From Flavobacteriales bacterium (lineage in GTDB: Bacteria; Bacteroidota; Bacteroidia; Flavobacteriales_D; Parvicellaceae), in assembly GCA_025210295.1 (NCBI GenBank), contig JAOASC010000046.1:124001-188000 (forward strand): a stretch of DNA of 64,000 bases. Reading direction: 5' to 3'. A program made the position numbers and the translations under genes. Shown here piece by piece: positions 1-64,000 of this stretch. Positions within the stretch are counted from its first letter, which is position 1. Every line of letters begins with the position of its first letter. Below the pieces are notes generated by a model, which was not told the origin of the DNA, did no database searches, and saw only the letters and a program-made list of their open reading frames with translations.

Positions 1-354
1 CCCATTGGCGATAACATAATCGGATATTTTTAAGGCTTCTGCATTGGAAAAAAATTGGAGATTACTTTTAGTATGCAACTCTTTTCCTTTTTTTATCATC
101 TCTTCTGAGATATCAAATCCGGTATAGTCAAAACTATATTTTGAAGAGTTTAGATACTCAATTAAAGATCCAAAACCACATCCATAATCAAGCAAAGAAA
201 AATGTTTATCGTCCGCTATCAATTTTGTCAATTGCTCAAACCTTAAGAAATGAGAAGCTTTACCATTCCAATCAACCCCTTGACTCGTAGCCCCATGCTC
301 CCTTACTTTTTCAGAATAATATTGTTCTACTTTACTTTCTATTCTACCGCTCAT
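1..354 (-). CDS. Class I SAM-dependent methyltransferase (partial, C-terminus beyond the window)
   Basis: The reading frame is open from an ATG at 354 to the window edge (118 codons, no stop), so only the N-terminal part is visible. Residues around 60-75 read LLDYGCGFGSLIEYL, the glycine-rich motif I of Rossmann-fold SAM methyltransferases. An FDISEEMI stretch follows, where the acidic residue after beta-2 would bind the SAM ribose. The start overlaps the stop of the upstream glycosyltransferase as ATGA, so the two are translationally coupled. A role in modifying a glycan or lipid made by the neighbouring genes is inference; the substrate cannot be read. Confidence 0.8.
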   Translation of the reverse strand, partial: MSGRIESKVEQYYSEKVREHGATSQGVDWNGKASHFLRFEQLTKLIADDKHFSLLDYGCGFGSLIEYLNSSKYSFDYTGFDISEEMIKKGKELHTKSNLQFFSNAEALKISDYVIANG

Positions 355-1295
355 GACTTATTTTCCGTTTTTCTATCAAATACAAACTGAGGTCTTCCTT
401 TTACTTGCTCAAACATTTTTCCTAAATACACCCCCAAAACTCCTATTGAAACGAGTATTACCCCCAAAGAAAAAGAAAGCAACACCACAATACTGGCCCA
501 TCCTGATTGATAACTTGATATAAAATAAGATATTATAATATAAACCCCTCCTAAAAAAGAGAAAAATGACACGAAGCCTCCAAAATAAATACTTAATCGC
601 AATAACTTTTCAGATTGGTATAATATAGCCACTCCTGCGTGTTTTATCAATTTCTTAAAAGTATATGACGATTCCCCCTCAAAACGTTGATTATGCTCAA
701 TTTCTACATAACCAGAACTAAACCCTAACCATCTTAAGACCAAAAGATAGTGAAATTGGTAATCATTATAGTCATTAAAGGCTTTAACTACTTTTTTTGA
801 AATAAGGCTATAAGCCCCAACATTTTTATCTGCTTCCAAACTCTTATTTTCCAATAGAAAATTTAAAACCAAATTAAATAAAACTGCTGTTATATTTTTA
901 AATTTAGAATGGCTTCTTTTTTTCTTGTATGTATATACAATATCGTTGCCCTCGTAATACTTTTCTACAAGCTCTTTAATATACTTAGGGTTATCTTGCA
1001 AATCACAATCCATGACAATGGCTACATCTCCTGTGCAAACAGAAAGCCCTGCTTTAATCGCTGCGTGCTGCCCAAAGTTTCTACTTAACTTATAACCAAA
1101 AACTTTATTTCTCTGTTGAGCCACCTCAACAATCTGCTCCCAAGATTTATCTGGACTTGCATCTTCTACCAAAATAATTTCATAATCACACCCAATAACT
1201 TTTACCCCTTCTTCAATTTGAGCGACCAATTCATTCACTATTTTTTCAGCCCCATATACGGGACTTACTATAGATATTTTGGATATTTTTTGCAT
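351..1295 (-). CDS. GtrB/DPM1-like family 2 glycosyltransferase with two C-terminal membrane helices
   Basis: 314 residues. The N-terminal GT-A fold shows SIVSPVYG at the start, VEDASPD at 43-49 and the metal/nucleotide-binding MDCDLQD at 95-101. The C-terminus has two strongly hydrophobic spans (about 232-262 and 268-297) ending in a basic tail with KGRPQF. This is the layout of the GtrB/ArnC/dolichyl-phosphate mannose synthase group, which move a sugar from a nucleotide donor to a polyprenyl phosphate at the inner face of the membrane. It lies between a WbqC-like gene and a methyltransferase in one minus-strand run, which fits glycan assembly. The exact sugar is unknown. Confidence 0.88.
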   Translation of the reverse strand: MQKISKISIVSPVYGAEKIVNELVAQIEEGVKVIGCDYEIILVEDASPDKSWEQIVEVAQQRNKVFGYKLSRNFGQHAAIKAGLSVCTGDVAIVMDCDLQDNPKYIKELVEKYYEGNDIVYTYKKKRSHSKFKNITAVLFNLVLNFLLENKSLEADKNVGAYSLISKKVVKAFNDYNDYQFHYLLVLRWLGFSSGYVEIEHNQRFEGESSYTFKKLIKHAGVAILYQSEKLLRLSIYFGGFVSFFSFLGGVYIIISYFISSYQSGWASIVVLLSFSLGVILVSIGVLGVYLGKMFEQVKGRPQFVFDRKTENKS

Positions 1296-1298
1296 TTA

Positions 1299-1997
1299 TT
1301 AACCTTTAAAACTTTTCATATTCTGCTTGGCCCCTTCAACGCCCTCATTAAATATTAAGTCTAAAATTGTCACTCCATGCTCAAAAGCTCCGTACTGCTG
1401 TGAATACTCTGGATAACCTGAATAATCAAACCAGTGTACCTGAACACCTTTTGCTTCAAACAAACCAACGTCCATATAAGCTTTGGCTGCTGGTCCTGAA
1501 TAATAATCTGTAACTTTTAAATCTAAACACACATTTAATAACTTCTCTGTTTTATCTCCCTGCAAATTCAAGTCTTTGGAGAAAATGATTTCTGTTTCAA
1601 TCCCCAATAACTTACAAATTTCATCAATAAATATGACGTTTACATCACTTAGCATTTCAAAATTGCAATTTAAGTATATTTTTTCGAAAATATCTTTATA
1701 CTCATTAAAAAAAGGAGCTTTTCCATATACTTGCTTCAGTAATTGCCAATGTTTTTTTCCCCAATCTTGATCACTAATTAAAGTTTCATTAATCTTTTGG
1801 TTGAATTTTCCTTTAACACTAACTGGAATGCTCATCCATTTCAAACCATTAGCGGTCTTTATTTTATTACGATTCCTCCAATCCCTCTTCGTATACTGCA
1901 TTTCATCATACACCACAAATACATCTACTGAATTAATTGCATCAAAATACCCCTTCCAAGGGATATAATTTGACTGAGTAATTATTGCTTTTTTCAT
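1299..1997 (-). CDS. WbqC-like family protein
   Basis: 232 residues, full length for the WbqC family (PF08889). The diagnostic N-terminus is present: KKAIITQSNYIPWKGYFDAI, then a DEMQYTKRDWRNRN segment. Family members occur in O-antigen and surface-polysaccharide clusters; their chemistry is not well defined, and some are associated with amino-sugar acyl transfer. The gene ends 3 bases before the GT2 gene and starts 33 bases after the YkoS-like gene, so it is probably co-transcribed. The family call is firm, the biochemical role is not. Confidence 0.82.
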   Translation of the reverse strand: MKKAIITQSNYIPWKGYFDAINSVDVFVVYDEMQYTKRDWRNRNKIKTANGLKWMSIPVSVKGKFNQKINETLISDQDWGKKHWQLLKQVYGKAPFFNEYKDIFEKIYLNCNFEMLSDVNVIFIDEICKLLGIETEIIFSKDLNLQGDKTEKLLNVCLDLKVTDYYSGPAAKAYMDVGLFEAKGVQVHWFDYSGYPEYSQQYGAFEHGVTILDLIFNEGVEGAKQNMKSFKG

Positions 1998-2030
1998 TTC
2001 TCAATTGCTTTTCTACGCCAATAAAAATTT

Positions 2031-3662
2031 TTATAACAAACGATACACGAGTACTTCCCCTTCTATTTCTTCTAACTTTTCTAAATTACTAGACACTATT
2101 TCTCTGTCAGAGAAGAAATAAGCATACCCTTCTTCTTTTATTTTTTTAAAATCAAACTTGGGCTCTATAATTTCTTGGTTTTTCTTCTTCAAATCCACAC
2201 AAGTCATATAGCAACGACTTCCCATATTTTTGATTTTTAGCTCATCATTTTCCTCGCCCAACATAGCAAGCATCAAATTATTATGTTCCTTAAGATACAG
2301 TGGATAGTATCCTCCTAAGGTATAATACCCGTTGTATTGAGCTACTTCTGGAGCAACACCAAGACAAACAACCTTTGTTTTAGTTGGAATGAGCTTGTTA
2401 ATTTTTTTAAACTCATCAATTTTATAATACTGTTTGAATGTAGCTGTCTCTTTATTTTCCTTAGAAAAATAAGTATTGTAAAAGGCGTTTTCAGCATATA
2501 AACTTCCATAAAAATGAGGGTTCCCCACTACAAACAACATCAGCAGCACATTTAAGCCCAACATGGCATACCCAGCTTTAGCCCAAGCATTCTTTTTTAA
2601 CAACCATTCCCTAATACCTAATGAGTAGAGCCAATACCATAAAAAAGGACTAAAAGAAATCCATCTAAACTGAAAGCTTTTAATACTATTGGGAACAGCT
2701 AACTTATCCCAATACATTATTGTCGACATCACTGCCAGACCATAATTGACCAATAACAAAACTATTATTTTTCGCTTCATTGCTTTGTTAGCAACAAAAG
2801 CGGCCATAGCCACAACCATTATTACAAAAGGGAAAGCAACAGTATGAAAATGATACTGCCCCTTAACTAAGGTTCGTAGGCCATTGCCTATTAACCCATT
2901 AAAGTTATAAACTTTAGGACTCACTTTTGCTGTGTCGTACCCTTCTCCTAAAATAATCATAAACATTCTATATTCTACGAACACATACAATACAGTAACC
3001 AGAAAAAAAGCGAAGATAATTTTAAAATTAATTTTTCTGTCTCTTATCATTTTAACAACAAAAAACAGAAATAGAAGCGTTACGACAAACAAACCTGAAA
3101 AAAACAAACTTGAATAAAAAGGATAAAATACAATCCAAAGCCAATGATATGCATTCGATTTTGAATGATAAACATTTAACAAAACATACATTAACAATGG
3201 GATCCCTGCTACACCAATCCCGCCCGAAGGCCAAAATGGCAACAAAGCAAAGCTTAATGCAATTAAAACCTGACCATAAGAAAATTCCCCTCTATCTTTT
3301 GTAAGAATATAGTTTTTAGAAAACAAATACATTCCAAAAAACGCCACTAAACATTGAAGAATAATATTCAATTGGTAGGCCATAAGTGGTGAAAAAAAAT
3401 AATAAAGCCACACAAGAAAACTATATTCCGAAACAAAAACACCTCTTTCAAGGCCATTCATGGTAAAATCTAGTTTCTTAGAATTATCTTCAAATAAATC
3501 TGGACTCTCTGCTATGTTTTTATACCACACAACATTGGAATCTAAATTATCATGAATTAGAAATTGTGCTTGATCTGAAAAAAAAATATTGGGGGACAAG
3601 TAAACAAGCAAGATAGAAAAGGCCAAAATATAGGGCCCTTTCTCTTTTATGAAACTTTTCAT
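2031..3662 (-). CDS. Polytopic membrane protein, DUF6044/YkoS-like
   Basis: 543 residues with about a dozen hydrophobic spans and a soluble C-terminal domain of roughly 130 residues (from about residue 410). An early loop reads IHDNLDSNVVWYKN, an acidic extracytoplasmic loop like those of GT-C glycosyltransferases. The overall pattern resembles the DUF6044 family typified by B. subtilis YkoS, whose function is unknown. The start (ATG at 3660-3662) lies 1 base after the stop of the ABC permease, indicating one operon. A lipid-linked sugar transferase role is inference from topology and from the WbqC/GtrB neighbours. Confidence 0.6.
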   Translation of the reverse strand: MKSFIKEKGPYILAFSILLVYLSPNIFFSDQAQFLIHDNLDSNVVWYKNIAESPDLFEDNSKKLDFTMNGLERGVFVSEYSFLVWLYYFFSPLMAYQLNIILQCLVAFFGMYLFSKNYILTKDRGEFSYGQVLIALSFALLPFWPSGGIGVAGIPLLMYVLLNVYHSKSNAYHWLWIVFYPFYSSLFFSGLFVVTLLFLFFVVKMIRDRKINFKIIFAFFLVTVLYVFVEYRMFMIILGEGYDTAKVSPKVYNFNGLIGNGLRTLVKGQYHFHTVAFPFVIMVVAMAAFVANKAMKRKIIVLLLVNYGLAVMSTIMYWDKLAVPNSIKSFQFRWISFSPFLWYWLYSLGIREWLLKKNAWAKAGYAMLGLNVLLMLFVVGNPHFYGSLYAENAFYNTYFSKENKETATFKQYYKIDEFKKINKLIPTKTKVVCLGVAPEVAQYNGYYTLGGYYPLYLKEHNNLMLAMLGEENDELKIKNMGSRCYMTCVDLKKKNQEIIEPKFDFKKIKEEGYAYFFSDREIVSSNLEKLEEIEGEVLVYRLL

Positions 3663-3663
3663 A

Positions 3664-4995
3664 TTAGCCCTTGTATTTTATCCACTTGGCCAACTCTTTC
3701 CAAGTTATTTTCTTCCCATGCATTAAAATACCTGTACGATATATTTTGCCTGCCAACCATGTTGTTCCGATAAATGTAATAACCAATAAAACCATCGAAA
3801 TAATGATCTGCCACCATAAGCCATCAGCATCCATAGCTGCTCTAACCAGCATTACAACAGGTGAAGTAAATGGTATTTGACTGCACCATAAGATTGCAGG
3901 ACTATTAGGGTTATCTATTGACAACAATACAATAACATAAGCAAACATTAATGGAGCCGTAATAGGCATCATAAATTGTTGAGAATCTGTTTCGTTATCC
4001 ACAGCAGCACCAATCGCAGCCATAAGTGATCCATACAACAAATACCCTCCTATAAAGTAGAAGAAAAACAACCCTATCATTAACGGCCAATTAACAGTCA
4101 AAATCACATTGATTATTGCCGCTTGACTACTTTTCATCCCCGCAATTGCTTCAGAAGATCCTGCACCCATCATATCTGCGACACTATCTGGCGAATAAAA
4201 TTCTGCTCCTAAGACGCCCATAGCTACAGAGCCTAGTACTGAAGACAACAAAATCCATACTGCAAATTGAGTTAAACCAACAAGCATTATTCCTATGATT
4301 TTCCCCATCATTAGTTCAAAAGGTTTTACTGAAGAAACAATCACTTCAACAATACGATTGGATTTTTCTTCAATTACCCCTTTCATCACTTGCGTACCAT
4401 ACATAAAGATGAACATAAAAATAGACACGCCAAATGCCATCCCTATAAATGCTTTAATTTTGACGTTAGATTCTTCCATCGTATTGACATCAACAGTTTG
4501 TAAATTCACCTTATTCTTTAGTCGCTTATAAGTCGTCATTGAGATTTCTAAGTCTTTCAATTTTAGCTGCTCTATTCTTTCATTCACTAAACGTTCTAAA
4601 AACATCCTTGTCTTTGAACTTGGAGCCTCTTTATATAAGATCTTACCTGCTCCTGAATTCATCTCTATTACAGTTTCTGGGAGGTATAACAACAAGTCAA
4701 AATCCTCGGAACTCTTAAAATATGCTATAGCATCATCGTAACTTTTGTCTCCTGTAGCATCAAATGTTGTGAGTTCATACTTAGATGAATCCCATGGTTC
4801 AAACTCTTCAGAAACCACATAAGTATCATCATGAATTAAAACCTTTTGTTTTCCATCTTCTTGTTTTCCAAGCATTACAGCTCCAACCATAAACCCTACT
4901 AATAAAATAGGACCTAAAATGGTCATCAATAAAAAGGTTCTTTTTGAAACTCTACTGACGTATTCTCTTTTTATAATCAATCCTATTTTACTCAT
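3664..4995 (-). CDS. ABC-2 type transporter permease (NatB-like)
   Basis: 443 residues. One N-terminal membrane helix (about 20-42) is followed by a large extracytoplasmic domain (about 43-180) and five more hydrophobic spans (about 183-204, 229-255, 295-330, 340-360, 395-420). This is the ABC2_membrane_3/NatB architecture, in which the first loop is expanded. The start overlaps the end of the ATPase gene by 8 bases, so the two form an exporter. NatAB-type pumps export sodium or small toxic compounds, but the substrate here cannot be assigned. The opening MSKIGLIIKREYVSRV is typical of the family. Confidence 0.87.
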   Translation of the reverse strand: MSKIGLIIKREYVSRVSKRTFLLMTILGPILLVGFMVGAVMLGKQEDGKQKVLIHDDTYVVSEEFEPWDSSKYELTTFDATGDKSYDDAIAYFKSSEDFDLLLYLPETVIEMNSGAGKILYKEAPSSKTRMFLERLVNERIEQLKLKDLEISMTTYKRLKNKVNLQTVDVNTMEESNVKIKAFIGMAFGVSIFMFIFMYGTQVMKGVIEEKSNRIVEVIVSSVKPFELMMGKIIGIMLVGLTQFAVWILLSSVLGSVAMGVLGAEFYSPDSVADMMGAGSSEAIAGMKSSQAAIINVILTVNWPLMIGLFFFYFIGGYLLYGSLMAAIGAAVDNETDSQQFMMPITAPLMFAYVIVLLSIDNPNSPAILWCSQIPFTSPVVMLVRAAMDADGLWWQIIISMVLLVITFIGTTWLAGKIYRTGILMHGKKITWKELAKWIKYKG

Positions 4996-5947
4996 TTTCC
5001 TCAGCTTTTTGTGGCGTAGAACTTTCGTTTACTGTTTTTATAAAAATCTCATTCATACTCAAAGTCACTTTATTAAAACTGAGTACATCAACTGCTTCCA
5101 GCACCCCTTTTAGAAAGTCATTTACATTTACACTTTCTCCTAATTTCACATGTACTAAATAGTGATCTTTGTTGAGCTCTTCTTTCTCTAACATTTCCCA
5201 ACCACCCCAAACAGCATTTGCAAAGGCAACCATATTACCTTTGAATTCTATTTTATACTGGTTTTTTGAAAAACGCTCTTTTACTTCTTTTACTTCTCCT
5301 CCTAAAATCTTTTGAGACTTATTGATTAATGCCATATGGCTGCAGATTTCCTCTACAGACTCCATATTATGTGTTGATAGAATAATGGTCGCTCCATTTT
5401 CTCTCAATTCCATAATCTCATTCTTAATTAAATTGGCGTTTATAGGATCAAACCCACTAAATGGCTCATCTAAAATCAATAACTTTGGGTTATGAATAAC
5501 TGTTGTGATAAACTGGATTTTTTGAGCCATACCTTTTGATAGGTCCTCGATCTTTTTATTCCACCAGCCTTCTATCTCAAATTTTTTAAACCAAGCTTTC
5601 AAAGCTTTTTTGGCCTCAGCTTTAGGCATTCCTTTCAACTGAGCAAGATACATTGCTTGCTCTCCGATTTTCATCTTCTTATACAAGCCTCGTTCTTCTG
5701 GTAAATAACCTATTACTTCTATATGTTCTCTTCTTAATGGTTCTCCATTAATTAAAACTTCTCCACTATCTGGAGCTGTAATTTGATTAATGATTCTAAT
5801 TAAAGAAGTCTTTCCTGCTCCATTTGGACCTAATAAACCAAATATACTCTGTGGTGGAACACTAATACTAACATCATTTAAAGCGGTATGATTGGCATAT
5901 CGTTTTACAATATTCCTAGCTTCAAAAACTGGTACAACATCATTCAT
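4988..5947 (-). CDS. ABC transporter ATP-binding protein (NatA-like)
   Basis: 319 residues from the start chosen here. Walker A GPNGAGKT is at 40-47, the LSKGM signature at 136-140, Walker B LLILDEP at 156-162 and the switch histidine at 193 (STHN). A C-terminal extension of about 90 residues matches NatA-type ATPases. The frame is open up to 6025, but the extra 26 residues are low-complexity, and a TATATTTG -7 box lies at 5953-5960 inside that extension, so I place the start at 5947. The mRNA leader would then be very short or absent. It pairs with the ABC-2 permease downstream. Confidence 0.9.
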   Translation of the reverse strand: MNDVVPVFEARNIVKRYANHTALNDVSISVPPQSIFGLLGPNGAGKTSLIRIINQITAPDSGEVLINGEPLRREHIEVIGYLPEERGLYKKMKIGEQAMYLAQLKGMPKAEAKKALKAWFKKFEIEGWWNKKIEDLSKGMAQKIQFITTVIHNPKLLILDEPFSGFDPINANLIKNEIMELRENGATIILSTHNMESVEEICSHMALINKSQKILGGEVKEVKERFSKNQYKIEFKGNMVAFANAVWGGWEMLEKEELNKDHYLVHVKLGESVNVNDFLKGVLEAVDVLSFNKVTLSMNEIFIKTVNESSTPQKAEENE

Positions 5948-6324
5948 AACGACAAATATACTTTTTTGTGTTAAAAAACATGATTTTCTCATTGCATTTA
6001 TTAACAATAAAAAACATGATTTCAACTGATTTAAAAGCGCTTATAGCTATTCTTTTCAACACTAATCAGTAAGTTACAAGGTTTTAAATAAAAACTCCTT
6101 TTTTTATGAACACACGCACTTCCCCAATTGTCTTTTTTTTTTGTAACCTTTTAATGGCTTACGCGGTAACCTTTATTAGACAAGTCCTTAGACTTATCTT
6201 GGTTTTCGAAAACTAAAATGAAATTTCATAACAGTACAACCCATTGCTCACCTCTTTGGTTGTTGTCAGCATTCTGCCTACAGAATAACAAGAAATATTA
6301 TTAACTATTTAAAAACCAAGCGTC
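5948..6324. other. Divergent intergenic region, 377 bp
   Basis: This gap separates the minus-strand ABC exporter operon from the plus-strand SPOR-like gene. Besides the -7 box for the exporter it holds a direct repeat of GTAACCTTT (around 6143 and 6166) and an AT-rich tail. Two very short ATG frames (6106-6216 and 6218-6304, 36 and 28 codons) are present but have no coding support. I see no hairpin with a T-tract and no RNA gene. Confidence 0.5.
5953..5960 (-). promoter_or_regulatory. Bacteroidota -7 promoter box before the ABC exporter operon
   Basis: Read on the minus strand this is TATATTTG, an exact match to TAnnTTTG. It ends 5 bases before the ATG at 5947, so the transcript would be leaderless or nearly so. 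No convincing -33 TTTG is seen 19-21 bases upstream. In AT-rich DNA such 8-mers also arise by chance. Confidence 0.5.
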
Positions 6325-7011
6325 ATGAAACCACTTTACACCCCAACTATTTCTCTTTTAATTTCGATATTCTTTTCTTTTACTTCTTTTGCTTCAGGGC
6401 TTCATTTTTCGATAAAAATACAACTCAAGGAAAAGACTTCAACTTCTAGTTTATCTACCTTTAACATACAAAAGCAGACACCAAATTTTATCATTGCCGG
6501 ACCTTACCACCAATATATTGAGGCAATGAAAGCTAAGCAAGACTTGGGAAAACTTGGTTATTCCATGCTAGAAATTGTAGCTTTTTTCAACCATGCCATG
6601 ATCACAATTGATGAAGCTTTTGCTTTAATGGACAATCGAAATCATCAAGACAAAAAAAATAATGGTTTTATGCTTACCGAAAATGAATTATCTGAATTAC
6701 TATTAAACGTTCAAAACGAGGAGTTCTTTTACACTGTTCAAATTGGGCTATTTACTGAGCAAAATGTCAACAACTTCTTTGACTTCCCTAAACAATATGA
6801 AGAACGCATTACCACTAAAGGAAATTTAAGATACACTTATGGAACTTACAGCACTATTAACGATGCTAGAGCTGCTCTTAAAATTGTCAAAAACTATGGT
6901 TTAGACGATGCTTTTATTATTGCCTTTGATCACCTCGAAAGAATTCCTATCAATCGAGCTATTGAAATAGAAAATCAAACAATAGACCATTTAATTTCCG
7001 AAAACAACTAG
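6325..7011 (+). CDS. Secreted protein with two SPOR-like segments
   Basis: 228 residues with a clear signal peptide (about 1-24, ending FTSFAS). Two segments resemble SPOR/peptidoglycan-binding repeats: FIIAGPYHQY followed by KAKQDLGKLGY (55-80), and FYTVQIGLF with TYGTYSTINDARAALKIVKN (135-190). The second has the usual beta-alpha-beta order of SPOR domains, which bind denuded glycan strands at division sites. Both copies are divergent, so glycan binding is inference. It stands alone; the next gene starts 50 bases downstream with its own possible -7 box. Confidence 0.7.
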   Translation: MKPLYTPTISLLISIFFSFTSFASGLHFSIKIQLKEKTSTSSLSTFNIQKQTPNFIIAGPYHQYIEAMKAKQDLGKLGYSMLEIVAFFNHAMITIDEAFALMDNRNHQDKKNNGFMLTENELSELLLNVQNEEFFYTVQIGLFTEQNVNNFFDFPKQYEERITTKGNLRYTYGTYSTINDARAALKIVKNYGLDDAFIIAFDHLERIPINRAIEIENQTIDHLISENN

Positions 7012-7031
7012 ACTATTTGATTATTAAATGA

Positions 7032-7039
7032 TAGCTTTG
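7032..7039 (+). promoter_or_regulatory. Possible -7 box (TAGCTTTG)
   Basis: Matches TAnnTTTG 22 bases before the ATG at 7062. A TTTG at 7016-7019 is too close (12-base spacer) to be a normal -33 element, so support is weak. Confidence 0.3.
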
Positions 7040-7061
7040 GAGTTGAAAATTAAATATTTTA

Positions 7062-8855
7062 ATGAAGCTATCAACACCCAAAAATTTCAGAATAAAACCA
7101 GAATTCATTTTCTGGTTTTTCTTGTTTATCATTGTTTTTGGTCTAGGTTTCAATTTTAGAATGCAAACTTTTGACATTCAATACAACAAAGACAAATACA
7201 ATGTCATAACATCTGATGGAACGGGCTATTACTCCTACCTTCCCTCAACATTTATTGGAAAAGAATTTCAAACCAGCAACGACCCTAATCATTACCTTAT
7301 CTTTGACGGAACTCCAGAAACACATCAAAACAAGTATTTTGTTGGTTCTTCGATACTGATGCTTCCATTTTTCGGAGCTGCACACTTGTACACTTCGGTC
7401 AGTTACTCAATTTCTCCTGAGACAAGCTACCCTCCTAATGGCTACTCATTTCCTTACCATCTTGCCATTTGTTTTGCAGGAGTCTTCTATTTAATTCTTG
7501 GGTTATTTTTAATTAAAAAGCTTGGGATAGCTATGGGGATCAAGAAAAGCATATTGTTTTTTCTCATCATCGTATTTGCTTTGGGGACTCAACTCTTAGA
7601 ACTCTCTTCTTATGAAGCTTCTTTTTCTCATACCTATGCTTTTTTCACAATAGCTCTTACCCTTTATTTTTGGAATAAATTTACAATCGCTCCCAACTTA
7701 CGACACTTTCTTATTATTGTTTTCTTATTAGGGTTACTTCTTCTAATTCGACCTACTGACATTCTAATTGTACTAGTACTCCCAATCTTTTTAACATTAA
7801 ATGGCTGGACTCAAACATTAAACTGGCTACAACAACAACGTATTGCCTATGTTTATATGCTTTTAATTGGCGGAGCACTCTTACTCATTCAATTAACCTA
7901 TTGGAAATTACAATCTGGGGCATTTTTTATTTGGTCATATTCTGGAGAGGGGTTTGACTTTAGCCAACCTGAATTTATGAATGTATTATTTTCCTACAAA
8001 AAGGGATTATTTATATACACTCCTTTGGTTGCATTATCCTGTATTTACCTTTTTTTAGGAAATTTGACATTCAAAATAAAAAGCTGGCTCATCATCTTTT
8101 TTATAATCAACACTTATGTTATTTCCTCTTGGTGGTGTTGGTGGTACGGAGGGAGTTACGGTATGCGCCCATGGATGGATTTTTTACCAATTATCATCAT
8201 TACATTAGCTTTCTACCTCAATCAACTAAAGAAAATCTATCTATACATTTTTTATCTTCTCGCTCCACTTTCAATCCCAATCAACATTATCCAGACCTAT
8301 CAATACAGTTGGGGTATTATGCATTGGGACCAAATGACTAAGGATAAATTTTGGCAAATCTTTTTAAAAACTGACCGAGCATTTGATTTTATAACCTATG
8401 ACCCATCAGATCATTATAAAAACTATCAAGTTATAGACTCCATTACGGTTCCTATTCTACCAACACGTGATTCCATCCACTTTGTTGAAAAACATCAAAT
8501 GTTCCATACTTTATTGGAAGCTCCATCTGACTCCCTTTTCTCTGACACATTAGGAACTTATGTCAAAATTAATTTTAAAGGAAAAGTTGAATTCATGAGA
8601 GAATGTGCTGTACTTACCTGTAATAAAAACCTAAATACTCCCGATCAAGTTTCTCAACAATCTCAACGTATTATCGGCTACATTAGAAGAACCCAAGAAT
8701 GGATAAATTCAGAGGTTGTATTTGACTTAGGCCCTCGAAAAGCGGATGAAAAAGACTTTAGCATCTTCTTTTATAACAATCAAAGAAATCACTTTTGGTT
8801 TAAGGATGTTTCCATCTCCTTTTATAACTACCAACTCAAATCGAACGATGGGTAA
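7062..8855 (+). CDS. Large polytopic membrane protein, possible GT-C-like glycosyltransferase
   Basis: 597 residues, about ten to twelve hydrophobic helices between residues 15 and 430, then a soluble C-terminal domain of about 170 residues. The first periplasmic loop holds SDGTGYYSYLP and a run of aromatic residues; a GGSYGMRPWMDFLP motif occurs around 362-375. Proteins of this pattern are common in Bacteroidota and are usually called hypothetical. The loop position and aromatic-rich motifs recall GT-C enzymes, but I cannot name a family. Its last 20 bases overlap the 3' end of crcB on the other strand. Confidence 0.7.
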   Translation: MKLSTPKNFRIKPEFIFWFFLFIIVFGLGFNFRMQTFDIQYNKDKYNVITSDGTGYYSYLPSTFIGKEFQTSNDPNHYLIFDGTPETHQNKYFVGSSILMLPFFGAAHLYTSVSYSISPETSYPPNGYSFPYHLAICFAGVFYLILGLFLIKKLGIAMGIKKSILFFLIIVFALGTQLLELSSYEASFSHTYAFFTIALTLYFWNKFTIAPNLRHFLIIVFLLGLLLLIRPTDILIVLVLPIFLTLNGWTQTLNWLQQQRIAYVYMLLIGGALLLIQLTYWKLQSGAFFIWSYSGEGFDFSQPEFMNVLFSYKKGLFIYTPLVALSCIYLFLGNLTFKIKSWLIIFFIINTYVISSWWCWWYGGSYGMRPWMDFLPIIIITLAFYLNQLKKIYLYIFYLLAPLSIPINIIQTYQYSWGIMHWDQMTKDKFWQIFLKTDRAFDFITYDPSDHYKNYQVIDSITVPILPTRDSIHFVEKHQMFHTLLEAPSDSLFSDTLGTYVKINFKGKVEFMRECAVLTCNKNLNTPDQVSQQSQRIIGYIRRTQEWINSEVVFDLGPRKADEKDFSIFFYNNQRNHFWFKDVSISFYNYQLKSNDG

Positions 8856-9201
8856 AAAGCCATAGCACAAATAGACAAGACACTAGACTTATTATCACAT
8901 TTAGCAATGCAAAAACATAATCCCCATTTTGCATTAAATCTAATGTTTCCTTACTGAACGTAGAAAAAGTACTAAAACCACCACAAAAACCAATTAAAAT
9001 CAACCCTCTCAATTCTGGAGAAGTTATTTTATGATGAAAAACTCCAACGATCAAGCCCATCACTACACAGCTCAATAAATTCGCGATAAAGGTTCCCATA
9101 GGAAAATCACCATTCCAAAACAATGTGACTAATTTTGATACCCCATAACGAGAAACGCTACCTAACCCACCTCCAATAAAAATGGCTAACATCATTCCCA
9201 T
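8836..9201 (-). CDS. crcB: Fluoride exporter CrcB/Fluc
   Basis: 121 residues and four hydrophobic helices, the usual size for a dual-topology Fluc fluoride channel. Family motifs are visible: GGGLGSVSRYG near the N-terminus, GTFIANLLSC in the second helix, and GFCGGFSTFSTFSKE with the TFS phenylalanine box. It protects the cytoplasm by letting fluoride leak out. The gene overlaps the PAP2 gene by 10 bases and is the third gene of the DUF3109-PAP2-crcB operon. No room exists for a fluoride riboswitch directly upstream. Confidence 0.95.
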   Translation of the reverse strand: MGMMLAIFIGGGLGSVSRYGVSKLVTLFWNGDFPMGTFIANLLSCVVMGLIVGVFHHKITSPELRGLILIGFCGGFSTFSTFSKETLDLMQNGDYVFALLNVIISLVSCLFVLWLFTHRSI

Positions 9202-9761
9202 TTTAGTAAACTTTTATTTGACACGAAATAAACTCCCCATCCAATTAAGCCTCCCAATATTCCTCCAACAAAAACATCTGATGGGTAATGCACTCCTAAA
9301 TACATTCTACTATAAGCTATTAAACCGGCCCATGCCAACAACCAATAAATAATCACTTTATTTTTTGCTTTATAAAACAACCCTAAAGTTGTTGCTATTG
9401 CAAACATATTGGCCGAGTGAGAAGAAACGAAGCCATACAGCCCCCCTTTATAATTGTTGACAAAATGCAAAGACTTAGACAACTCTAAATGATGAGAAGG
9501 ACGATATCGTTGAAAAACTTCTTTAAATAAATATTTTGCACTTAAATCTGCTAAACCTACAGCAACTCCTCCCATTACAATCATTAACACTCCTGTTTTC
9601 CACCCGTAAAAACGAACTGCTATTACAAGAAAAAAGAGGTAAAAAGGTATCCCAAATTTAGCGTCACTTACCCACCACATAATCTGATCCCAAAAGGGAC
9701 TGTGCCAACCATTGATAAACAATAGTAACTTTTGATCAATATTTTCTAAATATTCTATCAA
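9192..9761 (-). CDS. PAP2-superfamily membrane phosphatase
   Basis: 189 residues with five to six hydrophobic spans. All three phosphatidate-phosphatase motifs are present: KX6RP (K80, R87-P88), SSHS with catalytic H115 (113-116; serine in place of the usual proline of PSGH), and SRX5HX3D (S151-R152, H158, D162). Such enzymes dephosphorylate lipid phosphates, for example undecaprenyl pyrophosphate or phosphatidylglycerol phosphate, on the outer face of the inner membrane. The start overlaps DUF3109 as ATGA. Which lipid is used cannot be told from sequence. Confidence 0.92.
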   Translation of the reverse strand: MIEYLENIDQKLLLFINGWHSPFWDQIMWWVSDAKFGIPFYLFFLVIAVRFYGWKTGVLMIVMGGVAVGLADLSAKYLFKEVFQRYRPSHHLELSKSLHFVNNYKGGLYGFVSSHSANMFAIATTLGLFYKAKNKVIIYWLLAWAGLIAYSRMYLGVHYPSDVFVGGILGGLIGWGVYFVSNKSLLKWE

Positions 9762-10333
9762 TTTTTCTTTTCCAACTCTAAATCAACTCTTTCTAAATCT
9801 TGGTAAAATGACTCTCCAAACTTTCTGACAATAGGTTCTTTCAAGAATTGATAAGTTTTAACATTCAATTTTTCACCAAGTTTACAAGCATCATTACAAA
9901 TATTCCAACGGTTATAATTAACAGCTAGGTAATTACGTAATTTAGCAACCCTAATTGGATAAAGATGACATGATATTGGTTTTTTATAGGTGATATCACC
10001 TTGGTTATAAGCCTCTTCAATCGCACACTTTGTGATGTTATTCTCATCAAAAAAGACAAAAGCACATTCAGCTCCATTGACCAAAGTTGTAACAGGTTCA
10101 TTATCTTGATCCATATAAAAAACTCCTGTTTTTTTGACAGCTTCAATTCCTTCTTTTCTCATATAAGGAAGAATGGCTTCTAAATGCTCTTCTATAATTC
10201 CGACTTCCTCCTCTTCCAATGGAGCTCCATTATCTCCCTCTACACAACAAGCCCCTTTGCAAGCATTTAAATCACACACAAAACGTTTTTCAAAAACATC
10301 TAATGAAATTAATTTATCATCAATCTCAACCAT
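9758..10333 (-). CDS. DUF3109 family cysteine-rich protein
   Basis: 191 residues. The N-terminus carries VCDLNACKGACC (C20, C25, C29, C30), followed by further cysteines in GAECAF, TKCAIE, SCHLYPIR and NICNDACK. This is the hallmark of DUF3109, a family related to YkgJ-type zinc/iron-sulphur cluster proteins and widespread in Bacteroidota. Metal binding is likely; a precise function is not known. It is the first gene of an operon with a PAP2 phosphatase and crcB (4-base and 10-base overlaps). Confidence 0.9.
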   Translation of the reverse strand: MVEIDDKLISLDVFEKRFVCDLNACKGACCVEGDNGAPLEEEEVGIIEEHLEAILPYMRKEGIEAVKKTGVFYMDQDNEPVTTLVNGAECAFVFFDENNITKCAIEEAYNQGDITYKKPISCHLYPIRVAKLRNYLAVNYNRWNICNDACKLGEKLNVKTYQFLKEPIVRKFGESFYQDLERVDLELEKKN

Positions 10334-10374
10334 ACCCAGTTCTATAATTATTTTAAATATATCTAAAAGCGAAA

Positions 10375-10464
10375 TTATACTTTTTTCTCAAGATAGGAAT
10401 AAAACGCAGTCGCTTTTTTCAAACTATTTAACAAGCCTCTTTTCTCTTTTAAATCCACAAACAA
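10375..10464 (-). CDS. Candidate small ORF upstream of DUF3109 (29 codons)
   Basis: On the minus strand a TTG at 10462-10464 opens a 29-codon frame ending in TAA at 10375. It encodes a basic peptide, LLNSLKKATAFYSYLEKKV at its C-terminal end. An AGGAG lies 7 bases before the TTG, unusual in this AT-rich genome, and a TATTTTTG box (10492-10499, minus) lies about 28 bases upstream. It could be a leader peptide or small protein of the DUF3109 operon, or simply chance. No homology is known to me. Confidence 0.22.
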   Translation of the reverse strand: MFVDLKEKRGLLNSLKKATAFYSYLEKKV

Positions 10465-10563
10465 TCAACAGCTCCTATTCCAAATTTTGAGCAAAAATAA
10501 GTTTGTAAACATCCCCTTTTTAAGAACTCCTCCATTTTTTATCCGAAATACAAAAACAATTTG

Positions 10564-10571
10564 TAACTTTG
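10564..10571 (+). promoter_or_regulatory. -7 promoter box before the zapA-rny run
   Basis: TAACTTTG matches TAnnTTTG and lies 31 bases before the ATG at 10603, leaving a leader of about 25 bases. A T-rich stretch at 10535-10540 is the only -33 candidate. Confidence 0.5.
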
Positions 10572-10602
10572 TTTGTGAACCAAATACAATTTAATTAATT
10601 CA

Positions 10603-10893
10603 ATGGAGCAAAATGCGAATGCTTTGGATCGTTTAGGAAATGCTGTTCAGGAATTGATGGACAGGTATCAGCAGCTAGAGACTATCAACACAACGTTGAG
10701 TCAAAATGTTACTGAATTAAATGAGCAGTTGAGTAAAAAGCAGAATGAGATTGATACGATTAATGAACAGTATAAGGTTTTAAAAATGGCAAAATCTTTA
10801 GAGGGGGCTTCAAGTGAAAACAAGGAAGTAAAACTGAAGATTAATGAAATGGTAAGAGAAATAGATAAGTGCATTGCACTACTTAATAAATAA
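10603..10893 (+). CDS. Small coiled-coil protein upstream of zapA
   Basis: 96 residues, no signal peptide. Residues about 15-75 form a continuous heptad-like coiled coil rich in Glu, Gln, Asn and Leu (LSQNVTELNEQLSKKQNEI), followed by a short basic/acidic tail. The position directly before zapA (14-base gap) suggests a divisome-associated partner, similar in size and style to ZapB, but no ZapB homology can be claimed. The pair probably shares the -7 box at 10564. Confidence 0.8.
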   Translation: MEQNANALDRLGNAVQELMDRYQQLETINTTLSQNVTELNEQLSKKQNEIDTINEQYKVLKMAKSLEGASSENKEVKLKINEMVREIDKCIALLNK

Positions 10894-10907
10894 TTGAAAT
10901 TAACAAC

Positions 10908-11195
10908 ATGAGTTCGACGCTTTCTATAAAGGTTAATATTGCCGGAAGGACTTATCCACTTACGATAGATCGTAGTGAGGAGGAGGTCATTAGAAAAGCT
11001 GCTGATGCTATTAATAAAAACATCAAAGATTTACAGTCTAATTATGCTGTAAGGGATATGCAAGATTTAATTGCAATGACGTCCTTACAATTTTCCACTG
11101 ATTTGTTGAAACAGAATAAAACTGTTGAGCAAGAGAAAAACGATCAAAAAGTGGAAGCATTAGTCCAAAAAATTGATCAGTTTTTAAATCAATAA
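10908..11195 (+). CDS. zapA: Cell division protein ZapA
   Basis: 95 residues. The N-terminal beta-hairpin LSIKVNIAGRTYPLTID followed by EEVIRKAADAINKNIKDLQ and a C-terminal coiled coil is the ZapA fold. ZapA cross-links FtsZ protofilaments and stabilises the Z ring in the cytoplasm. Length fits the family (about 90-110). It follows a small coiled-coil gene and precedes rny by 112 bases, a neighbourhood common in Bacteroidota. Confidence 0.92.
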   Translation: MSSTLSIKVNIAGRTYPLTIDRSEEEVIRKAADAINKNIKDLQSNYAVRDMQDLIAMTSLQFSTDLLKQNKTVEQEKNDQKVEALVQKIDQFLNQ

Positions 11196-11263
11196 TTTTC
11201 TTTCCTTTTTATGTTTTGCTATTTAGTTAGTGTGTAAACAAGATTAATTTAAATGTTCAATCG

Positions 11264-11283
11264 GTGTAGCAATTGCTATACAC
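11264..11283 (+). other. Small inverted repeat in the leader of rny
   Basis: GTGTAGC and GCTATACAC can fold into a short imperfect hairpin with an AATT loop, 24 bases before the rny start. No T-tract follows, so it is not an intrinsic terminator. It might be an mRNA-stability or regulatory structure. Confidence 0.3.
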
Positions 11284-11307
11284 AAAAACAAATAGAAAAA
11301 AGTAAAT

Positions 11308-12849
11308 ATGGAACCAGTGAGTATTATTATAGGAGTGGTGATTGGGATTATTGCGGGAATTGCTTTTGCTTATTTTTTCTTAAGTAAGGGTATTAACTCC
11401 AAAAAAGAGGTTATAATAAAAGAAGCAAAACTTGAAGCTGAGTCAATAAAAAAGGACAAAATATTGCAAGCCAAAGAAAAGTTTTTATCGCTTAAAGAAG
11501 AGCATGAAAAGACGATCAACAATAGAAACAGAAAACTTCAAGAGCGAGAAAATAAATTCAACCAAAAGGACAAGAACCTGAATAAAAAACTTGATGAGTA
11601 TACCCGAAAGGATAAAGAAGCGACGCGTTTAAAAGACCAATTAACAAGACAAATTGAAGCTTTTGAAAAAAGAAAAGAAGAGGTTGACAAAGTACATACC
11701 AAACAAGTTCAAGAGCTAGAAAAACTAAGTGGTTATACTAAAGATGAAGCAAAAGATCATTTAGTTGAAGCACTTAAAGACGAAGCCAGAACAGATGCTA
11801 TGGCTTACATTCAAGAAATCCAAGAGGAAGCAAAGTTGAACGCCAATAAAGAAGCCAAGAAAATTGTTATCCAATCTATTCAACGCGTTGCAACAGAGAA
11901 AGCTGTTGAGAACTCAGTATCTGTCTTCAACATTGACAGTGATGAAATGAAAGGTAGAATTATTGGACGTGAAGGAAGAAACATTAGAGCTATTGAATCT
12001 GCTACGGGAGTTGAAGTAGTTGTAGATGACACACCAGGGGCAATTATGCTTTCTTGCTTTGACCCAGTAAGAAGAGAAATAGCAAGATTATCTCTACACC
12101 AATTGGTTGCTGATGGAAGAATTCACCCTGCTAGAATTGAAGAAGTCGTTGCTAAAACACGAAAATCTTTAAATGAAGAGATTATAGAAACAGGAAAAAG
12201 GACATGTATTGATTTAGGTATTCATGGTTTACATCCTGAGTTAATTAAAATGGTAGGAAGAATGAAATACCGTTCTTCATACGGACAAAACTTATTACAA
12301 CACTCAAGAGAAGTCGCTAATTTGTGTGCTACAATGGCTTCTGAACTGGGGCTAAATCCAAAAGTTGCTAAACGTGCAGGATTATTACACGATATCGGTA
12401 AGGTTCCTGAGAACGAACCAGAATTGCCACACGCTATCTTAGGTATGAAAATGGCTGAAAAATATGGTGAAAAAGCAGATGTTTGCAATGCTATAGGTGC
12501 TCACCATGATGAAATTGAAATGACCACCTTAATCTCTCCAATTGTTCAAGTATGTGATGCTATCTCCGGTGCGAGACCAGGTGCGAGACGAGAAGTTGTA
12601 GAATCTTACATTCAGCGAATTAAAGATTTAGAAAACGTAGCCTTAGCTAAAGAGGGGGTTACAAAAGCTTATGCTATTCAAGCTGGAAGAGAGTTAAGAG
12701 TTTTAGTTGAAAGTGAAAAAGTATCTGATAAAAGGGCTGATGAACTTTCTTTTGAAATATCTCATCAGATACAAACTGAAATGACATATCCGGGGCAAGT
12801 TAAAGTAACTGTCATTAGAGAGAAAAGAGCGGTAGCATACGCGAAATAA
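11308..12849 (+). CDS. rny: Ribonuclease Y
   Basis: 513 residues in the standard order: N-terminal membrane anchor (about 5-26), long charged coiled coil (about 30-195), KH domain with [11 protein letters not shown] (glycine loop near 220) and HD domain with LLHDIGK (H361, D362). RNase Y is a membrane-bound endoribonuclease that starts mRNA decay. The length is normal (about 510-525) and no key residue is missing. The start follows a 112-base leader after zapA. The methyltransferase gene begins 10 bases after its stop and may be read through. Confidence 0.97.
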
Positions 12850-12859
12850 GCGATTTTAA

Positions 12860-13534
12860 ATGGACCAAGCGTTAGTAAATGACATTATCCAATGGGATAT
12901 AGACAATTGGTCAAAAGCTCTACCTTTTTGGGAAGAGAAAATTGATTTTAACAAACATAAGAAAGCCCTTGCTTTAGGAGAACGGGAAGGAGGGCTTTCT
13001 TTATGGTTAGCGTTGCTAGGGATTGATGTTATGTGTACTGATTATCATAAATTTCCTGAAACACCTTTGCCCCTTCACAAAAAACATGCGATTACAGATC
13101 AAATAAAATATGGGCAAGAAAATGCGCTAAACCTTTCTTTTAAAGCCAACAGCTTTGATATTATTGTTTTTAAATCTATGATAGGGGCTTTAGAAAACCC
13201 TAGCAATCAAAAAAAGGCTTTTGATGAAGCTTATAGAGTTTTAAAACCAGGAGGAATCCTTATTTTTGCAGAGAATATCAAAGCCACACAAGCCCATCAA
13301 TATGCTAGAAAAAAATTTACATCATGGGGCAATAGATGGTATTACCCAACGATAAAAGACCTCCAAAAGTATTCATTTAACTTTGAATCTTTTCAATACC
13401 AAACAACAGGCCTTTTATCTCCTTTTGGTAGGTCTGAAAAACAACGTAAAGTTTTGAGTAAATTAGACCATTTTTTTTGTACTGTTACCCCTAATGAATG
13501 GAAATATATTTTATTTGGAGTTGCCAGAAAGTAA
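12860..13534 (+). CDS. Class I SAM-dependent methyltransferase
   Basis: 224 residues. Motif I appears as KALALGEREGGLSLWLA (about 35-52), motif II as VMCTDYHK, and NALNLSFKANSFDIIVFKS with RVLKPGGILIFAE (about 128-143) completes the Methyltransf_11 pattern. It ends with a C-terminal alpha/beta cap. The substrate is unknown. It starts 10 bases after rny and its last 24 bases overlap the 3' end of the convergent FAD-dependent protein gene. A link to polysaccharide modification is only positional. Confidence 0.85.
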   Translation: MDQALVNDIIQWDIDNWSKALPFWEEKIDFNKHKKALALGEREGGLSLWLALLGIDVMCTDYHKFPETPLPLHKKHAITDQIKYGQENALNLSFKANSFDIIVFKSMIGALENPSNQKKAFDEAYRVLKPGGILIFAENIKATQAHQYARKKFTSWGNRWYYPTIKDLQKYSFNFESFQYQTTGLLSPFGRSEKQRKVLSKLDHFFCTVTPNEWKYILFGVARK

Positions 13535-14593
13535 CTGTTTATAGCGGTCTCTTTGATTGTAAAAACTGTAAACAAAATCCGTAGAACGTAAAAATCTTAT
13601 TTTCCCTTCTGCTAAACGTTCTATTTCTTTCATGGTCTCCACATTATTATAATAGGAAGGATAAACACTTGAAGCGATCTTGATTATTTTTGTGGTATCA
13701 GCTATTAACTTGTACTTTTTTAAATAAGCTAACAAATAAGTTTCTATAGCTTCCAAACTCATCTTATTATAAGCTTCAGCAAATATCCCTGCACAAAATA
13801 ATTTTTCATGCTCATTCAACTCTTCATGAACTTGACTAGTCATATCACTTAAACGATGAATAACTTGGTCTCCATTTGTTCTGATATAAGAAAACGCCTT
13901 TCCTTGAACACCTTTAAGAATAAAATGAACATGAATATACGCCACCTTTCGAGTCATTGGCAACACTTCTTTTCCGTCTTCAAACTGAAAACTAGCAATA
14001 TTAGATAATGAAGTCAACACCAACTCATCACTTTCACATAAAGCCTTACCCTGTTGATCAAATAAACAAACAGCATCTTTAGTTATTTTAACCGTTTTAA
14101 TTACTGTATCTAATTTTAGCTCCAATTTATTTTGGTCAATCAGTTGATACACACTCTTTTTTAAATCAGCAGCTCCTCTAATTGGATATAAATAATTTGA
14201 AGGAACAAGGGAAAAACGTACATCTGGAGCTTGGATTGTTGTTTTTATATTCTTTACTCCTTTTATTATTTTTTGGGCTGAAAGCACATTTGCTTTGTAA
14301 TCGTATGGGATTAACCACCTTTTATAAGCTATTGTTGGTTGTGGTGCTAATGAGGTTAATTTAATATTTAGCAACTTTCTTATAAGTTGATAGGTTGATT
14401 TTTCGTAACTCCAAATATGACAACCAGCTTCTACTTCAGGAAAACCTTTATGCTTTACAGTAGTCCATGCTCCACCTGCGACTGATCTTTCATCAATATT
14501 AAGAACAGTTTTGTTTTCTATTTTTTTTAAAAAGCAAGCCTCAATCAATGAGATCGGACTTGTCCCAACAATCACCACATTACACCTATACAT
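13511..14593 (-). CDS. FAD/NAD(P)-binding oxidoreductase, amine-oxidase/UDP-galactopyranose-mutase-like
   Basis: 360 residues. The N-terminal Rossmann motif is VVIVGTSPISLIEA (about 7-20) with serine and isoleucine where GxGxxG glycines are usual. VLNIDERSVAGGAWTTV (about 29-45) is the FAD ribose region of the NAD(P)-binding_8/amine oxidase class. GCHIWSYEKS and YLYPIRGAADL recall UDP-galactopyranose mutase and carotenoid-desaturase-like folds. The gene lies at the edge of the polysaccharide cluster and is divergent to an SDR epimerase. Sugar-nucleotide chemistry is inference. A near-consensus promoter lies at 14613-14643. Confidence 0.68.
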   Translation of the reverse strand: MYRCNVVIVGTSPISLIEACFLKKIENKTVLNIDERSVAGGAWTTVKHKGFPEVEAGCHIWSYEKSTYQLIRKLLNIKLTSLAPQPTIAYKRWLIPYDYKANVLSAQKIIKGVKNIKTTIQAPDVRFSLVPSNYLYPIRGAADLKKSVYQLIDQNKLELKLDTVIKTVKITKDAVCLFDQQGKALCESDELVLTSLSNIASFQFEDGKEVLPMTRKVAYIHVHFILKGVQGKAFSYIRTNGDQVIHRLSDMTSQVHEELNEHEKLFCAGIFAEAYNKMSLEAIETYLLAYLKKYKLIADTTKIIKIASSVYPSYYNNVETMKEIERLAEGKIRFLRSTDFVYSFYNQRDRYKQLLSGNSK

Positions 14594-14612
14594 AAAAACA
14601 CCTAAATCGAGC

Positions 14613-14643
14613 CAAATTTACAATAAACTTAGTTTGATTCAAA
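14613..14643 (-). promoter_or_regulatory. Consensus Bacteroidota promoter TTTG-N19-TAAATTTG
   Basis: On the minus strand the -33 element TTTG (14640-14643) is followed by exactly 19 bases and TAAATTTG (14613-14620). This is the best full match to the Bacteroidota housekeeping promoter in the window. It serves the gene starting at 14593, with a leader of about 12 bases. Confidence 0.75.
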
Positions 14644-14660
14644 TGATTAATGTATTTTTG
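14633..14660 (+). promoter_or_regulatory. Divergent promoter overlapping the minus-strand one
   Basis: TTTG at 14633-14636, 16 bases, then TATTTTTG at 14653-14660. It lies 22 bases before the epimerase ATG chosen at 14682. Its -33 box and that of the minus-strand promoter form the palindrome TTTGATTCAAA (14633-14643), so the two polymerase sites overlap. The spacer is shorter than the usual 19. Confidence 0.5.
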
Positions 14661-14681
14661 GAAAAACTTAGTTTAACAAAC

Positions 14682-15659
14682 ATGATTACAAACAAAAGAG
14701 TACTTGTTACTGGAGGAGCTGGATTCATTGGTTCTAATATTATTGAAAAATTATTAAAGCAAAACAATAAGATTGTTTGTTTAGACAACTTCTCTACTGG
14801 AAAAATAGAAAACATCGAACAATTTATCCACAACGATGACTTTACTCTAATAGAGGGGGATATCCAGAATTTTGAGACGTGTAAAAAAGCTTGCGAGCAA
14901 GTTGACATCATATTGCATCAAGCAGCATTGGGTTCAGTTCCAAGGTCTATTAATGATCCCGTTACGACCAACAATGTAAACATTACAGGTTTTCTAAACA
15001 TGCTTGTTGCTGCTAAAGAAAACAACATCAAACGTTTTGTCTATGCTGCAAGTTCTTCTACATATGGAGATTCTATGCAATTACCCAAAATAGAGGAGAA
15101 TATTGGTAAACCGCTCTCTCCTTATGCTGTTACTAAATATGTAAATGAACTATATGCTGGTGTATTTTCTTCGCTATACGGTCTAGAGTTAATCGGTTTA
15201 CGTTATTTTAATGTATTCGGGAGAAGACAAAATCCAGAGGGAGCCTATGCAGCTGCCATTCCTAAATTTGTAACAGCTTTTATGAAGCACACTGCTCCAA
15301 CCATTCATGGAGATGGAACGCAAACAAGAGACTTTACATACATTGACAATGTAATACAAGCCAATGAACTTGCAGCTACTACGACTAATGTTGATGCCTT
15401 AAACCAAGTCTATAACGTGGCTTGTGGAGAAGAAACAGTTTTAAACGATTTAATCAGTCAGATAAAAGCCCATTTAACAACTTTCGATGCTGAGATTGAA
15501 ACCATTTCTCCTGCTCACATTGCAGAACGAACAGGAGATGTTAGGTATTCTCTAGCCTCTATCGAAAAAGCCAAAAGGTATCTAGGTTATAAGCCTAGTC
15601 ACACATTTAGTGAAGGACTAAAAGAAGCAATAGAATGGTATTGGAATAATTTAAAATAG
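14682..15659 (+). CDS. SDR nucleotide-sugar epimerase (UDP-GlcNAc/Glc 4-epimerase type)
   Basis: 325 residues. The NAD-binding GGAGFIG loop is at 11-17 and the catalytic YAVTK (Y148, K152) follows the SSSTYGD serine motif. The pattern GRRQNPEGAYAAAIPKF is typical of the WbpP/TviC branch that interconverts UDP-GlcNAc and UDP-GalNAc. The frame is open from 14511, but the extra residues precede the canonical N-terminus and would run through the divergent gene and both promoters, so 14682 is the start. It opens the plus-strand polysaccharide cluster. The exact substrate is not certain. Confidence 0.88.
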   Translation: MITNKRVLVTGGAGFIGSNIIEKLLKQNNKIVCLDNFSTGKIENIEQFIHNDDFTLIEGDIQNFETCKKACEQVDIILHQAALGSVPRSINDPVTTNNVNITGFLNMLVAAKENNIKRFVYAASSSTYGDSMQLPKIEENIGKPLSPYAVTKYVNELYAGVFSSLYGLELIGLRYFNVFGRRQNPEGAYAAAIPKFVTAFMKHTAPTIHGDGTQTRDFTYIDNVIQANELAATTTNVDALNQVYNVACGEETVLNDLISQIKAHLTTFDAEIETISPAHIAERTGDVRYSLASIEKAKRYLGYKPSHTFSEGLKEAIEWYWNNLK

Positions 15660-15695
15660 TTCTTGACGTTTATTAAGAATATTTACTGCACATAG

Positions 15696-16943
15696 ATGAA
15701 ATTTATCAATGATTCTTATATTAAAAATGTAGGTATTCTATTTTCTGGGAATGTTTTTGCTCAACTTATCCCTCTTGCCTTAGCTCCTATAATCACTCGA
15801 TTATTTAGTCCCGAAGAACTAGGAATACAAGGTAACTTTATTGCACTGGCAACGTTAATCAGTATTGTTGCCAATGGCAGGTTGGAATTGGCTATAGTGC
15901 TCCCCAAAAAAACACAGGAAGCGATTCAACTGTTAAAGGTTGGCTTAAAAATTAGCATTATCGTTTCCCTTTTAATGTTGGCTTTGCCATTATTAGGGAG
16001 CATCGTTGAAGACTTTTATAAAACCAACTATTTACAGCGATTTCTCCCTTTAATCAGCATTACTGTTTTAACCATTTCTTCCCACAATCTTCTTATTCAA
16101 TGGTTGGTTAGATCTCAACGCTTTCGTACGATTTCTACGATAAAAGTGCTGCTCTCATTATCCACCAATGTTTTGTTTATTCTATATGGATGGCTCAACT
16201 ATAAAGCTGAAGGGTTAATCTACGGGTATCTGTTAGGTTTTATTTTTTCTACAATTGTTTTATTTTTTATTATTCAAAGAGGAATTAATTGGAAGGCAAC
16301 CACTTCAATGAGTACTTTAACATTAATAAAAAAGTATAAAGATTTTCCGTTAATCAACAGCTTACATGCCTTTTCAGATATTCTATTTTCAGAATTTATC
16401 ATCTTAATCATCATTACTCATCACTTTGGAATTGCTACTACAGGAATTTATGTCATCATGGTAAAATACCTAAAAGCACCTACCCGATTTATAGGCAGTG
16501 CTATAGGGCAAGTATTTTATGCTGAAGCGAACATTGCGTTTCAACAGCAAAAAAACACCACTCCCTATTTAAGCAAATCTATCTTAATTGCTCTAATTGT
16601 TGCACTCCCTCTTGTTTTATTCATTTTATTACTAGGGCCACAATTGTTTGAGTGGTATCTTGGAGAAGCTTGGAGTAAGGTTGGGGTATATGCTAAATAT
16701 TTGATTCTTCCCATTGCACTTGGATTAATTTCATCACCAATATCTTCTATTCCCTTAATTTATAACCAACAAAAAAAATCCTTTGTCATAAACTTAATAG
16801 GAATGACATTAAGCGCCTTAACTTTTTATATTGCAGCCGCTTCTTTTTCTTCCATAACTATTGCTTTATTGGCTTTTTCCATCCCACAAACTATACTATA
16901 CCTTTATTTATTAATCTGGTATTATCAACTTTCTAAAACTTAA
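15696..16943 (+). CDS. Wzx-like polysaccharide flippase (first of two)
   Basis: 415 residues with about 12 hydrophobic helices. The N-terminus NVGILFSGNVFAQLIPLAL and PIITRLFSPEELGIQG is characteristic of the MOP/Wzx flippase superfamily, which carry undecaprenyl-linked repeat units across the inner membrane. It sits 36 bases after the epimerase and 20 bases before a second flippase of the same superfamily. The two differ clearly in sequence, so they are not a recent duplicate. Confidence 0.88.
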   Translation: MKFINDSYIKNVGILFSGNVFAQLIPLALAPIITRLFSPEELGIQGNFIALATLISIVANGRLELAIVLPKKTQEAIQLLKVGLKISIIVSLLMLALPLLGSIVEDFYKTNYLQRFLPLISITVLTISSHNLLIQWLVRSQRFRTISTIKVLLSLSTNVLFILYGWLNYKAEGLIYGYLLGFIFSTIVLFFIIQRGINWKATTSMSTLTLIKKYKDFPLINSLHAFSDILFSEFIILIIITHHFGIATTGIYVIMVKYLKAPTRFIGSAIGQVFYAEANIAFQQQKNTTPYLSKSILIALIVALPLVLFILLLGPQLFEWYLGEAWSKVGVYAKYLILPIALGLISSPISSIPLIYNQQKKSFVINLIGMTLSALTFYIAAASFSSITIALLAFSIPQTILYLYLLIWYYQLSKT

Positions 16944-16948
16944 ATTCG

Positions 16949-16956
16949 TATTTTTG
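16949..16956 (+). promoter_or_regulatory. -7 box immediately before the second flippase
   Basis: TATTTTTG ends 7 bases before the ATG at 16964, a GC-rich CGGGCGC lying between. If used, the transcript would start at or next to the AUG. No -33 TTTG is seen at the right distance. Confidence 0.4.
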
Positions 16957-16963
16957 CGGGCGC

Positions 16964-18235
16964 ATGTCACTATTTAAGCAGCTATTTAAATCTGATTTTA
17001 TTAAAAACTCTTCCATTCTAATAATGGGAACAGTTTTGGCTCAGCTTATCCCTATTTTAGCTCAGCCATTTATCAGGAGGGTTTATACAGATGCTGAAAC
17101 TGGCCGTTTAGATTTATACATGAGTTTTGTAGCAATATTGGCTTCATTTGTTCACCTCAATTATGCCAAAACGATTGTGATTCCCAAAAGCGAACAATCA
17201 GCCTCAAATTTATTAGCTGGATCGGTAGTCAGTAGCTTTGTTGTGTCGTTCTTCATTTTGATTATTTTTTTATTATTTGGTGAATCGATTTTAATTTTTT
17301 TCAATCTTCCTATTGCGTTTTTACCTTGGATGAAATTTATTCCTTTTAGTATCTTTTTAATTGGTTCCTACAATTCTATTACATTTTGGTTAACCAGACA
17401 GAAAAAGTTCAAAGCTATTGCCCTAAATAAATTTTCAAGAAGAACAGGAGAAGCAGGGACGCAAATACTGGCTAAAAACATTAGCTCAAACGGGCTTATT
17501 ATTGGAGTAATCGTCGGGGACATCATTAACCTTTTTAGTAATTTAATTCAACTAAAAAACACCTCTTTCAGTTTCAACAACCTCTCATTTCAAAAAATTA
17601 AGTCTGAATTTAAAAACTATAAAGACTTTCCTATCTATAGTTTATTACCAACAGTTTTGAACACATTAAGCTCCAATCTCCCTGTGATTATGATTACCTC
17701 ATTTTTCTCTGATAAAATAGCAGGTCAGTTTGGTTTAAGTCGAATGGTTTTAGCAATTCCATTAGCGTTAATTTCTGTTTCCATATCGCAAGTATTACTG
17801 CAAAAAGTTGCTGAAAAGCGCCAAAACAATGAGAACGTCAAGTTGTTGATGAGAAATGTATTGTTTTTTTTAGGAGGTATATCAATTATTGGTACCATCA
17901 TTATTTATTTTTTTAGTTCTCCTTTATTTAACATGGCATTCGGAGGTAAATGGGAATTAGCAGCAACGTTATCTCAAACACTAATTTTTTATTTTAGCAT
18001 TTCATTTATTGCCACTCCTATTTCTGTTATTTTCATTGCTTTTGAAGAAGTTAAAATTAATAGTATTTGGCAAACCATGCATTTTTTAGCTATTGCTTCA
18101 CTCTATTTCTTCCAACACCTCCCCATTTTAGAGTTTATTCAAACATTCACAATCATCAACATTATCTCTTATAGCATCTATATCTCTCTTACGTATTATA
18201 TCATAAAAAAATACCACCAAAGCATTTTAAAATAA
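16964..18235 (+). CDS. Wzx-like polysaccharide flippase (second of two)
   Basis: 423 residues, about 12 to 14 hydrophobic helices. The N-terminus has SSILIMGTVLAQLIPILAQPFI and RRVYTDAETGRLDLYMS, again MOP/Wzx style, with KYKDFPIYS-like segments (FKNYKDFPIYSLLPTVLN) shared with the upstream copy (KYKDFPLINSLHA). Two adjacent flippases may serve two repeat units or may act as a pair. It is followed 26 bases later by the polymerase-like gene, with a TACCTTTG box in between. Confidence 0.87.
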   Translation: MSLFKQLFKSDFIKNSSILIMGTVLAQLIPILAQPFIRRVYTDAETGRLDLYMSFVAILASFVHLNYAKTIVIPKSEQSASNLLAGSVVSSFVVSFFILIIFLLFGESILIFFNLPIAFLPWMKFIPFSIFLIGSYNSITFWLTRQKKFKAIALNKFSRRTGEAGTQILAKNISSNGLIIGVIVGDIINLFSNLIQLKNTSFSFNNLSFQKIKSEFKNYKDFPIYSLLPTVLNTLSSNLPVIMITSFFSDKIAGQFGLSRMVLAIPLALISVSISQVLLQKVAEKRQNNENVKLLMRNVLFFLGGISIIGTIIIYFFSSPLFNMAFGGKWELAATLSQTLIFYFSISFIATPISVIFIAFEEVKINSIWQTMHFLAIASLYFFQHLPILEFIQTFTIINIISYSIYISLTYYIIKKYHQSILK

Positions 18236-18240
18236 AATTT

Positions 18241-18248
18241 TACCTTTG
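18241..18248 (+). promoter_or_regulatory. -7 box before the polymerase-like gene
   Basis: TACCTTTG matches TAnnTTTG and ends 13 bases before the ATG at 18262. The -33 region is A-rich without TTTG. Confidence 0.4.
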
Positions 18249-18261
18249 CCAAAATTTTTGA

Positions 18262-19461
18262 ATGATTCTATTTCTTAAAAGACATACCTTATTTAGCGTA
18301 TATACCTTTATACTTTTAATTCTGGGCTATGGTATGTGGGAAACATCGGGCAGTAAATACTTGGCTAACCTAGGTATTTATTTTTTCTCCTTTTCTGCAT
18401 CTTACTTTTTAGTCTTGAACTTAATAAAGAGACGAGCGCATTTATTGCAATTTAAGTTCAACATCAAACTGTTTAAGTTTGAATATATCATTGCATTATC
18501 CGTTATGCTAATTATTGCCCATTACCTCTATTTGGGTTATATCCCTGTCATTCGAGCTATGGGGCTAAACACTATTGACGAGATAGCCTGGGTACGGACT
18601 AATATTACAATCAACAACAATACTTTCTTCAATTACGCTAGCAGCATTTTAATTAGAGCCGTTCTTCCTTTTACATTGCTTTATCTTGCAACACGAAAAC
18701 AAACAGCTTTATTAATCGCCCTAAGTTTACTATTTAGTTTTTATGCTTTTTCTTTAATGCAAAAAAGTTATATCGTTACGCTTATTTTACCAACTTTAAT
18801 TTACGCGATCTACAATAAAAAAATTATTCAATCTGTTTTCAACTTATTTTTAATTGTAGGGATAATATTAAGCATTGGCTATATCAGTAACCCCAAGTTA
18901 AACCCAACCAAACAGCCTCCTAAACCAACGACAACAATTAAAAAGAAAACTCCTCCCCCTAAAAGTACACTTAGCCCTATTCTATTGGGGTTAAAAAACA
19001 GGGTACTTGTTGTCCCGGGAAGAATGGTTTCGAATTGGTTTGACCACGTCCCCAACACGCTCCCTTTTCTTGGGGTAGATGGCTATAGAATCATTGCAAA
19101 AATCCGAGGAAAAGAGCACCATGATTATGGAAAAGACTTATACCCCATTATCAGTGCTAAATTTCATAAAAGAGGATTAACTGGGACCGTAAATGTAGCT
19201 AGTTTTATGTATGAATATGCATATTTTGGAAAACTAGGGTTAATTTTATCTGGCCTTATTCTTTCTAGTATTATCGCTTTTTGTGAAGTACTGTTTTCGA
19301 AACATTTTATTTTAAAATTAGCCATTAACCTTTATCCTATTCTTATTTTAAGTTCAACAGCTTTAACCACCTCTTTATTATCTGGTGGCTGGATCTTTTT
19401 AATTCTTTTATACATTACCTACCAACATCATTTAAGTTTTCAGTCCCTTAAGACAGTATAA
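18262..19461 (+). CDS. O-antigen/oligosaccharide polymerase-like membrane protein (Wzy-type)
   Basis: 399 residues with about ten membrane helices. A large loop around residues 213-300 begins with a proline- and lysine-rich linker (KQPPKPTTTIKKKTPPPKS) and contains two arginine-bearing segments (GLKNRVLVVPGRMVSNWF, DGYRIIAKIRG). Wzy polymerases have such long, arginine-bearing periplasmic loops. Sequence identity in this class is always low, so the call rests on topology and on position between a flippase and a glycosyltransferase. The following gene starts 1 base after the stop. Confidence 0.65.
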   Translation: MILFLKRHTLFSVYTFILLILGYGMWETSGSKYLANLGIYFFSFSASYFLVLNLIKRRAHLLQFKFNIKLFKFEYIIALSVMLIIAHYLYLGYIPVIRAMGLNTIDEIAWVRTNITINNNTFFNYASSILIRAVLPFTLLYLATRKQTALLIALSLLFSFYAFSLMQKSYIVTLILPTLIYAIYNKKIIQSVFNLFLIVGIILSIGYISNPKLNPTKQPPKPTTTIKKKTPPPKSTLSPILLGLKNRVLVVPGRMVSNWFDHVPNTLPFLGVDGYRIIAKIRGKEHHDYGKDLYPIISAKFHKRGLTGTVNVASFMYEYAYFGKLGLILSGLILSSIIAFCEVLFSKHFILKLAINLYPILILSSTALTTSLLSGGWIFLILLYITYQHHLSFQSLKTV

Positions 19462-19462
19462 T

Positions 19463-20611
19463 ATGGCAGCAACAAACAAGACAATTGCATTATTGGTTTT
19501 TAACAATTTTAAAAACGATAGTCGAGTACTAAAAGAAGCCCTTTCATTATCCAAAGCAGGATATAACGTTGAGGTTATCGCTCACCATGATAAAGGACTT
19601 GAAAAAGAAGAAAAAATAGGGGAAGTAACAGTGAAACGTGTGAGTTACTTAGACCGAACAACAGCTGGCACATTCACTAAAATCATAGCATATATCCAAT
19701 TTATTTTTGCTGCTTTAAAACAAACTAAAAATGCTGATTTTTTACACTGCAACGACTTAAACACCTTACCGATTGGATATTTAGCAAAAAAAGTATACCG
19801 CAGAACAGTCAAAATTGTGTATGATGCTCATGAATACGAAACTGAAGTCAATCACTTAAAAGGATTCAAACAGCAGTTAATCAAATTTGAAGAAAGGCAA
19901 CTAATTAAACATGCTGATGCTACCATTACTGTTAGTGATGCTATTGCCAAAGAGTATAAAAAACTTTACCCTAATATTGATACTCCTAGACTTGTTTTAA
20001 ACTGTCCAAATTACAAGAAAATAGAAAATCAAGATTTATTTCGAAAACATTTTAATCTCCCTGAAGACGTTACGATCTTCCTTTTTCAAGGAAACCTAAG
20101 CAAAGGAAGGGGAATAGAGTTAACTATTGAAGCTTTTAAAAATGTTTCTGACAAAAAGAATGTGATTGTTTTTATGGGCTATGGGAATTTAGAAAACCTA
20201 ATTAAACAAACTGCCCAAGAGGAATCTAATATCTTTTTCCACGAAGCTGTTCCTCAAAAAAACTTACTTAATTATACCACTTCAGCAGATTTTGGTATCC
20301 TTTTCTATGAAAACAGTTGTCTTAACCACTATTATTGTTCTCCCAATAAAATGTTTGAGTACATTATGGCAGAAATACCTGTTATCATCTCAAATCTTTA
20401 TGAGATGAAGAAAATTATTAACCAATACAAAGTTGGAGTAATCGCAGAAGAAAACACTCCTGAAGGATTGATAGAAGCGATAAAAAAAGCCAGTCTTTTA
20501 GACAGAGCTGAAACCCATCAGAACTTACTTCAAACTAAACAAATTTACAACTGGGAAAACCAAGAAAAAGAACTTGTTGAGATCTATCACACTTTAGATG
20601 CTAACAAATAG
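19463..20611 (+). CDS. Family 4 glycosyltransferase
   Basis: 382 residues of GT-B fold. The N-terminal half starts with IALLVFNNFKNDSRVLKEALSL, the acceptor domain of GT4 enzymes that act on lipid-linked intermediates. The C-terminal donor domain shows FLFQGNLSKGRGIELTIEAF and SPNKMFEYIMAEIPVIIS with the conserved acidic/EPxxx-type helix. It uses a nucleotide sugar to extend the repeat unit in the cytoplasm. Tightly linked (1 base) to the polymerase-like gene. Its end overlaps the convergent gene by 25 bases. Confidence 0.9.
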   Translation: MAATNKTIALLVFNNFKNDSRVLKEALSLSKAGYNVEVIAHHDKGLEKEEKIGEVTVKRVSYLDRTTAGTFTKIIAYIQFIFAALKQTKNADFLHCNDLNTLPIGYLAKKVYRRTVKIVYDAHEYETEVNHLKGFKQQLIKFEERQLIKHADATITVSDAIAKEYKKLYPNIDTPRLVLNCPNYKKIENQDLFRKHFNLPEDVTIFLFQGNLSKGRGIELTIEAFKNVSDKKNVIVFMGYGNLENLIKQTAQEESNIFFHEAVPQKNLLNYTTSADFGILFYENSCLNHYYCSPNKMFEYIMAEIPVIISNLYEMKKIINQYKVGVIAEENTPEGLIEAIKKASLLDRAETHQNLLQTKQIYNWENQEKELVEIYHTLDANK

Positions 20612-21792
20612 TTTACAGCATTAACAAATAAAGGCAAAAGGGTTTGCTGTTTGTCTTTTAAACAATAATCGGAAGAACCAAAAACAAATATTTGCGGATT
20701 GTTTTGTTGTTTAAACTCAAACACTCCGCCTGTTTTATCTGCTCCATCCTTTTTTTCACAGGGAACACTCACTATTTTTTGATAAAAACAGTAGGGATTC
20801 CCACCTACTAAATACGCTGCACTTCCTAAAACTTTAGTAATATTCCCCATATCACCTCCTTTAAACACAGGATGACTCAACTCATTGATATAAACCTCAC
20901 CTTTCCCTATATTTTTTCCTCCAAAATTAGAATTAATCATTGTATATAATTCACTACAACTATCAACCTTTCCTTTCCAACTCTGTAGCTTATCATCATT
21001 TCTTGCCATTTCAGAGCAACCAGATACCTGAAATCGACCTTTTATTTGATCGTAACAAAACTTAGCATAAAAAATATCTGATGAGGCGATTAATAGCTTG
21101 CCACCTCTTTCAAGGAATTCCTTAACATTTTTCATCATCAATGGCGACCAAAAAATTAGCCTTCCGTATAAAACCAACAGTTTTGTTTTTGAGATATCAA
21201 GAGAATGCTCAAGGTCTAAATCTGAGACATAATTAACGGTATAGGTCTGCTCTATCTTGGAAAAAAAAGGAGCAAGACCTTTTGTCCATTGATCCAATAC
21301 TACACTTCTTTGTTCACTAATAAAAGAGGAATCAGACTCGAAGATTCGCTGCTCATTACTAGGGGTATAAAAATGTTTATTCATTAAAGGCACTACAACA
21401 GTAATATCAGCCGCTTCTTCTGATTTTACGATAAAAGGATGTTTCTTATTCACGACATAAATACCTGAAGTAAAGTTATTTTGTATAGCTATAGTTTCTG
21501 TTTTATAACCTTGAGTTAGGAAGTCTACATTATCAAAATAATCGTATGTTTTATGAACATCAACCGCTGTATCCAACACTGTATTATTCGTAACGACATT
21601 ATTGACATTTAACGGAAAACGAGCAACACTTGCATTAGAAGTAATCTGGAAGTTTATTTCCTGATTCTCTAAATAAGCAATTGGCTTAAAAATTATTTCT
21701 GTACTTTTGTGAGACGAGATTTGTTCTTTTACTATAAAAATAAATAGAACAACAAAAATGATAATTTTTACTATTTTTAAGTCTTTAAACAT
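20587..21792 (-). CDS. Membrane-anchored protein resembling the N,N-dimethylformamidase beta-subunit C-terminal domain
   Basis: 401 residues with an N-terminal membrane anchor (about 7-21). The middle holds LLVLYGRLIFWSPLMMKNVKEF and LERGGKLLIASSDIFY, closely resembling the segment of dimethylformamidase beta-like proteins in which a polar-aromatic-WSP motif is followed by a glycine-rich strand. It is the only minus-strand gene between 14682 and 25237. Function is unknown; hydrolysis of an N-acyl or amide group on the glycan is speculation. It starts 5 bases from the divergent ligase gene, so no space is left for two separate promoters. Confidence 0.5.
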   Translation of the reverse strand: MFKDLKIVKIIIFVVLFIFIVKEQISSHKSTEIIFKPIAYLENQEINFQITSNASVARFPLNVNNVVTNNTVLDTAVDVHKTYDYFDNVDFLTQGYKTETIAIQNNFTSGIYVVNKKHPFIVKSEEAADITVVVPLMNKHFYTPSNEQRIFESDSSFISEQRSVVLDQWTKGLAPFFSKIEQTYTVNYVSDLDLEHSLDISKTKLLVLYGRLIFWSPLMMKNVKEFLERGGKLLIASSDIFYAKFCYDQIKGRFQVSGCSEMARNDDKLQSWKGKVDSCSELYTMINSNFGGKNIGKGEVYINELSHPVFKGGDMGNITKVLGSAAYLVGGNPYCFYQKIVSVPCEKKDGADKTGGVFEFKQQNNPQIFVFGSSDYCLKDKQQTLLPLFVNAVNYLLASKV

Positions 21793-21797
21793 TTTAA

Positions 21798-23027
21798 ATG
21801 CCCATTAGTTGGAACAAACTCAAAGATAAAGCAAATTATTATCTAATTCTATTTATTGCTTTTTTTATTCCTTTAAAAAAAGAAGCGATAGCTCCTTTGA
21901 TTATCCTTTTTTTTATCAGCTCCCTGTGGAATAAAAGACCTCACCTGAGACTCAACATTAATTGGAGGGTTTTTATTATTATTGGTTTTTATTTTTTTGG
22001 AATTCTCAGTCTATTCTATGGAAAAAACACCTCTAATACCTGGTTTAACAATGAAATTAAACTCTCCCTTTTTGTGTTTCCCGTTGCCTTTTTAATCAGC
22101 AATCTCGACTTTAAAAGTATTTACAGGTCTATTTTAAAAAGTTTTGTTGAGGGGACTTTAATGGCCATCATGCTTTCCCTAATCAATGCTATCATCCGCT
22201 ATTATTACGAAAGAGAAAGTACTGTTTTTTTCTACAGTGAGCTTTCTTATTTTGCACATACAAGTTACTTTAGTCTATATTTAAATTTTGCAATATCCAT
22301 ACTTTACTTTTTCTGGTTCTCACCATCTAAAAAAAATTACATCCCTCCCTACCTTAACTTTGGACTTTCTTTTTTCTTTAGCTTAACGATCTTATTGTTA
22401 GCTTCTAAAACAGGGGTTATTACCATGTTAATCACCCATTTAATTGGTATTGGTTTTTGGGTTATCCGCTATAGAAAATTTAAACAAGCCGCTATCCTCT
22501 TAGGAGCCTTATCCATCTTAATCTCCGTTGGACTCTACCAATCTCCTCAAGTTGTTAATCGTCTAATAACCATGAAAGATTCTATTCTCAATTATAATGG
22601 CACGCCAAATTCATCAAGCACTGTTCGACTTGCTGTTTGGTCGGAAGCGATAGAACTTATCAAAGCGAAGCCTATTCTTGGATATGGCGTTGGAGATGTT
22701 ACTGATGAGCTTACCAAACGATATGAAGAACGTGGTTTCTCTGTGCTTGCTAAAAAGCATTTAAACAGCCACAACCAATATATACAGATCCTAATTGGTT
22801 CTGGTGTTATTGGTTTATTTTATTTTTTATTTCTCATTATTTACCCTTTCAAAAGTATAGGCAAGCCAGTAGACCTACTGATTTACCTTTTCTTTTTCCT
22901 ATTAATTCTGATTAACTTCCTTACAGAATCTATGTTAGAAACACAATCGGGCGTGGTCTTTTTCGCATTTTTCATTACCCTCTTCTATAGTTTAGCCTCA
23001 GAACAAAAACAGATCCATAAAATTTAA
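21798..23027 (+). CDS. O-antigen ligase family protein (WaaL/Wzy_C)
   Basis: 409 residues with about 11 to 12 membrane helices. The Wzy_C domain is seen near residues 190-340: RLAVWSEAIELIKAKPILGYG, then the large loop with KKHLNSHNQYIQILIGSGVIG, the SHNxYxQ motif of O-antigen ligases. Such proteins join a finished polysaccharide from undecaprenyl pyrophosphate to lipid A core, or glycosylate proteins, at the periplasmic face. The start is divergent from the amidase-like gene with only 5 bases between them. Confidence 0.85.
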   Translation: MPISWNKLKDKANYYLILFIAFFIPLKKEAIAPLIILFFISSLWNKRPHLRLNINWRVFIIIGFYFFGILSLFYGKNTSNTWFNNEIKLSLFVFPVAFLISNLDFKSIYRSILKSFVEGTLMAIMLSLINAIIRYYYERESTVFFYSELSYFAHTSYFSLYLNFAISILYFFWFSPSKKNYIPPYLNFGLSFFFSLTILLLASKTGVITMLITHLIGIGFWVIRYRKFKQAAILLGALSILISVGLYQSPQVVNRLITMKDSILNYNGTPNSSSTVRLAVWSEAIELIKAKPILGYGVGDVTDELTKRYEERGFSVLAKKHLNSHNQYIQILIGSGVIGLFYFLFLIIYPFKSIGKPVDLLIYLFFFLLILINFLTESMLETQSGVVFFAFFITLFYSLASEQKQIHKI

Positions 23028-23028
23028 T

Positions 23029-23036
23029 TAAATTTG
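23029..23036 (+). promoter_or_regulatory. -7 box before the GT2 gene
   Basis: TAAATTTG matches TAnnTTTG and lies 23 bases before the TTG start at 23060, overlapping the ligase stop region. No -33 TTTG is visible. Confidence 0.4.
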
Positions 23037-23059
23037 TAGGCCAATCAACAAAGATAATT

Positions 23060-24067
23060 TTGAAAGTAGCTGTTGTTATACCTTGTAAAAATGAAGAAAA
23101 TTACATCGAGAAATGTATTTATTCTATTTTAAACTCTAGTTATCCAATAGACTTAATAGACATTTATGTTTGTGATGGGTTAAGCACTGATGCTACCCCT
23201 CGAATAGTTGAAAATATAGCCCTAAAGCACCCTCAAGTTCATTTATTAATCAATCAAGCTCAAACCACTCCCCAAGGATTGAATTTAGGGCTAAAAACAG
23301 CGACTAGCGATCTTAAGATTATACTTGGAGCACATGCTGAGGTTGACAAAGAGTTCATTAGTGAAAATGTAAAAGCCATTCAAAAGGACTCCAGTATTGG
23401 CTGTGCAGGTGGAGTAATTCAAAATGTTTTCGAAAATAAAACATCAGAAATAATTGGGGCTGCTATGTCTTCTCCATTTGGTGTTGGAAATGCACATTTT
23501 AGAACTGGCGGAAAAGAAGGTTTTGTTGACACTGTTGCTTTTGGAGCCTATAAAAAAGAAGTCTTTGAGACTATTGGCTACTTTGATGAAGAATTAGTAA
23601 GAAATCAAGATGATGAGTTTAATTTTCGGTTAATCAAAAATGGCTATAAAATATGGTTATCTCCAAAAATCATTTCGCTTTACTATGTAAGGGCTTCTTA
23701 TCAAAAACTATTTAGGCAATATTATCAGTACGGATATTGGAAAGTTTTTGTCAATAAAAAACACCAAACGGTTACCTCTATCAGGCAATTAATTCCTTTA
23801 TTTTTTGTCCTATTTTTAATTTTTGGATCGATTTTATCATTTCTGAACATCTACTTATTGGGACTTTTTGTCCTGACACTAGGATGTTATTTTATCTTAG
23901 GACTTTATTTTGCTAAAAAGGTCAGTAGCTTTAAACAGCTATTCCCTGTATTTTTTACATTTTTGGTTCTTCATATCAGTTATGGTTCAGGCTATCTAAA
24001 AGGGATTATAGACTTTATGCTACTCAATAAACAACCCCAGAAAAAGAGTATGGAACTTACTCGTTAA
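23060..24067 (+). CDS. Family 2 glycosyltransferase, membrane-anchored (TTG start)
   Basis: 335 residues starting with TTG; the GT-A core begins at once with VAVVIPCKNEENYIEKCI, so no other start is possible without losing it. DGLSTDATPRIV holds the DxSxD-type UDP site, GAHAEVD replaces the DxD metal motif, and NQDDEFNFRL is the ED acceptor motif. C-terminal hydrophobic spans (about 240-290 and 300-325) anchor it in the inner membrane, as in ExoA-like transferases of succinoglycan synthesis. It precedes the 2-epimerase by 27 bases. Confidence 0.88.
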   Translation: MKVAVVIPCKNEENYIEKCIYSILNSSYPIDLIDIYVCDGLSTDATPRIVENIALKHPQVHLLINQAQTTPQGLNLGLKTATSDLKIILGAHAEVDKEFISENVKAIQKDSSIGCAGGVIQNVFENKTSEIIGAAMSSPFGVGNAHFRTGGKEGFVDTVAFGAYKKEVFETIGYFDEELVRNQDDEFNFRLIKNGYKIWLSPKIISLYYVRASYQKLFRQYYQYGYWKVFVNKKHQTVTSIRQLIPLFFVLFLIFGSILSFLNIYLLGLFVLTLGCYFILGLYFAKKVSSFKQLFPVFFTFLVLHISYGSGYLKGIIDFMLLNKQPQKKSMELTR

Positions 24068-24094
24068 TACTATTTAGAATATTACTAAGGATTT

Positions 24095-25237
24095 ATGAAA
24101 ATTATAACAATTATTGGAGCAAGACCTCAAATTATCAAAGCGGCAGCATTAAGTAGAGCTATCTCTAATCACTTCGCTGACACTATTTCTGAAATTATTG
24201 TTCATACTGGACAACATTATGACCAAAACATGTCAGAAGTTTTTTTCGATGAATTAGGAATACCTAAGCCGACTATCAACTTAAATATTGGCTCTGGATC
24301 CCATGGCAAGCAAACAGCCTTAATGATAGAAAAAATCGAAGAGATACTCATTGAGGAACAGCCCAATGCACTTGTTGTATATGGCGACACCAACTCTACC
24401 TTAGCAGCTACGATTGCCGCATCTAAAATTCATGTCCCTATAGTACATATTGAAGCTGGACTACGTTCATTCAACAAAAAAATGCCTGAGGAAATCAATA
24501 GAATCATGTGCGACCATGCTTCTTCTCTTTTATTTTCGCCAACAAAAGCTGGCTATCAAAATTTATTAGCGGAAGGTTTTAAAGCTTCATCATCATTGCC
24601 ATACACAGCCGATAATCCAGGTATTTTTCATTGTGGAGATGTGATGTATGACAACAGCTTATACTTCTCTGAACTCAGTGCTAAAGAATCTACCATAATC
24701 GATGATTTAGGACTTACTAAAGGAGCGTTTATTTTAGCTACTGTTCACCGAAATGACAACACCGACAACAAAGCGCATCTAACTGCTATTTTTGAAGCTT
24801 TTGAAAGTATTGCAACCCAGCATAATCAGACGATAGTTCTTCCATTACACCCTAGAACAAAAAAGATGTTGCACCAGTTATTTAGTGAAGCATTTGTAAC
24901 TAGCTTATTAAGTAATAAAAACATTCAAATTATTGAACCTGTATCATTTTTAGACATGATTGCACTTGAAATGCACAGCAAAATGATTATCACTGATAGT
25001 GGAGGGGTTCAGAAAGAAGCGTTTTTCTTTAAAAAACCATGTATTATTCTTCGACCAGAAACTGAATGGATTGAATTAGTAGAATGTGGAGCTGCTAAAA
25101 TCGTTGGTGCAGATAAAAAGCTAATTCTGGAGAGTTTTGATTATTTTGAAAAAGCAAATAACCTTTCTTTTCCTGAGTTGTTTGGTGATGGAAAGGCTGC
25201 TAAATTTATAGGAGAACAACTATTAACGAGTCTATAA
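24095..25237 (+). CDS. wbpI: Non-hydrolysing UDP-sugar 2-epimerase, WbpI/WlbD-like
   Basis: 380 residues of the WecB/WbpI fold. The N-terminus TIIGARPQIIKAAALSR has ARPQ..KAA, typical of UDP-GlcNAc3NAcA 2-epimerases (WbpI, WlbD), whereas WecB usually reads GTRPE. HTGQHYDQNM, EAGLRSFNKKMPEEINR and NPGIFHCGDVMYDN are further WbpI-type signatures, and HRNDNTDN holds the catalytic-loop histidine. In P. aeruginosa and Bordetella this is the last step to UDP-ManNAc3NAcA. The four preceding enzyme families are encoded at 36354-42924. Assignment over WecB is by motif only. Confidence 0.8.
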   Translation: MKIITIIGARPQIIKAAALSRAISNHFADTISEIIVHTGQHYDQNMSEVFFDELGIPKPTINLNIGSGSHGKQTALMIEKIEEILIEEQPNALVVYGDTNSTLAATIAASKIHVPIVHIEAGLRSFNKKMPEEINRIMCDHASSLLFSPTKAGYQNLLAEGFKASSSLPYTADNPGIFHCGDVMYDNSLYFSELSAKESTIIDDLGLTKGAFILATVHRNDNTDNKAHLTAIFEAFESIATQHNQTIVLPLHPRTKKMLHQLFSEAFVTSLLSNKNIQIIEPVSFLDMIALEMHSKMIITDSGGVQKEAFFFKKPCIILRPETEWIELVECGAAKIVGADKKLILESFDYFEKANNLSFPELFGDGKAAKFIGEQLLTSL

Positions 25238-25266
25238 ACCAACTTAACTTTTTCTAAAAGCAATAA

Positions 25267-27978
25267 TTATTGAAGATAGTTTTTATTGAAGAATGTCACG
25301 TATTCTTCAATATTTTTCTCTACATATAATGAAGAGAAATTTGTTTCAGTGATGATAAAGAAGTCAAACGATTGGTTATAATCTTTGACTTGTTTTTTGT
25401 TCACCTTAAAAGCTACGTAATAATCCATTGCATCTTCTTTATCTTTGAAAGATCTCGTGACAACAACTTGTGTATCTTGATCTACGAAACTACTTTTAAC
25501 TGATAAGTTTTTAGTTGAAAAGGATGCTTTATTAAAATCAGACACTTTTGCTTTTGCTTTATTAATACTTCCTTTATTGTTTGGAAACACTAATACAAAA
25601 AAGTGAGTTGCATCAGTAGCATAGACATAGGTACTTTTCCCAGCTTGAGCATCTGAAACAGATTGAACATTTCTTAATTTATCTAATAGTGCCTTAGCTG
25701 GTTCATACACCTCATCTCCTTTACAATGTTGAACTACGTCACTTAACGCATTTTCTAAAGGTCTCAAACTATCTGAATTAGCATACTTTTGACCAACTGC
25801 AACCGCCTTTAAATAATAGTACTTACATTTATAAACATTCTCCTTTTCTGACTGAATGACCTTATTACTTAATTCGATGACCTTATCATATTGTTTTTGT
25901 GTATAGTAGCTATAGGTCGTTTTATAATCTTCAGCATTTTTTGACCCAGCCAATTCAGCTTTCTGCTTGTAATTTGGATCTTTTATAATCTTAGCGTATT
26001 CAGAGTTAGGATAATCATTTAGTATAGTTTGCTTATACTTTTTCATTTCCTCTCCATTCGTCATTAAATAAAGTTGATATAATCCAGCTATTGCTTTTTC
26101 ATTGGGTAAAAACCTACGAGATAATGCTTCAAAACTCTTTTTAGCTTCAACTTGATTATCCAGCTTAGTTTTATAAACTTCACCACACTTATACAACGAA
26201 TTCATGACATCTTGATCAATTTGAGCCAATTTATTATTATCATTACAAGGCAATGTTTTTAGGTAATAATCGACAGTAAATTCCTCTGACTCTTCGTTCT
26301 TTTCTTCTTCCCCTCCATCAAAATCTAGAGAACTCTTATCAGATCTTCTCCAGTTGTCTTCCAGTTTTCGGTCTCCCCAAAGTGATTTAAAATCATTGAA
26401 GCCTATTTTTTTCAGATTTGCGTCAAATGCCCAAAAGGTTCCAGAAGGTGTCCCAGTATTTGATGGTGCTGTTGCATTAGCATTTTGCATTGCCAATAGT
26501 CTTCTGCGCTCATCTTCAGCTTCTTTCTCCAACTTTTTTTGCTCAATAATATCATCTATTTTAGACAAAAGCTCTTTGTCTGACAACTTACACAAACTCG
26601 TTAAACTATCTCCTTTTTGAACTATATTAAGATTTTCAACTAACTCAGATAAACTCTTATTGGTTTCTGAAATACTTTCGTACTCAAAATGATCTTTCGG
26701 TAAAACGGCCATTGTACTATCATAGTACTGTTGTGCTTTTGTATAGTTTTTTTCAATATAATACAACTTACCTAACCTTAAAAAAGATTTACTCTTTTGC
26801 ACTTTATTGGCCTTACTAACCATTACCGACTGTTCTAAATAAGCAATTCCCTCTGGCCTATTCCCCGCTCTTAGTTCTATATCTCCTAAAGCATAATAGA
26901 TTTGATCATGATAATCTATATTTTTATCATCCTTTAGCATTTTTAATAATTGAGCTTTAATGCTTTTACTATCCCCACCACTGTATGCCAAAGCTCTATT
27001 TATTTTAGCTTGAAAAGCCATATCATAAACGGGATTTCTTTTTACAACTTCTGCATAAAGTTCAGAAGCTCCTTCCCCTCCTACTTCTTGAAGCAACTGA
27101 GCTAAAATAAACAGTTGACGAGTTTTAAACTTCCTTTTCTTTGTGACCTCAATTGAAGCTCGTAAAGCCTCTTCTGCTTCTTTATATTGCTTTTGACGTA
27201 AATATAAATCTGCTACAACAGGCAATAAATCTTGTTCAAACTTTTTGGGTAATGCAGGAATTTCATCCGTTGGCCCTTCCTTTTTCTTTGACTTTGACTT
27301 TGATTTTTTTCTTTTTCTAGAACGACTTGAGCTTCTTTTTTTAGCTTTTTCTTTTGCTTCTTTGGCTGCCTTTTCTGCATCCTCTTTTTGCTCTTTTAGT
27401 TCTTCTTTAACATTTTGTAATTCATCTAACACTTCCTTAGCCTCATCAAATTGCTCTAATTCGATTAATGTTTTCGCTCTCCATAACTTTGCGGTATGAG
27501 AGATAGAAGCTGTTTTATATTGCTTTTCAATAAAAGAAAACTTTTCTATAGCTCCTTCAAAATCACGTTTATAAAATTGAGCCTGACCGATTACTAACCA
27601 GTTATCATCAATCCATTTACACCATTCAACATTTTTAAACTGCCCAACTTTTTGTTTAGGCATACTGTTACGGGCAATAACCGTTTCGCACTTACTAACA
27701 GCAGTATCCATTGGAGAATAAAATGCTTTTGACTCTTCATCATTTGCATAAATAAACAATGGTATAATTTCAGCATAATTTTCCTGACGATTCAGCTCAA
27801 AATCGGTCATTGTTTCTTTAATGATCTCTCCAGCATTAAAATAGCCATTGTAATGCGCTGTGGTATTGTGATAGGTTCTATTAATCCACGCGTCTTTCTC
27901 TGTAGAACACGATTGAACAACAGCAAAAAACAGTATAAAAACTGCTATAAAATGGTGATATTTAGTTTTTGTTTTCAA
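25267..27978 (-). CDS. sprE: T9SS/gliding lipoprotein SprE (PorW) with TPR repeats
   Basis: 903 residues, TTG start; no nearer ATG would keep the lipoprotein signal (FFAVVQSC, lipobox cysteine 24). Right after it comes AWINRTYHNTTAHYNGYFNAGE, diagnostic of SprE/PorW. TPR-like helices run through the protein, interrupted by a very basic Lys/Arg/Ser stretch (about 207-235) and an acidic one (about 555-565). PorW/SprE is an outer-membrane lipoprotein required for type IX secretion, linking the PorKN ring to the translocon. Length fits (870-910). A TATATTCG near-match to a -7 box lies just upstream. Confidence 0.92.
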   Translation of the reverse strand: MKTKTKYHHFIAVFILFFAVVQSCSTEKDAWINRTYHNTTAHYNGYFNAGEIIKETMTDFELNRQENYAEIIPLFIYANDEESKAFYSPMDTAVSKCETVIARNSMPKQKVGQFKNVEWCKWIDDNWLVIGQAQFYKRDFEGAIEKFSFIEKQYKTASISHTAKLWRAKTLIELEQFDEAKEVLDELQNVKEELKEQKEDAEKAAKEAKEKAKKRSSSRSRKRKKSKSKSKKKEGPTDEIPALPKKFEQDLLPVVADLYLRQKQYKEAEEALRASIEVTKKRKFKTRQLFILAQLLQEVGGEGASELYAEVVKRNPVYDMAFQAKINRALAYSGGDSKSIKAQLLKMLKDDKNIDYHDQIYYALGDIELRAGNRPEGIAYLEQSVMVSKANKVQKSKSFLRLGKLYYIEKNYTKAQQYYDSTMAVLPKDHFEYESISETNKSLSELVENLNIVQKGDSLTSLCKLSDKELLSKIDDIIEQKKLEKEAEDERRRLLAMQNANATAPSNTGTPSGTFWAFDANLKKIGFNDFKSLWGDRKLEDNWRRSDKSSLDFDGGEEEKNEESEEFTVDYYLKTLPCNDNNKLAQIDQDVMNSLYKCGEVYKTKLDNQVEAKKSFEALSRRFLPNEKAIAGLYQLYLMTNGEEMKKYKQTILNDYPNSEYAKIIKDPNYKQKAELAGSKNAEDYKTTYSYYTQKQYDKVIELSNKVIQSEKENVYKCKYYYLKAVAVGQKYANSDSLRPLENALSDVVQHCKGDEVYEPAKALLDKLRNVQSVSDAQAGKSTYVYATDATHFFVLVFPNNKGSINKAKAKVSDFNKASFSTKNLSVKSSFVDQDTQVVVTRSFKDKEDAMDYYVAFKVNKKQVKDYNQSFDFFIITETNFSSLYVEKNIEEYVTFFNKNYLQ

Positions 27979-28015
27979 AACAGTTTACGAATATAAGAGT
28001 AGCGGTGAACAATAA

Positions 28016-28028
28016 CTAGATTATCTAG
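28016..28028. other. Perfect palindrome CTAGATTATCTAG between sprE and the M23 gene
   Basis: The arms CTAGAT and ATCTAG flank a single central T in the 158-base divergent region. It may be an operator for one or both genes; there is no direct support, and the arms are short. Confidence 0.25.
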
Positions 28029-28136
28029 CATTTATTTTATTTCTAGTACATTTTTTTATGCCTACAACTCAATAAGTGATGTTAAATTCTGTTATTTAAA
28101 TTATTTTCTGCTCTTTTTTTTAGCATATTTGTATTG

Positions 28137-29039
28137 ATGGCAAAATCAAACAAGCAAAATAAAAACGAAGACATTAGTTTCTTGGATCGAATCAGAAAAA
28201 AAGATCGACTTGTAGTCGTGGATTTAGACACCTATGAAGAAATTCGTCACTTCAATTTTTCTGCATTAAGCATCATCATCTACTCCCTCTTCTTGGCTTT
28301 TATTATTGTGCTTATCACTTGGCTTTTGATTGCCCTTACCCCTATTCGCCAAACGATTCCTGGCTATCCTAACATCAGTCAGCAAAAAGAACTCTCATAC
28401 AAGAATAAAAAAAATGAAGAATGGCTGGCCGCTCAACAAAAAAAACTTAACCAAGAACACATCTATTATAAGAATTTACACACCATACTTTCTGATAGCA
28501 TTGTAAAAAATACGGTTAAAGAAAATGCGGATAGCACAGCGACCGAGATTCAACTACAAAACTTTGAAATATCTAAAAGAGACTCGATTTTGAGACAAAA
28601 AATAGATGAAAAAGAAAAATACCTTATCAAAGCCAATAATGCCAATCAAAATCATAAAAATGACTTAAATGGGGTGTTGTTTTTCCCGCCACTTAACGGA
28701 ACCATTTCCGACAGTTTAAATACCAAAATTGGTCACTATGGTGTTGATATTATAGCTCCTAAAGATGAACCCGTGAAATCGACATTGAATGGAACAATTA
28801 TTTTTGCTGATTGGACGCCAGATAATGGAAACGTAATTCATGTCCAGCATGCCCATAACTTGATATCTGTATATAAACACAACGCTGTATTACTAAAAAA
28901 AGTTGGAGATTATGTAAAAACAGGCGAACCAATAGCCATTATTGGAAATTCAGGTAAACTCTCTAGTGGTCCTCACTTACATTTTGAGCTTTGGCATAAA
29001 GGAATTGTTTTAAACCCAGTCAACTACATAATATTCTGA
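28137..29039 (+). CDS. M23 family metallopeptidase (LytM/murein endopeptidase type)
   Basis: 300 residues from the ATG at 28137 (a TTG directly before it is in frame but unnecessary). One membrane helix lies near residues 45-70, followed by a coiled-coil-like segment and a C-terminal M23 domain. The zinc ligands are seen as HYGVD (H200, D204) and HLH (H280, H282). Such proteins cut peptidoglycan cross-links or act as degenerate activators; with all ligands present this one should be active. It is divergent from sprE. The box CATATTTG just upstream is one base off a -7 element. Confidence 0.9.
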   Translation: MAKSNKQNKNEDISFLDRIRKKDRLVVVDLDTYEEIRHFNFSALSIIIYSLFLAFIIVLITWLLIALTPIRQTIPGYPNISQQKELSYKNKKNEEWLAAQQKKLNQEHIYYKNLHTILSDSIVKNTVKENADSTATEIQLQNFEISKRDSILRQKIDEKEKYLIKANNANQNHKNDLNGVLFFPPLNGTISDSLNTKIGHYGVDIIAPKDEPVKSTLNGTIIFADWTPDNGNVIHVQHAHNLISVYKHNAVLLKKVGDYVKTGEPIAIIGNSGKLSSGPHLHFELWHKGIVLNPVNYIIF

Positions 29040-29068
29040 CAAAAATCATATTTTAATCGTTTTTTTTA

Positions 29069-29076
29069 TATTTTTG
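29069..29076 (+). promoter_or_regulatory. -7 box before the FGE-fold/Cys-repeat operon
   Basis: TATTTTTG lies 26 bases before the ATG at 29103 and would give a leader of about 20 bases. The upstream region is T-rich without a clear TTTG. Confidence 0.45.
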
Positions 29077-29102
29077 GGCTAAAATTATAGCTTATAAATT
29101 TT

Positions 29103-30632
29103 ATGAAAAAACACACCTTATCTTTACTTGGGCTTTTTACATTATTCATCCAGATATGTTTTGCAAATAATGTAACCGTAGACAACGTCAGTATTACTGG
29201 ACAAAATTCTGTCAGCAATTATAAATTTGTTGAATTTGATTTAAGTTGGGAAAATTCTTGGAGAACATCAGCTGGTCCAAGTAACTGGGATGCCGTTTGG
29301 GTTTTCTGTAAATATAGAGCAACTTCTTCTTCAACTTGGAGCCATGCAACGCTAAACACTACTGCTGGAAATCACACTGCTCCATCTGGATCTACCATTA
29401 CTCCTTCACCTGATGGTATGGGAACTTTTATCTATCAAAATGCTGATGGTGCTGGAAATGTTGATTTTGACAATGTACAATTAAGATGGGAATATGGTAC
29501 TGATGGTTTATTAGACAATGATAGTGTAGAAATTTGCGTATTCGCCATCGAAATGGTGTATATTCCAACAGCTGCTTTTACTTTGGGGGATGGAAATTCA
29601 ATTTCTTTAGAAAGTACAGGAGCTTTTCATAGCCCATACAACACTTCTAATCCCGTAACGATTTCAACGACTTTAGTTTCTGATGTCCATACTGATGCTG
29701 GATATGATGACAGTCAACTAACAGGTAATGCCACATTGGGGATCGGAATTGATGGCGATGGAGGAATAGACACTAATGATGACGGCACAATAGATAATAC
29801 GAGTTTTCCTACAGGCTATAATGCGTTCTATATCATGAAGCATGAATTGAGCCAAGGACAATATGCTAGCTTTTTAAATAAACTAACTACAGCTCAAGAT
29901 GCTAGCCGTTTTTACAATACTACCAGCTACAGACAAACAGTATCAGGTACACCAGGTGGACGTGTTGCTAGTGCCCCAAACCGAGCTATGAACTACACAG
30001 ATTGGCCAGATTTAGCAGCTTATGCTGATTGGGCAGGACTTAGACCAATGACAGAGTTAGAATTCGAAAAAGCTGCCAGAGGAACAGAATCTAGTGTTAC
30101 TGGTGAATATGCATGGGGAAACACTTCTTTAACAACTTCTATTTATACATTCTTATATGATGGAGCAGCAAACTCTTCTGTTTCTAACATTTCAACTGGT
30201 ATTGGTAATGCTCAATATGCAACGACCGACAATAATGCTGTAGGACCTTTAAGATGTGGAATTTTTGCTGCAAGTAGCCCTAACCACACAAGAATAGAAA
30301 CAGGAAGTAGCTATTATGGAGTCATGGAATTATCAGGAAACGTAATGGAATACTGTGTTACATTAGGACGCGTTGGAGGAAGAAGTTACACTGGAAATCA
30401 TGGAGATGGTGTATTGAGTTCAAACGGTTTTGCTAATGAAACGACTTGGCCAGGATTAAACTCAGGTGTTGTAAGTCATACCACTGCTAGTTATGGTTTT
30501 GGATTAAGAGGAGGATCATTTAACGTTGCGAATACTGCAATGCCTATATCTTATAGAGGATATATGAATACCTCATATTCTAATACCAATTCATATTATA
30601 CAGGTATTCGATTAGTAAGAACTGCGCCATAA
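29103..30632 (+). CDS. Secreted FGE-sulfatase-fold (SUMF1/GldK-like) protein
   Basis: 509 residues with a signal peptide (1-about 20). An N-terminal beta-sandwich (about 22-150) has the pattern VTVDNVSITGQN followed by FDLSWENSW. From about 150 a SUMF1/FGE domain follows: EMVYIPTAAFTLGDG, MKHELSQGQYASFLN, AAYADWAGLRPMTELEFEKAARG, SGNVMEYC, LRGGSF. The segment after RGGSF has no cysteine pair, so the copper/cysteine chemistry of true formylglycine enzymes is not expected. Similar non-catalytic folds occur in GldJ/GldK. It is followed 8 bases later by a cysteine-repeat T9SS cargo, its likely partner. Confidence 0.82.
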   Translation: MKKHTLSLLGLFTLFIQICFANNVTVDNVSITGQNSVSNYKFVEFDLSWENSWRTSAGPSNWDAVWVFCKYRATSSSTWSHATLNTTAGNHTAPSGSTITPSPDGMGTFIYQNADGAGNVDFDNVQLRWEYGTDGLLDNDSVEICVFAIEMVYIPTAAFTLGDGNSISLESTGAFHSPYNTSNPVTISTTLVSDVHTDAGYDDSQLTGNATLGIGIDGDGGIDTNDDGTIDNTSFPTGYNAFYIMKHELSQGQYASFLNKLTTAQDASRFYNTTSYRQTVSGTPGGRVASAPNRAMNYTDWPDLAAYADWAGLRPMTELEFEKAARGTESSVTGEYAWGNTSLTTSIYTFLYDGAANSSVSNISTGIGNAQYATTDNNAVGPLRCGIFAASSPNHTRIETGSSYYGVMELSGNVMEYCVTLGRVGGRSYTGNHGDGVLSSNGFANETTWPGLNSGVVSHTTASYGFGLRGGSFNVANTAMPISYRGYMNTSYSNTNSYYTGIRLVRTAP

Positions 30633-30640
30633 TAAGCTCT

Positions 30641-32008
30641 GTGATTAGACTTCTATACCATTTCTTATTCATTAGCTTATTCATTGTAATAAGTGCTTCT
30701 ACTTTGTGGAGTCAATCTCCTATGTTTTATGGAGGAGGTGGCAGCTTTTATCCTAGTAATTGCTATGAGGAAAACACCAGTACTACTTACAACATGTACT
30801 CAGGAGGCTGGGGAAACTACACTTCAAATTTAGCTTGTCATGAACAAACTTCTGCCGAAGGTAATAGGATATACTATGGTGGTGCTGGAGCTGCTCAACC
30901 AAGCTATTGTTTTCTAGAAAACGCAGCTACTCATAACGATCTTTTTTATGGTGGGGATGGAAACTTTTCGAACTTATCTTGTTATCATCAACCTGGACAA
31001 AACGCCGCTACAATGTTCTACGGAGGATCGAGCTCTGCCATAGCTTTTTACTGCTATGAACAAAATAACACAATCAGTAACACCATGTTTATGGGAGCGA
31101 ATGGCTCTAACATATATGTTAATTGTTATGAAGAAGGAATCACTCCTTTTTATAGTATGTATACAGGTGGAGATAGCTACAACAGCAATGTATTGTGTTA
31201 TGAAGAAACAGATATTGTCAACAACTCTTTTTACAAAGGAGGATCAGGAGATGGCTTTGATGTTAATTGCAGGATTCAAGATCAAGCCTTAGGAAGATTT
31301 CTTTTTCAGGGTGGTAATGCTGATGGTTACAGCGTTAATTGTTTTACTCAAAACAACGCCAATGTTATTGGAATGTTTAAAGGAGGGGCAGGAACATCAA
31401 TAAACTTAAGGTGTTTCCAACAGTTAGACTACTTGATTGTACCTTTGCCTGTTGAAATTTTAGATTTCTATGCTACTAAGACTAAAAAAGAAGTTCTGTT
31501 AAATTGGACAACTTCTTCTGAAATTAATTCTTCTCATTTTGAGATAGAAAGAGCTGGTAATGATTTAGTCTTCGACTTTTTAGAGGAGACTTCTGCCGCT
31601 GGGAATAGTAGCGAAGAACTCCATTATTCTTTAACAGATTTCAATCCAATTAAAGGGCTTTCCTATTATCGCTTAAAACAAGTTGATTTAGATGGTAGTT
31701 TTGTATACAGTAAAATTATTGCTGTCAATTTTAAACATAAGAAAGCTGCTCCATCTTTGATTATTTATCCTAACCCAGCTGAAACAAAAACAACAATCCA
31801 ATTCAACAGTTTTGATGATGAATTAATTGAACTTTCTGTTTATGATATTTCTGGACTAACTCTTGTTAAGCAGCAAATCAACACTGCTATAGATGGAGCT
31901 ATTTATGAATTCATCTTTTCTAATCGATTAATCCCTGGAACTTATATTATCTCGGCAAGAGGTGTTAACACTCAAACGATCATCAATCAGAAACTCATAA
32001 TTCATTAA
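30641..32008 (+). CDS. T9SS type A cargo with ten 24-residue cysteine repeats (GTG start)
   Basis: 455 residues, GTG start 8 bases after the FGE-fold gene. After a signal peptide (about 1-25) ten repeats of almost exactly 24 residues fill 28-268, one of them 25 long. Each has the plan [MLIF][FY]xG[GA], then C-x-x-[EQ], with a single cysteine per repeat (for example NCYEE, ACHEQ, YCFLE, NCFTQ). A linker VPLPVEILDFYA leads to a fibronectin-like domain, then the type A sorting domain (about 375-455, IIYPNPAETKTTIQF) ending with basic residues. The repeats likely form an extended beta-rod on the cell surface. No function is known to me. Confidence 0.85.
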   Translation: MIRLLYHFLFISLFIVISASTLWSQSPMFYGGGGSFYPSNCYEENTSTTYNMYSGGWGNYTSNLACHEQTSAEGNRIYYGGAGAAQPSYCFLENAATHNDLFYGGDGNFSNLSCYHQPGQNAATMFYGGSSSAIAFYCYEQNNTISNTMFMGANGSNIYVNCYEEGITPFYSMYTGGDSYNSNVLCYEETDIVNNSFYKGGSGDGFDVNCRIQDQALGRFLFQGGNADGYSVNCFTQNNANVIGMFKGGAGTSINLRCFQQLDYLIVPLPVEILDFYATKTKKEVLLNWTTSSEINSSHFEIERAGNDLVFDFLEETSAAGNSSEELHYSLTDFNPIKGLSYYRLKQVDLDGSFVYSKIIAVNFKHKKAAPSLIIYPNPAETKTTIQFNSFDDELIELSVYDISGLTLVKQQINTAIDGAIYEFIFSNRLIPGTYIISARGVNTQTIINQKLIIH

Positions 32009-32046
32009 ATACTGCCATAACTCATATAATTGAAAAATATTATAAT

Positions 32047-32054
32047 TATTTTTG
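32047..32054 (+). promoter_or_regulatory. -7 box before sufE
   Basis: TATTTTTG lies 18 bases before the ATG at 32073, giving a leader of about 12 bases. It also supports 32073 as the start rather than the upstream in-frame TTG. Confidence 0.4.
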
Positions 32055-32072
32055 TGGCTAAATTTAGTTGTT

Positions 32073-32492
32073 ATGAGTATCGAAGAAAGAGAAAAAGAAG
32101 TCATTGAAGAGTTTTCATTTTTTGATGACTGGATGGACAAGTATGAGCACATCATTGAATTAGGAAAGGACCTACCATTAATAAATACTACTTATAAAAC
32201 TGACGATTACTTAATCAAAGGCTGTCAATCCAGAGTATGGGTAAATGCCGACTATGATGGGACGAATGTGAGTTTTACTGCAGACAGTGACGCTATTATC
32301 ACCAAAGGTATCATTGCTTTATTGATAAGGGTTTTAAGTAACCAAACTCCTAATGAAATCCTTAATGCTAAACTAAATTTTGTAAAAGAAATTGGCCTAC
32401 AAGACCATCTATCTCCAACAAGAGCAAATGGTTTGCTGGGAATGATCAAACAAATTAAGACCTACGCTTTAATTTACGCTAAGAAGGGATAA
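32073..32492 (+). CDS. sufE: Fe-S assembly sulfur acceptor SufE
   Basis: 139 residues from the ATG at 32073. The active-site loop IKGCQSRVWV places the persulfide-accepting cysteine at position 51, the same number as in E. coli SufE. SufE takes sulfur from the desulfurase SufS and passes it to the SufBCD scaffold. No other suf gene is in the window. The next gene, a PLP enzyme, starts 3 bases downstream and is probably co-transcribed, though it is not SufS. Confidence 0.93.
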   Translation: MSIEEREKEVIEEFSFFDDWMDKYEHIIELGKDLPLINTTYKTDDYLIKGCQSRVWVNADYDGTNVSFTADSDAIITKGIIALLIRVLSNQTPNEILNAKLNFVKEIGLQDHLSPTRANGLLGMIKQIKTYALIYAKKG

Positions 32493-32495
32493 AAT

Positions 32496-33749
32496 ATGCA
32501 TTGGGACAAATTGACACACGACGAAATCAACAATAGAATTCAACAAGCTATTGGCGAAAATATTAATTATAGAGATACTCCATTATTAGGAATTCCAGGA
32601 TCTTTTCTTGATGAAGAAGAATTCTACCCTGAAGCTCCTTTTCTTGAAGACTCACCATTTTTGGCCACTTTTGTAAACAACCCCAACCATATTGGTTGTC
32701 ATACGGTTACCAAAGAGAAGTCTGAACCTTTTTTTAGGGGAACTCAAAAATTAGAATTAGAAGTCATTAAAATTTGTGCTGAAGAAATCTTAAAAGGAGA
32801 AGAGGATCAACAAGATGGTTATATAGCCCCAGGTGGTACGGAAGCAAACCTTCAAGCGATTTGGCTTTATAGAAATTACTTTCAAAAAGAATACAATGCT
32901 ACAATTGATGAAATAGCCTTAGTCTACTCTGAAGACAGTCACTATTCTATGCCCAAAGCAGCTAATGTGCTAGGATTAAACCAATATGTGATTGCCGTAG
33001 ATTTTGAATCTAGACAAATAGATCTCGCAGACCTTGACCAACAGATAAAAGCCGCTCAAACAAAAGGAGTTAAATACTTTATCGTGATTCAGAATATGGC
33101 AACGACCATGTTTGGATCAGTTGATCAAATAGATCGAGTAACCAACTATTTAGTCGAAGAGAACATCAACTTCAAACTTCATATTGATGGAGCTTTTGGT
33201 GGGTTTATTTACCCTTTTACCAACCCTAAAAACCCCTTAAATTTTACCAACAAACATATTTCATCGTTTACTTTAGATGGTCATAAGATGTTGCAAACCC
33301 CCTATGGAACAGGTATCTTTTTGATTAGAAAAGGCTACATGCAATATGGACTTACGGATGAAGCTAAATATGTTTCTGGAAAAGACTATACGATATGTGG
33401 TAGTCGGTCTGGAGCCAATGCCATTAGTATTTGGATGACTTTAATGACACACGGAAGTATGGGATGGACCGTAAAAATGGAGCATTTACTTGATAAAACA
33501 GCTAGTGTTTGTAGCAAACTAGATAAATTAGGCATTGAATACTTTAGAGAACCCAAAGTAAACCTGATCACGATTAAAGCTCCATACATTTCTACTCAAC
33601 TTGCTCGGAAATATAACTTAATTCCCAACACTTCTGATGAACAACCGCAATGGTGGAAAATTGTTGTCATGCAACATGTAAAAAAAGGGGTACTGCAACA
33701 GTTCTTAAATGAACTACAAGCAGAAAGAAGCTTAATTAACGGCATCTAA
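32496..33749 (+). CDS. PLP-dependent group II amino-acid decarboxylase-like enzyme
   Basis: 417 residues of the pyridoxal-dependent decarboxylase fold (PF00282 class). GYIAPGGTEANLQAIW is the phosphate-binding segment, HIDGAFGG carries the aspartate that pairs with the pyridine nitrogen, and LDGHKMLQTPYGTG holds the Schiff-base lysine K264. The family includes glutamate and aspartate decarboxylases and some sulfur-amino-acid enzymes; the substrate cannot be assigned. It is linked to sufE by 3 bases, which is unusual and may only be positional. Confidence 0.8.
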   Translation: MHWDKLTHDEINNRIQQAIGENINYRDTPLLGIPGSFLDEEEFYPEAPFLEDSPFLATFVNNPNHIGCHTVTKEKSEPFFRGTQKLELEVIKICAEEILKGEEDQQDGYIAPGGTEANLQAIWLYRNYFQKEYNATIDEIALVYSEDSHYSMPKAANVLGLNQYVIAVDFESRQIDLADLDQQIKAAQTKGVKYFIVIQNMATTMFGSVDQIDRVTNYLVEENINFKLHIDGAFGGFIYPFTNPKNPLNFTNKHISSFTLDGHKMLQTPYGTGIFLIRKGYMQYGLTDEAKYVSGKDYTICGSRSGANAISIWMTLMTHGSMGWTVKMEHLLDKTASVCSKLDKLGIEYFREPKVNLITIKAPYISTQLARKYNLIPNTSDEQPQWWKIVVMQHVKKGVLQQFLNELQAERSLINGI

Positions 33750-33770
33750 CTTATGTAATTGTAACAGTTT

Positions 33771-33786
33771 TGTCATATTTTTGACA
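33771..33786. promoter_or_regulatory. Candidate CRP/FNR-family operator TGTCA-N6-TGACA
   Basis: Perfect 5-base arms around a 6-base T-rich centre in the gap between the PLP decarboxylase and a small membrane protein. The layout TGTNA-N6-TNACA is that of CRP/FNR-type regulators. A -7-like TATTTTTG (33776-33783) lies inside it, so a bound regulator could block or alter initiation. Confidence 0.4.
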
Positions 33787-33813
33787 TTAGCAACTTTCAT
33801 ATCAAATATAAAC

Positions 33814-33821
33814 TATCTTTG
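33814..33821 (+). promoter_or_regulatory. -7 box before the small membrane protein
   Basis: TATCTTTG lies 7 bases before the ATG at 33829 and 28 before the ATG at 33850. It would favour the second ATG as the start, since the transcript would begin near 33828. Confidence 0.4.
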
Positions 33822-33828
33822 TATTGGT

Positions 33829-33966
33829 ATGAAAACTACAGCAGACACTATGAAAAAAGAACATTCGACTTGGCTAAAGCGAATTGGAGTTGTTGGTTTT
33901 CTTTTCTTTTTAATTAAAGGAATTCTTTGGCTAATTGCTCTATGGGCTGGTTACAGCCTTTTCTAA
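33829..33966 (+). CDS. Small single-pass membrane protein
   Basis: 45 codons from the ATG at 33829, or 38 from the ATG at 33850 (MKKEHSTWLKRIG). The C-terminal half is one hydrophobic helix ending in ALWAGYSLF, preceded by a basic patch (KRIG), giving N-in orientation. An in-frame TTG at 33781 would also be open, but a -7 box lies between it and 33829. Downstream lie 74 bases, then paaD. Short hydrophobic proteins of this kind occur in related genomes without known function. Confidence 0.6.
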   Translation: MKTTADTMKKEHSTWLKRIGVVGFLFFLIKGILWLIALWAGYSLF

Positions 33967-34040
33967 ACTATTTTCTCTTAATAGGAATTCTTTTTTACAC
34001 TTTTATTTTTAACTTTATAGTATAGAATTTATGCTATTTT

Positions 34041-34529
34041 ATGATGTCTGAAGAAGCTATAATTTGGAAGTTATTGGAGGCGGTTCCTGATCCTGAAATA
34101 CCTGTGTTATCTGTTATAGATCTAGGGGTAATTCGAAAAATTGATCTACAGAACGACCAAACACTGATTACCATAACCCCAACCTATTCTGGTTGTCCTG
34201 CAATGAATCAATTTGAAGACGATATCACTACGCACTTGACTAAACATGGCTATCAAAACATCATCATCAAAACATCTTATAATCCAGCCTGGACAACCGA
34301 CTGGTTATCTGAAGAAGCAAAACATAAATTAGAAAAATATGGAATTGCCCCGCCTCAAGAAAAAACTACTGACAAGAGCTTCCTTTTAGGTGAACAGCCT
34401 ACTGTTCGCTGCCCTCAATGTAAATCTACACATACCAAATTGGTTAGTCAATTTGGTTCGACAGCATGTAAAGCTTTATACCAATGTAATGATTGTAAGG
34501 AACCCTTTGACTATTTTAAATGTTTGTAA
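34041..34529 (+). CDS. paaD: PaaD-like protein (phenylacetyl-CoA epoxidase subunit D family)
   Basis: 162 residues. The N-terminal MIP18/DUF59 domain shows LEAVPDPEIPVLSVIDLGVIR and PTYSGCPAMNQFEDDI with the conserved cysteine. The C-terminus is a zinc ribbon with CPQC and CNDC pairs, the plan of PaaD/PaaJ. PaaD is thought to help Fe assembly into the PaaABCE epoxidase. Here it stands alone: no paaABCE genes are in the window, so the rest of the pathway must be elsewhere or absent, or the protein has a general Fe-S role. ATG ATG at the start leaves a 1-codon uncertainty. Confidence 0.85.
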   Translation: MMSEEAIIWKLLEAVPDPEIPVLSVIDLGVIRKIDLQNDQTLITITPTYSGCPAMNQFEDDITTHLTKHGYQNIIIKTSYNPAWTTDWLSEEAKHKLEKYGIAPPQEKTTDKSFLLGEQPTVRCPQCKSTHTKLVSQFGSTACKALYQCNDCKEPFDYFKCL

Positions 34530-34532
34530 GGA

Positions 34533-35213
34533 CTAAAAACAAAAACTAGATAGCTCTTCCTTTGTTCCATTAAAGTCATTCCCATCTACTGTACCAACGA
34601 TACCATTTACCCTAACTTTTTCTGTAAACTGATGAAAATTCCAGGTTAGCCCTCTTAATTTATTTTTACTTGAATACGAAGCTACCCAAAGCGGATAGGC
34701 TTTAAACTCATTTTTTAGATAGCTGTTATAAAAAGACCTACTTGTATAAAGAATTGGCTTTACACCATACTTTTCTTCAGCCAATGCTAACCAATTGGCC
34801 ACCCCTTTTTGAAGATTTTTCACCCCATACTTACTCATTTCCTCCACGTCTAACACAGGAAAGAAGTCTCCTTTAGATAGCTTAACATGTTGGATAAAGT
34901 TTTGAAATTGTTTTGAAGAATTTTCATTGGGTCTATAGTAATGGTAAACTCCTCTAACCAAATCCGCTGCTTTAGCTCCTTTCCAATTAACCTCAAACTG
35001 CTGATCTTTTCCATCCTGTCCCATTGTTGCTCTGATAAAGACAAATTCAATAGGATGATGTGAGGTTTTAACTTTTCTCCAATTAATATTTCCTTGGTAG
35101 TGGGAGACATCAATTCCAAACACATAAGCTTCATGAGCAATACCTAAATTCTCATTTTTACACCCATAAAATGCTAATAGTAAAAAAAGAAAAAGACAAT
35201 AAAGCCTGATCAT
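34533..35213 (-). CDS. GH25 lysozyme-like lipoprotein
   Basis: 226 residues. The N-terminus has a lipoprotein signal (LAFYGC, cysteine 18). The GH25 fold is clear: FGIDVSHYQG (catalytic D35), FIRATMG, RGVYHYYRP, and FPVLDVEEM with D122 and E124 as the acidic catalytic set. GH25 enzymes are N-acetylmuramidases. Here the product would sit on a membrane facing the periplasm. The start overlaps the stop of rfbB by 4 bases, so a wall hydrolase is translated with a sugar-nucleotide enzyme. Confidence 0.92.
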   Translation of the reverse strand: MIRLYCLFLFLLLAFYGCKNENLGIAHEAYVFGIDVSHYQGNINWRKVKTSHHPIEFVFIRATMGQDGKDQQFEVNWKGAKAADLVRGVYHYYRPNENSSKQFQNFIQHVKLSKGDFFPVLDVEEMSKYGVKNLQKGVANWLALAEEKYGVKPILYTSRSFYNSYLKNEFKAYPLWVASYSSKNKLRGLTWNFHQFTEKVRVNGIVGTVDGNDFNGTKEELSSFCF

Positions 35214-36262
35214 CTCTCTTTATACTGCTCTTCGTAATACTTTTGATAATCGCCAGAAGTAATATTATCCATCCATTGCTGATTAGCTAGGTACCAATCT
35301 ATTGTAATATTCATCCCTTGTTCAAAAGTCACAGATGGTTCCCAGCCTAGGTCTTCCTTAATTTTTGTCGCATCAATAGCATAACGCATATCATGCCCTG
35401 CTCTATCTTTAACAAACGTAATTAAGTTTCTAGATGTTCCTTTTGGTCTTCCTAATTTTTCATCCATAGTATCACATAGCAAATGAACAATATCTATGTT
35501 CTTCCATTCATTATGCCCTCCAATATTATAGGTCTCTCCCAACTTTCCTTTATGAAAAATATCATCTATTGCTCTTGCATGGTCGACTACCCAAAGCCAA
35601 TCTCTAACATTTAATCCTTCTCCATATACAGGTAGAGGCTTATTATTTTTAATGTTATTAATCATTAAGGGTAACAATTTTTCAGGAAACTGATGAGAAC
35701 CGTAATTATTACTACAGTTTGACAGTTTAACAGGAATATTAAAAGTATGATAATAAGCCCTTACAATATGATCTGAACTAGCTTTTGAAGCAGAGTAAGG
35801 ACTGCGTGGATCATAAGGTGTAGTTTCATAGAAATATCCTGTATCTCCTAATGATCCATAAACTTCATCAGTCGAGATATGATAAAATATTTTTCCCTCT
35901 AATTGCTCTTGCCAAATTGCTCTTGCTGCATTTAATAAATTTAATGTCCCTACAATATTGGTCATAATAAACTCATTTGGATTGGCTATTGAGCGGTCTA
36001 CATGACTTTCTGCAGCAAGATGTATGACAGCATCAAATTGATACTCTTTAAAGAGTTCAAACAAGAAAGGGGCATCATTAATGTCTCCTTTCACAAAAGT
36101 GTAATTTGAATGCTCTTCTATATCTGACAAATTCTCAGGATTCCCGGCATAGGTCAACTTATCTAAATTAACAATATGATAATTAGGGTATTGGGTAACA
36201 AATAAACGTACAACATGGGAGCCAATAAAGCCACATCCACCAGTTACTAAAATATTTTTCAT
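35210..36262 (-). CDS. rfbB: dTDP-glucose 4,6-dehydratase
   Basis: 350 residues of extended SDR fold. GGCGFIGSH (8-16) binds NAD, STDEVYG (T131, D132, E133) supplies the active-site acids that distinguish dehydratases from epimerases, and YSASK (Y156, K160) is the catalytic pair. It makes dTDP-4-keto-6-deoxyglucose, the precursor of rhamnose and related sugars. No rmlA, rmlC or rmlD is in the window. Its own TATATTTG box (36291-36298) lies behind the terminator of the upstream operon. Confidence 0.95.
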   Translation of the reverse strand: MKNILVTGGCGFIGSHVVRLFVTQYPNYHIVNLDKLTYAGNPENLSDIEEHSNYTFVKGDINDAPFLFELFKEYQFDAVIHLAAESHVDRSIANPNEFIMTNIVGTLNLLNAARAIWQEQLEGKIFYHISTDEVYGSLGDTGYFYETTPYDPRSPYSASKASSDHIVRAYYHTFNIPVKLSNCSNNYGSHQFPEKLLPLMINNIKNNKPLPVYGEGLNVRDWLWVVDHARAIDDIFHKGKLGETYNIGGHNEWKNIDIVHLLCDTMDEKLGRPKGTSRNLITFVKDRAGHDMRYAIDATKIKEDLGWEPSVTFEQGMNITIDWYLANQQWMDNITSGDYQKYYEEQYKER

Positions 36263-36290
36263 AATTGTGGTTATTTCTAATAAACTGTCT

Positions 36291-36298
36291 CAAATATA
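36291..36298 (-). promoter_or_regulatory. -7 box before rfbB
   Basis: TATATTTG on the minus strand, 28 bases before the rfbB ATG and directly after the T-tract of the upstream terminator. It makes rfbB-GH25 a separate transcription unit. Confidence 0.5.
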
Positions 36299-36300
36299 AC

Positions 36301-36331
36301 AAAAAAAGAGCATCTTATCGATGCTCTTTTC
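36301..36331 (-). terminator. Intrinsic terminator of the nucleotide-sugar operon
   Basis: Read on the minus strand, AAAAGAGCATC (36320-36330) pairs with GATGCTCTTTT (36304-36314) across a 5-base loop, then the T-run continues. It lies 23 bases after the stop of the dehydrogenase gene at 36354. The A-rich side makes it potentially bidirectional, but only minus-strand genes flank it. Confidence 0.88.
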
Positions 36332-36353
36332 TATTCTAATCTTCTACTAATTT

Positions 36354-37643
36354 TTATAAACTCCAGTAAGACAAGTCTTGAAACTGGTTTTTATACACGC
36401 CTTTAATGTCTACAAATTCACCTATATCCGTAAGAATAGATTTAAAGTATTCTTCATTTAATTGTGTGTATTCTTTGTGATTTACAGCTAAAACAACGGC
36501 ATCATATTTCCCTGAAGGAGCTGCTGTTAGCTCATACCCATACTCTTCCATAAACTCTTCAGAATCTGCGTGCGGATCTACAATCTCGACTTCACAAGAA
36601 AACGACTCAAACTCTTTAATAACATCAATTACCTTAGAATTTCTAATATCACTTACATCTTCCTTAAAAGTTGCTCCCATAATTAAGATACGAGAATCAA
36701 TAATACTTTTACCTTTTGCTAAAATTCGTTTTACACATTGTTTAGCAACATAGAAGCCCATTGAATCATTTACATACCTACCAGAATTAATAATTTTGGC
36801 ATGATAACCTAATGATTTTGCTTTATGTGTTAAATAGTAAGGATCTACCCCAATACAGTGTCCTCCTACTAAACCAGGGAAGAACTTTAAGAAATTCCAT
36901 TTTGTTCCAGCTGCCTCTAATACTTCATAGGTATTTATCCCCATTCTTCCAAAGATGATAGATAGCTCATTCATCAATGCAATGTTTACATCTCTTTGTG
37001 TATTTTCTATAATCTTAGCTGCTTCGGCTACTTTTAATGAAGACGCTCTATGTACCCCTGCATCAACAACTAACTCGTAGGTTTTTGCTATATTTTCTAA
37101 CGACTCTGGAGTATCTCCTGAAGCCACTTTTACTATACTAGCCAAAGTGTGTACCTTATCTCCTGGATTAATTCTCTCGGGAGAATATCCCACATTAAAA
37201 TCTTCTTTCCATTTTAATCCAGAAACTTCTTCTAAAACAGGAATACAATCTTCTTCAGTACACCCTGGATACACTGTTGATTCATAAACAACATAATCCC
37301 CTTTCTTTAACGCTTTACCAACTGTTGTAGATGCAGAAATCAAAGGTCTAATGTTTGGTTCTTTACTCGCATCAATTGGCGTTGGCACAGCTACAACAAA
37401 AAAGTTAGCTTCTTTTAAATCATCTATATTTGCTGTAAACTGAATATCACACCCCTCAAAATCTGAAGCTTCTAATTCATTACTTGGATCAACATTATTA
37501 CGCATCATTTCAACACGTTTTTCATTAATATCAAAACCAATTACCTTTATTTTTTTTGCAAATTCTAGTGCAATAGGTAAACCTACGTAACCTAATCCTA
37601 CTACAGCTAATTTTGCTTCTTTATCTACTAATTTATTATACAT
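36354..37643 (-). CDS. Nucleotide-sugar 6-dehydrogenase (UDP-GlcNAc/GalNAc type, WbpA/WbpO/TviB group)
   Basis: 429 residues. The NAD loop is GLGYVGLP (16-23), the central stretch is YESTVYPGCTEED (120-132), and the catalytic thiol is C263 in GGHCIGVDPYYL. The YPGCTEE and GHCIGVDPYY forms belong to UDP-N-acetyl-hexosamine dehydrogenases, not to UDP-glucose dehydrogenase, which is encoded separately at 40422. Oxidation of UDP-GlcNAc to UDP-GlcNAcA is the first step toward UDP-ManNAc3NAcA. It is the last gene of the operon, after a 147-base gap. Confidence 0.88.
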   Translation of the reverse strand: MYNKLVDKEAKLAVVGLGYVGLPIALEFAKKIKVIGFDINEKRVEMMRNNVDPSNELEASDFEGCDIQFTANIDDLKEANFFVVAVPTPIDASKEPNIRPLISASTTVGKALKKGDYVVYESTVYPGCTEEDCIPVLEEVSGLKWKEDFNVGYSPERINPGDKVHTLASIVKVASGDTPESLENIAKTYELVVDAGVHRASSLKVAEAAKIIENTQRDVNIALMNELSIIFGRMGINTYEVLEAAGTKWNFLKFFPGLVGGHCIGVDPYYLTHKAKSLGYHAKIINSGRYVNDSMGFYVAKQCVKRILAKGKSIIDSRILIMGATFKEDVSDIRNSKVIDVIKEFESFSCEVEIVDPHADSEEFMEEYGYELTAAPSGKYDAVVLAVNHKEYTQLNEEYFKSILTDIGEFVDIKGVYKNQFQDLSYWSL

Positions 37644-37706
37644 ATCTTTTTTTAGATTTAAAGATCACTTCGCCTAAAGATTGAAACTTTAAGACATTGC
37701 TTTAAT

Positions 37707-37758
37707 TCAAGACTTCTAAATTAATTTAAAAAATACTTAAAGTAAAAAAAAGTCTTGA
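37707..37758. repeat. Inverted repeat in the gap before the 6-dehydrogenase gene
   Basis: TCAAGACTT (37707-37715) and AAGTCTTGA (37750-37758) are perfect 9-base arms around a 34-base AT-rich loop. The T-run lies inside the loop rather than after it, so it is not a normal terminator; a structured mRNA segment or a processing site between the operon genes is possible. Confidence 0.4.
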
Positions 37759-37790
37759 TGTCTTTTATCTTTAAGTCTCGTTTCTTTTTT

Positions 37791-38834
37791 TTAATACCCT
37801 TGTTGATCTCTTACTTCGTAAATTCTTTCAATAATATCGACTACTTTCAGTCCTTCCAATGCATTTGTGGTGGCAGTTGTTCTACCTTTTAATGTATCAA
37901 CTACATTTTCTATCACATAATGATGGTTCGCAGCTGACCCTTTATATTGTCCATAATCATTTGGTGGATTTGAAGGAGGCAATTCTGGCATATCATAATC
38001 CTCGATATGACAATACTCTACTTCATTCATATACTGTCCCCCAACTTTTACGCTTCCTTTACTTCCTATAATGGTAATGCTACTTTCTAAATTTTTATTC
38101 CAAACCGCAGTAGAATAATTCAAACTTCCCATCCCTCCATCAACAAAATCAAAAGAGACAAAACCTGAATCTTCGAAATCAGTTGTTTCTTTATGTGTGA
38201 AATCACCAAACTTACCTTTGATGTTTGTGATATCACCAAACAACCAATACATAATATCAATGAAATGAGAAAACTGCGTAAACAATGTCCCTCCATCTAA
38301 TTCTTGAACTCCTTTCCAGCCACCTTTTTTATAATAGCGATCATCACGATTCCAGTAACAGTTTACCTGCACCATAAAAGTGTCTCCAATAATTTTATTT
38401 TCTACGATTTCTTTTAACCAAACCGAAGGTGGAGAATATCTATTTTGCATTACAGCAAAAACATGCTTATGATTTCTCAAAGCTTTATAAATAACACTTT
38501 CACACTTTGCTTTAGATAAACCAATTGGCTTTTCTACTACAATATGTTTGTGTTTATCCAATGCCAACACTGCTTGGTCAGAATGTAAACCATTGGGCGT
38601 ACAAATATTTGCGACATCAAAATCAATTCCACTAGCTAACAACTCTTCAATAGAAGAGAAAAAAGGTGTTGCTCCAAATGGCTCTAATGCTAAACTCTCT
38701 TTGGGACTTACATCACAAAGTCCTACGAGTTCTGATTCAGCATTATTCATTATCATTGTAGCATGGCGTTTACCAATATGTCCACAACCAACTACTACAA
38801 ATCTTATTTTGTCATTTTCTTTATACTCCGCCAT
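37791..38834 (-). CDS. wbpB: Gfo/Idh/MocA oxidoreductase, WbpB/WlbA-like UDP-GlcNAcA 3-dehydrogenase
   Basis: 347 residues. The N-terminal Rossmann domain has VVGCGHIGKRHA (15-25) and VVEKPIGLS with the EKP motif at 101-103. The C-terminal alpha/beta domain includes ELDGGTLFTQFSHFIDIMYW with the catalytic histidine. Between an N-acetyltransferase and a UDP-GlcNAc-type dehydrogenase, the WbpB/WlbA role (oxidation of UDP-GlcNAcA at C3) is very likely. Its start overlaps the acetyltransferase stop by one base (TAATG). Confidence 0.88.
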   Translation of the reverse strand: MAEYKENDKIRFVVVGCGHIGKRHATMIMNNAESELVGLCDVSPKESLALEPFGATPFFSSIEELLASGIDFDVANICTPNGLHSDQAVLALDKHKHIVVEKPIGLSKAKCESVIYKALRNHKHVFAVMQNRYSPPSVWLKEIVENKIIGDTFMVQVNCYWNRDDRYYKKGGWKGVQELDGGTLFTQFSHFIDIMYWLFGDITNIKGKFGDFTHKETTDFEDSGFVSFDFVDGGMGSLNYSTAVWNKNLESSITIIGSKGSVKVGGQYMNEVEYCHIEDYDMPELPPSNPPNDYGQYKGSAANHHYVIENVVDTLKGRTTATTNALEGLKVVDIIERIYEVRDQQGY

Positions 38835-39412
38835 TATTTTATTCTTGTTACAGTATTATTTTCCAATAAATATTCTTGCCCACTTTCATCACAAACAGCT
38901 TTCCCGTCTTCATCAAAATTCAAACGAATTCCATATTCACTTACCCAACCTATTTGCTTAGATGGATTACCTACCACAAGTGCAAAGTTAGGAATATCTT
39001 TGGTAACTACCGCGCCTGCTCCTATAAAAGCATATTCACCGATATCGTGTCCACATACAATAGTTGCATTAGCTCCAATAGACGCTCCTTTTTTTACCAC
39101 TGTTTTTAAATAAGAATCCCTACGATTTACTGCACTTCTGGGATTAATCACATTGGTAAAAACCATAGATGGACCTAGAAAAACATCATCCTCACATACA
39201 ACTCCTGTATAGATCGAAACATTGTTTTGAACTTTTACATTTTTACCTAAGGTAACATCAGGAGAAACCACAACATTTTGTCCAATATTGCACCCCTCTC
39301 CTAACTTACAGTTGGGCATAATATGGCTAAAGTGCCATATTTTTGTTCCTTTTCCTATTTCACAACCTTCATCAATAAAAGCCGATTCGTGAGCAAAATA
39401 TGCTTTCTCCAT
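38834..39412 (-). CDS. wbpD: Left-handed beta-helix N-acetyltransferase, WbpD/WlbB-like
   Basis: 192 residues made largely of hexapeptide repeats (GEGCNIGQNVVVSPDVTLG and similar), the LbH_WxcM_N/WbpD type. NVINPRSAVNRRDSYLKT and GASIGANATIVCGHDIGEY are typical. The enzyme acetylates the 3-amino group of UDP-GlcNAc(3NH2)A with acetyl-CoA, giving UDP-GlcNAc3NAcA, and works as a trimer in the cytoplasm. It lies directly before the 3-dehydrogenase. The N-terminus KAYFAHESAFIDEG is normal for the family. Confidence 0.9.
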   Translation of the reverse strand: MEKAYFAHESAFIDEGCEIGKGTKIWHFSHIMPNCKLGEGCNIGQNVVVSPDVTLGKNVKVQNNVSIYTGVVCEDDVFLGPSMVFTNVINPRSAVNRRDSYLKTVVKKGASIGANATIVCGHDIGEYAFIGAGAVVTKDIPNFALVVGNPSKQIGWVSEYGIRLNFDEDGKAVCDESGQEYLLENNTVTRIK

Positions 39413-39416
39413 AAGT

Positions 39417-40403
39417 TTACTTTTTTATATATCCCTCAAAGTTATTATGATCTTTTTTGTATAGCTCCTCTTCCGAAAGGGATTTAAAATATTCATACGT
39501 TATTTTCAGCCCCTCTGATCGACTAACTTTTGGTTCCCAATTTAAGATTGCTTTGGCCTTATCGATATTCGGCTGTCTTTGCATTGGATCGTCTGTTGGC
39601 AATGGTTTATAAATTACTTTTTGAGTTGTACCTGTTAACTTAATGATTTCTTCGGCAAACTCACCTATTGTAATTTCATCTGGATTTCCAATATTAACGG
39701 GCTCAGCATAATCTGAAAGTAATAAACGATAGATCCCCTCTACTAAGTCATCAACATAACAAAAAGACCTTGTTTGTTTTCCATCTCCAAACACCGTTAA
39801 ATCCTCTCCCCTAAGAGCCTGTCCTATAAAAGCTGGTAAAACTCTTCCATCATTTAATCGCATTCTCGGCCCATAAGTATTAAAAATACGAACGATTCTT
39901 GTTTCCACTCCATGATACCTATGGTATGCCATAGTAATTGCCTCTTGAAAACGTTTTGCTTCATCATATACCCCTCTAGGCCCTATTGGGTTTACATTCC
40001 CCCAATACTCTTCTGTTTGAGGATGTACTTCAGGATCTCCATAAACTTCAGAAGTTGAGGCAATAATCATTCTCGCTCCTTTTGCTTTAGCTAAGCCTAA
40101 TAAATTATGGGTTCCTAAAGACCCAACTTTCAAGGTTTGAATCGGAATCTTTAAATAATCAATCGGGCTTGCTGGAGAAGCAAAATGTAAAATATAATCC
40201 AAGTCACCAGCTACATGTACATAATTGGAAACATCATGGTGAGCAAATTCAAAATTTTTCAACCCAAAAAGGTGCTCAATATTTTCCATTCTTCCAGTAA
40301 TAAGGTTATCCATTCCTATTACATAATAGCCTTCTTTTATAAAACGGTCACATAAATGGGATCCTAAAAACCCCGCTGCTCCAGTTATTAAAACTCTTTT
40401 CAT
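39417..40403 (-). CDS. uxs: UDP-glucuronate decarboxylase (UDP-xylose synthase)
   Basis: 328 residues of SDR fold. GAAGFLGSH (8-16) is the NAD site. STSEVYGDP (116-124), [17 protein letters not shown] and YDEAKR (Y146, K150) form the long UXS signature, clearly distinct from 4-epimerases. The enzyme converts UDP-glucuronate to UDP-xylose via a 4-keto intermediate. Its substrate is made by the ugd gene just upstream (18-base gap), so the two give a UDP-Glc to UDP-Xyl branch inside a diacetamido-sugar operon. Confidence 0.92.
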
Positions 40404-40421
40404 TTAAAAATCTTGTCCTTT

Positions 40422-41732
40422 TTATTTGACTGTTAAACGTCCAATACTTTCATAGTAATATCCTCTTTTTTCCATATCCTTTAAATCATAAAGGTTACGT
40501 CCATCAAATATTACTTTATTTTTTAGTGCTTTATCTATTCTCTCAAAATCAGGTGTTCTAAACACTGACCATTCTGTTGCGATCAACAAAGCATCTGCCC
40601 CTTCTAAAGCTTCGTATAAATTGCTAGCATAAGTAATTAAATCGCCTTTAACACCTTTTACATTATCCATTGCCTCAGGATCAAAAGCACAAATTTCTGC
40701 TCCTGACTTAGTCAGTTCATCTATCATATATAACGCAGGAGCCTCTCTAATATCATCTGTATCTGGTTTAAAAGCTAATCCCCACAACGCTAACTTTTTA
40801 CCTTTTAAGTCGTTTCCAAAATATTTTTTTACTTTCTCAGCAAGTGTTAATTTTTGTCGATGGTTAACATCCATTACTGAATCAATAATTTCAAAATTAA
40901 AGTTAACTTCTTTACCTGACTTAACTAATGCTTGAACATCTTTAGGGAAACAACTTCCTCCATAACCAATACCTGGGAATAAGAAACGGTTTCCGATACG
41001 TGTATCTGTTCCCATCCCTCTTCTAACAGCATCAACATCAGCACCTATCAATTCACAATAATTAGCTATTTCATTCATAAATGTAATTTTTGTAGCTAAA
41101 AATGAATTGGCTGCATATTTTGTTAATTCTGCAGATTTTTCATCCATAAAGATGATTGGATTTCCTTGTCTTACGAACGGTTTATACAAACGATTCATTA
41201 CTTCTCTAGCCTTTTCTGAAGTAGTTCCAATCACCACTCTATCTGGCTTTAAGAAATCATCTACAGCAAACCCTTCTCTTAAAAACTCTGGGTTTGAAAC
41301 AACATCAAACTCTACCGTTGTTTTTTGAGCAATTGCAGCTGTTACTTTTTCTGCAGTACCTACAGGAACTGTACTTTTATCAACAATAACTTTATAGTCT
41401 GTAATCATTTCTCCCAGTTGCTCAGCAACTCCTAAAATATAGGACAAATCAGCTGATCCATCTTCTCCAGGAGGTGTTGGTAGTGCTAAAAAGATGATCT
41501 CTGCATCTTTAATCGCTTCTGCCAATTCTGTTGTAAACCTTAAGCGGTTAGCCTTAATGTTTCTTTCAAAAAGTACATCTAAGTGCGGTTCATAAATCGG
41601 AACTTCTCCATTTCTCATTTTCGCAACTTTTGCCTCATCAATATCTACACAAACAACATCGTTTCCTGTTTCTGCAAAACATGTTCCTGTCACTAACCCC
41701 ACATAACCTGTTCCTACAACTGCTATTTTCAT
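40422..41732 (-). CDS. ugd: UDP-glucose 6-dehydrogenase
   Basis: 436 residues. GTGYVGLV (7-14) binds NAD, VDKSTVPVGT (118-127) and SNPEFLREG (146-154) are family blocks, and the catalytic cysteine is C261 in GYGGSCFPKD. The GGSCFPKD form marks true UDP-glucose dehydrogenases (TuaD/UgdA), which give UDP-glucuronate for the adjacent decarboxylase. It follows the aminotransferase gene by 61 bases in the same operon. Confidence 0.94.
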   Translation of the reverse strand: MKIAVVGTGYVGLVTGTCFAETGNDVVCVDIDEAKVAKMRNGEVPIYEPHLDVLFERNIKANRLRFTTELAEAIKDAEIIFLALPTPPGEDGSADLSYILGVAEQLGEMITDYKVIVDKSTVPVGTAEKVTAAIAQKTTVEFDVVSNPEFLREGFAVDDFLKPDRVVIGTTSEKAREVMNRLYKPFVRQGNPIIFMDEKSAELTKYAANSFLATKITFMNEIANYCELIGADVDAVRRGMGTDTRIGNRFLFPGIGYGGSCFPKDVQALVKSGKEVNFNFEIIDSVMDVNHRQKLTLAEKVKKYFGNDLKGKKLALWGLAFKPDTDDIREAPALYMIDELTKSGAEICAFDPEAMDNVKGVKGDLITYASNLYEALEGADALLIATEWSVFRTPDFERIDKALKNKVIFDGRNLYDLKDMEKRGYYYESIGRLTVK

Positions 41733-41793
41733 TCTTTAATTTTTATTTTAATTTTCCTAAAATAAGTATTTAGGAATAATTTTCTCTTGAATT

Positions 41794-42924
41794 TTATTTT
41801 CTTATGAATTCTTTAACTGATTCTATAATATAGTTCAATTCTTCCGTTTTCAATTCTGTATGCATAGGAAGAGATATAACAGAACTACACAACTCCATTG
41901 TTACAGGAAATTTTTCATCAGTAACTCCTTCTTGTAAATAGGCTTTCTGATTGTGAAGCGCTAGTGGATAATACACCATAGACGGGATTCCCTTTTCTTT
42001 TAGATGCGCTTGTAATTCGGCCCTATTCACTCCTTTTAACTTTAACGTATACTGATGAAACACATGGGTTGAATAATCTGCTACAAAAGGTATTTCAATA
42101 TTCGCTTCATCTTTAAATGCAGCATTGTAATACATCGCAGCCTTATACCTTGCTTGATTATATGTATCGAGATGTGGTAATTTCTTTCTTAAAATTGCTG
42201 CCTGAATGGAGTCTAACCTTGAGTTCACTCCCACTTCTTCATGATAATAGCGCTCATACATTCCATGATTAACAATAGCTTTTAATCGCTTAGCTAACGC
42301 TGCATCATTAGTAAACAAAGCACCTCCATCACCATAGCATCCTAAATTTTTAGAGGGAAAAAATGAGGTTGTACCAATATCTCCAATAGTTCCTGCTTTC
42401 TTTACCGTCCCATCTTTAAATTTATATTCAGCGCCTATTGCTTGGGCTGTATCTTCTACGACATATAAATTGTGCCTTTTAGCAATAGCCAACACCCCTT
42501 CCATATCTACACATTGACCAAACAAATGGACTGGTATTATTGCCTTAGTTTTCGGTGTAATTGCTTTTTCTATCTCTTCTAAATTAATCGAAAAAGTTGC
42601 GCTATCAACATCCACTAAAACGGGCTTTAGCTTTAACAAGCCAATAACTTCTACGGTTGCTGCAAAAGTAAAATCGGCTGTAATAACCTCATCTCCCGGC
42701 TCAAGCCCCAAGGCCATGAGCGCAATTTGCAATGCATCGGTTCCGTTTCCACACGCAATGACATGATTAACATTTAAATACTCCTCTAGTTCCTCTTGGA
42801 ATTTGGCCACCTCAGGCCCTTTTATAAAAGCCGTAGAATTTATGACCTCCTGAATTGACGAATCTACCTCTTCTTTTATTTTTAAATATTGACTCTTTAA
42901 GTCAACCATTTGGATATTTCTCAT
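41794..42924 (-). CDS. wbpE: DegT/DnrJ/EryC1/StrS sugar aminotransferase, WbpE/WlbC-like
   Basis: 376 residues of the PLP fold-type I sugar aminotransferase family. CGNGTDALQIAL (59-70) is the phosphate-binding block, VEDTAQAIGAEY holds the PLP aspartate, and SFFPSKNLGCYGDGGA places the Schiff-base lysine at K192. The opening IQMVDLKSQYLKIKEEVD is WbpE/WlbC-like. It converts UDP-3-keto-GlcNAcA to the 3-amino sugar using glutamate. It is the first gene of the operon, with a -7 box 54 bases upstream. Confidence 0.9.
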   Translation of the reverse strand: MRNIQMVDLKSQYLKIKEEVDSSIQEVINSTAFIKGPEVAKFQEELEEYLNVNHVIACGNGTDALQIALMALGLEPGDEVITADFTFAATVEVIGLLKLKPVLVDVDSATFSINLEEIEKAITPKTKAIIPVHLFGQCVDMEGVLAIAKRHNLYVVEDTAQAIGAEYKFKDGTVKKAGTIGDIGTTSFFPSKNLGCYGDGGALFTNDAALAKRLKAIVNHGMYERYYHEEVGVNSRLDSIQAAILRKKLPHLDTYNQARYKAAMYYNAAFKDEANIEIPFVADYSTHVFHQYTLKLKGVNRAELQAHLKEKGIPSMVYYPLALHNQKAYLQEGVTDEKFPVTMELCSSVISLPMHTELKTEELNYIIESVKEFIRK

Positions 42925-42978
42925 CTAATATTTTATTACTAAATATTTTGTTTCTAGATTTTTAGAAAACACACCCCA

Positions 42979-42986
42979 CAAATATA
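42979..42986 (-). promoter_or_regulatory. -7 box of the nucleotide-sugar operon
   Basis: TATATTTG on the minus strand, 54 bases before the aminotransferase ATG. With the terminator at 36301-36331 it would delimit a six-gene transcript. No -33 TTTG is found at 19-21 bases. Confidence 0.5.
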
Positions 42987-43154
42987 CTGAATGAATTAAA
43001 GTATTTGTAAGAAAAATTAAAAAAACATTCTTCAATCAAAATACTAATTTCATCCACCAATAAACATTAAATAACATAAATAAAAAAAAAGAACAAAAAA
43101 TCTTGAAGAAAAATTCATATTTTGTACTTTTCAGGCCTTTTACTATTACCAACA

Positions 43155-44420
43155 ATGCAAATTTACTTTACAATACTTTTGACATCAATGTTATTACCTA
43201 TATATGCTATAGGTCAGACACATGCAGTAATAGCAGGAAACACTTCTCTTATCAATCTTGACAGCTCCTTTCTTATTGTAAAAGGCACTCTTCTAATCAA
43301 CACTAACAGTCCTATAAAAAACAATGGAAATATAGAACTGACCAATGACTGGATCAACAACTCTGGTACTGAAGGTTTCACAACCAACAGCAATGGAAAA
43401 GTTACATTTAATGGCCTCAACCAATCAATTGATGGCTCTTCTTCAACATCCTTTTACCGGTTAAAACTTGAAAATGACACCAAAACGGCCTTACAAACAA
43501 TCAAAATAAAGGACTCTTTTAATTTGATGAATACAATATTGGAAACCAATGACAATCAAATTATTTTATCTAACCCCAACAATGAAGCTTTAATTTGGGA
43601 AAACAGTTTTATTACCTCATCCAGTATAGAAGGTTATTTTATTCGTTCTACGAATTCCACTAATACTTACCCATTTCCTGTTGGAAATAATATGTTGGAA
43701 AATCAAATGAGAGTCGTAGAGTTAACCCCTACTTCTTCTGACTCCAGCTCATTTGGAGTTGCTTTATCCATCACCTCTCCCTCTAATGAAACAGGAATAT
43801 CTGCTGCTGGTTCAACCGCTCCATTCCCCGTGGAAAATAAAGCTATTGACGTAAAAGCCATTAACACTTCTTTTTACCATAGAATCCACCAATTCTTTGG
43901 GAACAATCAAGTAAACACCAAAATCTACTTCCAACAATCAGACGACCACAATGAAATTACATACAGAAGTCTAGCCAACTGGAACTCCACTGATAATGAA
44001 TGGCAGAATAACGACTTCACCATTTCTACAACAGATTCTATTATTACACCATATAATATTCCTACTGCTATTGCTATCAGTAATACACCTATCAATAATA
44101 TTGATGACATCTACGCCTTAAATGGTATCAACCTTATATTCCCTAATTCTTTTACTCCAAATAGTGATGGGTTTAATGACCTCTTCGAAATAGAATATTT
44201 ATCTGAAGAATATCCAGAGAACGAAATTACGATTTACAATAGATGGGGAGAAATTGTTTATAAAGCTGCACCATACCTCAACGACTGGGACGGCACATCT
44301 ACAAGTAAAGGACTAAAACTAATGGGGAACACACTTCCTGAGGACACTTATTTTTATACCTTAACCCTTGGTCCCAACAGTCCAATAATTAAAAAATATA
44401 TAGAACTAATACGAGATTAA
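43155..44420 (+). CDS. Secreted protein with gliding-motility-type (T9SS type B) C-terminal domain
   Basis: 421 residues from the ATG at 43155; an in-frame TTG 11 codons upstream gives a poorer signal peptide. Signal peptide about 1-20. The middle region is beta-rich and Ser/Thr/Asn-rich. From about residue 326 the type B domain follows: LIFPNSFTPNSDGFNDLF, EITIYNRWGEIVY, NDWDGTS, PEDTYFYTLTL. Such domains direct export through T9SS and normally need a PorP/SprF partner, encoded 5 bases downstream. The adhesin-like role is inference. Confidence 0.88.
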   Translation: MQIYFTILLTSMLLPIYAIGQTHAVIAGNTSLINLDSSFLIVKGTLLINTNSPIKNNGNIELTNDWINNSGTEGFTTNSNGKVTFNGLNQSIDGSSSTSFYRLKLENDTKTALQTIKIKDSFNLMNTILETNDNQIILSNPNNEALIWENSFITSSSIEGYFIRSTNSTNTYPFPVGNNMLENQMRVVELTPTSSDSSSFGVALSITSPSNETGISAAGSTAPFPVENKAIDVKAINTSFYHRIHQFFGNNQVNTKIYFQQSDDHNEITYRSLANWNSTDNEWQNNDFTISTTDSIITPYNIPTAIAISNTPINNIDDIYALNGINLIFPNSFTPNSDGFNDLFEIEYLSEEYPENEITIYNRWGEIVYKAAPYLNDWDGTSTSKGLKLMGNTLPEDTYFYTLTLGPNSPIIKKYIELIRD

Positions 44421-44425
44421 TTGAA

Positions 44426-45409
44426 ATGCACTTCCCAAACCTAAACATATCACATTATGCATTGAAGTCTCTTCTTATAGTATTGACAATTTGCTGTTCT
44501 ATAAAAACGAATGCTCAGTTAAATGCGCAAGTAAACCAGTATATGGTTTATCAACCTTACCTTAACTTTGCTGCTGCATCTAGCTATGAAACAGTTAACG
44601 CTGCTCTTTTTTACAGGAATCAATGGACTGGCTTTGAAGGAGCACCTGTTACTTACGGACTTGGTGTAGCCATTCCAATCCCTAAAAAAAACAGCATTAA
44701 ACATTCTAACAGCACCATTGGATTATCTTTGAGAAGAGAAGAAATTGGCATCCATCGAAATGATGCTTTAAGTATTGATTATGGATATAGATTTCAACTA
44801 AACAGATCTACTTTTGTAAGTTTCTCCCTATCTCCTACACTTCGCTTTTTAAATGATAATTTCGGCTTAACAATACTCAATGATGTTGACCCTTTTTTAA
44901 ACCAAACAGCTGTTAGTAAAACTGCTCCTAACTTCAAATTTGGTTCCTATTTATTTAAAAATGACTTTTATGTGGGGTTTACAACTGCCAATCTACTCTA
45001 CAATAACATCTACCAAGACAATTCTTCCTACGCTGTAGAGACAGGTTTTGACCCTAAAAAAATCAACTATATTTTACATAGTGGATATCAGTACCACTTA
45101 AATAGAAACAATAGCATTATAACCTCTGGACTCATCCAAATTGCAGAGGGAGCCAACCTACACTATAACCTTAACGTTCTTTGGAGCACTCTTTCTGAAA
45201 AACTAGGAATAGGGGCTTCCTACAGAAGTACCAATAGTCTTGTTTTCATAACCAATTTCCAAATTCACAAACAATTTAAGCTTTCTTATGCTTATCAATA
45301 CTCCTTATCGGAATTGAGTAACTACCAAAATGGTAGTCATGAATTACTATTGGTTTATCAAGTAAAACCCAAAAAGAAATTAATTAGAATAAGAACACCC
45401 CGATTTTAA
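44426..45409 (+). CDS. sprF: PorP/SprF family outer-membrane protein
   Basis: 327 residues with a signal peptide (about 1-31). QVNQYMVYQPYLNFAAASSYETV followed by FYRNQWTGFEGAPVTYGLG is the PorP/SprF signature, and alternating beta strands run to the C-terminus, fitting a 14-strand barrel. SprF-type proteins support secretion or anchoring of the type B cargo encoded beside them. The 5-base gap to the cargo gene and 11-base gap to the fibre gene point to one operon. Confidence 0.92.
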   Translation: MHFPNLNISHYALKSLLIVLTICCSIKTNAQLNAQVNQYMVYQPYLNFAAASSYETVNAALFYRNQWTGFEGAPVTYGLGVAIPIPKKNSIKHSNSTIGLSLRREEIGIHRNDALSIDYGYRFQLNRSTFVSFSLSPTLRFLNDNFGLTILNDVDPFLNQTAVSKTAPNFKFGSYLFKNDFYVGFTTANLLYNNIYQDNSSYAVETGFDPKKINYILHSGYQYHLNRNNSIITSGLIQIAEGANLHYNLNVLWSTLSEKLGIGASYRSTNSLVFITNFQIHKQFKLSYAYQYSLSELSNYQNGSHELLLVYQVKPKKKLIRIRTPRF

Positions 45410-45420
45410 ACGATTAGATT

Positions 45421-48138
45421 ATGATTAATAAATTGAGCTATACAATAATTATTATTTTTCTACTTCAAATCAACTTATTTAGTCAAGAAGGAGTAGCTAT
45501 CAATACCACAGGAAGTGATCCTAACCAATCGGCGATGTTAGACATAGAATCCAACGATAAAGGTATTTTAATTCCTAGAATTGCATTGACAGCCACCAAT
45601 TCTCCTCTACCAATTACATCTCCTGAAACAAGCTTAATTGTATACAACACAGCAACAACATCTACTGGGGCAAACGATGTTACAGAAGGGTTTTATTTCT
45701 GGAATGGTACAAACTGGGTTCCATTTGTTGTTGGGTCAACCTTAGGAACCGACAGTCAAACACTATCGCTTACAGGTTCCACGTTATCTATTGCCAATGG
45801 AAACAGTGTAACATTAGCAGATATTGATCCTAATAATGAAATACAAACGATTTCTAAAACTGGTAGTACCGTAACATTAAGTAATGGAGGAGGAACGTTT
45901 ACCGACGACGACACTCAACTCACAGAAACTCAAGTGGATGCTTATGCCAACAACAATGGATACCTTACAGCAGAAGTAGACGGGTCTACCACTAATGAAA
46001 CCAATACAGGGTTTACCATCAATGCCGGAAGCCTAGACCTTACAGATGCTTCGGGGACATTATCTGTAACACTGAATGACCTCAACACTGGTGACTGGCA
46101 TAAAAATGGTAACGCTGGAACCACAGCTGGAACTGATTTTATAGGAACTACTGATAACCAACCATTAAGTATACAGTTAAATAGTACTGAGAAAATTAGA
46201 ATAGAAACCAATGGAACAATTTCCACATTAAATACTGGTGGTTCTGTTTTCATTGGAGATGGAGCTGGTACAAACGACGACCAATCTGACAACAGAAATG
46301 TCTTTATTGGTTCTGGAGCTGGAGAACAAAACACTACCGGGTATCACAATACCGCAATAGGTGATAGTGCATTCTTTAATAGTACCGCTAGTGACTTTAA
46401 TGTTGCTGTTGGACATTACACATTATTCGCAAATACAACAGGAGCTCAAAATGTTGCTGTAGGAGCAAAAGCGCTAGAAGACAACACTACAGGGATTAAC
46501 AATACAGGAATAGGATCTTTAGCCTTAAGCGAAAACATAACAGGAAACTATAATACTGCCATTGGACAAACTGCACTATTATTAAACACTTCTGGAGCTA
46601 GCAACACAGGTTTAGGAACTTCTGCTTTATTATACAACTCAACAGGAAGTGACAACACGGCTGTAGGGCATGGCGCATTATTATTTAACACCATAGGAAA
46701 TCAAAATACTAGTTTAGGTAGAGCATCTATGGTACTCAACACTTCTGGTACACAAAATACAGCTATTGGATACAATTCTTTATACTCCAATACAACTGGA
46801 GGACTAAATACTGCTAACGGACATTCTGCTTTGTATAGTAATTCTACGGGGATTGAAAATACAGGAACTGGATACGCTGCACTAAACGCCAACACCACAG
46901 GACAAAGAAATGCTGCTTTTGGAACTGCCAGTTTACAAAACAATACTACAGGAAGCTCTAATACAGCCTTGGGAAGAGGTGCACTTTTTTCTAATACTAC
47001 TGCCGACGAAAACACAGCTGTGGGATTTGCCGCACTATTGTTCAATACTACTGGAAACAACAACTCTGCATTTGGGACAGCTGCTCTTCAAAGCAACACT
47101 GTTGGAACCGCCAACACTGGCCTTGGTAGAGGCGCTTTATTCTCAAACACTACAGGAATAAACAATACTGCCGTAGGATATGCTTCATTAATTTTTACAA
47201 CAACAGGTCAACACAATTCTGCTGTTGGTATTGGTAGCTCTCAAAATAACACTACCGGAAGTAGTAACACTGCTTTTGGACGAAACGCATTGTTTACAGC
47301 TACAACTGCAGATGACAACACTGCCGTAGGAGCACTAGCACTCCAAAGAACAACTGTCGGGACAAGCAATACAGCTATAGGAAAAGAAGCACTGGAAGCT
47401 AACACCACTGGAAATAACAATACTGCTTCTGGAAAGTTCGCTCTTCCATTAAACACCACAGGGAGTAACAATACAGCTGTAGGATACCAAGCTTTAAACA
47501 GTAGCGCCACTGGAAACAATAATACCGCAATTGGTAGAAGAGCTTTTTATACAGGGACAGGGTTTTCTAACTCAACTGCAATCGGGAACAACAGTGCTAT
47601 TACAGCCTCTAACCAAGTTAGAATAGGAAATGCATCTGTTACAAGTATAGGAGGATATAGTAACTGGGCGAATGTTTCTGATAAACGATTCAAGAAAAAT
47701 ATTTCTGAAGATGTTATTGGACTTGATTTCATTCTCCAACTAAAACCTGTTACCTATAACCTCGACATCAACAAACTCAACAAACACTTAAACCTAGAAG
47801 AACTTGATGAAGAAAGCAAACAAGAAACGATAGCTATCCAACTAAAGGAGCAAGAAAAACAAAGTGGGTTCTTAGCACAAGATGTTGAAGCGATAATGCT
47901 TCAAACCAATTACGATTTTAGTGGATTAGTTAAACCACAAAGCGAAAAAGACCATTATGGATTAAGATATGCTGAATTTGTTGTTCCTCTTGTAAAAGCT
48001 ACACAAGAACAACAGGCCTTAATCGAACAGCAACAACAAGAAATAGAACAACTCAAAGCTGCTTTAAATAAACAAACCAACTTAACGCAAAGGGTTCAAC
48101 AACTTGAAGAAATAATTAACAAGCTTTCTAATCAATAA
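45421..48138 (+). CDS. Secreted fibre protein with 17-residue repeats and a C-terminal S74 chaperone-protease domain
   Basis: 905 residues with a signal peptide (about 1-22). A head region (25-290) includes TQLTETQVDAYANNNGYLT modules. About 25 copies of a 17-residue repeat (plan N-T-A-[IV]-G-x-x-A-L-x-x-N-T-T-G-x-x) cover residues 291-717. Then comes an intramolecular chaperone domain like phage tail-spike peptidase S74: the motif SDKRFK gives S753 and K758 as the Ser-Lys dyad. It ends in a coiled coil rich in Gln (about 860-905). In phages this domain trimerises and cuts itself off. A surface trimeric fibre is likely. Confidence 0.85.
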   Translation: MINKLSYTIIIIFLLQINLFSQEGVAINTTGSDPNQSAMLDIESNDKGILIPRIALTATNSPLPITSPETSLIVYNTATTSTGANDVTEGFYFWNGTNWVPFVVGSTLGTDSQTLSLTGSTLSIANGNSVTLADIDPNNEIQTISKTGSTVTLSNGGGTFTDDDTQLTETQVDAYANNNGYLTAEVDGSTTNETNTGFTINAGSLDLTDASGTLSVTLNDLNTGDWHKNGNAGTTAGTDFIGTTDNQPLSIQLNSTEKIRIETNGTISTLNTGGSVFIGDGAGTNDDQSDNRNVFIGSGAGEQNTTGYHNTAIGDSAFFNSTASDFNVAVGHYTLFANTTGAQNVAVGAKALEDNTTGINNTGIGSLALSENITGNYNTAIGQTALLLNTSGASNTGLGTSALLYNSTGSDNTAVGHGALLFNTIGNQNTSLGRASMVLNTSGTQNTAIGYNSLYSNTTGGLNTANGHSALYSNSTGIENTGTGYAALNANTTGQRNAAFGTASLQNNTTGSSNTALGRGALFSNTTADENTAVGFAALLFNTTGNNNSAFGTAALQSNTVGTANTGLGRGALFSNTTGINNTAVGYASLIFTTTGQHNSAVGIGSSQNNTTGSSNTAFGRNALFTATTADDNTAVGALALQRTTVGTSNTAIGKEALEANTTGNNNTASGKFALPLNTTGSNNTAVGYQALNSSATGNNNTAIGRRAFYTGTGFSNSTAIGNNSAITASNQVRIGNASVTSIGGYSNWANVSDKRFKKNISEDVIGLDFILQLKPVTYNLDINKLNKHLNLEELDEESKQETIAIQLKEQEKQSGFLAQDVEAIMLQTNYDFSGLVKPQSEKDHYGLRYAEFVVPLVKATQEQQALIEQQQQEIEQLKAALNKQTNLTQRVQQLEEIINKLSNQ
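46291..47570 (+). repeat. 51-bp tandem coding repeats (17 residues each)
   Basis: About 25 degenerate copies of 51 bases encode the N-T-A-x-G-x-x-A-L unit. Each unit would add one turn of a beta-helix. DNA copies vary at many third positions, so they are old, not a recent slippage expansion. Confidence 0.8.
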
Positions 48139-48150
48139 CCGATATTCATT

Positions 48151-51100
48151 ATGCTTTTTGAAGCGAAGAAAATTGTATTTATTCTTTTATGCTGCTTAAT
48201 ATTTCCTTTGACTGGAAAAGCTCAAAAGCAAATAAAATATGCTGACCTAGAATTCGAAAGAGGATACTGGGAAGAAGCTATTGAACTGTATGAAAAGTTA
48301 ATTAAAGCTCCTGAAAATGAAGATGATTTTTCGTACCTCAGCCAACAGTTGGCATTAGCTAATTACTACTTAAAAAACTACAGTGAAGCCCATTACCATT
48401 TTCAAAACATTGAGACCAAAGTAAAAAGCTTCAATAGTGAAACCAAACAAGCTTATTTTGATTGCCTTAGACTTTTTAAAGAATACAAACTAGCCCAAAC
48501 ATACCTCAAACAAGACCTTGAAGACCCCTACTATAAAGAACACTTTATAGACTTCCCTATTCATTACCAAACCTCGGCCAAAGATTCTTTTTTTAACATC
48601 AAAAGTATTAACATTGATCATGGATACTCCTTCTTAGGACTAAGTATAATCAACAATGATAGCATAGCTATTGCGCTTCCCATTTCCAACGAAAAGCAAA
48701 AAACAGTATTCTACGACTTATTTACTACCAAACGTAAAGAAGACACCCTCTTTAACACAGCTGAAAACAGAAAAATAATCGATGACAAAAAAAAGGTTTT
48801 TTACAGAGGAACCCCAACTCTTTTCACCAACAATAACATTATTTTCTCTGGTAACATTAGTGAATATAGCCTCTACAAAGAAAAAGACATTGCTAAATAT
48901 AACATTTCAGAAAATGGAGAAAACCTCCTACATCTTTTTCAAGTTAAACCTGGATCAACTCAGGAATCTATCCTTCCTATTAATGATCAAAACAGCAACT
49001 CTTCAACCCCGTTTTTTGACACCATTAATAATGTTTTATTTTTTAGTAGTGATAGAACTCAAGGTCATAATAATTTTGACATTTACTACAGTTTTTACGT
49101 CAACAACACATGGAGCACTCCTCACCCCCTCGAGATCATCAATAGCCCTTATGATGATATCTACCCTTTTTATTTTAACAATCAACTCTTCTTTTCTTCT
49201 AAAGGGCATCAAAATTTTGGAGGGTTAGATCTTTTTGTTTCTGTATGTGATATTGACTCAACAAATCAAACAATTACCCTTTCTCCTCCCCAAAACCTTG
49301 GTACAACAATAAATAGTAGTTTTGATGATTTTTCCTTAATATGGAATTCAACGTACAACGGCTATCTTGCTAGTAACCGAATAGACAAAAACAAACAAGA
49401 TCACTTATTTTATTTTGACTACACACCTATTGACACCTTAATATTCAATATTTTTAATCAATACAACACTCCTATAAACGCAAAAATTTATTGTTACTCG
49501 AAACTTGAAAATGGCGAATGGACATTAAGCGACTCCCTAAAATACACTCCCGATACTCCTGTACAGTACCCTGTAAATTTGAAAAAGGAATATCAATTTG
49601 AATTTAAGAAAAATAATCACCTCTCAAAAATTATTCATTTCGAAAAGGATTACAACTATATCCAATTAAAAAAAGCCAAAAAATCTTTTACAACAGTCAC
49701 ACTAAATAGAGAACCAAGTATATTTACTTTAAGAGATAAATATGGAACTCCAATCCCAAATGCCGATATCATCATCTACAGTAAAGATGTTCCAATGGGA
49801 GCATTTGAAACTGACAACAAAGGGTTTTGGGACATTGAAAACAGAAACATTTTTGATGCTTCTAGCAGTTACACCTTAAAATATCAAGACAAGAATGGTG
49901 AAGAACAAACAATAACCCTTAATGGAAATGAAATAATACAAAACAATGCTCCTGTAAGAGACTTCAATAACAAGCTACTGACCAACACGCTATTCAACAT
50001 TACAGCTGACAAGATTAAAGAAGCTGAACTCACGACTGATTTCAATGGAGAGTACCGATATGATTTCAACGACAATTTAACATACGACATAGAAATTAAG
50101 GCAGTAGACTATGAATTAAAACAAATCGATTTTGCCATTAATCAGGAAGACTATGAATTAGAACGAGGCAGACCTCAATACGACATTAAAATTGACAAAT
50201 CCAAATCTTCAAAAGCTGTCATTGAGAAAGTCATCAACCCTATCAATCAAAAAGTCTTGTTTACCCTTAAAGATGAAAATGGGACTCCTCTTCCTTTTAC
50301 AGATATTTCTATTTATGGTAAAAACATTAAAATAGGAACATTCGATACAGATGCTAATGGTTTCTGGGACATTTCAGATTCAACATTATTTAATCAAGAT
50401 GGTAGTTACACTGTAAAATACATTGATAAAAGCGGCACAGAACAAAGCATTCAGCTAGAGGGGAAAAACATTTTAGAGCAACAAACTGCATTATTAGACA
50501 ACAACAATAACCTAATTAGCAACACTTCAATAGATGTTTATTCTGATCGAGAAAAACTAGCAGACATCACAACAGATATCAATGGGCAATATGAGTATGA
50601 TTTTGATGAAAACATTGAATATGACATTGAAATAAACGCTGTTGATTATGAAATAAAAGAAGTGGAATTTGTATTTGAACAAGATGACTATGAATTAGAC
50701 AGAGGACAACCTCAATACGACATCCACATTGACCGCTCACCATCTAACCAAGCCACCATTACAAAAGTAACCCATCCTGAAACTAAGAACACCTTATTTA
50801 CATTAAGAGATGCTGACGGTACCCCTATTCCATTTGCCGACATTACCATCTATGGAAAAGATATTAAGCTTGGTACTTTTGAAACCGATGATAATGGGTT
50901 ATGGGATTTAAAAGATTCTACACGCTACGATTACGATGGCAGTTATACCATTAAGTTTATCGACAAATATGGTGACGAACAAGTCATTCAATTGGAAGGG
51001 AAAGAAATCTTAAATGGCAATCGTCAATTAAGAGACGAAGATAACACCATATTAAAGAATACTTCTATAGATGTTTATTCTGATCGAGAAAAGCTTGCTG

Positions 51101-51711
51101 AACTTACTACCGATAAAAATGGACAATACGAATATGATTTTGATGAAAACATTACATACGATATTGAGATTAAAGTTGCTGATTATACTACACAAACCAT
51201 AGAGTTAGATTTTGAACAAATAGATGAATTGGATAGGGGGAATCCTCAATACGATATAAAGATTGATCCAAAAGGGAAAAGCAAACCCACTATTCTAGCT
51301 GCTAATCAAAGTAATAGAGAAGAAAAAATTGAAATGGAAGTCATTCAATCAATTCTTTCAGAAAAACTAAAATCTTTTGACAACATCTACTTTGACTACA
51401 ATAGTTACAAGCTTTCTAAAGAAGGGTATTCTACTTTACGTAAAGTTATTCGCTACCTTAAAGAACATCCTGATAAAAAAGTAATCATTTATGGACACAC
51501 TGACGCTGTTGGATCTTCACGTTTTAATCAAAAGCTTGGACAAAAAAGAGCAGCATCTTGTCTAAAATACCTTCAGAAAAAAGGGGTGAACAATCCCACT
51601 AATGCTGTATCTTTTGGAAAAGATCAATTAGCAAAAAAATGCCCTAACAAAGATTGCTCTACAGAAGAGAATCGAATCAATCGAAGAGTCGAAATTTTCA
51701 TTGAAGACTAA
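48151..51711 (+). CDS. PorE-like T9SS protein: TPR, propeller, six CRD-type modules, OmpA domain
   Basis: 1186 residues with a signal peptide (about 1-25). The order is TPR-like helices (about 25-140), PD40/beta-propeller region (about 170-430), three tandem 179-residue units (524-1060) and a C-terminal OmpA domain (about 1070-1186) with peptidoglycan-binding D1118 and R1133. This matches the layout of P. gingivalis PorE (TPR, WD40, CRD, OmpA), except that the carboxypeptidase-regulatory-like part is triplicated. It should tie the secretion apparatus to the cell wall. The gene is 12 bases after the fibre gene. Confidence 0.88.
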   Translation: MLFEAKKIVFILLCCLIFPLTGKAQKQIKYADLEFERGYWEEAIELYEKLIKAPENEDDFSYLSQQLALANYYLKNYSEAHYHFQNIETKVKSFNSETKQAYFDCLRLFKEYKLAQTYLKQDLEDPYYKEHFIDFPIHYQTSAKDSFFNIKSINIDHGYSFLGLSIINNDSIAIALPISNEKQKTVFYDLFTTKRKEDTLFNTAENRKIIDDKKKVFYRGTPTLFTNNNIIFSGNISEYSLYKEKDIAKYNISENGENLLHLFQVKPGSTQESILPINDQNSNSSTPFFDTINNVLFFSSDRTQGHNNFDIYYSFYVNNTWSTPHPLEIINSPYDDIYPFYFNNQLFFSSKGHQNFGGLDLFVSVCDIDSTNQTITLSPPQNLGTTINSSFDDFSLIWNSTYNGYLASNRIDKNKQDHLFYFDYTPIDTLIFNIFNQYNTPINAKIYCYSKLENGEWTLSDSLKYTPDTPVQYPVNLKKEYQFEFKKNNHLSKIIHFEKDYNYIQLKKAKKSFTTVTLNREPSIFTLRDKYGTPIPNADIIIYSKDVPMGAFETDNKGFWDIENRNIFDASSSYTLKYQDKNGEEQTITLNGNEIIQNNAPVRDFNNKLLTNTLFNITADKIKEAELTTDFNGEYRYDFNDNLTYDIEIKAVDYELKQIDFAINQEDYELERGRPQYDIKIDKSKSSKAVIEKVINPINQKVLFTLKDENGTPLPFTDISIYGKNIKIGTFDTDANGFWDISDSTLFNQDGSYTVKYIDKSGTEQSIQLEGKNILEQQTALLDNNNNLISNTSIDVYSDREKLADITTDINGQYEYDFDENIEYDIEINAVDYEIKEVEFVFEQDDYELDRGQPQYDIHIDRSPSNQATITKVTHPETKNTLFTLRDADGTPIPFADITIYGKDIKLGTFETDDNGLWDLKDSTRYDYDGSYTIKFIDKYGDEQVIQLEGKEILNGNRQLRDEDNTILKNTSIDVYSDREKLAELTTDKNGQYEYDFDENITYDIEIKVADYTTQTIELDFEQIDELDRGNPQYDIKIDPKGKSKPTILAANQSNREEKIEMEVIQSILSEKLKSFDNIYFDYNSYKLSKEGYSTLRKVIRYLKEHPDKKVIIYGHTDAVGSSRFNQKLGQKRAASCLKYLQKKGVNNPTNAVSFGKDQLAKKCPNKDCSTEENRINRRVEIFIED
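49720..51285 (+). repeat. Three exact-length 537-bp tandem repeats
   Basis: Units begin at residues 524, 703 and 882, each opening with F-T-L-[RK]-D-x-x-G-T-P; the spacing is exactly 179 codons twice. Each unit consists of two related halves (TLRDxxGTP...TDxNGxWD and NTSIDVYSD...TDxNGxYEYDF). Units 2 and 3 are most alike (nearly identical around 50524 and 51061). Confidence 0.85.
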
Positions 51712-51716
51712 CACTA

Positions 51717-52490
51717 ATGGAACATCAACAATTAATTACACCATACACCACTCGTAACCATAATAAACCCAACCTTTTATTGATCCATGGCTTTCTTTGC
51801 TCTTCGCATCTCTGGTATGATTATGCTGAACGGTTTGCAAAAACCTTCAATATCTATTTGGTGAATTTACCTGGTCATGATGGTAACGGCGTCACCATTC
51901 AGTCTATTAGTAAATTAGCGCAACACCTATTAAAAGCTCTTGATATTTTAAGGGTTAACTCTCTACACATTATTGGTCACTCATTAGGTGGTTATATTGC
52001 AGGAGAAATAGCAAAACTAGCACCATCAAGAGCAACAACAATCACACTAATTAACAGCTCGTTACTGGAGGACTCTGCACATAAAAAAACTGATCGAGAC
52101 AAAGCTATTCGTGCGGTAAGGATTACCCATTCTGTTTTTTCTCATCATGTCATTGAAAAACTATTTTCAGAAAAAAGTAGACTACAGCATCAAAATATCA
52201 TCAACCAAACTCAACAAGCTGCAGCTAATATTAAAGCTCCTACAATCATTAGCTATCTTGAAGCTATGAGAGATAGAGAAAGTACTCTTAATGCCATTTC
52301 TAAAACACCAAAACTAATTATTGCAAGTCAACAAGACACGACCATCCCTTTTTCAAGAGTAGCTCCACAATTTAACTCAGAAAATACAACCTCAATGATC
52401 TTAGAAGAAAGTAACCACATGAGTTTTATTGAAGAAAGTGACCTTGTTTACAAAGCTATTAACTCCTTTTTTGTATCTTTCAGTTCTTGA
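51717..52490 (+). CDS. Alpha/beta-hydrolase fold protein
   Basis: 257 residues. LLIHGFLCSSHLWYDYAERF is the oxyanion-loop block, GHSLGGY contains the nucleophile S89, and SQQDTTIPFSR and ESNHMSFIEES give the probable Asp and His of the triad. No signal peptide is seen, so it is cytoplasmic. The substrate is unknown; the size and motifs fit esterases and C-C hydrolases. It sits 5 bases after the PorE-like gene and 9 bases before the propeller-SpoIIE gene, so it belongs to the same run. Confidence 0.87.
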   Translation: MEHQQLITPYTTRNHNKPNLLLIHGFLCSSHLWYDYAERFAKTFNIYLVNLPGHDGNGVTIQSISKLAQHLLKALDILRVNSLHIIGHSLGGYIAGEIAKLAPSRATTITLINSSLLEDSAHKKTDRDKAIRAVRITHSVFSHHVIEKLFSEKSRLQHQNIINQTQQAAANIKAPTIISYLEAMRDRESTLNAISKTPKLIIASQQDTTIPFSRVAPQFNSENTTSMILEESNHMSFIEESDLVYKAINSFFVSFSS

Positions 52491-52499
52491 AATTTACTT

Positions 52500-55400
52500 A
52501 TGAAGCTTGTTATCACCCTATTTTGTTTATTTCAGTTATTATTAATAACCAATAGCTATGCCCAGCACTATAATTTCAAAGGAATTTCTGTTGAGGAGGG
52601 GTTACCAAGATCTGGTGCTTATTCATTACTTCAAGATTCAAAGGGATATTTATGGGTTACTCTTGACGGAGGTGGAGTTGCGAGATATGACGGACAACAT
52701 TTTAAAACAATCGACCTTTCTAATGGACTTCCCTCTCGTAAAGTAAGAGCCATTTTTGAAGATTCCAAAAAAAACCTATGGTTTGGAACAACTCAAGGCC
52801 TTTGTAAATATGAAAAGGGAAAATTAAAAGTATATACGACTAAAAATGGATTACCTCACAATTACATCAGAGCTATTAATGAAGATAAAAGTGGGCATTT
52901 AATTATTGGAACGAACAAAGGGATTGCTAGTTATGACGGGATCTATTTCACAACACTTAACGACGAAAAAGACTCCACGTTCAATCCAAAAATTCGAACC
53001 ATTCATACCACTAAGGACAACATTACTTATATTGGAAGTGAGCATGGTCTGTATCGTATAAAAGATCAACAAATCATTCTTTCTGAGTACACACAACTAC
53101 TACCTAACCCTACGGTATTATCCATTCAAGATGACAGCAAAGGCAACCTATGGATTGGAACTGAACAAGGAGTAATTGCCTACCACCATGATTCAGTTAG
53201 ACTATACAACCAACAAAAAGGACTTATTAGCAATAGAATACGAGCAATATGCGAAGACAACAATCATAATATATGGATTGGTACCCGAACTGGGGTTAGC
53301 TGTATTACTTCAAAAAAAATAATTAACATCAATAGCAGTAATGGATTAACCCACGAAAGAATTAGGGACATTCTATTAGATAACAATGGTACACTTTGGT
53401 TTGCTACTTTTTATGGAGGAATTAACAATTTTAACCCTAAAGATTTTATCACTTTTTCCACCAATGAAGGACTCCTCAGCAATCAAATTCTTTCGATTAG
53501 TGAAACCTCTAACAACAAAATAATAGCCGGAACTTTTGATGGTGTTTCAACATTCCAACTAGACAATGGTAACATTCAAAATATTACTAATTATACTACT
53601 TTAAATGGTCTACCACACAATAGAACATACAGTATATATAAAGACAATTATAATTTTATTTGGCTAGGAACTAAAAAAGGAATTGTTGTTACAAATGATT
53701 TTCAAAACTTTACACCTATCAAAGATAGCCTATCTGATATTCAAAGTGAAATCTACACGATTATTCAAGAAAATAAAAACACCTATTGGGCAGGAGGCGA
53801 AGATGGGTTATTTCAAATCACCTTTTCAAAATTCCCCCACAAATACATTATATTACAATATAACAATGAAGACATTCCATCTAACGATATTTCTTCTCTT
53901 GCCATTGATCACAACAAAAATATATGGATTGGGTACAGACATGGTGGAATTAGAATTAAAAAAAATAATGGAGGAGGGTTTATTACACCTACTTTTTCTA
54001 AAAAAATTGAGAACATCTCTTCTATTGTAATCAAAAATGATAAAGTTTGGATTGGGACAGATACAAAAGGACTATTTTGTATCGAAACTCCTCAAATAGA
54101 CCAAGAGATTGCAGTTAAACAGTATACCTACACCGAGGGGTTATCATCCAGTAACATCTATGCCATAGCATCTACTAGAGAAAATGAAATTTGGGTAGGA
54201 AGTGAAAAGGGAGTTGATAAATTGATCTTTGAACACCAAAACAATCAATTATTTTTAAAGAACATCGAACACTATGGAAAAGAGGATGGTATTAGCGGAG
54301 GAGAAATTATTGAAAAATCGATTTTAGTTAACAAAAAAAATCAGTTATTGCTAGGCACTGTAAAAGGACTAGTAAGTTCCAGTGCTATGAACTATACAGC
54401 ACTGCATGAGCCCCCAAAACTTCATTTATTAAAATTTGAATCCTTTAACAAAGATAAAGAGCAAAAAGAAAATCATATTACGAACCTTGACAACATTTCA
54501 ATCGAATACTCCTCTAACAATATCTCTCTTGATTTTATTGGTATTGATTTAAATTCACCGAATAAAGTTAAATACAAATGGTATCTTGAAGGATACAGTA
54601 AAAAATGGTCTCCTCCTACCAAAAGAAGCTTTCTTAACTTCACCAATCTTATTGACAAAAAGTACCGATTAATGATTAAAAGTGCTGGAGTAAATAACAT
54701 TTGGAACGAAACACCTTTGGTGGTCAATTTCACCATCAAAACTCCTTATTGGAAAAGTATTTGGTTTATCATATTGATCACCATTATTATCATTACCATT
54801 GTCTATTCTGGTGTTAAATGGAAAATCAACCAATTAATTAGACAAAGAGAGGTCTTAGAACAAAAAATACAAGCTGCCACTAAAACAATTGAAGAGGAAA
54901 AGCTCTTAATTGAAGAACAAAGTCATCAAATTTTTGAACAAAAAGAGCTCTTGGAAGAACAGCATAGAGAAATCAAACAATCCATCGATTATGCTCAACT
55001 GATTCAGGAAGCTTCTTTGCCTGAAAAAAAGATTACAGACTTAATAGCAGACTCCTTTCTATATTACAACCCTAGAGATATTGTGAGTGGTGACTTTTAC
55101 TGGTGGGAAGAAAAAAATGATTATATCTTATTTTGTGTAGCAGACTCTACTGGCCATGGAATACCTGGAGCTTTTATATCCTTAATTGGAACCATATTAT
55201 CTAATGAAATCTTTTATTCCAAAAAACTGATTTACCCTAATAAAATATTAGATGAACTAAACAAAACGGTTCAAATAACTTTAGAACAACATTTACCTAA
55301 CCCCAAAATAAAAGACGGAATGGACTTATCTTTCTGTTGTTATAATAAACAGACTAAAAAGCTTTATTTCTCTGGCGCTAACAATCCTGTATGGTTGGTT

Positions 55401-55778
55401 AGACACAATAATCATCCCCTTATTCACAACAGCCAACCGCTTGCACCTAACTTCACCAACAACCACTCTAATTTATACGAAGTAAAAGGTGACAAACAAC
55501 CTATTGGACTACACGCAGTAAAGCAACATCCATTCACACTCCATGAAATTAACATCGAAAAAGGGGATGAAATCTACCTCTTTACCGATGGGTATGCAGA
55601 TCAATTTGGTGGTGATAAGAATAAAAAATTCATGTCTAAACGCTTTAAACAATTACTAACATCAAATGAGGGGATCACTATGCAAAAGGCAAAAACTTTA
55701 ATTGACTTAAACTTTTCAACTTGGAAAGGAGAATACCCTCAGGTAGATGATGTGTGTGTAGTTGGTGTAAGATTTTAA
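52500..55778 (+). CDS. Propeller sensor with Y_Y_Y domain and cytoplasmic SpoIIE-type PP2C phosphatase
   Basis: 1092 residues. Signal peptide about 1-22, then about 14 two-component-regulator propeller repeats (RAIFEDSKKNLWFGTTQGL) spanning about 25-630, a Y_Y_Y-like domain (about 640-750), one membrane helix (about 755-775), a coiled coil and a SpoIIE phosphatase (about 845-1092). The metal-binding aspartates are seen as SGDFYW (D865) and ADSTGHGIPGA (D882), with GDKQPIG and TDGYADQFGG. In two-component relatives this sensor drives a kinase; here it drives a phosphatase that may act on an anti-sigma-antagonist-like protein. Confidence 0.88.
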   Translation: MKLVITLFCLFQLLLITNSYAQHYNFKGISVEEGLPRSGAYSLLQDSKGYLWVTLDGGGVARYDGQHFKTIDLSNGLPSRKVRAIFEDSKKNLWFGTTQGLCKYEKGKLKVYTTKNGLPHNYIRAINEDKSGHLIIGTNKGIASYDGIYFTTLNDEKDSTFNPKIRTIHTTKDNITYIGSEHGLYRIKDQQIILSEYTQLLPNPTVLSIQDDSKGNLWIGTEQGVIAYHHDSVRLYNQQKGLISNRIRAICEDNNHNIWIGTRTGVSCITSKKIININSSNGLTHERIRDILLDNNGTLWFATFYGGINNFNPKDFITFSTNEGLLSNQILSISETSNNKIIAGTFDGVSTFQLDNGNIQNITNYTTLNGLPHNRTYSIYKDNYNFIWLGTKKGIVVTNDFQNFTPIKDSLSDIQSEIYTIIQENKNTYWAGGEDGLFQITFSKFPHKYIILQYNNEDIPSNDISSLAIDHNKNIWIGYRHGGIRIKKNNGGGFITPTFSKKIENISSIVIKNDKVWIGTDTKGLFCIETPQIDQEIAVKQYTYTEGLSSSNIYAIASTRENEIWVGSEKGVDKLIFEHQNNQLFLKNIEHYGKEDGISGGEIIEKSILVNKKNQLLLGTVKGLVSSSAMNYTALHEPPKLHLLKFESFNKDKEQKENHITNLDNISIEYSSNNISLDFIGIDLNSPNKVKYKWYLEGYSKKWSPPTKRSFLNFTNLIDKKYRLMIKSAGVNNIWNETPLVVNFTIKTPYWKSIWFIILITIIIITIVYSGVKWKINQLIRQREVLEQKIQAATKTIEEEKLLIEEQSHQIFEQKELLEEQHREIKQSIDYAQLIQEASLPEKKITDLIADSFLYYNPRDIVSGDFYWWEEKNDYILFCVADSTGHGIPGAFISLIGTILSNEIFYSKKLIYPNKILDELNKTVQITLEQHLPNPKIKDGMDLSFCCYNKQTKKLYFSGANNPVWLVRHNNHPLIHNSQPLAPNFTNNHSNLYEVKGDKQPIGLHAVKQHPFTLHEINIEKGDEIYLFTDGYADQFGGDKNKKFMSKRFKQLLTSNEGITMQKAKTLIDLNFSTWKGEYPQVDDVCVVGVRF

Positions 55779-55780
55779 CT

Positions 55781-57964
55781 ATGAGAAAGCTCTTTATCAT
55801 TGCATTTATTCTAAGTTTTTTTTTGAGCATTAACGCACAAGAAAAACAATTTGCTGACCCCTCTTTTTATTTGATAGACTCACTTGTTTTAGAGGAGTTA
55901 CCAGAGACAAATAGAAAACTAATCGATAGTTGTTTAACACTTTACCATGAAACAAAAGAAGATTCTTTAAAATGGCGATATTTGAATACAATTGCTGAGA
56001 ACACTTATACTGACATTTGGTACTCCTATCAAAAATTAGCTAGTAAAATTTCAAAAAAGAAAATTACAGAGAACCTCTCTGAACTAGAAAGAAAAACTTT
56101 TCTTCATTATTATTCAACAGACATTAATAATGAAGCATTTTGGCACAGCGAGAAATCACAACTTCAAACTGCTGAAAAACTTTACAAAACAGCCATCGAA
56201 CTACACACAAACATAAAGGATAGTTCAAACCTTGCGATTACACTTAATAACCTAGCAAGCAATTATAAACAACAAGGAAAAACTCAAAAAGCAATTGAAA
56301 CCTATGAAAAAAGCATTTTTATCGCTAAACAATGTAACAGTAGTAGTACTGGACAAATAATATCAAGTTTAGCAAAAACATATGATGGATTGGGCAGAAA
56401 GAAAGAAGCCATAAAACTTTTAAATGAAGCACTATCTTATATAGATCAGACAAAGTCATTAGCTAATAAAGCTCAGATATTAGAAAACATAGGTTATCTA
56501 CTTTCAAAAGAAAGCGATACCAACTTCCAACAAGCACTTGATTACTATAAAAAAAGTCTTGCCATAAATAAACAATTGAACTACAAATTAAAAATTGCTT
56601 CAAATCAATTCAGAATAGGAGAATTATACTTCAATATAGATCAACTTGATTTAGCTGCGCCATACTTTAAAAAAGCAATTAACTTAAATTACACAATCAA
56701 TAACTATACAGGACTTAGTAACACCTATCTATATGTTGCTAAATCTTTTCAAAAACAAAACAAACAAGATAGTGCTCTCAGGAATTCAATTTTATCATAT
56801 AATTTTGCTCAACAATCAAGCAGTCCAAGCTTAATTAAAAATTCGGCCAAACTATTAAGTCAAATTTATGCAGGCAAAGAACAATACCGAAAAGCTTATT
56901 ACTATCAATTTGAGTTTCAAAAAATGAAAGATAGTATAAATGACAAAGAAACAAACTTTGCATTGGCCAAAACCGAAGCCAAACTACAATATGAAAAAGA
57001 AAAAGAGCTTGCAGCGATTGAACACAACAATGAACTTGCGTTGAAACAAAAAGAGAATGAAAAACAAACCCTTTATAAAAAGTTTTTCATTGTAGGTTCA
57101 ATCATTTTATTACTTATTATTCTATTTATTCTCAAGCAATTCTCTAAATCAATCAAACAGAAAAAAACAATAGAATTATCAAACATTCAACTCGCCGAGC
57201 AACATAAAGAAATCACCAGTTCTATTACTTACGCAAAACGCATTCAAAGCGCTATTCTTCCCCCTAACGAAATAATCGAAGCAAACTTTAGCAACTCTTT
57301 TCTTATCTATATCCCAAAAGATATTGTTTCGGGAGATTTTTATTGGCTTGAACAAAAAGATGACAATGTATACTTTGCAGTAGCAGACTGCACTGGACAT
57401 GGTGTTCCAGGAGCAATGGTTAGTGTAATTTGTAACAATGGTTTAAATAGAAGTGTTAGAGAACATCAACTCAACCTGCCACATAAAATACTAGACAAAA
57501 CTCGTGAAATTGTTATTCAAGAATTTGAAAAATCAGGAGAACACATAAAAGATGGAATGGATATTTCTCTAATTGTTTGGAACAAAAAAACAAACACTAT
57601 TCTATTTTCTGGAGCTCATAATCCGCTATGGATTATTAAAACTCAACAAAGCGAACCTGAATTAATCGAATTAAAAGGAGACAAACAACCTATAGGAAAC
57701 TTTGAACGCTCTTTTCCTTTTTCTATGCAAGAATACCCTATTGAAAAAGGAGACATTCTCTATTTATCTTCTGATGGATATGCTGATCAATTTGGAGGAG
57801 AAAGAAATAAAAAAATAAAAAATAACAATTTTAAAAAATTACTGCTCAAAAACTGTCATCTCCCAATGTCAGAACAACAACTCATTCTTGAGCAATTCTT
57901 TGAAGACTGGAAAGGAGATCATGAACAGTTAGACGATGTTTGTGTGACAGGCATAAAATTTTAA
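55781..57964 (+). CDS. TPR-containing membrane SpoIIE-type PP2C phosphatase
   Basis: 727 residues from the ATG at 55781, 2 bases after the previous stop. A signal peptide (about 1-20) is followed by TPR repeats (about 120-400), a coiled coil, a membrane helix (about 435-455) and a SpoIIE domain (about 490-727). Key aspartates are D519 (SGDFYW) and D536 (ADCTGHGVPGA), the same spacing as in the upstream paralogue; SSDGYADQFGG is also shared. The two proteins have unrelated sensors and matching outputs. The next gene is the ECF sigma factor. Confidence 0.9.
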   Translation: MRKLFIIAFILSFFLSINAQEKQFADPSFYLIDSLVLEELPETNRKLIDSCLTLYHETKEDSLKWRYLNTIAENTYTDIWYSYQKLASKISKKKITENLSELERKTFLHYYSTDINNEAFWHSEKSQLQTAEKLYKTAIELHTNIKDSSNLAITLNNLASNYKQQGKTQKAIETYEKSIFIAKQCNSSSTGQIISSLAKTYDGLGRKKEAIKLLNEALSYIDQTKSLANKAQILENIGYLLSKESDTNFQQALDYYKKSLAINKQLNYKLKIASNQFRIGELYFNIDQLDLAAPYFKKAINLNYTINNYTGLSNTYLYVAKSFQKQNKQDSALRNSILSYNFAQQSSSPSLIKNSAKLLSQIYAGKEQYRKAYYYQFEFQKMKDSINDKETNFALAKTEAKLQYEKEKELAAIEHNNELALKQKENEKQTLYKKFFIVGSIILLLIILFILKQFSKSIKQKKTIELSNIQLAEQHKEITSSITYAKRIQSAILPPNEIIEANFSNSFLIYIPKDIVSGDFYWLEQKDDNVYFAVADCTGHGVPGAMVSVICNNGLNRSVREHQLNLPHKILDKTREIVIQEFEKSGEHIKDGMDISLIVWNKKTNTILFSGAHNPLWIIKTQQSEPELIELKGDKQPIGNFERSFPFSMQEYPIEKGDILYLSSDGYADQFGGERNKKIKNNNFKKLLLKNCHLPMSEQQLILEQFFEDWKGDHEQLDDVCVTGIKF

Positions 57965-57970
57965 CCCTTT

Positions 57971-57996
57971 TGTAACTTTTTAACTCATCAGTCGTC
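57971..57996 (+). promoter_or_regulatory. ECF-type promoter TGTAAC-N16-CGTC before the sigma gene
   Basis: The -35-like TGTAAC (57971-57976) is separated by 16 bases from CGTC (57993-57996), the AAC/CGTC pairing known from ECF sigma factor promoters. It lies 12 bases before the ATG of the ECF gene, as expected for autoregulation. Initiation would fall within a few bases of the start codon. Confidence 0.65.
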
Positions 57997-58008
57997 TTAC
58001 CTTTAATT

Positions 58009-58494
58009 ATGACTAGAACGGAGTACAATAACAGTGTTGATCGTTTCTCAGATAATATTTATCGTTTTATTTTAAAAAGCATAAATGATGAGGAAGTAGC
58101 GAAAGATATTGTACAAGAAACATACACAAAACTATGGGTAAAACATGAAACCGTTTCTTTTGAGAAAGTTAAATCCTATCTGTTCACAACGGCATATCAT
58201 ACGCTAGTTGACTACACCCGAAAAGAAAAAAGAAGCACTCGAATTGAAGAAAGTCATCAAAAACAGTTGTTTCACAACCATCAATATTCAGATTTAAAAG
58301 AAATATTAAACGAAGCCATACGTGAGCTCTCAGAAAAACAACGTTCTGCAATTTTACTTAGAGACTACGAGGGCTATTCATATAAAGAAATCAGTGAAAC
58401 CTTATCCATCTCAGAGGCTCAGGTTAAGGTAAATATATTTAGAGCACGTAAATTCTTACAAAACTATTTAAAAAGTATAGAAACAGTCATTTAA
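58009..58494 (+). CDS. ECF-type RNA polymerase sigma factor
   Basis: 161 residues. Region 2 is visible as DRFSDNIYRFI and AKDIVQETYTKLWVKH with SYLFTTAYHTLVDYTRK (about 10-75). Region 4 is ELSEKQRSAILLRDYEGYSYKEI and SEAQVKVNIFRARKFL (about 108-152), a helix-turn-helix for the -35 element. It is a two-domain ECF factor of ordinary length. The next gene overlaps by one base (TAATG). The upstream AAC/CGTC element suggests it transcribes its own operon. Confidence 0.93.
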   Translation: MTRTEYNNSVDRFSDNIYRFILKSINDEEVAKDIVQETYTKLWVKHETVSFEKVKSYLFTTAYHTLVDYTRKEKRSTRIEESHQKQLFHNHQYSDLKEILNEAIRELSEKQRSAILLRDYEGYSYKEISETLSISEAQVKVNIFRARKFLQNYLKSIETVI

Positions 58495-59519
58495 TGGAAC
58501 ATATCAACAGACATAACTACGTGGTCTTTTTCATTGACTATTTCGACAATACACTCGATGAAGAAGCTATTCAACTACTTTTTGATTTTTTGGAAGTACA
58601 TCCTGATTTAAAAGAGGAATTTGATGCTTTTGAAAATTTTAGTTTAGCTGAACCTTCTATTACCTTACCTAATAAATCATCACTAAAAAAACACATCGAC
58701 GAGTCCAATATAGAGCATTATATCATCGCTAATTTAGAAAATGAACTTTCTCATGACGATCATAAAGAATACACTGACTTTATTGCAGAAAATGCTTTAT
58801 ACACTCCAACTGTTGAGCGTTATAAAAGAACCATTTTACCGCTAGAAACTTTCATTTATCCCAATAAAAAAAATCTTAAACAAAAAGGTCGTCTTATCAT
58901 TCTTTGGCCAGCTATTACTGCTATAGCTGCAACAATCGCTATTTTCATTTCCATATCAACAGATGAACAGCAATATCAATTTCAAGCATTAGATCACTTA
59001 AAAGTACTACAAAATGAATTTGAAACTCCTATTCTCAGCATTACCAAAACAGCTCAAAAACAACCTGCAACCTCAACAAAAGAAATTGCTAAAACCAACA
59101 TCCAATCTCTTCCTAAAAAGAGTACCAAGAAGATAAAAGAACCATTAGTTAAAAAAAATAACCCTACAGTTGCTCATCAACAAAACAATATCCAAACAAA
59201 CCTACAACAACCTACTATAAAAACAAATAGTTCAATAGCAGTTGTGGAGAACTCCGCAACTGAAAGACTAAACATCGAAAGCTCTGAAACCAACATTCCG
59301 ACTTTAAAACAAACACTCCATAACTCTATTAAAACAAAAGTGTTTAAAGATGAGAGCAAAAACAACCAACTAATTAATAAAGACTATTTACTTGCAGCAA
59401 CTAAGGATAAACTAAACAATGCTAAAAACATAACCTTTGAACAATCTCAACTTAACGCTAGAAAAAAAACGAGATTAAAAATTGGAAAATTTGAGTTTTA
59501 CCGAAATAAAAAGGCCTGA
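58494..59519 (+). CDS. Single-pass membrane protein, probable anti-sigma factor
   Basis: 341 residues without a signal peptide. The N-terminal part (about 1-130) is acidic and helical and contains YFDNTLDEEAIQLLFDFLE, a motif seen in cytoplasmic domains of putative anti-sigma proteins next to ECF genes in Bacteroidota. One membrane helix follows (about 133-153), then a Thr/Gln/Lys-rich periplasmic tail. It is translationally coupled to the sigma gene. No ZAS-type His/Cys motif is visible, so the role rests on gene order and topology. Confidence 0.65.
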   Translation: MEHINRHNYVVFFIDYFDNTLDEEAIQLLFDFLEVHPDLKEEFDAFENFSLAEPSITLPNKSSLKKHIDESNIEHYIIANLENELSHDDHKEYTDFIAENALYTPTVERYKRTILPLETFIYPNKKNLKQKGRLIILWPAITAIAATIAIFISISTDEQQYQFQALDHLKVLQNEFETPILSITKTAQKQPATSTKEIAKTNIQSLPKKSTKKIKEPLVKKNNPTVAHQQNNIQTNLQQPTIKTNSSIAVVENSATERLNIESSETNIPTLKQTLHNSIKTKVFKDESKNNQLINKDYLLAATKDKLNNAKNITFEQSQLNARKKTRLKIGKFEFYRNKKA

Positions 59520-59520
59520 A

Positions 59521-61485
59521 CTATTCTTTCTTCTTGAACAATTTTTGCGTCAACTTATAGGCATCTTGCCCCACTTTCACTCCTACTTTTCTACCCTGAA
59601 TATCATCAACAGGAGGATGAATGCCTCCCCAAATTCGAGACAGACACGTTTCATCTGCCGCTTCTCTATAAGTTGCCCATTGTAAAGTAATTGTTTCACT
59701 TGGACCATATTCAAACTCTAAAAAACGTCCTTTTTCAAAAGTATGTTCTGCAATTCCTCCTGGAAAAAAAGGATCACCAGTAATCAGTGTTAAAATCTCA
59801 GCAGCAGCAGCCGAAAAAGTTGAATGCCCTGAAACGTAACCAGCAAAAGGAGGTGTCGCAAAAGAATAGCGCTGGTATGGCCACCAGTTTTCTGCTAAAA
59901 TCCAGCCAGCCCCTGCAACATCTTTATCGAAATCAGCTATACTATCTGGACCATTCCAACTATACAATTTGATCTTATGCAAATGTTCTTGTTCCTCTCC
60001 TACTAGCGGATCATCTTCCATCACCAGCTCTATTTTACCTTCTACCAAATCAATCCCTTCGGTATGAAACCTGGGTAATGTTGAATCGGAACTTTGCCCT
60101 TGATCGGCCATCCATCTCAAAGCCGAAATAGGCCGTATATAATCATAATACGCCTTAATACTCCACGCAGAGATTGCTGCATCATGAAGACCTCCACAAA
60201 GGGTTAAATAAGCTTTTACATCCCATTCTAACGGACTCAATTCCTTTCCTTTCCCAGACCATTTCCTAACAAACAAAGCGTGATCAACCACTTCATTTAA
60301 TGTATTAACCCAATGACCAGGAGGTGTCATTGTATTGACACCATCAACCCAATATTCGGCTATGACCCGAGAATAATCACTCCTTTTAACCCAATTCTCC
60401 TTATAAGGTTTTCCGGTATATGGATTTTTTTTATGTGGAATGGTTTTACAGCCTCCTTCTTCAAAATTAAAAAACGCCTGATAGTCAGCATAAGTTTCGG
60501 GCAAAATTCCTTTTGTTGTTCCTATTTTACCTGGTGAAATGTCCATCATTGTCTCATCATTAGGATCATTATGCCCGCCCCAAATAGCAACTAAAGCAAA
60601 ATTCCATTTATAAGCATCCGAATTTAAAGGATCTTTTTGTTCGCTCATATAGGGAGGTGGCCCTGGATCATTATAAACTCTAAAGACATCTCCCTGTTCA
60701 TTTTTAAGTTCTTGACTATTCTCCTTATCCATTGCAAAAGGAGTAATTTCTCCCCAGTGCGGTGTCAAAAATGTATCCTCTTGTATCAACGCTTGATTCC
60801 AGTACAACAATGTTGAATCATATCCACGTTGTTGAATGTATTCTAATATTGACAATGGTTGCCATCTATTTTTATACAATAAATTTTGGCTTCCTGGTCG
60901 ATTGGGGAATAACGGAAGGTTGATCGGGTTATAGTTATTTCCCTCATACCCATCTGTATCACCAGCTGGCTCTTCCAACCCAAACTCATAGATTTTTTCT
61001 GCAAGGTAATTACCAAGTGCAGCTGGAGAGCCACCTTTATAGTCAACAGCCTTATAATCAGGATCTAAACCTTGAGATTCAAACAAGGCATCCACATCAT
61101 CCATCATTCGTGTTTTACTAGAATATTCTCCAAAACGGGCATGTATTAATCGATAAGCAGCATAATGTATGGTAACTGCTAATGCACTATCTATATTTTG
61201 AGGAGGTTCAAACCCATCAAAGTCACAATGAAACTCCCCCCAATCTTTCCCCAAGAAAAAGGGTTCTGCTTTTTCTGGATGATATACAGCCCATGCATCA
61301 AACATCACTACTGATAAATGAAACAAGTTTCGCGCATGAACAGTAGGACCAAGACCATCGACTTTAATTGCATTTAAATGCGTATCCATCCATATTCGAG
61401 CAACACTTTTATCAGGACCTTGAGCATAACTGTTTACCACAATTCCTGTAAAAACGACCACTAATATTTGTACTAAGAACTTCAT
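59521..61485 (-). CDS. Secreted vanadium-haloperoxidase-like PAP2 enzyme
   Basis: 654 residues, signal peptide about 1-22. All PAP2/VHPO motifs are present: KX6RP (K444, R451-P452), SGH (552-554, H554) and SRX5HX3D (S616-R617, H623, D627). The interval between the first two is about 100 residues, longer than in membrane PAP2 lipid phosphatases and in line with vanadium haloperoxidase-type proteins. Many Bacteroidota carry such proteins with unproven activity; phosphatase and haloperoxidase function cannot be told apart here. It ends 1 base from the convergent anti-sigma-like gene. Confidence 0.83.
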   Translation of the reverse strand: MKFLVQILVVVFTGIVVNSYAQGPDKSVARIWMDTHLNAIKVDGLGPTVHARNLFHLSVVMFDAWAVYHPEKAEPFFLGKDWGEFHCDFDGFEPPQNIDSALAVTIHYAAYRLIHARFGEYSSKTRMMDDVDALFESQGLDPDYKAVDYKGGSPAALGNYLAEKIYEFGLEEPAGDTDGYEGNNYNPINLPLFPNRPGSQNLLYKNRWQPLSILEYIQQRGYDSTLLYWNQALIQEDTFLTPHWGEITPFAMDKENSQELKNEQGDVFRVYNDPGPPPYMSEQKDPLNSDAYKWNFALVAIWGGHNDPNDETMMDISPGKIGTTKGILPETYADYQAFFNFEEGGCKTIPHKKNPYTGKPYKENWVKRSDYSRVIAEYWVDGVNTMTPPGHWVNTLNEVVDHALFVRKWSGKGKELSPLEWDVKAYLTLCGGLHDAAISAWSIKAYYDYIRPISALRWMADQGQSSDSTLPRFHTEGIDLVEGKIELVMEDDPLVGEEQEHLHKIKLYSWNGPDSIADFDKDVAGAGWILAENWWPYQRYSFATPPFAGYVSGHSTFSAAAAEILTLITGDPFFPGGIAEHTFEKGRFLEFEYGPSETITLQWATYREAADETCLSRIWGGIHPPVDDIQGRKVGVKVGQDAYKLTQKLFKKKE

Positions 61486-61492
61486 ATATATA

Positions 61493-61524
61493 AAAAATCC
61501 AGAATGAGCAAAAGCTCATTCTGG
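61493..61524 (-). terminator. Strong hairpin terminator of the second fibre gene
   Basis: On the minus strand CCAGAATGAGC (61514-61524) pairs perfectly with GCTCATTCTGG (61499-61509) around a 4-base loop, followed by ATTTTTT. It lies 24 bases after the stop at 61549. The ATG of the haloperoxidase-like gene (61485) begins only 7 bases after the T-run. Confidence 0.9.
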
Positions 61525-61548
61525 TTCTTTATTAATATTCAATTGATG

Positions 61549-63999
61549 TTATTCTATTATCATTTTTTTAGTATCAACTTTCACTTGATTCACATACAAA
61601 GTATAGAAATAAACACCAGGAGTTAACCCTACAGCATTAATCTGTGCTTCTCCGTATCCTCCTTTCTCTTCCAACTCCAGGTTCGAAACTACTTGACCAG
61701 AACTACTACTAATAACCAAATTAGCTGAATTTGCCTGTTGTGGAATAAAATACTTAATTGAAGAGGTATTATTAAATGGGTTAGGGATATTTTGATACAA
61801 TATTGCTCCATTTACGCCTTCATTTTCTTCAACTTTTAACATTCCATCACAAGCGCACTCCTCTAAATCTGTAATTCGATCTTCGTGATTATCAACTTGC
61901 GCTTGAAGTGATGCCAATAGTGGCTCTAGGTCAACTGAAACAGATGTTCCATTTTCTATCTCTATTTCTAACATTGTACCAGACAAAGTTGCTGCAGTTA
62001 AGTTCTGCGCATCAGTATTATCCATAAAAGTTGACAAGTCGACTGTATTCCCATTAGAAACACTTAAATCTGTTCCTGTTAAAGCTAGTGTTTGTTCATC
62101 TGTATTGGCAAACCCAGAAAGATCAATTGTAGAACCACTAGAAATACTCAAATTGTTCCCTACCAAAGAAAGGTCTTGAAGTTCATTGGTTGCGTCACCA
62201 TCAACCTCTGTAAAAGAGGTTAAAAAACCATTATTTGCTACATAAGCATCTACCTGTGCTTCTGTTAATTGCGTATCATCTAAATAAGCTGACAAATCAA
62301 TTGTAGAACCACTAGAAATACTCAAGTTGTTCCCTACTAATGAAAGGTCTTGAAGCTCGTTGGTTGCATCACCATCAACCTCAGTAAAAGAAGTTAAATA
62401 GCCATTGTTTGCTACATAAGCATCTACCTGCGCTTCTGTTAGTTGTGTATCATCTAAATAAGCTGATAAATCAACTCCTGTTCCACCTTGGTCTATATTC
62501 AAAGTATTCCCCATTAAGGTAAGATTTTGAACACCAGGCGTAATCCATTGTGTTCCATCCCAAGCTTTGATAGTATTATCATCAGCATTGTAAATTAACA
62601 TTCCCTCTTCAGTAGCACTTAAAGAAGTTCCAAAGGCTGTTTCTTGAGCAGTTGTCATTCTATTAATTAGAAAACCATGGTCTGTTTCCGATAAATCAAT
62701 TGAGGCTTTTTGGTTAGGTTTAGTTGTTCCTATCCCCATAGTCATACGATCTGTTGAAGTTATTCCTCCTACTACAAAGCTGTTATTAGTATCTGCTAAA
62801 GCATTTGTTCCAAATGCAGCAGTGTAACCATAATTAGCTCTAGCATTATCTCCAATAGCTATAGCATAATCAGCTTGACTACCTAAATATGCCTGCGAAC
62901 CAATCCCGATACTATGCATTCCCCATACTGTTGCTTGATACCCCATCCCAACAGAGTAGGAAGCATTGACATCTGCATCGTATCCAATTGCCAAATCATA
63001 ATTTTGACCAGCTCTAGTACTGTATCCAAAGGCCATTGGTCCAGTTCTGTCTGTAGTACTGTTTCCTACAACTGCATAATTACCCATCACTATACTTTGG
63101 TTGTGTCCATCAGTACTTTGGTCAGCGTGATGACCAATAGCAATATTATCTTGACCTTCTTCATTTCTATCCCCAGAAAAAGCACCTAAGAAAGTATTAC
63201 GGTTAGCATTACCTGTTCCATTACTTACGTTAGTACGAACACCAGCAAAATAACCGATAAAGGTATTATAATCTGCATGTTCATTTCTTGCTCCTGCTCC
63301 TTGACCAACAAACGTATTGAAAGACCCAGCTCCATTGTCTATTCCCGTAGAATCTCCAATAAAAACATTTCTTTGACCTGTAGAACAATCATAACCAGCT
63401 TCATTTCCTACAGCTACATTGTTTGTTCCTGTTGTATTTGCTCTACCAGCAGTATTTCCAATAAAAGTATTTTCGGTTCCTGTTGTATTGCTATAACCAG
63501 CTTGGTGTCCTACAAAACAACTTCGGCTTGCTCCAGTATTACGGCCAGCCCAATAACCAATAATGACATTATCATCTCCACTTTGTATATTTTCTCCAGC
63601 TTCACGTCCTATAATTACATTATCACTTCCGTTAGTCGATATACGTCCAGCTTCATAACCTATTACAACATTATCATTTCCTGTTGTATTTTCATGAAGC
63701 GTTCGATAACCGATTGCAATGTTATTATTAGCTGTAGTTGTTGCTGGCATAGCGTCACTCCCTATTGCCACACTGTAATCTCCAGATGTCATACTATAGC
63801 CAGCTCTATATCCTACAAAGGTATTATCAAAACCGTAATTGGTTTGATAACCTGAAGAGTCTCCATAAAAAGTACATCTATCAGCTGTTGAAAGAGACGC
63901 ACCTGAACCAGCTCCTTGTGTTTCGTTTCCAATTTGAGCTTGCGCGATATTACTTAAGGCTAATAAACCAGTAAGTAGAGGGTAAAAAATTCTTTGCAT
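61549..63999 (-). CDS. Secreted fibre protein with 17-residue repeats and T9SS type A sorting domain
   Basis: 816 residues, signal peptide about 1-22. Residues from about 55 onward carry 17-residue repeats of plan N-x-x-I-G-x-x-A-G-x-x-x-x-x-G-x-x, related to those of the protein at 45421. Two tandem 58-residue modules (TQLTEAQVDAYVANNGYLT...SFTEVDGDATNE, about 513-630) form a stalk; a short coiled coil and the cysteine pair CACDG precede the type A sorting domain (about 731-816, NIPNPFNNTSSIKYF). It has no S74 domain. It probably forms a surface fibre exported by T9SS. The ATG is at 63999, so the gene is complete. Confidence 0.87.
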   Translation of the reverse strand: MQRIFYPLLTGLLALSNIAQAQIGNETQGAGSGASLSTADRCTFYGDSSGYQTNYGFDNTFVGYRAGYSMTSGDYSVAIGSDAMPATTTANNNIAIGYRTLHENTTGNDNVVIGYEAGRISTNGSDNVIIGREAGENIQSGDDNVIIGYWAGRNTGASRSCFVGHQAGYSNTTGTENTFIGNTAGRANTTGTNNVAVGNEAGYDCSTGQRNVFIGDSTGIDNGAGSFNTFVGQGAGARNEHADYNTFIGYFAGVRTNVSNGTGNANRNTFLGAFSGDRNEEGQDNIAIGHHADQSTDGHNQSIVMGNYAVVGNSTTDRTGPMAFGYSTRAGQNYDLAIGYDADVNASYSVGMGYQATVWGMHSIGIGSQAYLGSQADYAIAIGDNARANYGYTAAFGTNALADTNNSFVVGGITSTDRMTMGIGTTKPNQKASIDLSETDHGFLINRMTTAQETAFGTSLSATEEGMLIYNADDNTIKAWDGTQWITPGVQNLTLMGNTLNIDQGGTGVDLSAYLDDTQLTEAQVDAYVANNGYLTSFTEVDGDATNELQDLSLVGNNLSISSGSTIDLSAYLDDTQLTEAQVDAYVANNGFLTSFTEVDGDATNELQDLSLVGNNLSISSGSTIDLSGFANTDEQTLALTGTDLSVSNGNTVDLSTFMDNTDAQNLTAATLSGTMLEIEIENGTSVSVDLEPLLASLQAQVDNHEDRITDLEECACDGMLKVEENEGVNGAILYQNIPNPFNNTSSIKYFIPQQANSANLVISSSSGQVVSNLELEEKGGYGEAQINAVGLTPGVYFYTLYVNQVKVDTKKMIIE
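62100..62470 (-). repeat. Two 174-bp tandem repeats in the fibre stalk
   Basis: The 58-codon unit with TEVDGDATNE and DDTQLTEAQVDAY occurs twice, spaced by 174 bases (compare 62197 and 62371), with few base differences. This is a recent internal duplication compared with the older 17-residue repeats. Confidence 0.75.
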
Positions 64000-64000
64000 T

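What the first reader, a model, noticed from the sequence alone, without database searches (positions are those of the whole stretch)
29103..32008. FGE-fold protein paired with a T9SS cargo built of ten 24-residue single-cysteine repeats
Two secreted proteins are encoded 8 bases apart behind one -7 box. The second has ten repeats of almost exactly 24 residues, each with one cysteine in a C-x-x-[EQ] context, then a T9SS type A tail. The first has a SUMF1/FGE fold, a family that binds or oxidises cysteine-bearing substrates, but its usual cysteine pair after RGGS is absent. A dedicated partner that binds, folds or modifies the regular cysteine array would be a new use of the fold; the cysteines might also cross-link rods between molecules. 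The pairing and repeats are seen; the interaction is inference.
Basis: partly seen in the sequence, partly recalled or inferred. Interest (0 to 1): 0.68.

Follow-up and report, generated by a model that had tools for sequence, protein, structure and literature searches.

The report
FGE-fold binder with GG-motif secreted partner
Two neighbouring secreted proteins, one with a dead-enzyme fold and one built of short repeats, turn out to be a conserved pair in two bacterial phyla, tied together by a glycine-rich motif rather than by the cysteines first noticed, and most likely form a docking system that displays a binding protein outside the cell.

Summary
In detail: an FGE-fold secreted protein (29103-30632) and, 8 bases on, a T9SS cargo (30641-32008) whose ten cysteines all lie 24-25 residues apart. 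The pairing is not local. Relatives of this FGE-fold protein occur in 27 of 396 sampled genomes of the phylum and in Omnitrophota; in 16 of 26 assessable genomes the next gene encodes a secreted protein with a [FY]-x-GG-x-x-[DNSG]-G motif (variant GGxGRGD), usually at the mature N-terminus, in one copy to dozens. Two motif patterns run blind over those genomes found 15 genuine secreted N-termini, all 15 directly downstream of an FGE-family gene. The GG motif, not cysteine, is what is conserved: about two thirds of partners lack cysteine in the motif region, and FGE cysteines do not track partner cysteines. No relative has the catalytic cysteine pair. In three Omnitrophota loci the relative is the target of a diversity-generating retroelement (RT, Avd, adenine-specific template mismatches) that rewrites the segment corresponding to the FGE active site. 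I therefore read the first protein as a non-catalytic binding protein and the second as its GG-motif dock and T9SS carrier. Pairing and loss of catalysis are shown; docking is inferred. No earlier description was found.

The parts
29069..29076 (+). -7-like box (TATTTTTG) of the Bacteroidota type, the only one upstream of the pair
   Evidence: weak, the motif is common in the window
29103..30632 (+). FGE-fold secreted protein, 509 aa, signal peptide residues 1-21, no lipobox, no T9SS tail
   Evidence: single copy in the genome
29175..29582 (+). N-terminal beta domain (residues 25-160) with near-invariant F45 W49 W53 N61 D63 W66 F68 K70 W79 H81 G107 E150; no Pfam family; proposed GG-motif docking domain (inferred)
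   Evidence: (block pLDDT mostly 90-98)
29820..30620 (+). FGE/SUMF1-like domain (residues 240-506)
   Evidence: PF03781 3.1e-16
30507..30626 (+). C-terminal segment R469GG...R485...G501xR503 (residues 469-508): the most variable stretch inside an invariant frame; equivalent to the FGE active site and to the variable region rewritten by retroelements in relatives
30641..32008 (+). GG-motif partner: secreted T9SS cargo of 455 aa, GTG start, signal peptide residues 1-25
30719..31432 (+). ten 24-residue repeats [FY]-x-GG-x(8)-C-x-x-[EQ] (residues 27-264); proposed array of docking sites
   Evidence: low-confidence model gives two short strands per unit
31763..32002 (+). T9SS type A sorting domain (residues 375-454)
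   Evidence: PF18962 and TIGR04183

Best explanation
The pair is a two-part display module. The first gene encodes a catalytically dead FGE-fold (C-type-lectin-type) binding protein with its own conserved N-terminal beta domain and no surface anchor. The second encodes its carrier: a T9SS cargo with a docking motif, [FY]-x-GG-x-x-[DNSG]-G, here repeated ten times as 24-residue units. The FGE-fold protein, made in the periplasm from the same operon, binds the GG units (most likely through the invariant N-terminal domain), is taken to the cell surface with the cargo, and presents its variable C-terminal face to an outside ligand; ten units would carry up to ten copies. SHOWN: conserved gene pair, GG motif shared by partners in two phyla, reverse association, absence of the catalytic cysteines, retroelement diversification of that face in three relatives, secretion signals. 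INFERRED: physical docking, which domain docks, piggy-back export, stoichiometry, ligand. The cysteines are a lineage-specific feature of the repeat, perhaps buried side chains of the second strand or disulfides stiffening the rod.
For: Forward test: FGE-family profile hits 27 of 396 genomes of the phylum; in 16 of 26 assessable genomes a GG-motif secreted protein follows, against 5 of 352 other ORFs in the same loci with a motif-like string near the start. Reverse test: pattern AQ[YF]xGGxxDG gave 11 hits, of which 5 are true post-signal-peptide N-termini and all 5 follow an FGE gene; the rest are wrong-frame or inside unrelated proteins. Pattern Q[YF]xGGxGRGD gave 11 hits, of which 10 are true and all 10 follow an FGE gene. 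Genomes: 8 of 27 FGE-positive against 0 of 369, Fisher p 1.6e-10. Omnitrophota loci L020, L021, L032 and L017 have the pair too. Retroelement targets: L013 14/14, L016 18/18, L017 20/21 template mismatches at adenines, with RT (RVT_1 1e-20 or better for L013 and L016) and bAvd (3e-18 or better for L013 and L017); L017 combines variable FGE protein and GG neighbour. On the tree these targets nest in the part that holds the window protein, where 32 of 40 rows have a GG partner, though the deepest forks are weakly supported. Conservation: N-terminal domain and FGE core invariant, residues 474-500 among the least conserved. Precedents: PorK uses a cysteine-less FGE fold as a docking hub (PMC12421860); TaqVP, TvpA and Mtd are FGE-subtype retroelement binding proteins (PMC6328139).
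Against: No complex was predicted or measured. The retroelement targets L013 and L016 have no GG partner in the stretch seen, so a GG partner is not essential for the FGE protein. A 13-row clade has no GG partner. Neither a template repeat nor a related RT was found in this genome, so the window protein is not being diversified now. No T9SS tail was recognised on the Omnitrophota partner scanned (L020, cut by the contig end), so export by T9SS may not be the common function. Most partners have only one motif, so multivalency is not general.
Confidence: 0.5

Rival explanations
1. The FGE-fold protein is an enzyme of a new chemistry that modifies the GG motif (for example the aromatic residue, the Asp or a Gly) on the partner before export, as FGE acts on a short peptide motif in sulfatases.
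For: FGE recognises a short linear motif; the GG motif is short, linear and at the exposed N-terminus; adjacency is very strict; the partners are otherwise unrelated in architecture, as expected of a substrate tag.
Against: No family member keeps the cysteine pair of FGE; the position equivalent to Cys341 (482) is V, I, L, T or A in all 58 (register set by RGG and R485 from my own knowledge of human FGE). The equivalent segment is the most variable in the family and is retroelement-randomised in relatives.
Confidence: 0.15
2. The FGE-fold protein is a periplasmic chaperone or assembly factor that keeps the GG repeats unfolded or soluble until T9SS export and stays behind in the periplasm.
For: The FGE-fold protein has a signal peptide but no T9SS tail or lipobox; co-transcription; the partner usually has the motif as its first part out of the inner membrane.
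Against: Single-motif partners hardly need a chaperone; diversification of the C-terminal face in relatives points to a ligand outside; Omnitrophota have the pair without a recognised T9SS tail on the partner.
Confidence: 0.2
3. One reading: the partner is defined by its cysteine array, which the FGE-fold protein oxidises, folds or captures through disulfides. A covalent version has a precedent: the FGE-fold protein GldK is disulfide-bonded through Cys343 to the CxC tail of SprF (PMC12635249).
For: All ten repeats here keep the cysteine; cysteine arrays also in L026, L033 and L103/L010; Cys418 of the FGE protein is shared by L010 and L026.
Against: Most partners have no cysteine in the motif region; L033 has a cysteine array but no Cys418; L012, L014 and L015 likewise; no correlation of cysteine content.
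Confidence: 0.1

Closest known systems
PorK/GldK and GldJ of the T9SS and gliding machinery
   Same: FGE fold without the catalytic cysteines, in Bacteroidota, with the old substrate groove used to dock a partner (PMC12421860)
   Different: Here no lipobox and no GldK/GldJ family match; different N-terminal domain; the partner is a variable secreted cargo, not PorN; also present in Omnitrophota
FGE-subtype C-type-lectin proteins diversified by retroelements (Mtd, TvpA, TaqVP)
   Same: FGE-like fold, cysteine pair absent, variable residues on the face equivalent to the FGE active site; three close relatives are such targets
   Different: No template repeat or related RT found for the window copy; has an extra N-terminal domain and a GG-motif partner gene
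Formylglycine-generating enzyme (FGE/SUMF1) and EgtB
   Same: Overall fold; best PDB sequence match to FGE-like chains 5nxl and 6s07 (1e-7) and best fold match EgtB (1.4e-4)
   Different: Catalytic cysteines absent; only weak matches to EgtB-type NCBIfam models, far below cut-off
Cohesin-dockerin scaffoldins of cellulosomes
   Same: Works-like analogy only: repeated docking units on a secreted scaffold, with a separate protein that carries function
   Different: No cohesin or dockerin match in Pfam; docking not demonstrated; scaffold exported by T9SS

Membership tests
FGE-sulfatase fold superfamily (PF03781) | significant match to the fold's profile | tested here: met
   E 3.1e-16, 60.3 bits against a cut-off of 23.3
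Formylglycine-generating enzyme | catalytic cysteine pair in the C-terminal segment | tested here: not met
   no cysteine after RGGSF; no Cys at 482 in 58 relatives
GldK/PorK or GldJ | match to the curated NCBIfam model and lipoprotein signal | tested here: not met
   no such model among hits at E<=1; signal peptide without a recognisable lipobox
Retroelement-diversified binding protein | variable region with near-identical template repeat and RT in the genome | tested here: not met
   not met for the window copy; met for relatives L013 and L016, and for L017 except that its RT was not scanned
T9SS type A cargo (second protein) | signal peptide plus C-terminal type A sorting domain above cut-off | tested here: met
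   TIGR04183 32.8 against 23; PF18962 33.3 against 27
FGE/GG-motif gene pair described here | FGE-family gene followed by a secreted protein with [FY]xGGxx[DNSG]G | tested here: met
   window units such as FYKGGSGDGFDVNC; 8-base gap
Cohesin-dockerin-like display | physical binding of separate protein to each repeat | not testable with these tools
   no complex prediction or binding assay available

The most novel reading that the evidence does not exclude
A scaffoldin-like system outside cellulosomes: tandem GG-motif docking units on T9SS cargo capture an FGE-fold binding protein by its N-terminal domain and display up to dozens of copies on the surface, and in some lineages the binding face is mutated by a retroelement, giving an antibody-like head on an interchangeable multivalent stalk.
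Probability: 0.3. Interest if true: 0.82.

Novelty: new variant of a known kind. Interest (0 to 1): 0.6.

Why it matters
It gives a short, searchable sequence tag (GGxxDG after the signal peptide) that predicts the partner of an FGE-fold protein family spread over two phyla, and links that family to retroelement-diversified binding proteins. What such proteins are attached to on the cell, and how they are presented, is mostly unknown; here the anchor may be the neighbouring gene, so the question becomes a simple binding and localisation experiment. It would also give a role to proteins that are likely to be annotated only as formylglycine-generating enzyme or T9SS sorting domain protein.

Tried and rejected
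Cysteine-centred reading: rejected as the shared principle. Active retroelement in this genome: no template repeat in the window or the genome and no related RT. Search with the whole repeat array inside the family found only the window itself, because arrays diverge fast. A 49-position GG profile (A3) was too insensitive: it missed the window's own array, but its only two hits in 396 genomes both lay next to FGE genes. A3 rows were typed by hand and a few residues differ from the loci; a first trial alignment A2 held one row not taken from data and was not used further. Structure of the repeat array: low confidence (repeat region pLDDT mostly 40-58), so only the two-strands-per-unit hint is taken from it. 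FGE-fold model: pTM 0.84, but the C-terminal face 486-496 is under pLDDT 50, so no active-site geometry is claimed. PDB fold search gave nothing for the N-terminal domain. Reading FGE as sulfatase maturation: no catalytic cysteines. The FGE sweep scored only three candidates per genome, so FGE copies are undercounted (extra ones appeared). Papers: no description of the pairing found.

Full report
WHAT IS THERE. The window lies in contig 46 of a 4.2-Mb draft genome of a Bacteroidota-type bacterium (T9SS genes and tails). At 29103-30632 is a 509-residue secreted protein whose residues 240-506 match the FGE-sulfatase family. Eight bases on, at 30641-32008, is a 455-residue T9SS type A cargo with exactly ten cysteines spaced 25, 24, 24, 24, 24, 24, 24, 24, 24 residues, each as C-x-x-[EQ]; random placement never gave more than 4 of 9 such intervals in 200,000 trials. 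Each repeat also reads [FY]-x-G-G (G-A once) or close to it before the cysteine, the clearest being FYKGGSGDGFDVNC.

THE PAIR IS CONSERVED. A genome-collection scan with the FGE-fold protein gave 24 loci in Bacteroidota, Omnitrophota and a few others. The gene just downstream in many of them is a secreted protein whose mature N-terminus reads [FY]-x-GG-x-x-D-G: FHGGISDGFAMSC (L014), FYFGGDGDGHSKE (L019), IYTGGPDDGF (L020, Omnitrophota), YYGGSGDGYG (L032, Omnitrophota), AQFIGGKADG (L023, 23-residue repeats without cysteine), a 1,908-residue open frame with dozens of 24-residue GG...C repeats (L026), and about a dozen 21-residue YLGGFGDGHTSSSMPIIYKPT-like repeats (L028). In a genome of the same genus the FGE-fold gene is immediately followed by a T9SS protein with a diverged cysteine repeat. 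An even draw of 396 genomes of the phylum contained the FGE family in 27; 16 of 26 assessable ones have the GG partner next door, one more being cut by the contig end. Unit length in arrays runs from 20 to 32 residues, copy number from 1 to dozens, and the rest of the partner varies (T9SS tail alone, laminin-G and cadherin domains in L033, an unnamed domain in Omnitrophota).

REVERSE TEST. Two nucleotide patterns that know nothing of FGE were run over the same 396 genomes. AQ[YF]xGGxxDG: 11 hits; reading the frames leaves five real post-signal-peptide N-termini, all five directly downstream of an FGE-family gene, and six chance hits in wrong frames or in unrelated proteins such as a glucose-6-phosphate-dehydrogenase-like protein. 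Q[YF]xGGxGRGD: 11 hits; ten real, all ten downstream of an FGE-family gene, including three FGE genes that the first sweep had not listed, and one chance hit. Eight of 27 FGE-positive genomes against none of 369 others (p 1.6e-10). These patterns cover only strict forms of the motif; looser forms without an FGE neighbour are not excluded.

CYSTEINE IS NOT THE PRINCIPLE. Of 35 listed neighbour pairs, 11 had any cysteine in the motif region, one of them a spurious match; FGE cysteine count and partner cysteine density are uncorrelated (rho 0.03); Cys418 shows only a weak trend. Cysteine arrays exist in the window, L026, L033 and L010/L103, at different distances from GG, so they look gained more than once (inference).

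THE FGE FOLD IS NOT AN ENZYME OF THE FGE KIND. The family keeps a frame RGG...R485...G501-x-R503 but residues 474-500 are among its most variable parts, and the catalytic positions carry no conserved cysteine. In three Omnitrophota loci this segment has a template copy downstream: all mismatches fall on template adenines (14/14, 18/18) or all but one (20/21), with Avd-like proteins (L013, L017) and reverse transcriptases (L013, L016) named by Pfam. These relatives are 38-45% identical to the window protein and fall in the same part of the tree. One of them, L017, also has a GG protein next door. The window copy has no template or related RT in its genome. So the family is best read as binding proteins on the FGE/C-type-lectin fold, some of them retroelement-diversified, as in TaqVP.

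MECHANISM. A segment that is randomised in relatives is unlikely to recognise a constant motif. The constant part is the N-terminal beta domain (residues 25-160, block pLDDT mostly above 90), which has many near-invariant residues, no Pfam family and no convincing PDB fold match. I therefore propose that this domain docks the GG motif and that the FGE domain points outward. The FGE-fold protein has no T9SS tail or lipobox, so riding on the cargo would explain its route to the surface; the cargo's repeats would set the copy number. Shown: pairing, motif, loss of catalytic residues, diversification in relatives. Inferred: binding, route, stoichiometry, ligand. PorK provides the precedent of a cysteine-less FGE fold as docking hub, GldK-SprF the precedent for a disulfide link that the cysteine rival would need.

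RIVALS. New-chemistry modification of the GG motif; periplasmic chaperone; cysteine capture. Each is testable by mass, localisation and mutated arrays (see next steps).

KNOWN OR NEW. Both halves belong to known kinds (FGE fold; T9SS cargo). The pairing, the GG motif and the link to retroelement targets were not found in the papers searched; the library lacks most subscription papers, so absence is not proof. Verdict: a new variant of a known kind, interest 0.6; 0.82 if the docking array is demonstrated.

Noticed in passing
window 25267-27978 (-): T9SS periplasmic lipoprotein PorW/SprE (NF052312, 1e-157) about 1.1 kb from the pair, on the other strand; an M23 peptidase gene (28134-29039) lies between them.
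   Followed up: partly
L013, L016, L017 (Omnitrophota): Diversity-generating retroelements whose target is an FGE-fold relative; L013 has two targets flanking one RT/Avd set.
   Followed up: yes
L069, L071, L073, L074: Some FGE-family genes of G282 and G131 carry a second FGE-like domain at the C-terminus, mostly with GGxGRGD partners downstream.
   Followed up: no
L084, L096, L097, L098: A subfamily without GG partner sits directly before a threonine-dehydratase-like gene in four genomes.
   Followed up: no
L090, L092: Another subfamily without GG partner is followed by a conserved secreted protein (QQVAD...GPVIFIDEGHFNFHTKEGRYKAF).
   Followed up: no
L034: Four tandem FGE-family genes in a record titled Akkermansia MAG, two of them 82% alike at the 3' end over 156 bases.
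   Followed up: no
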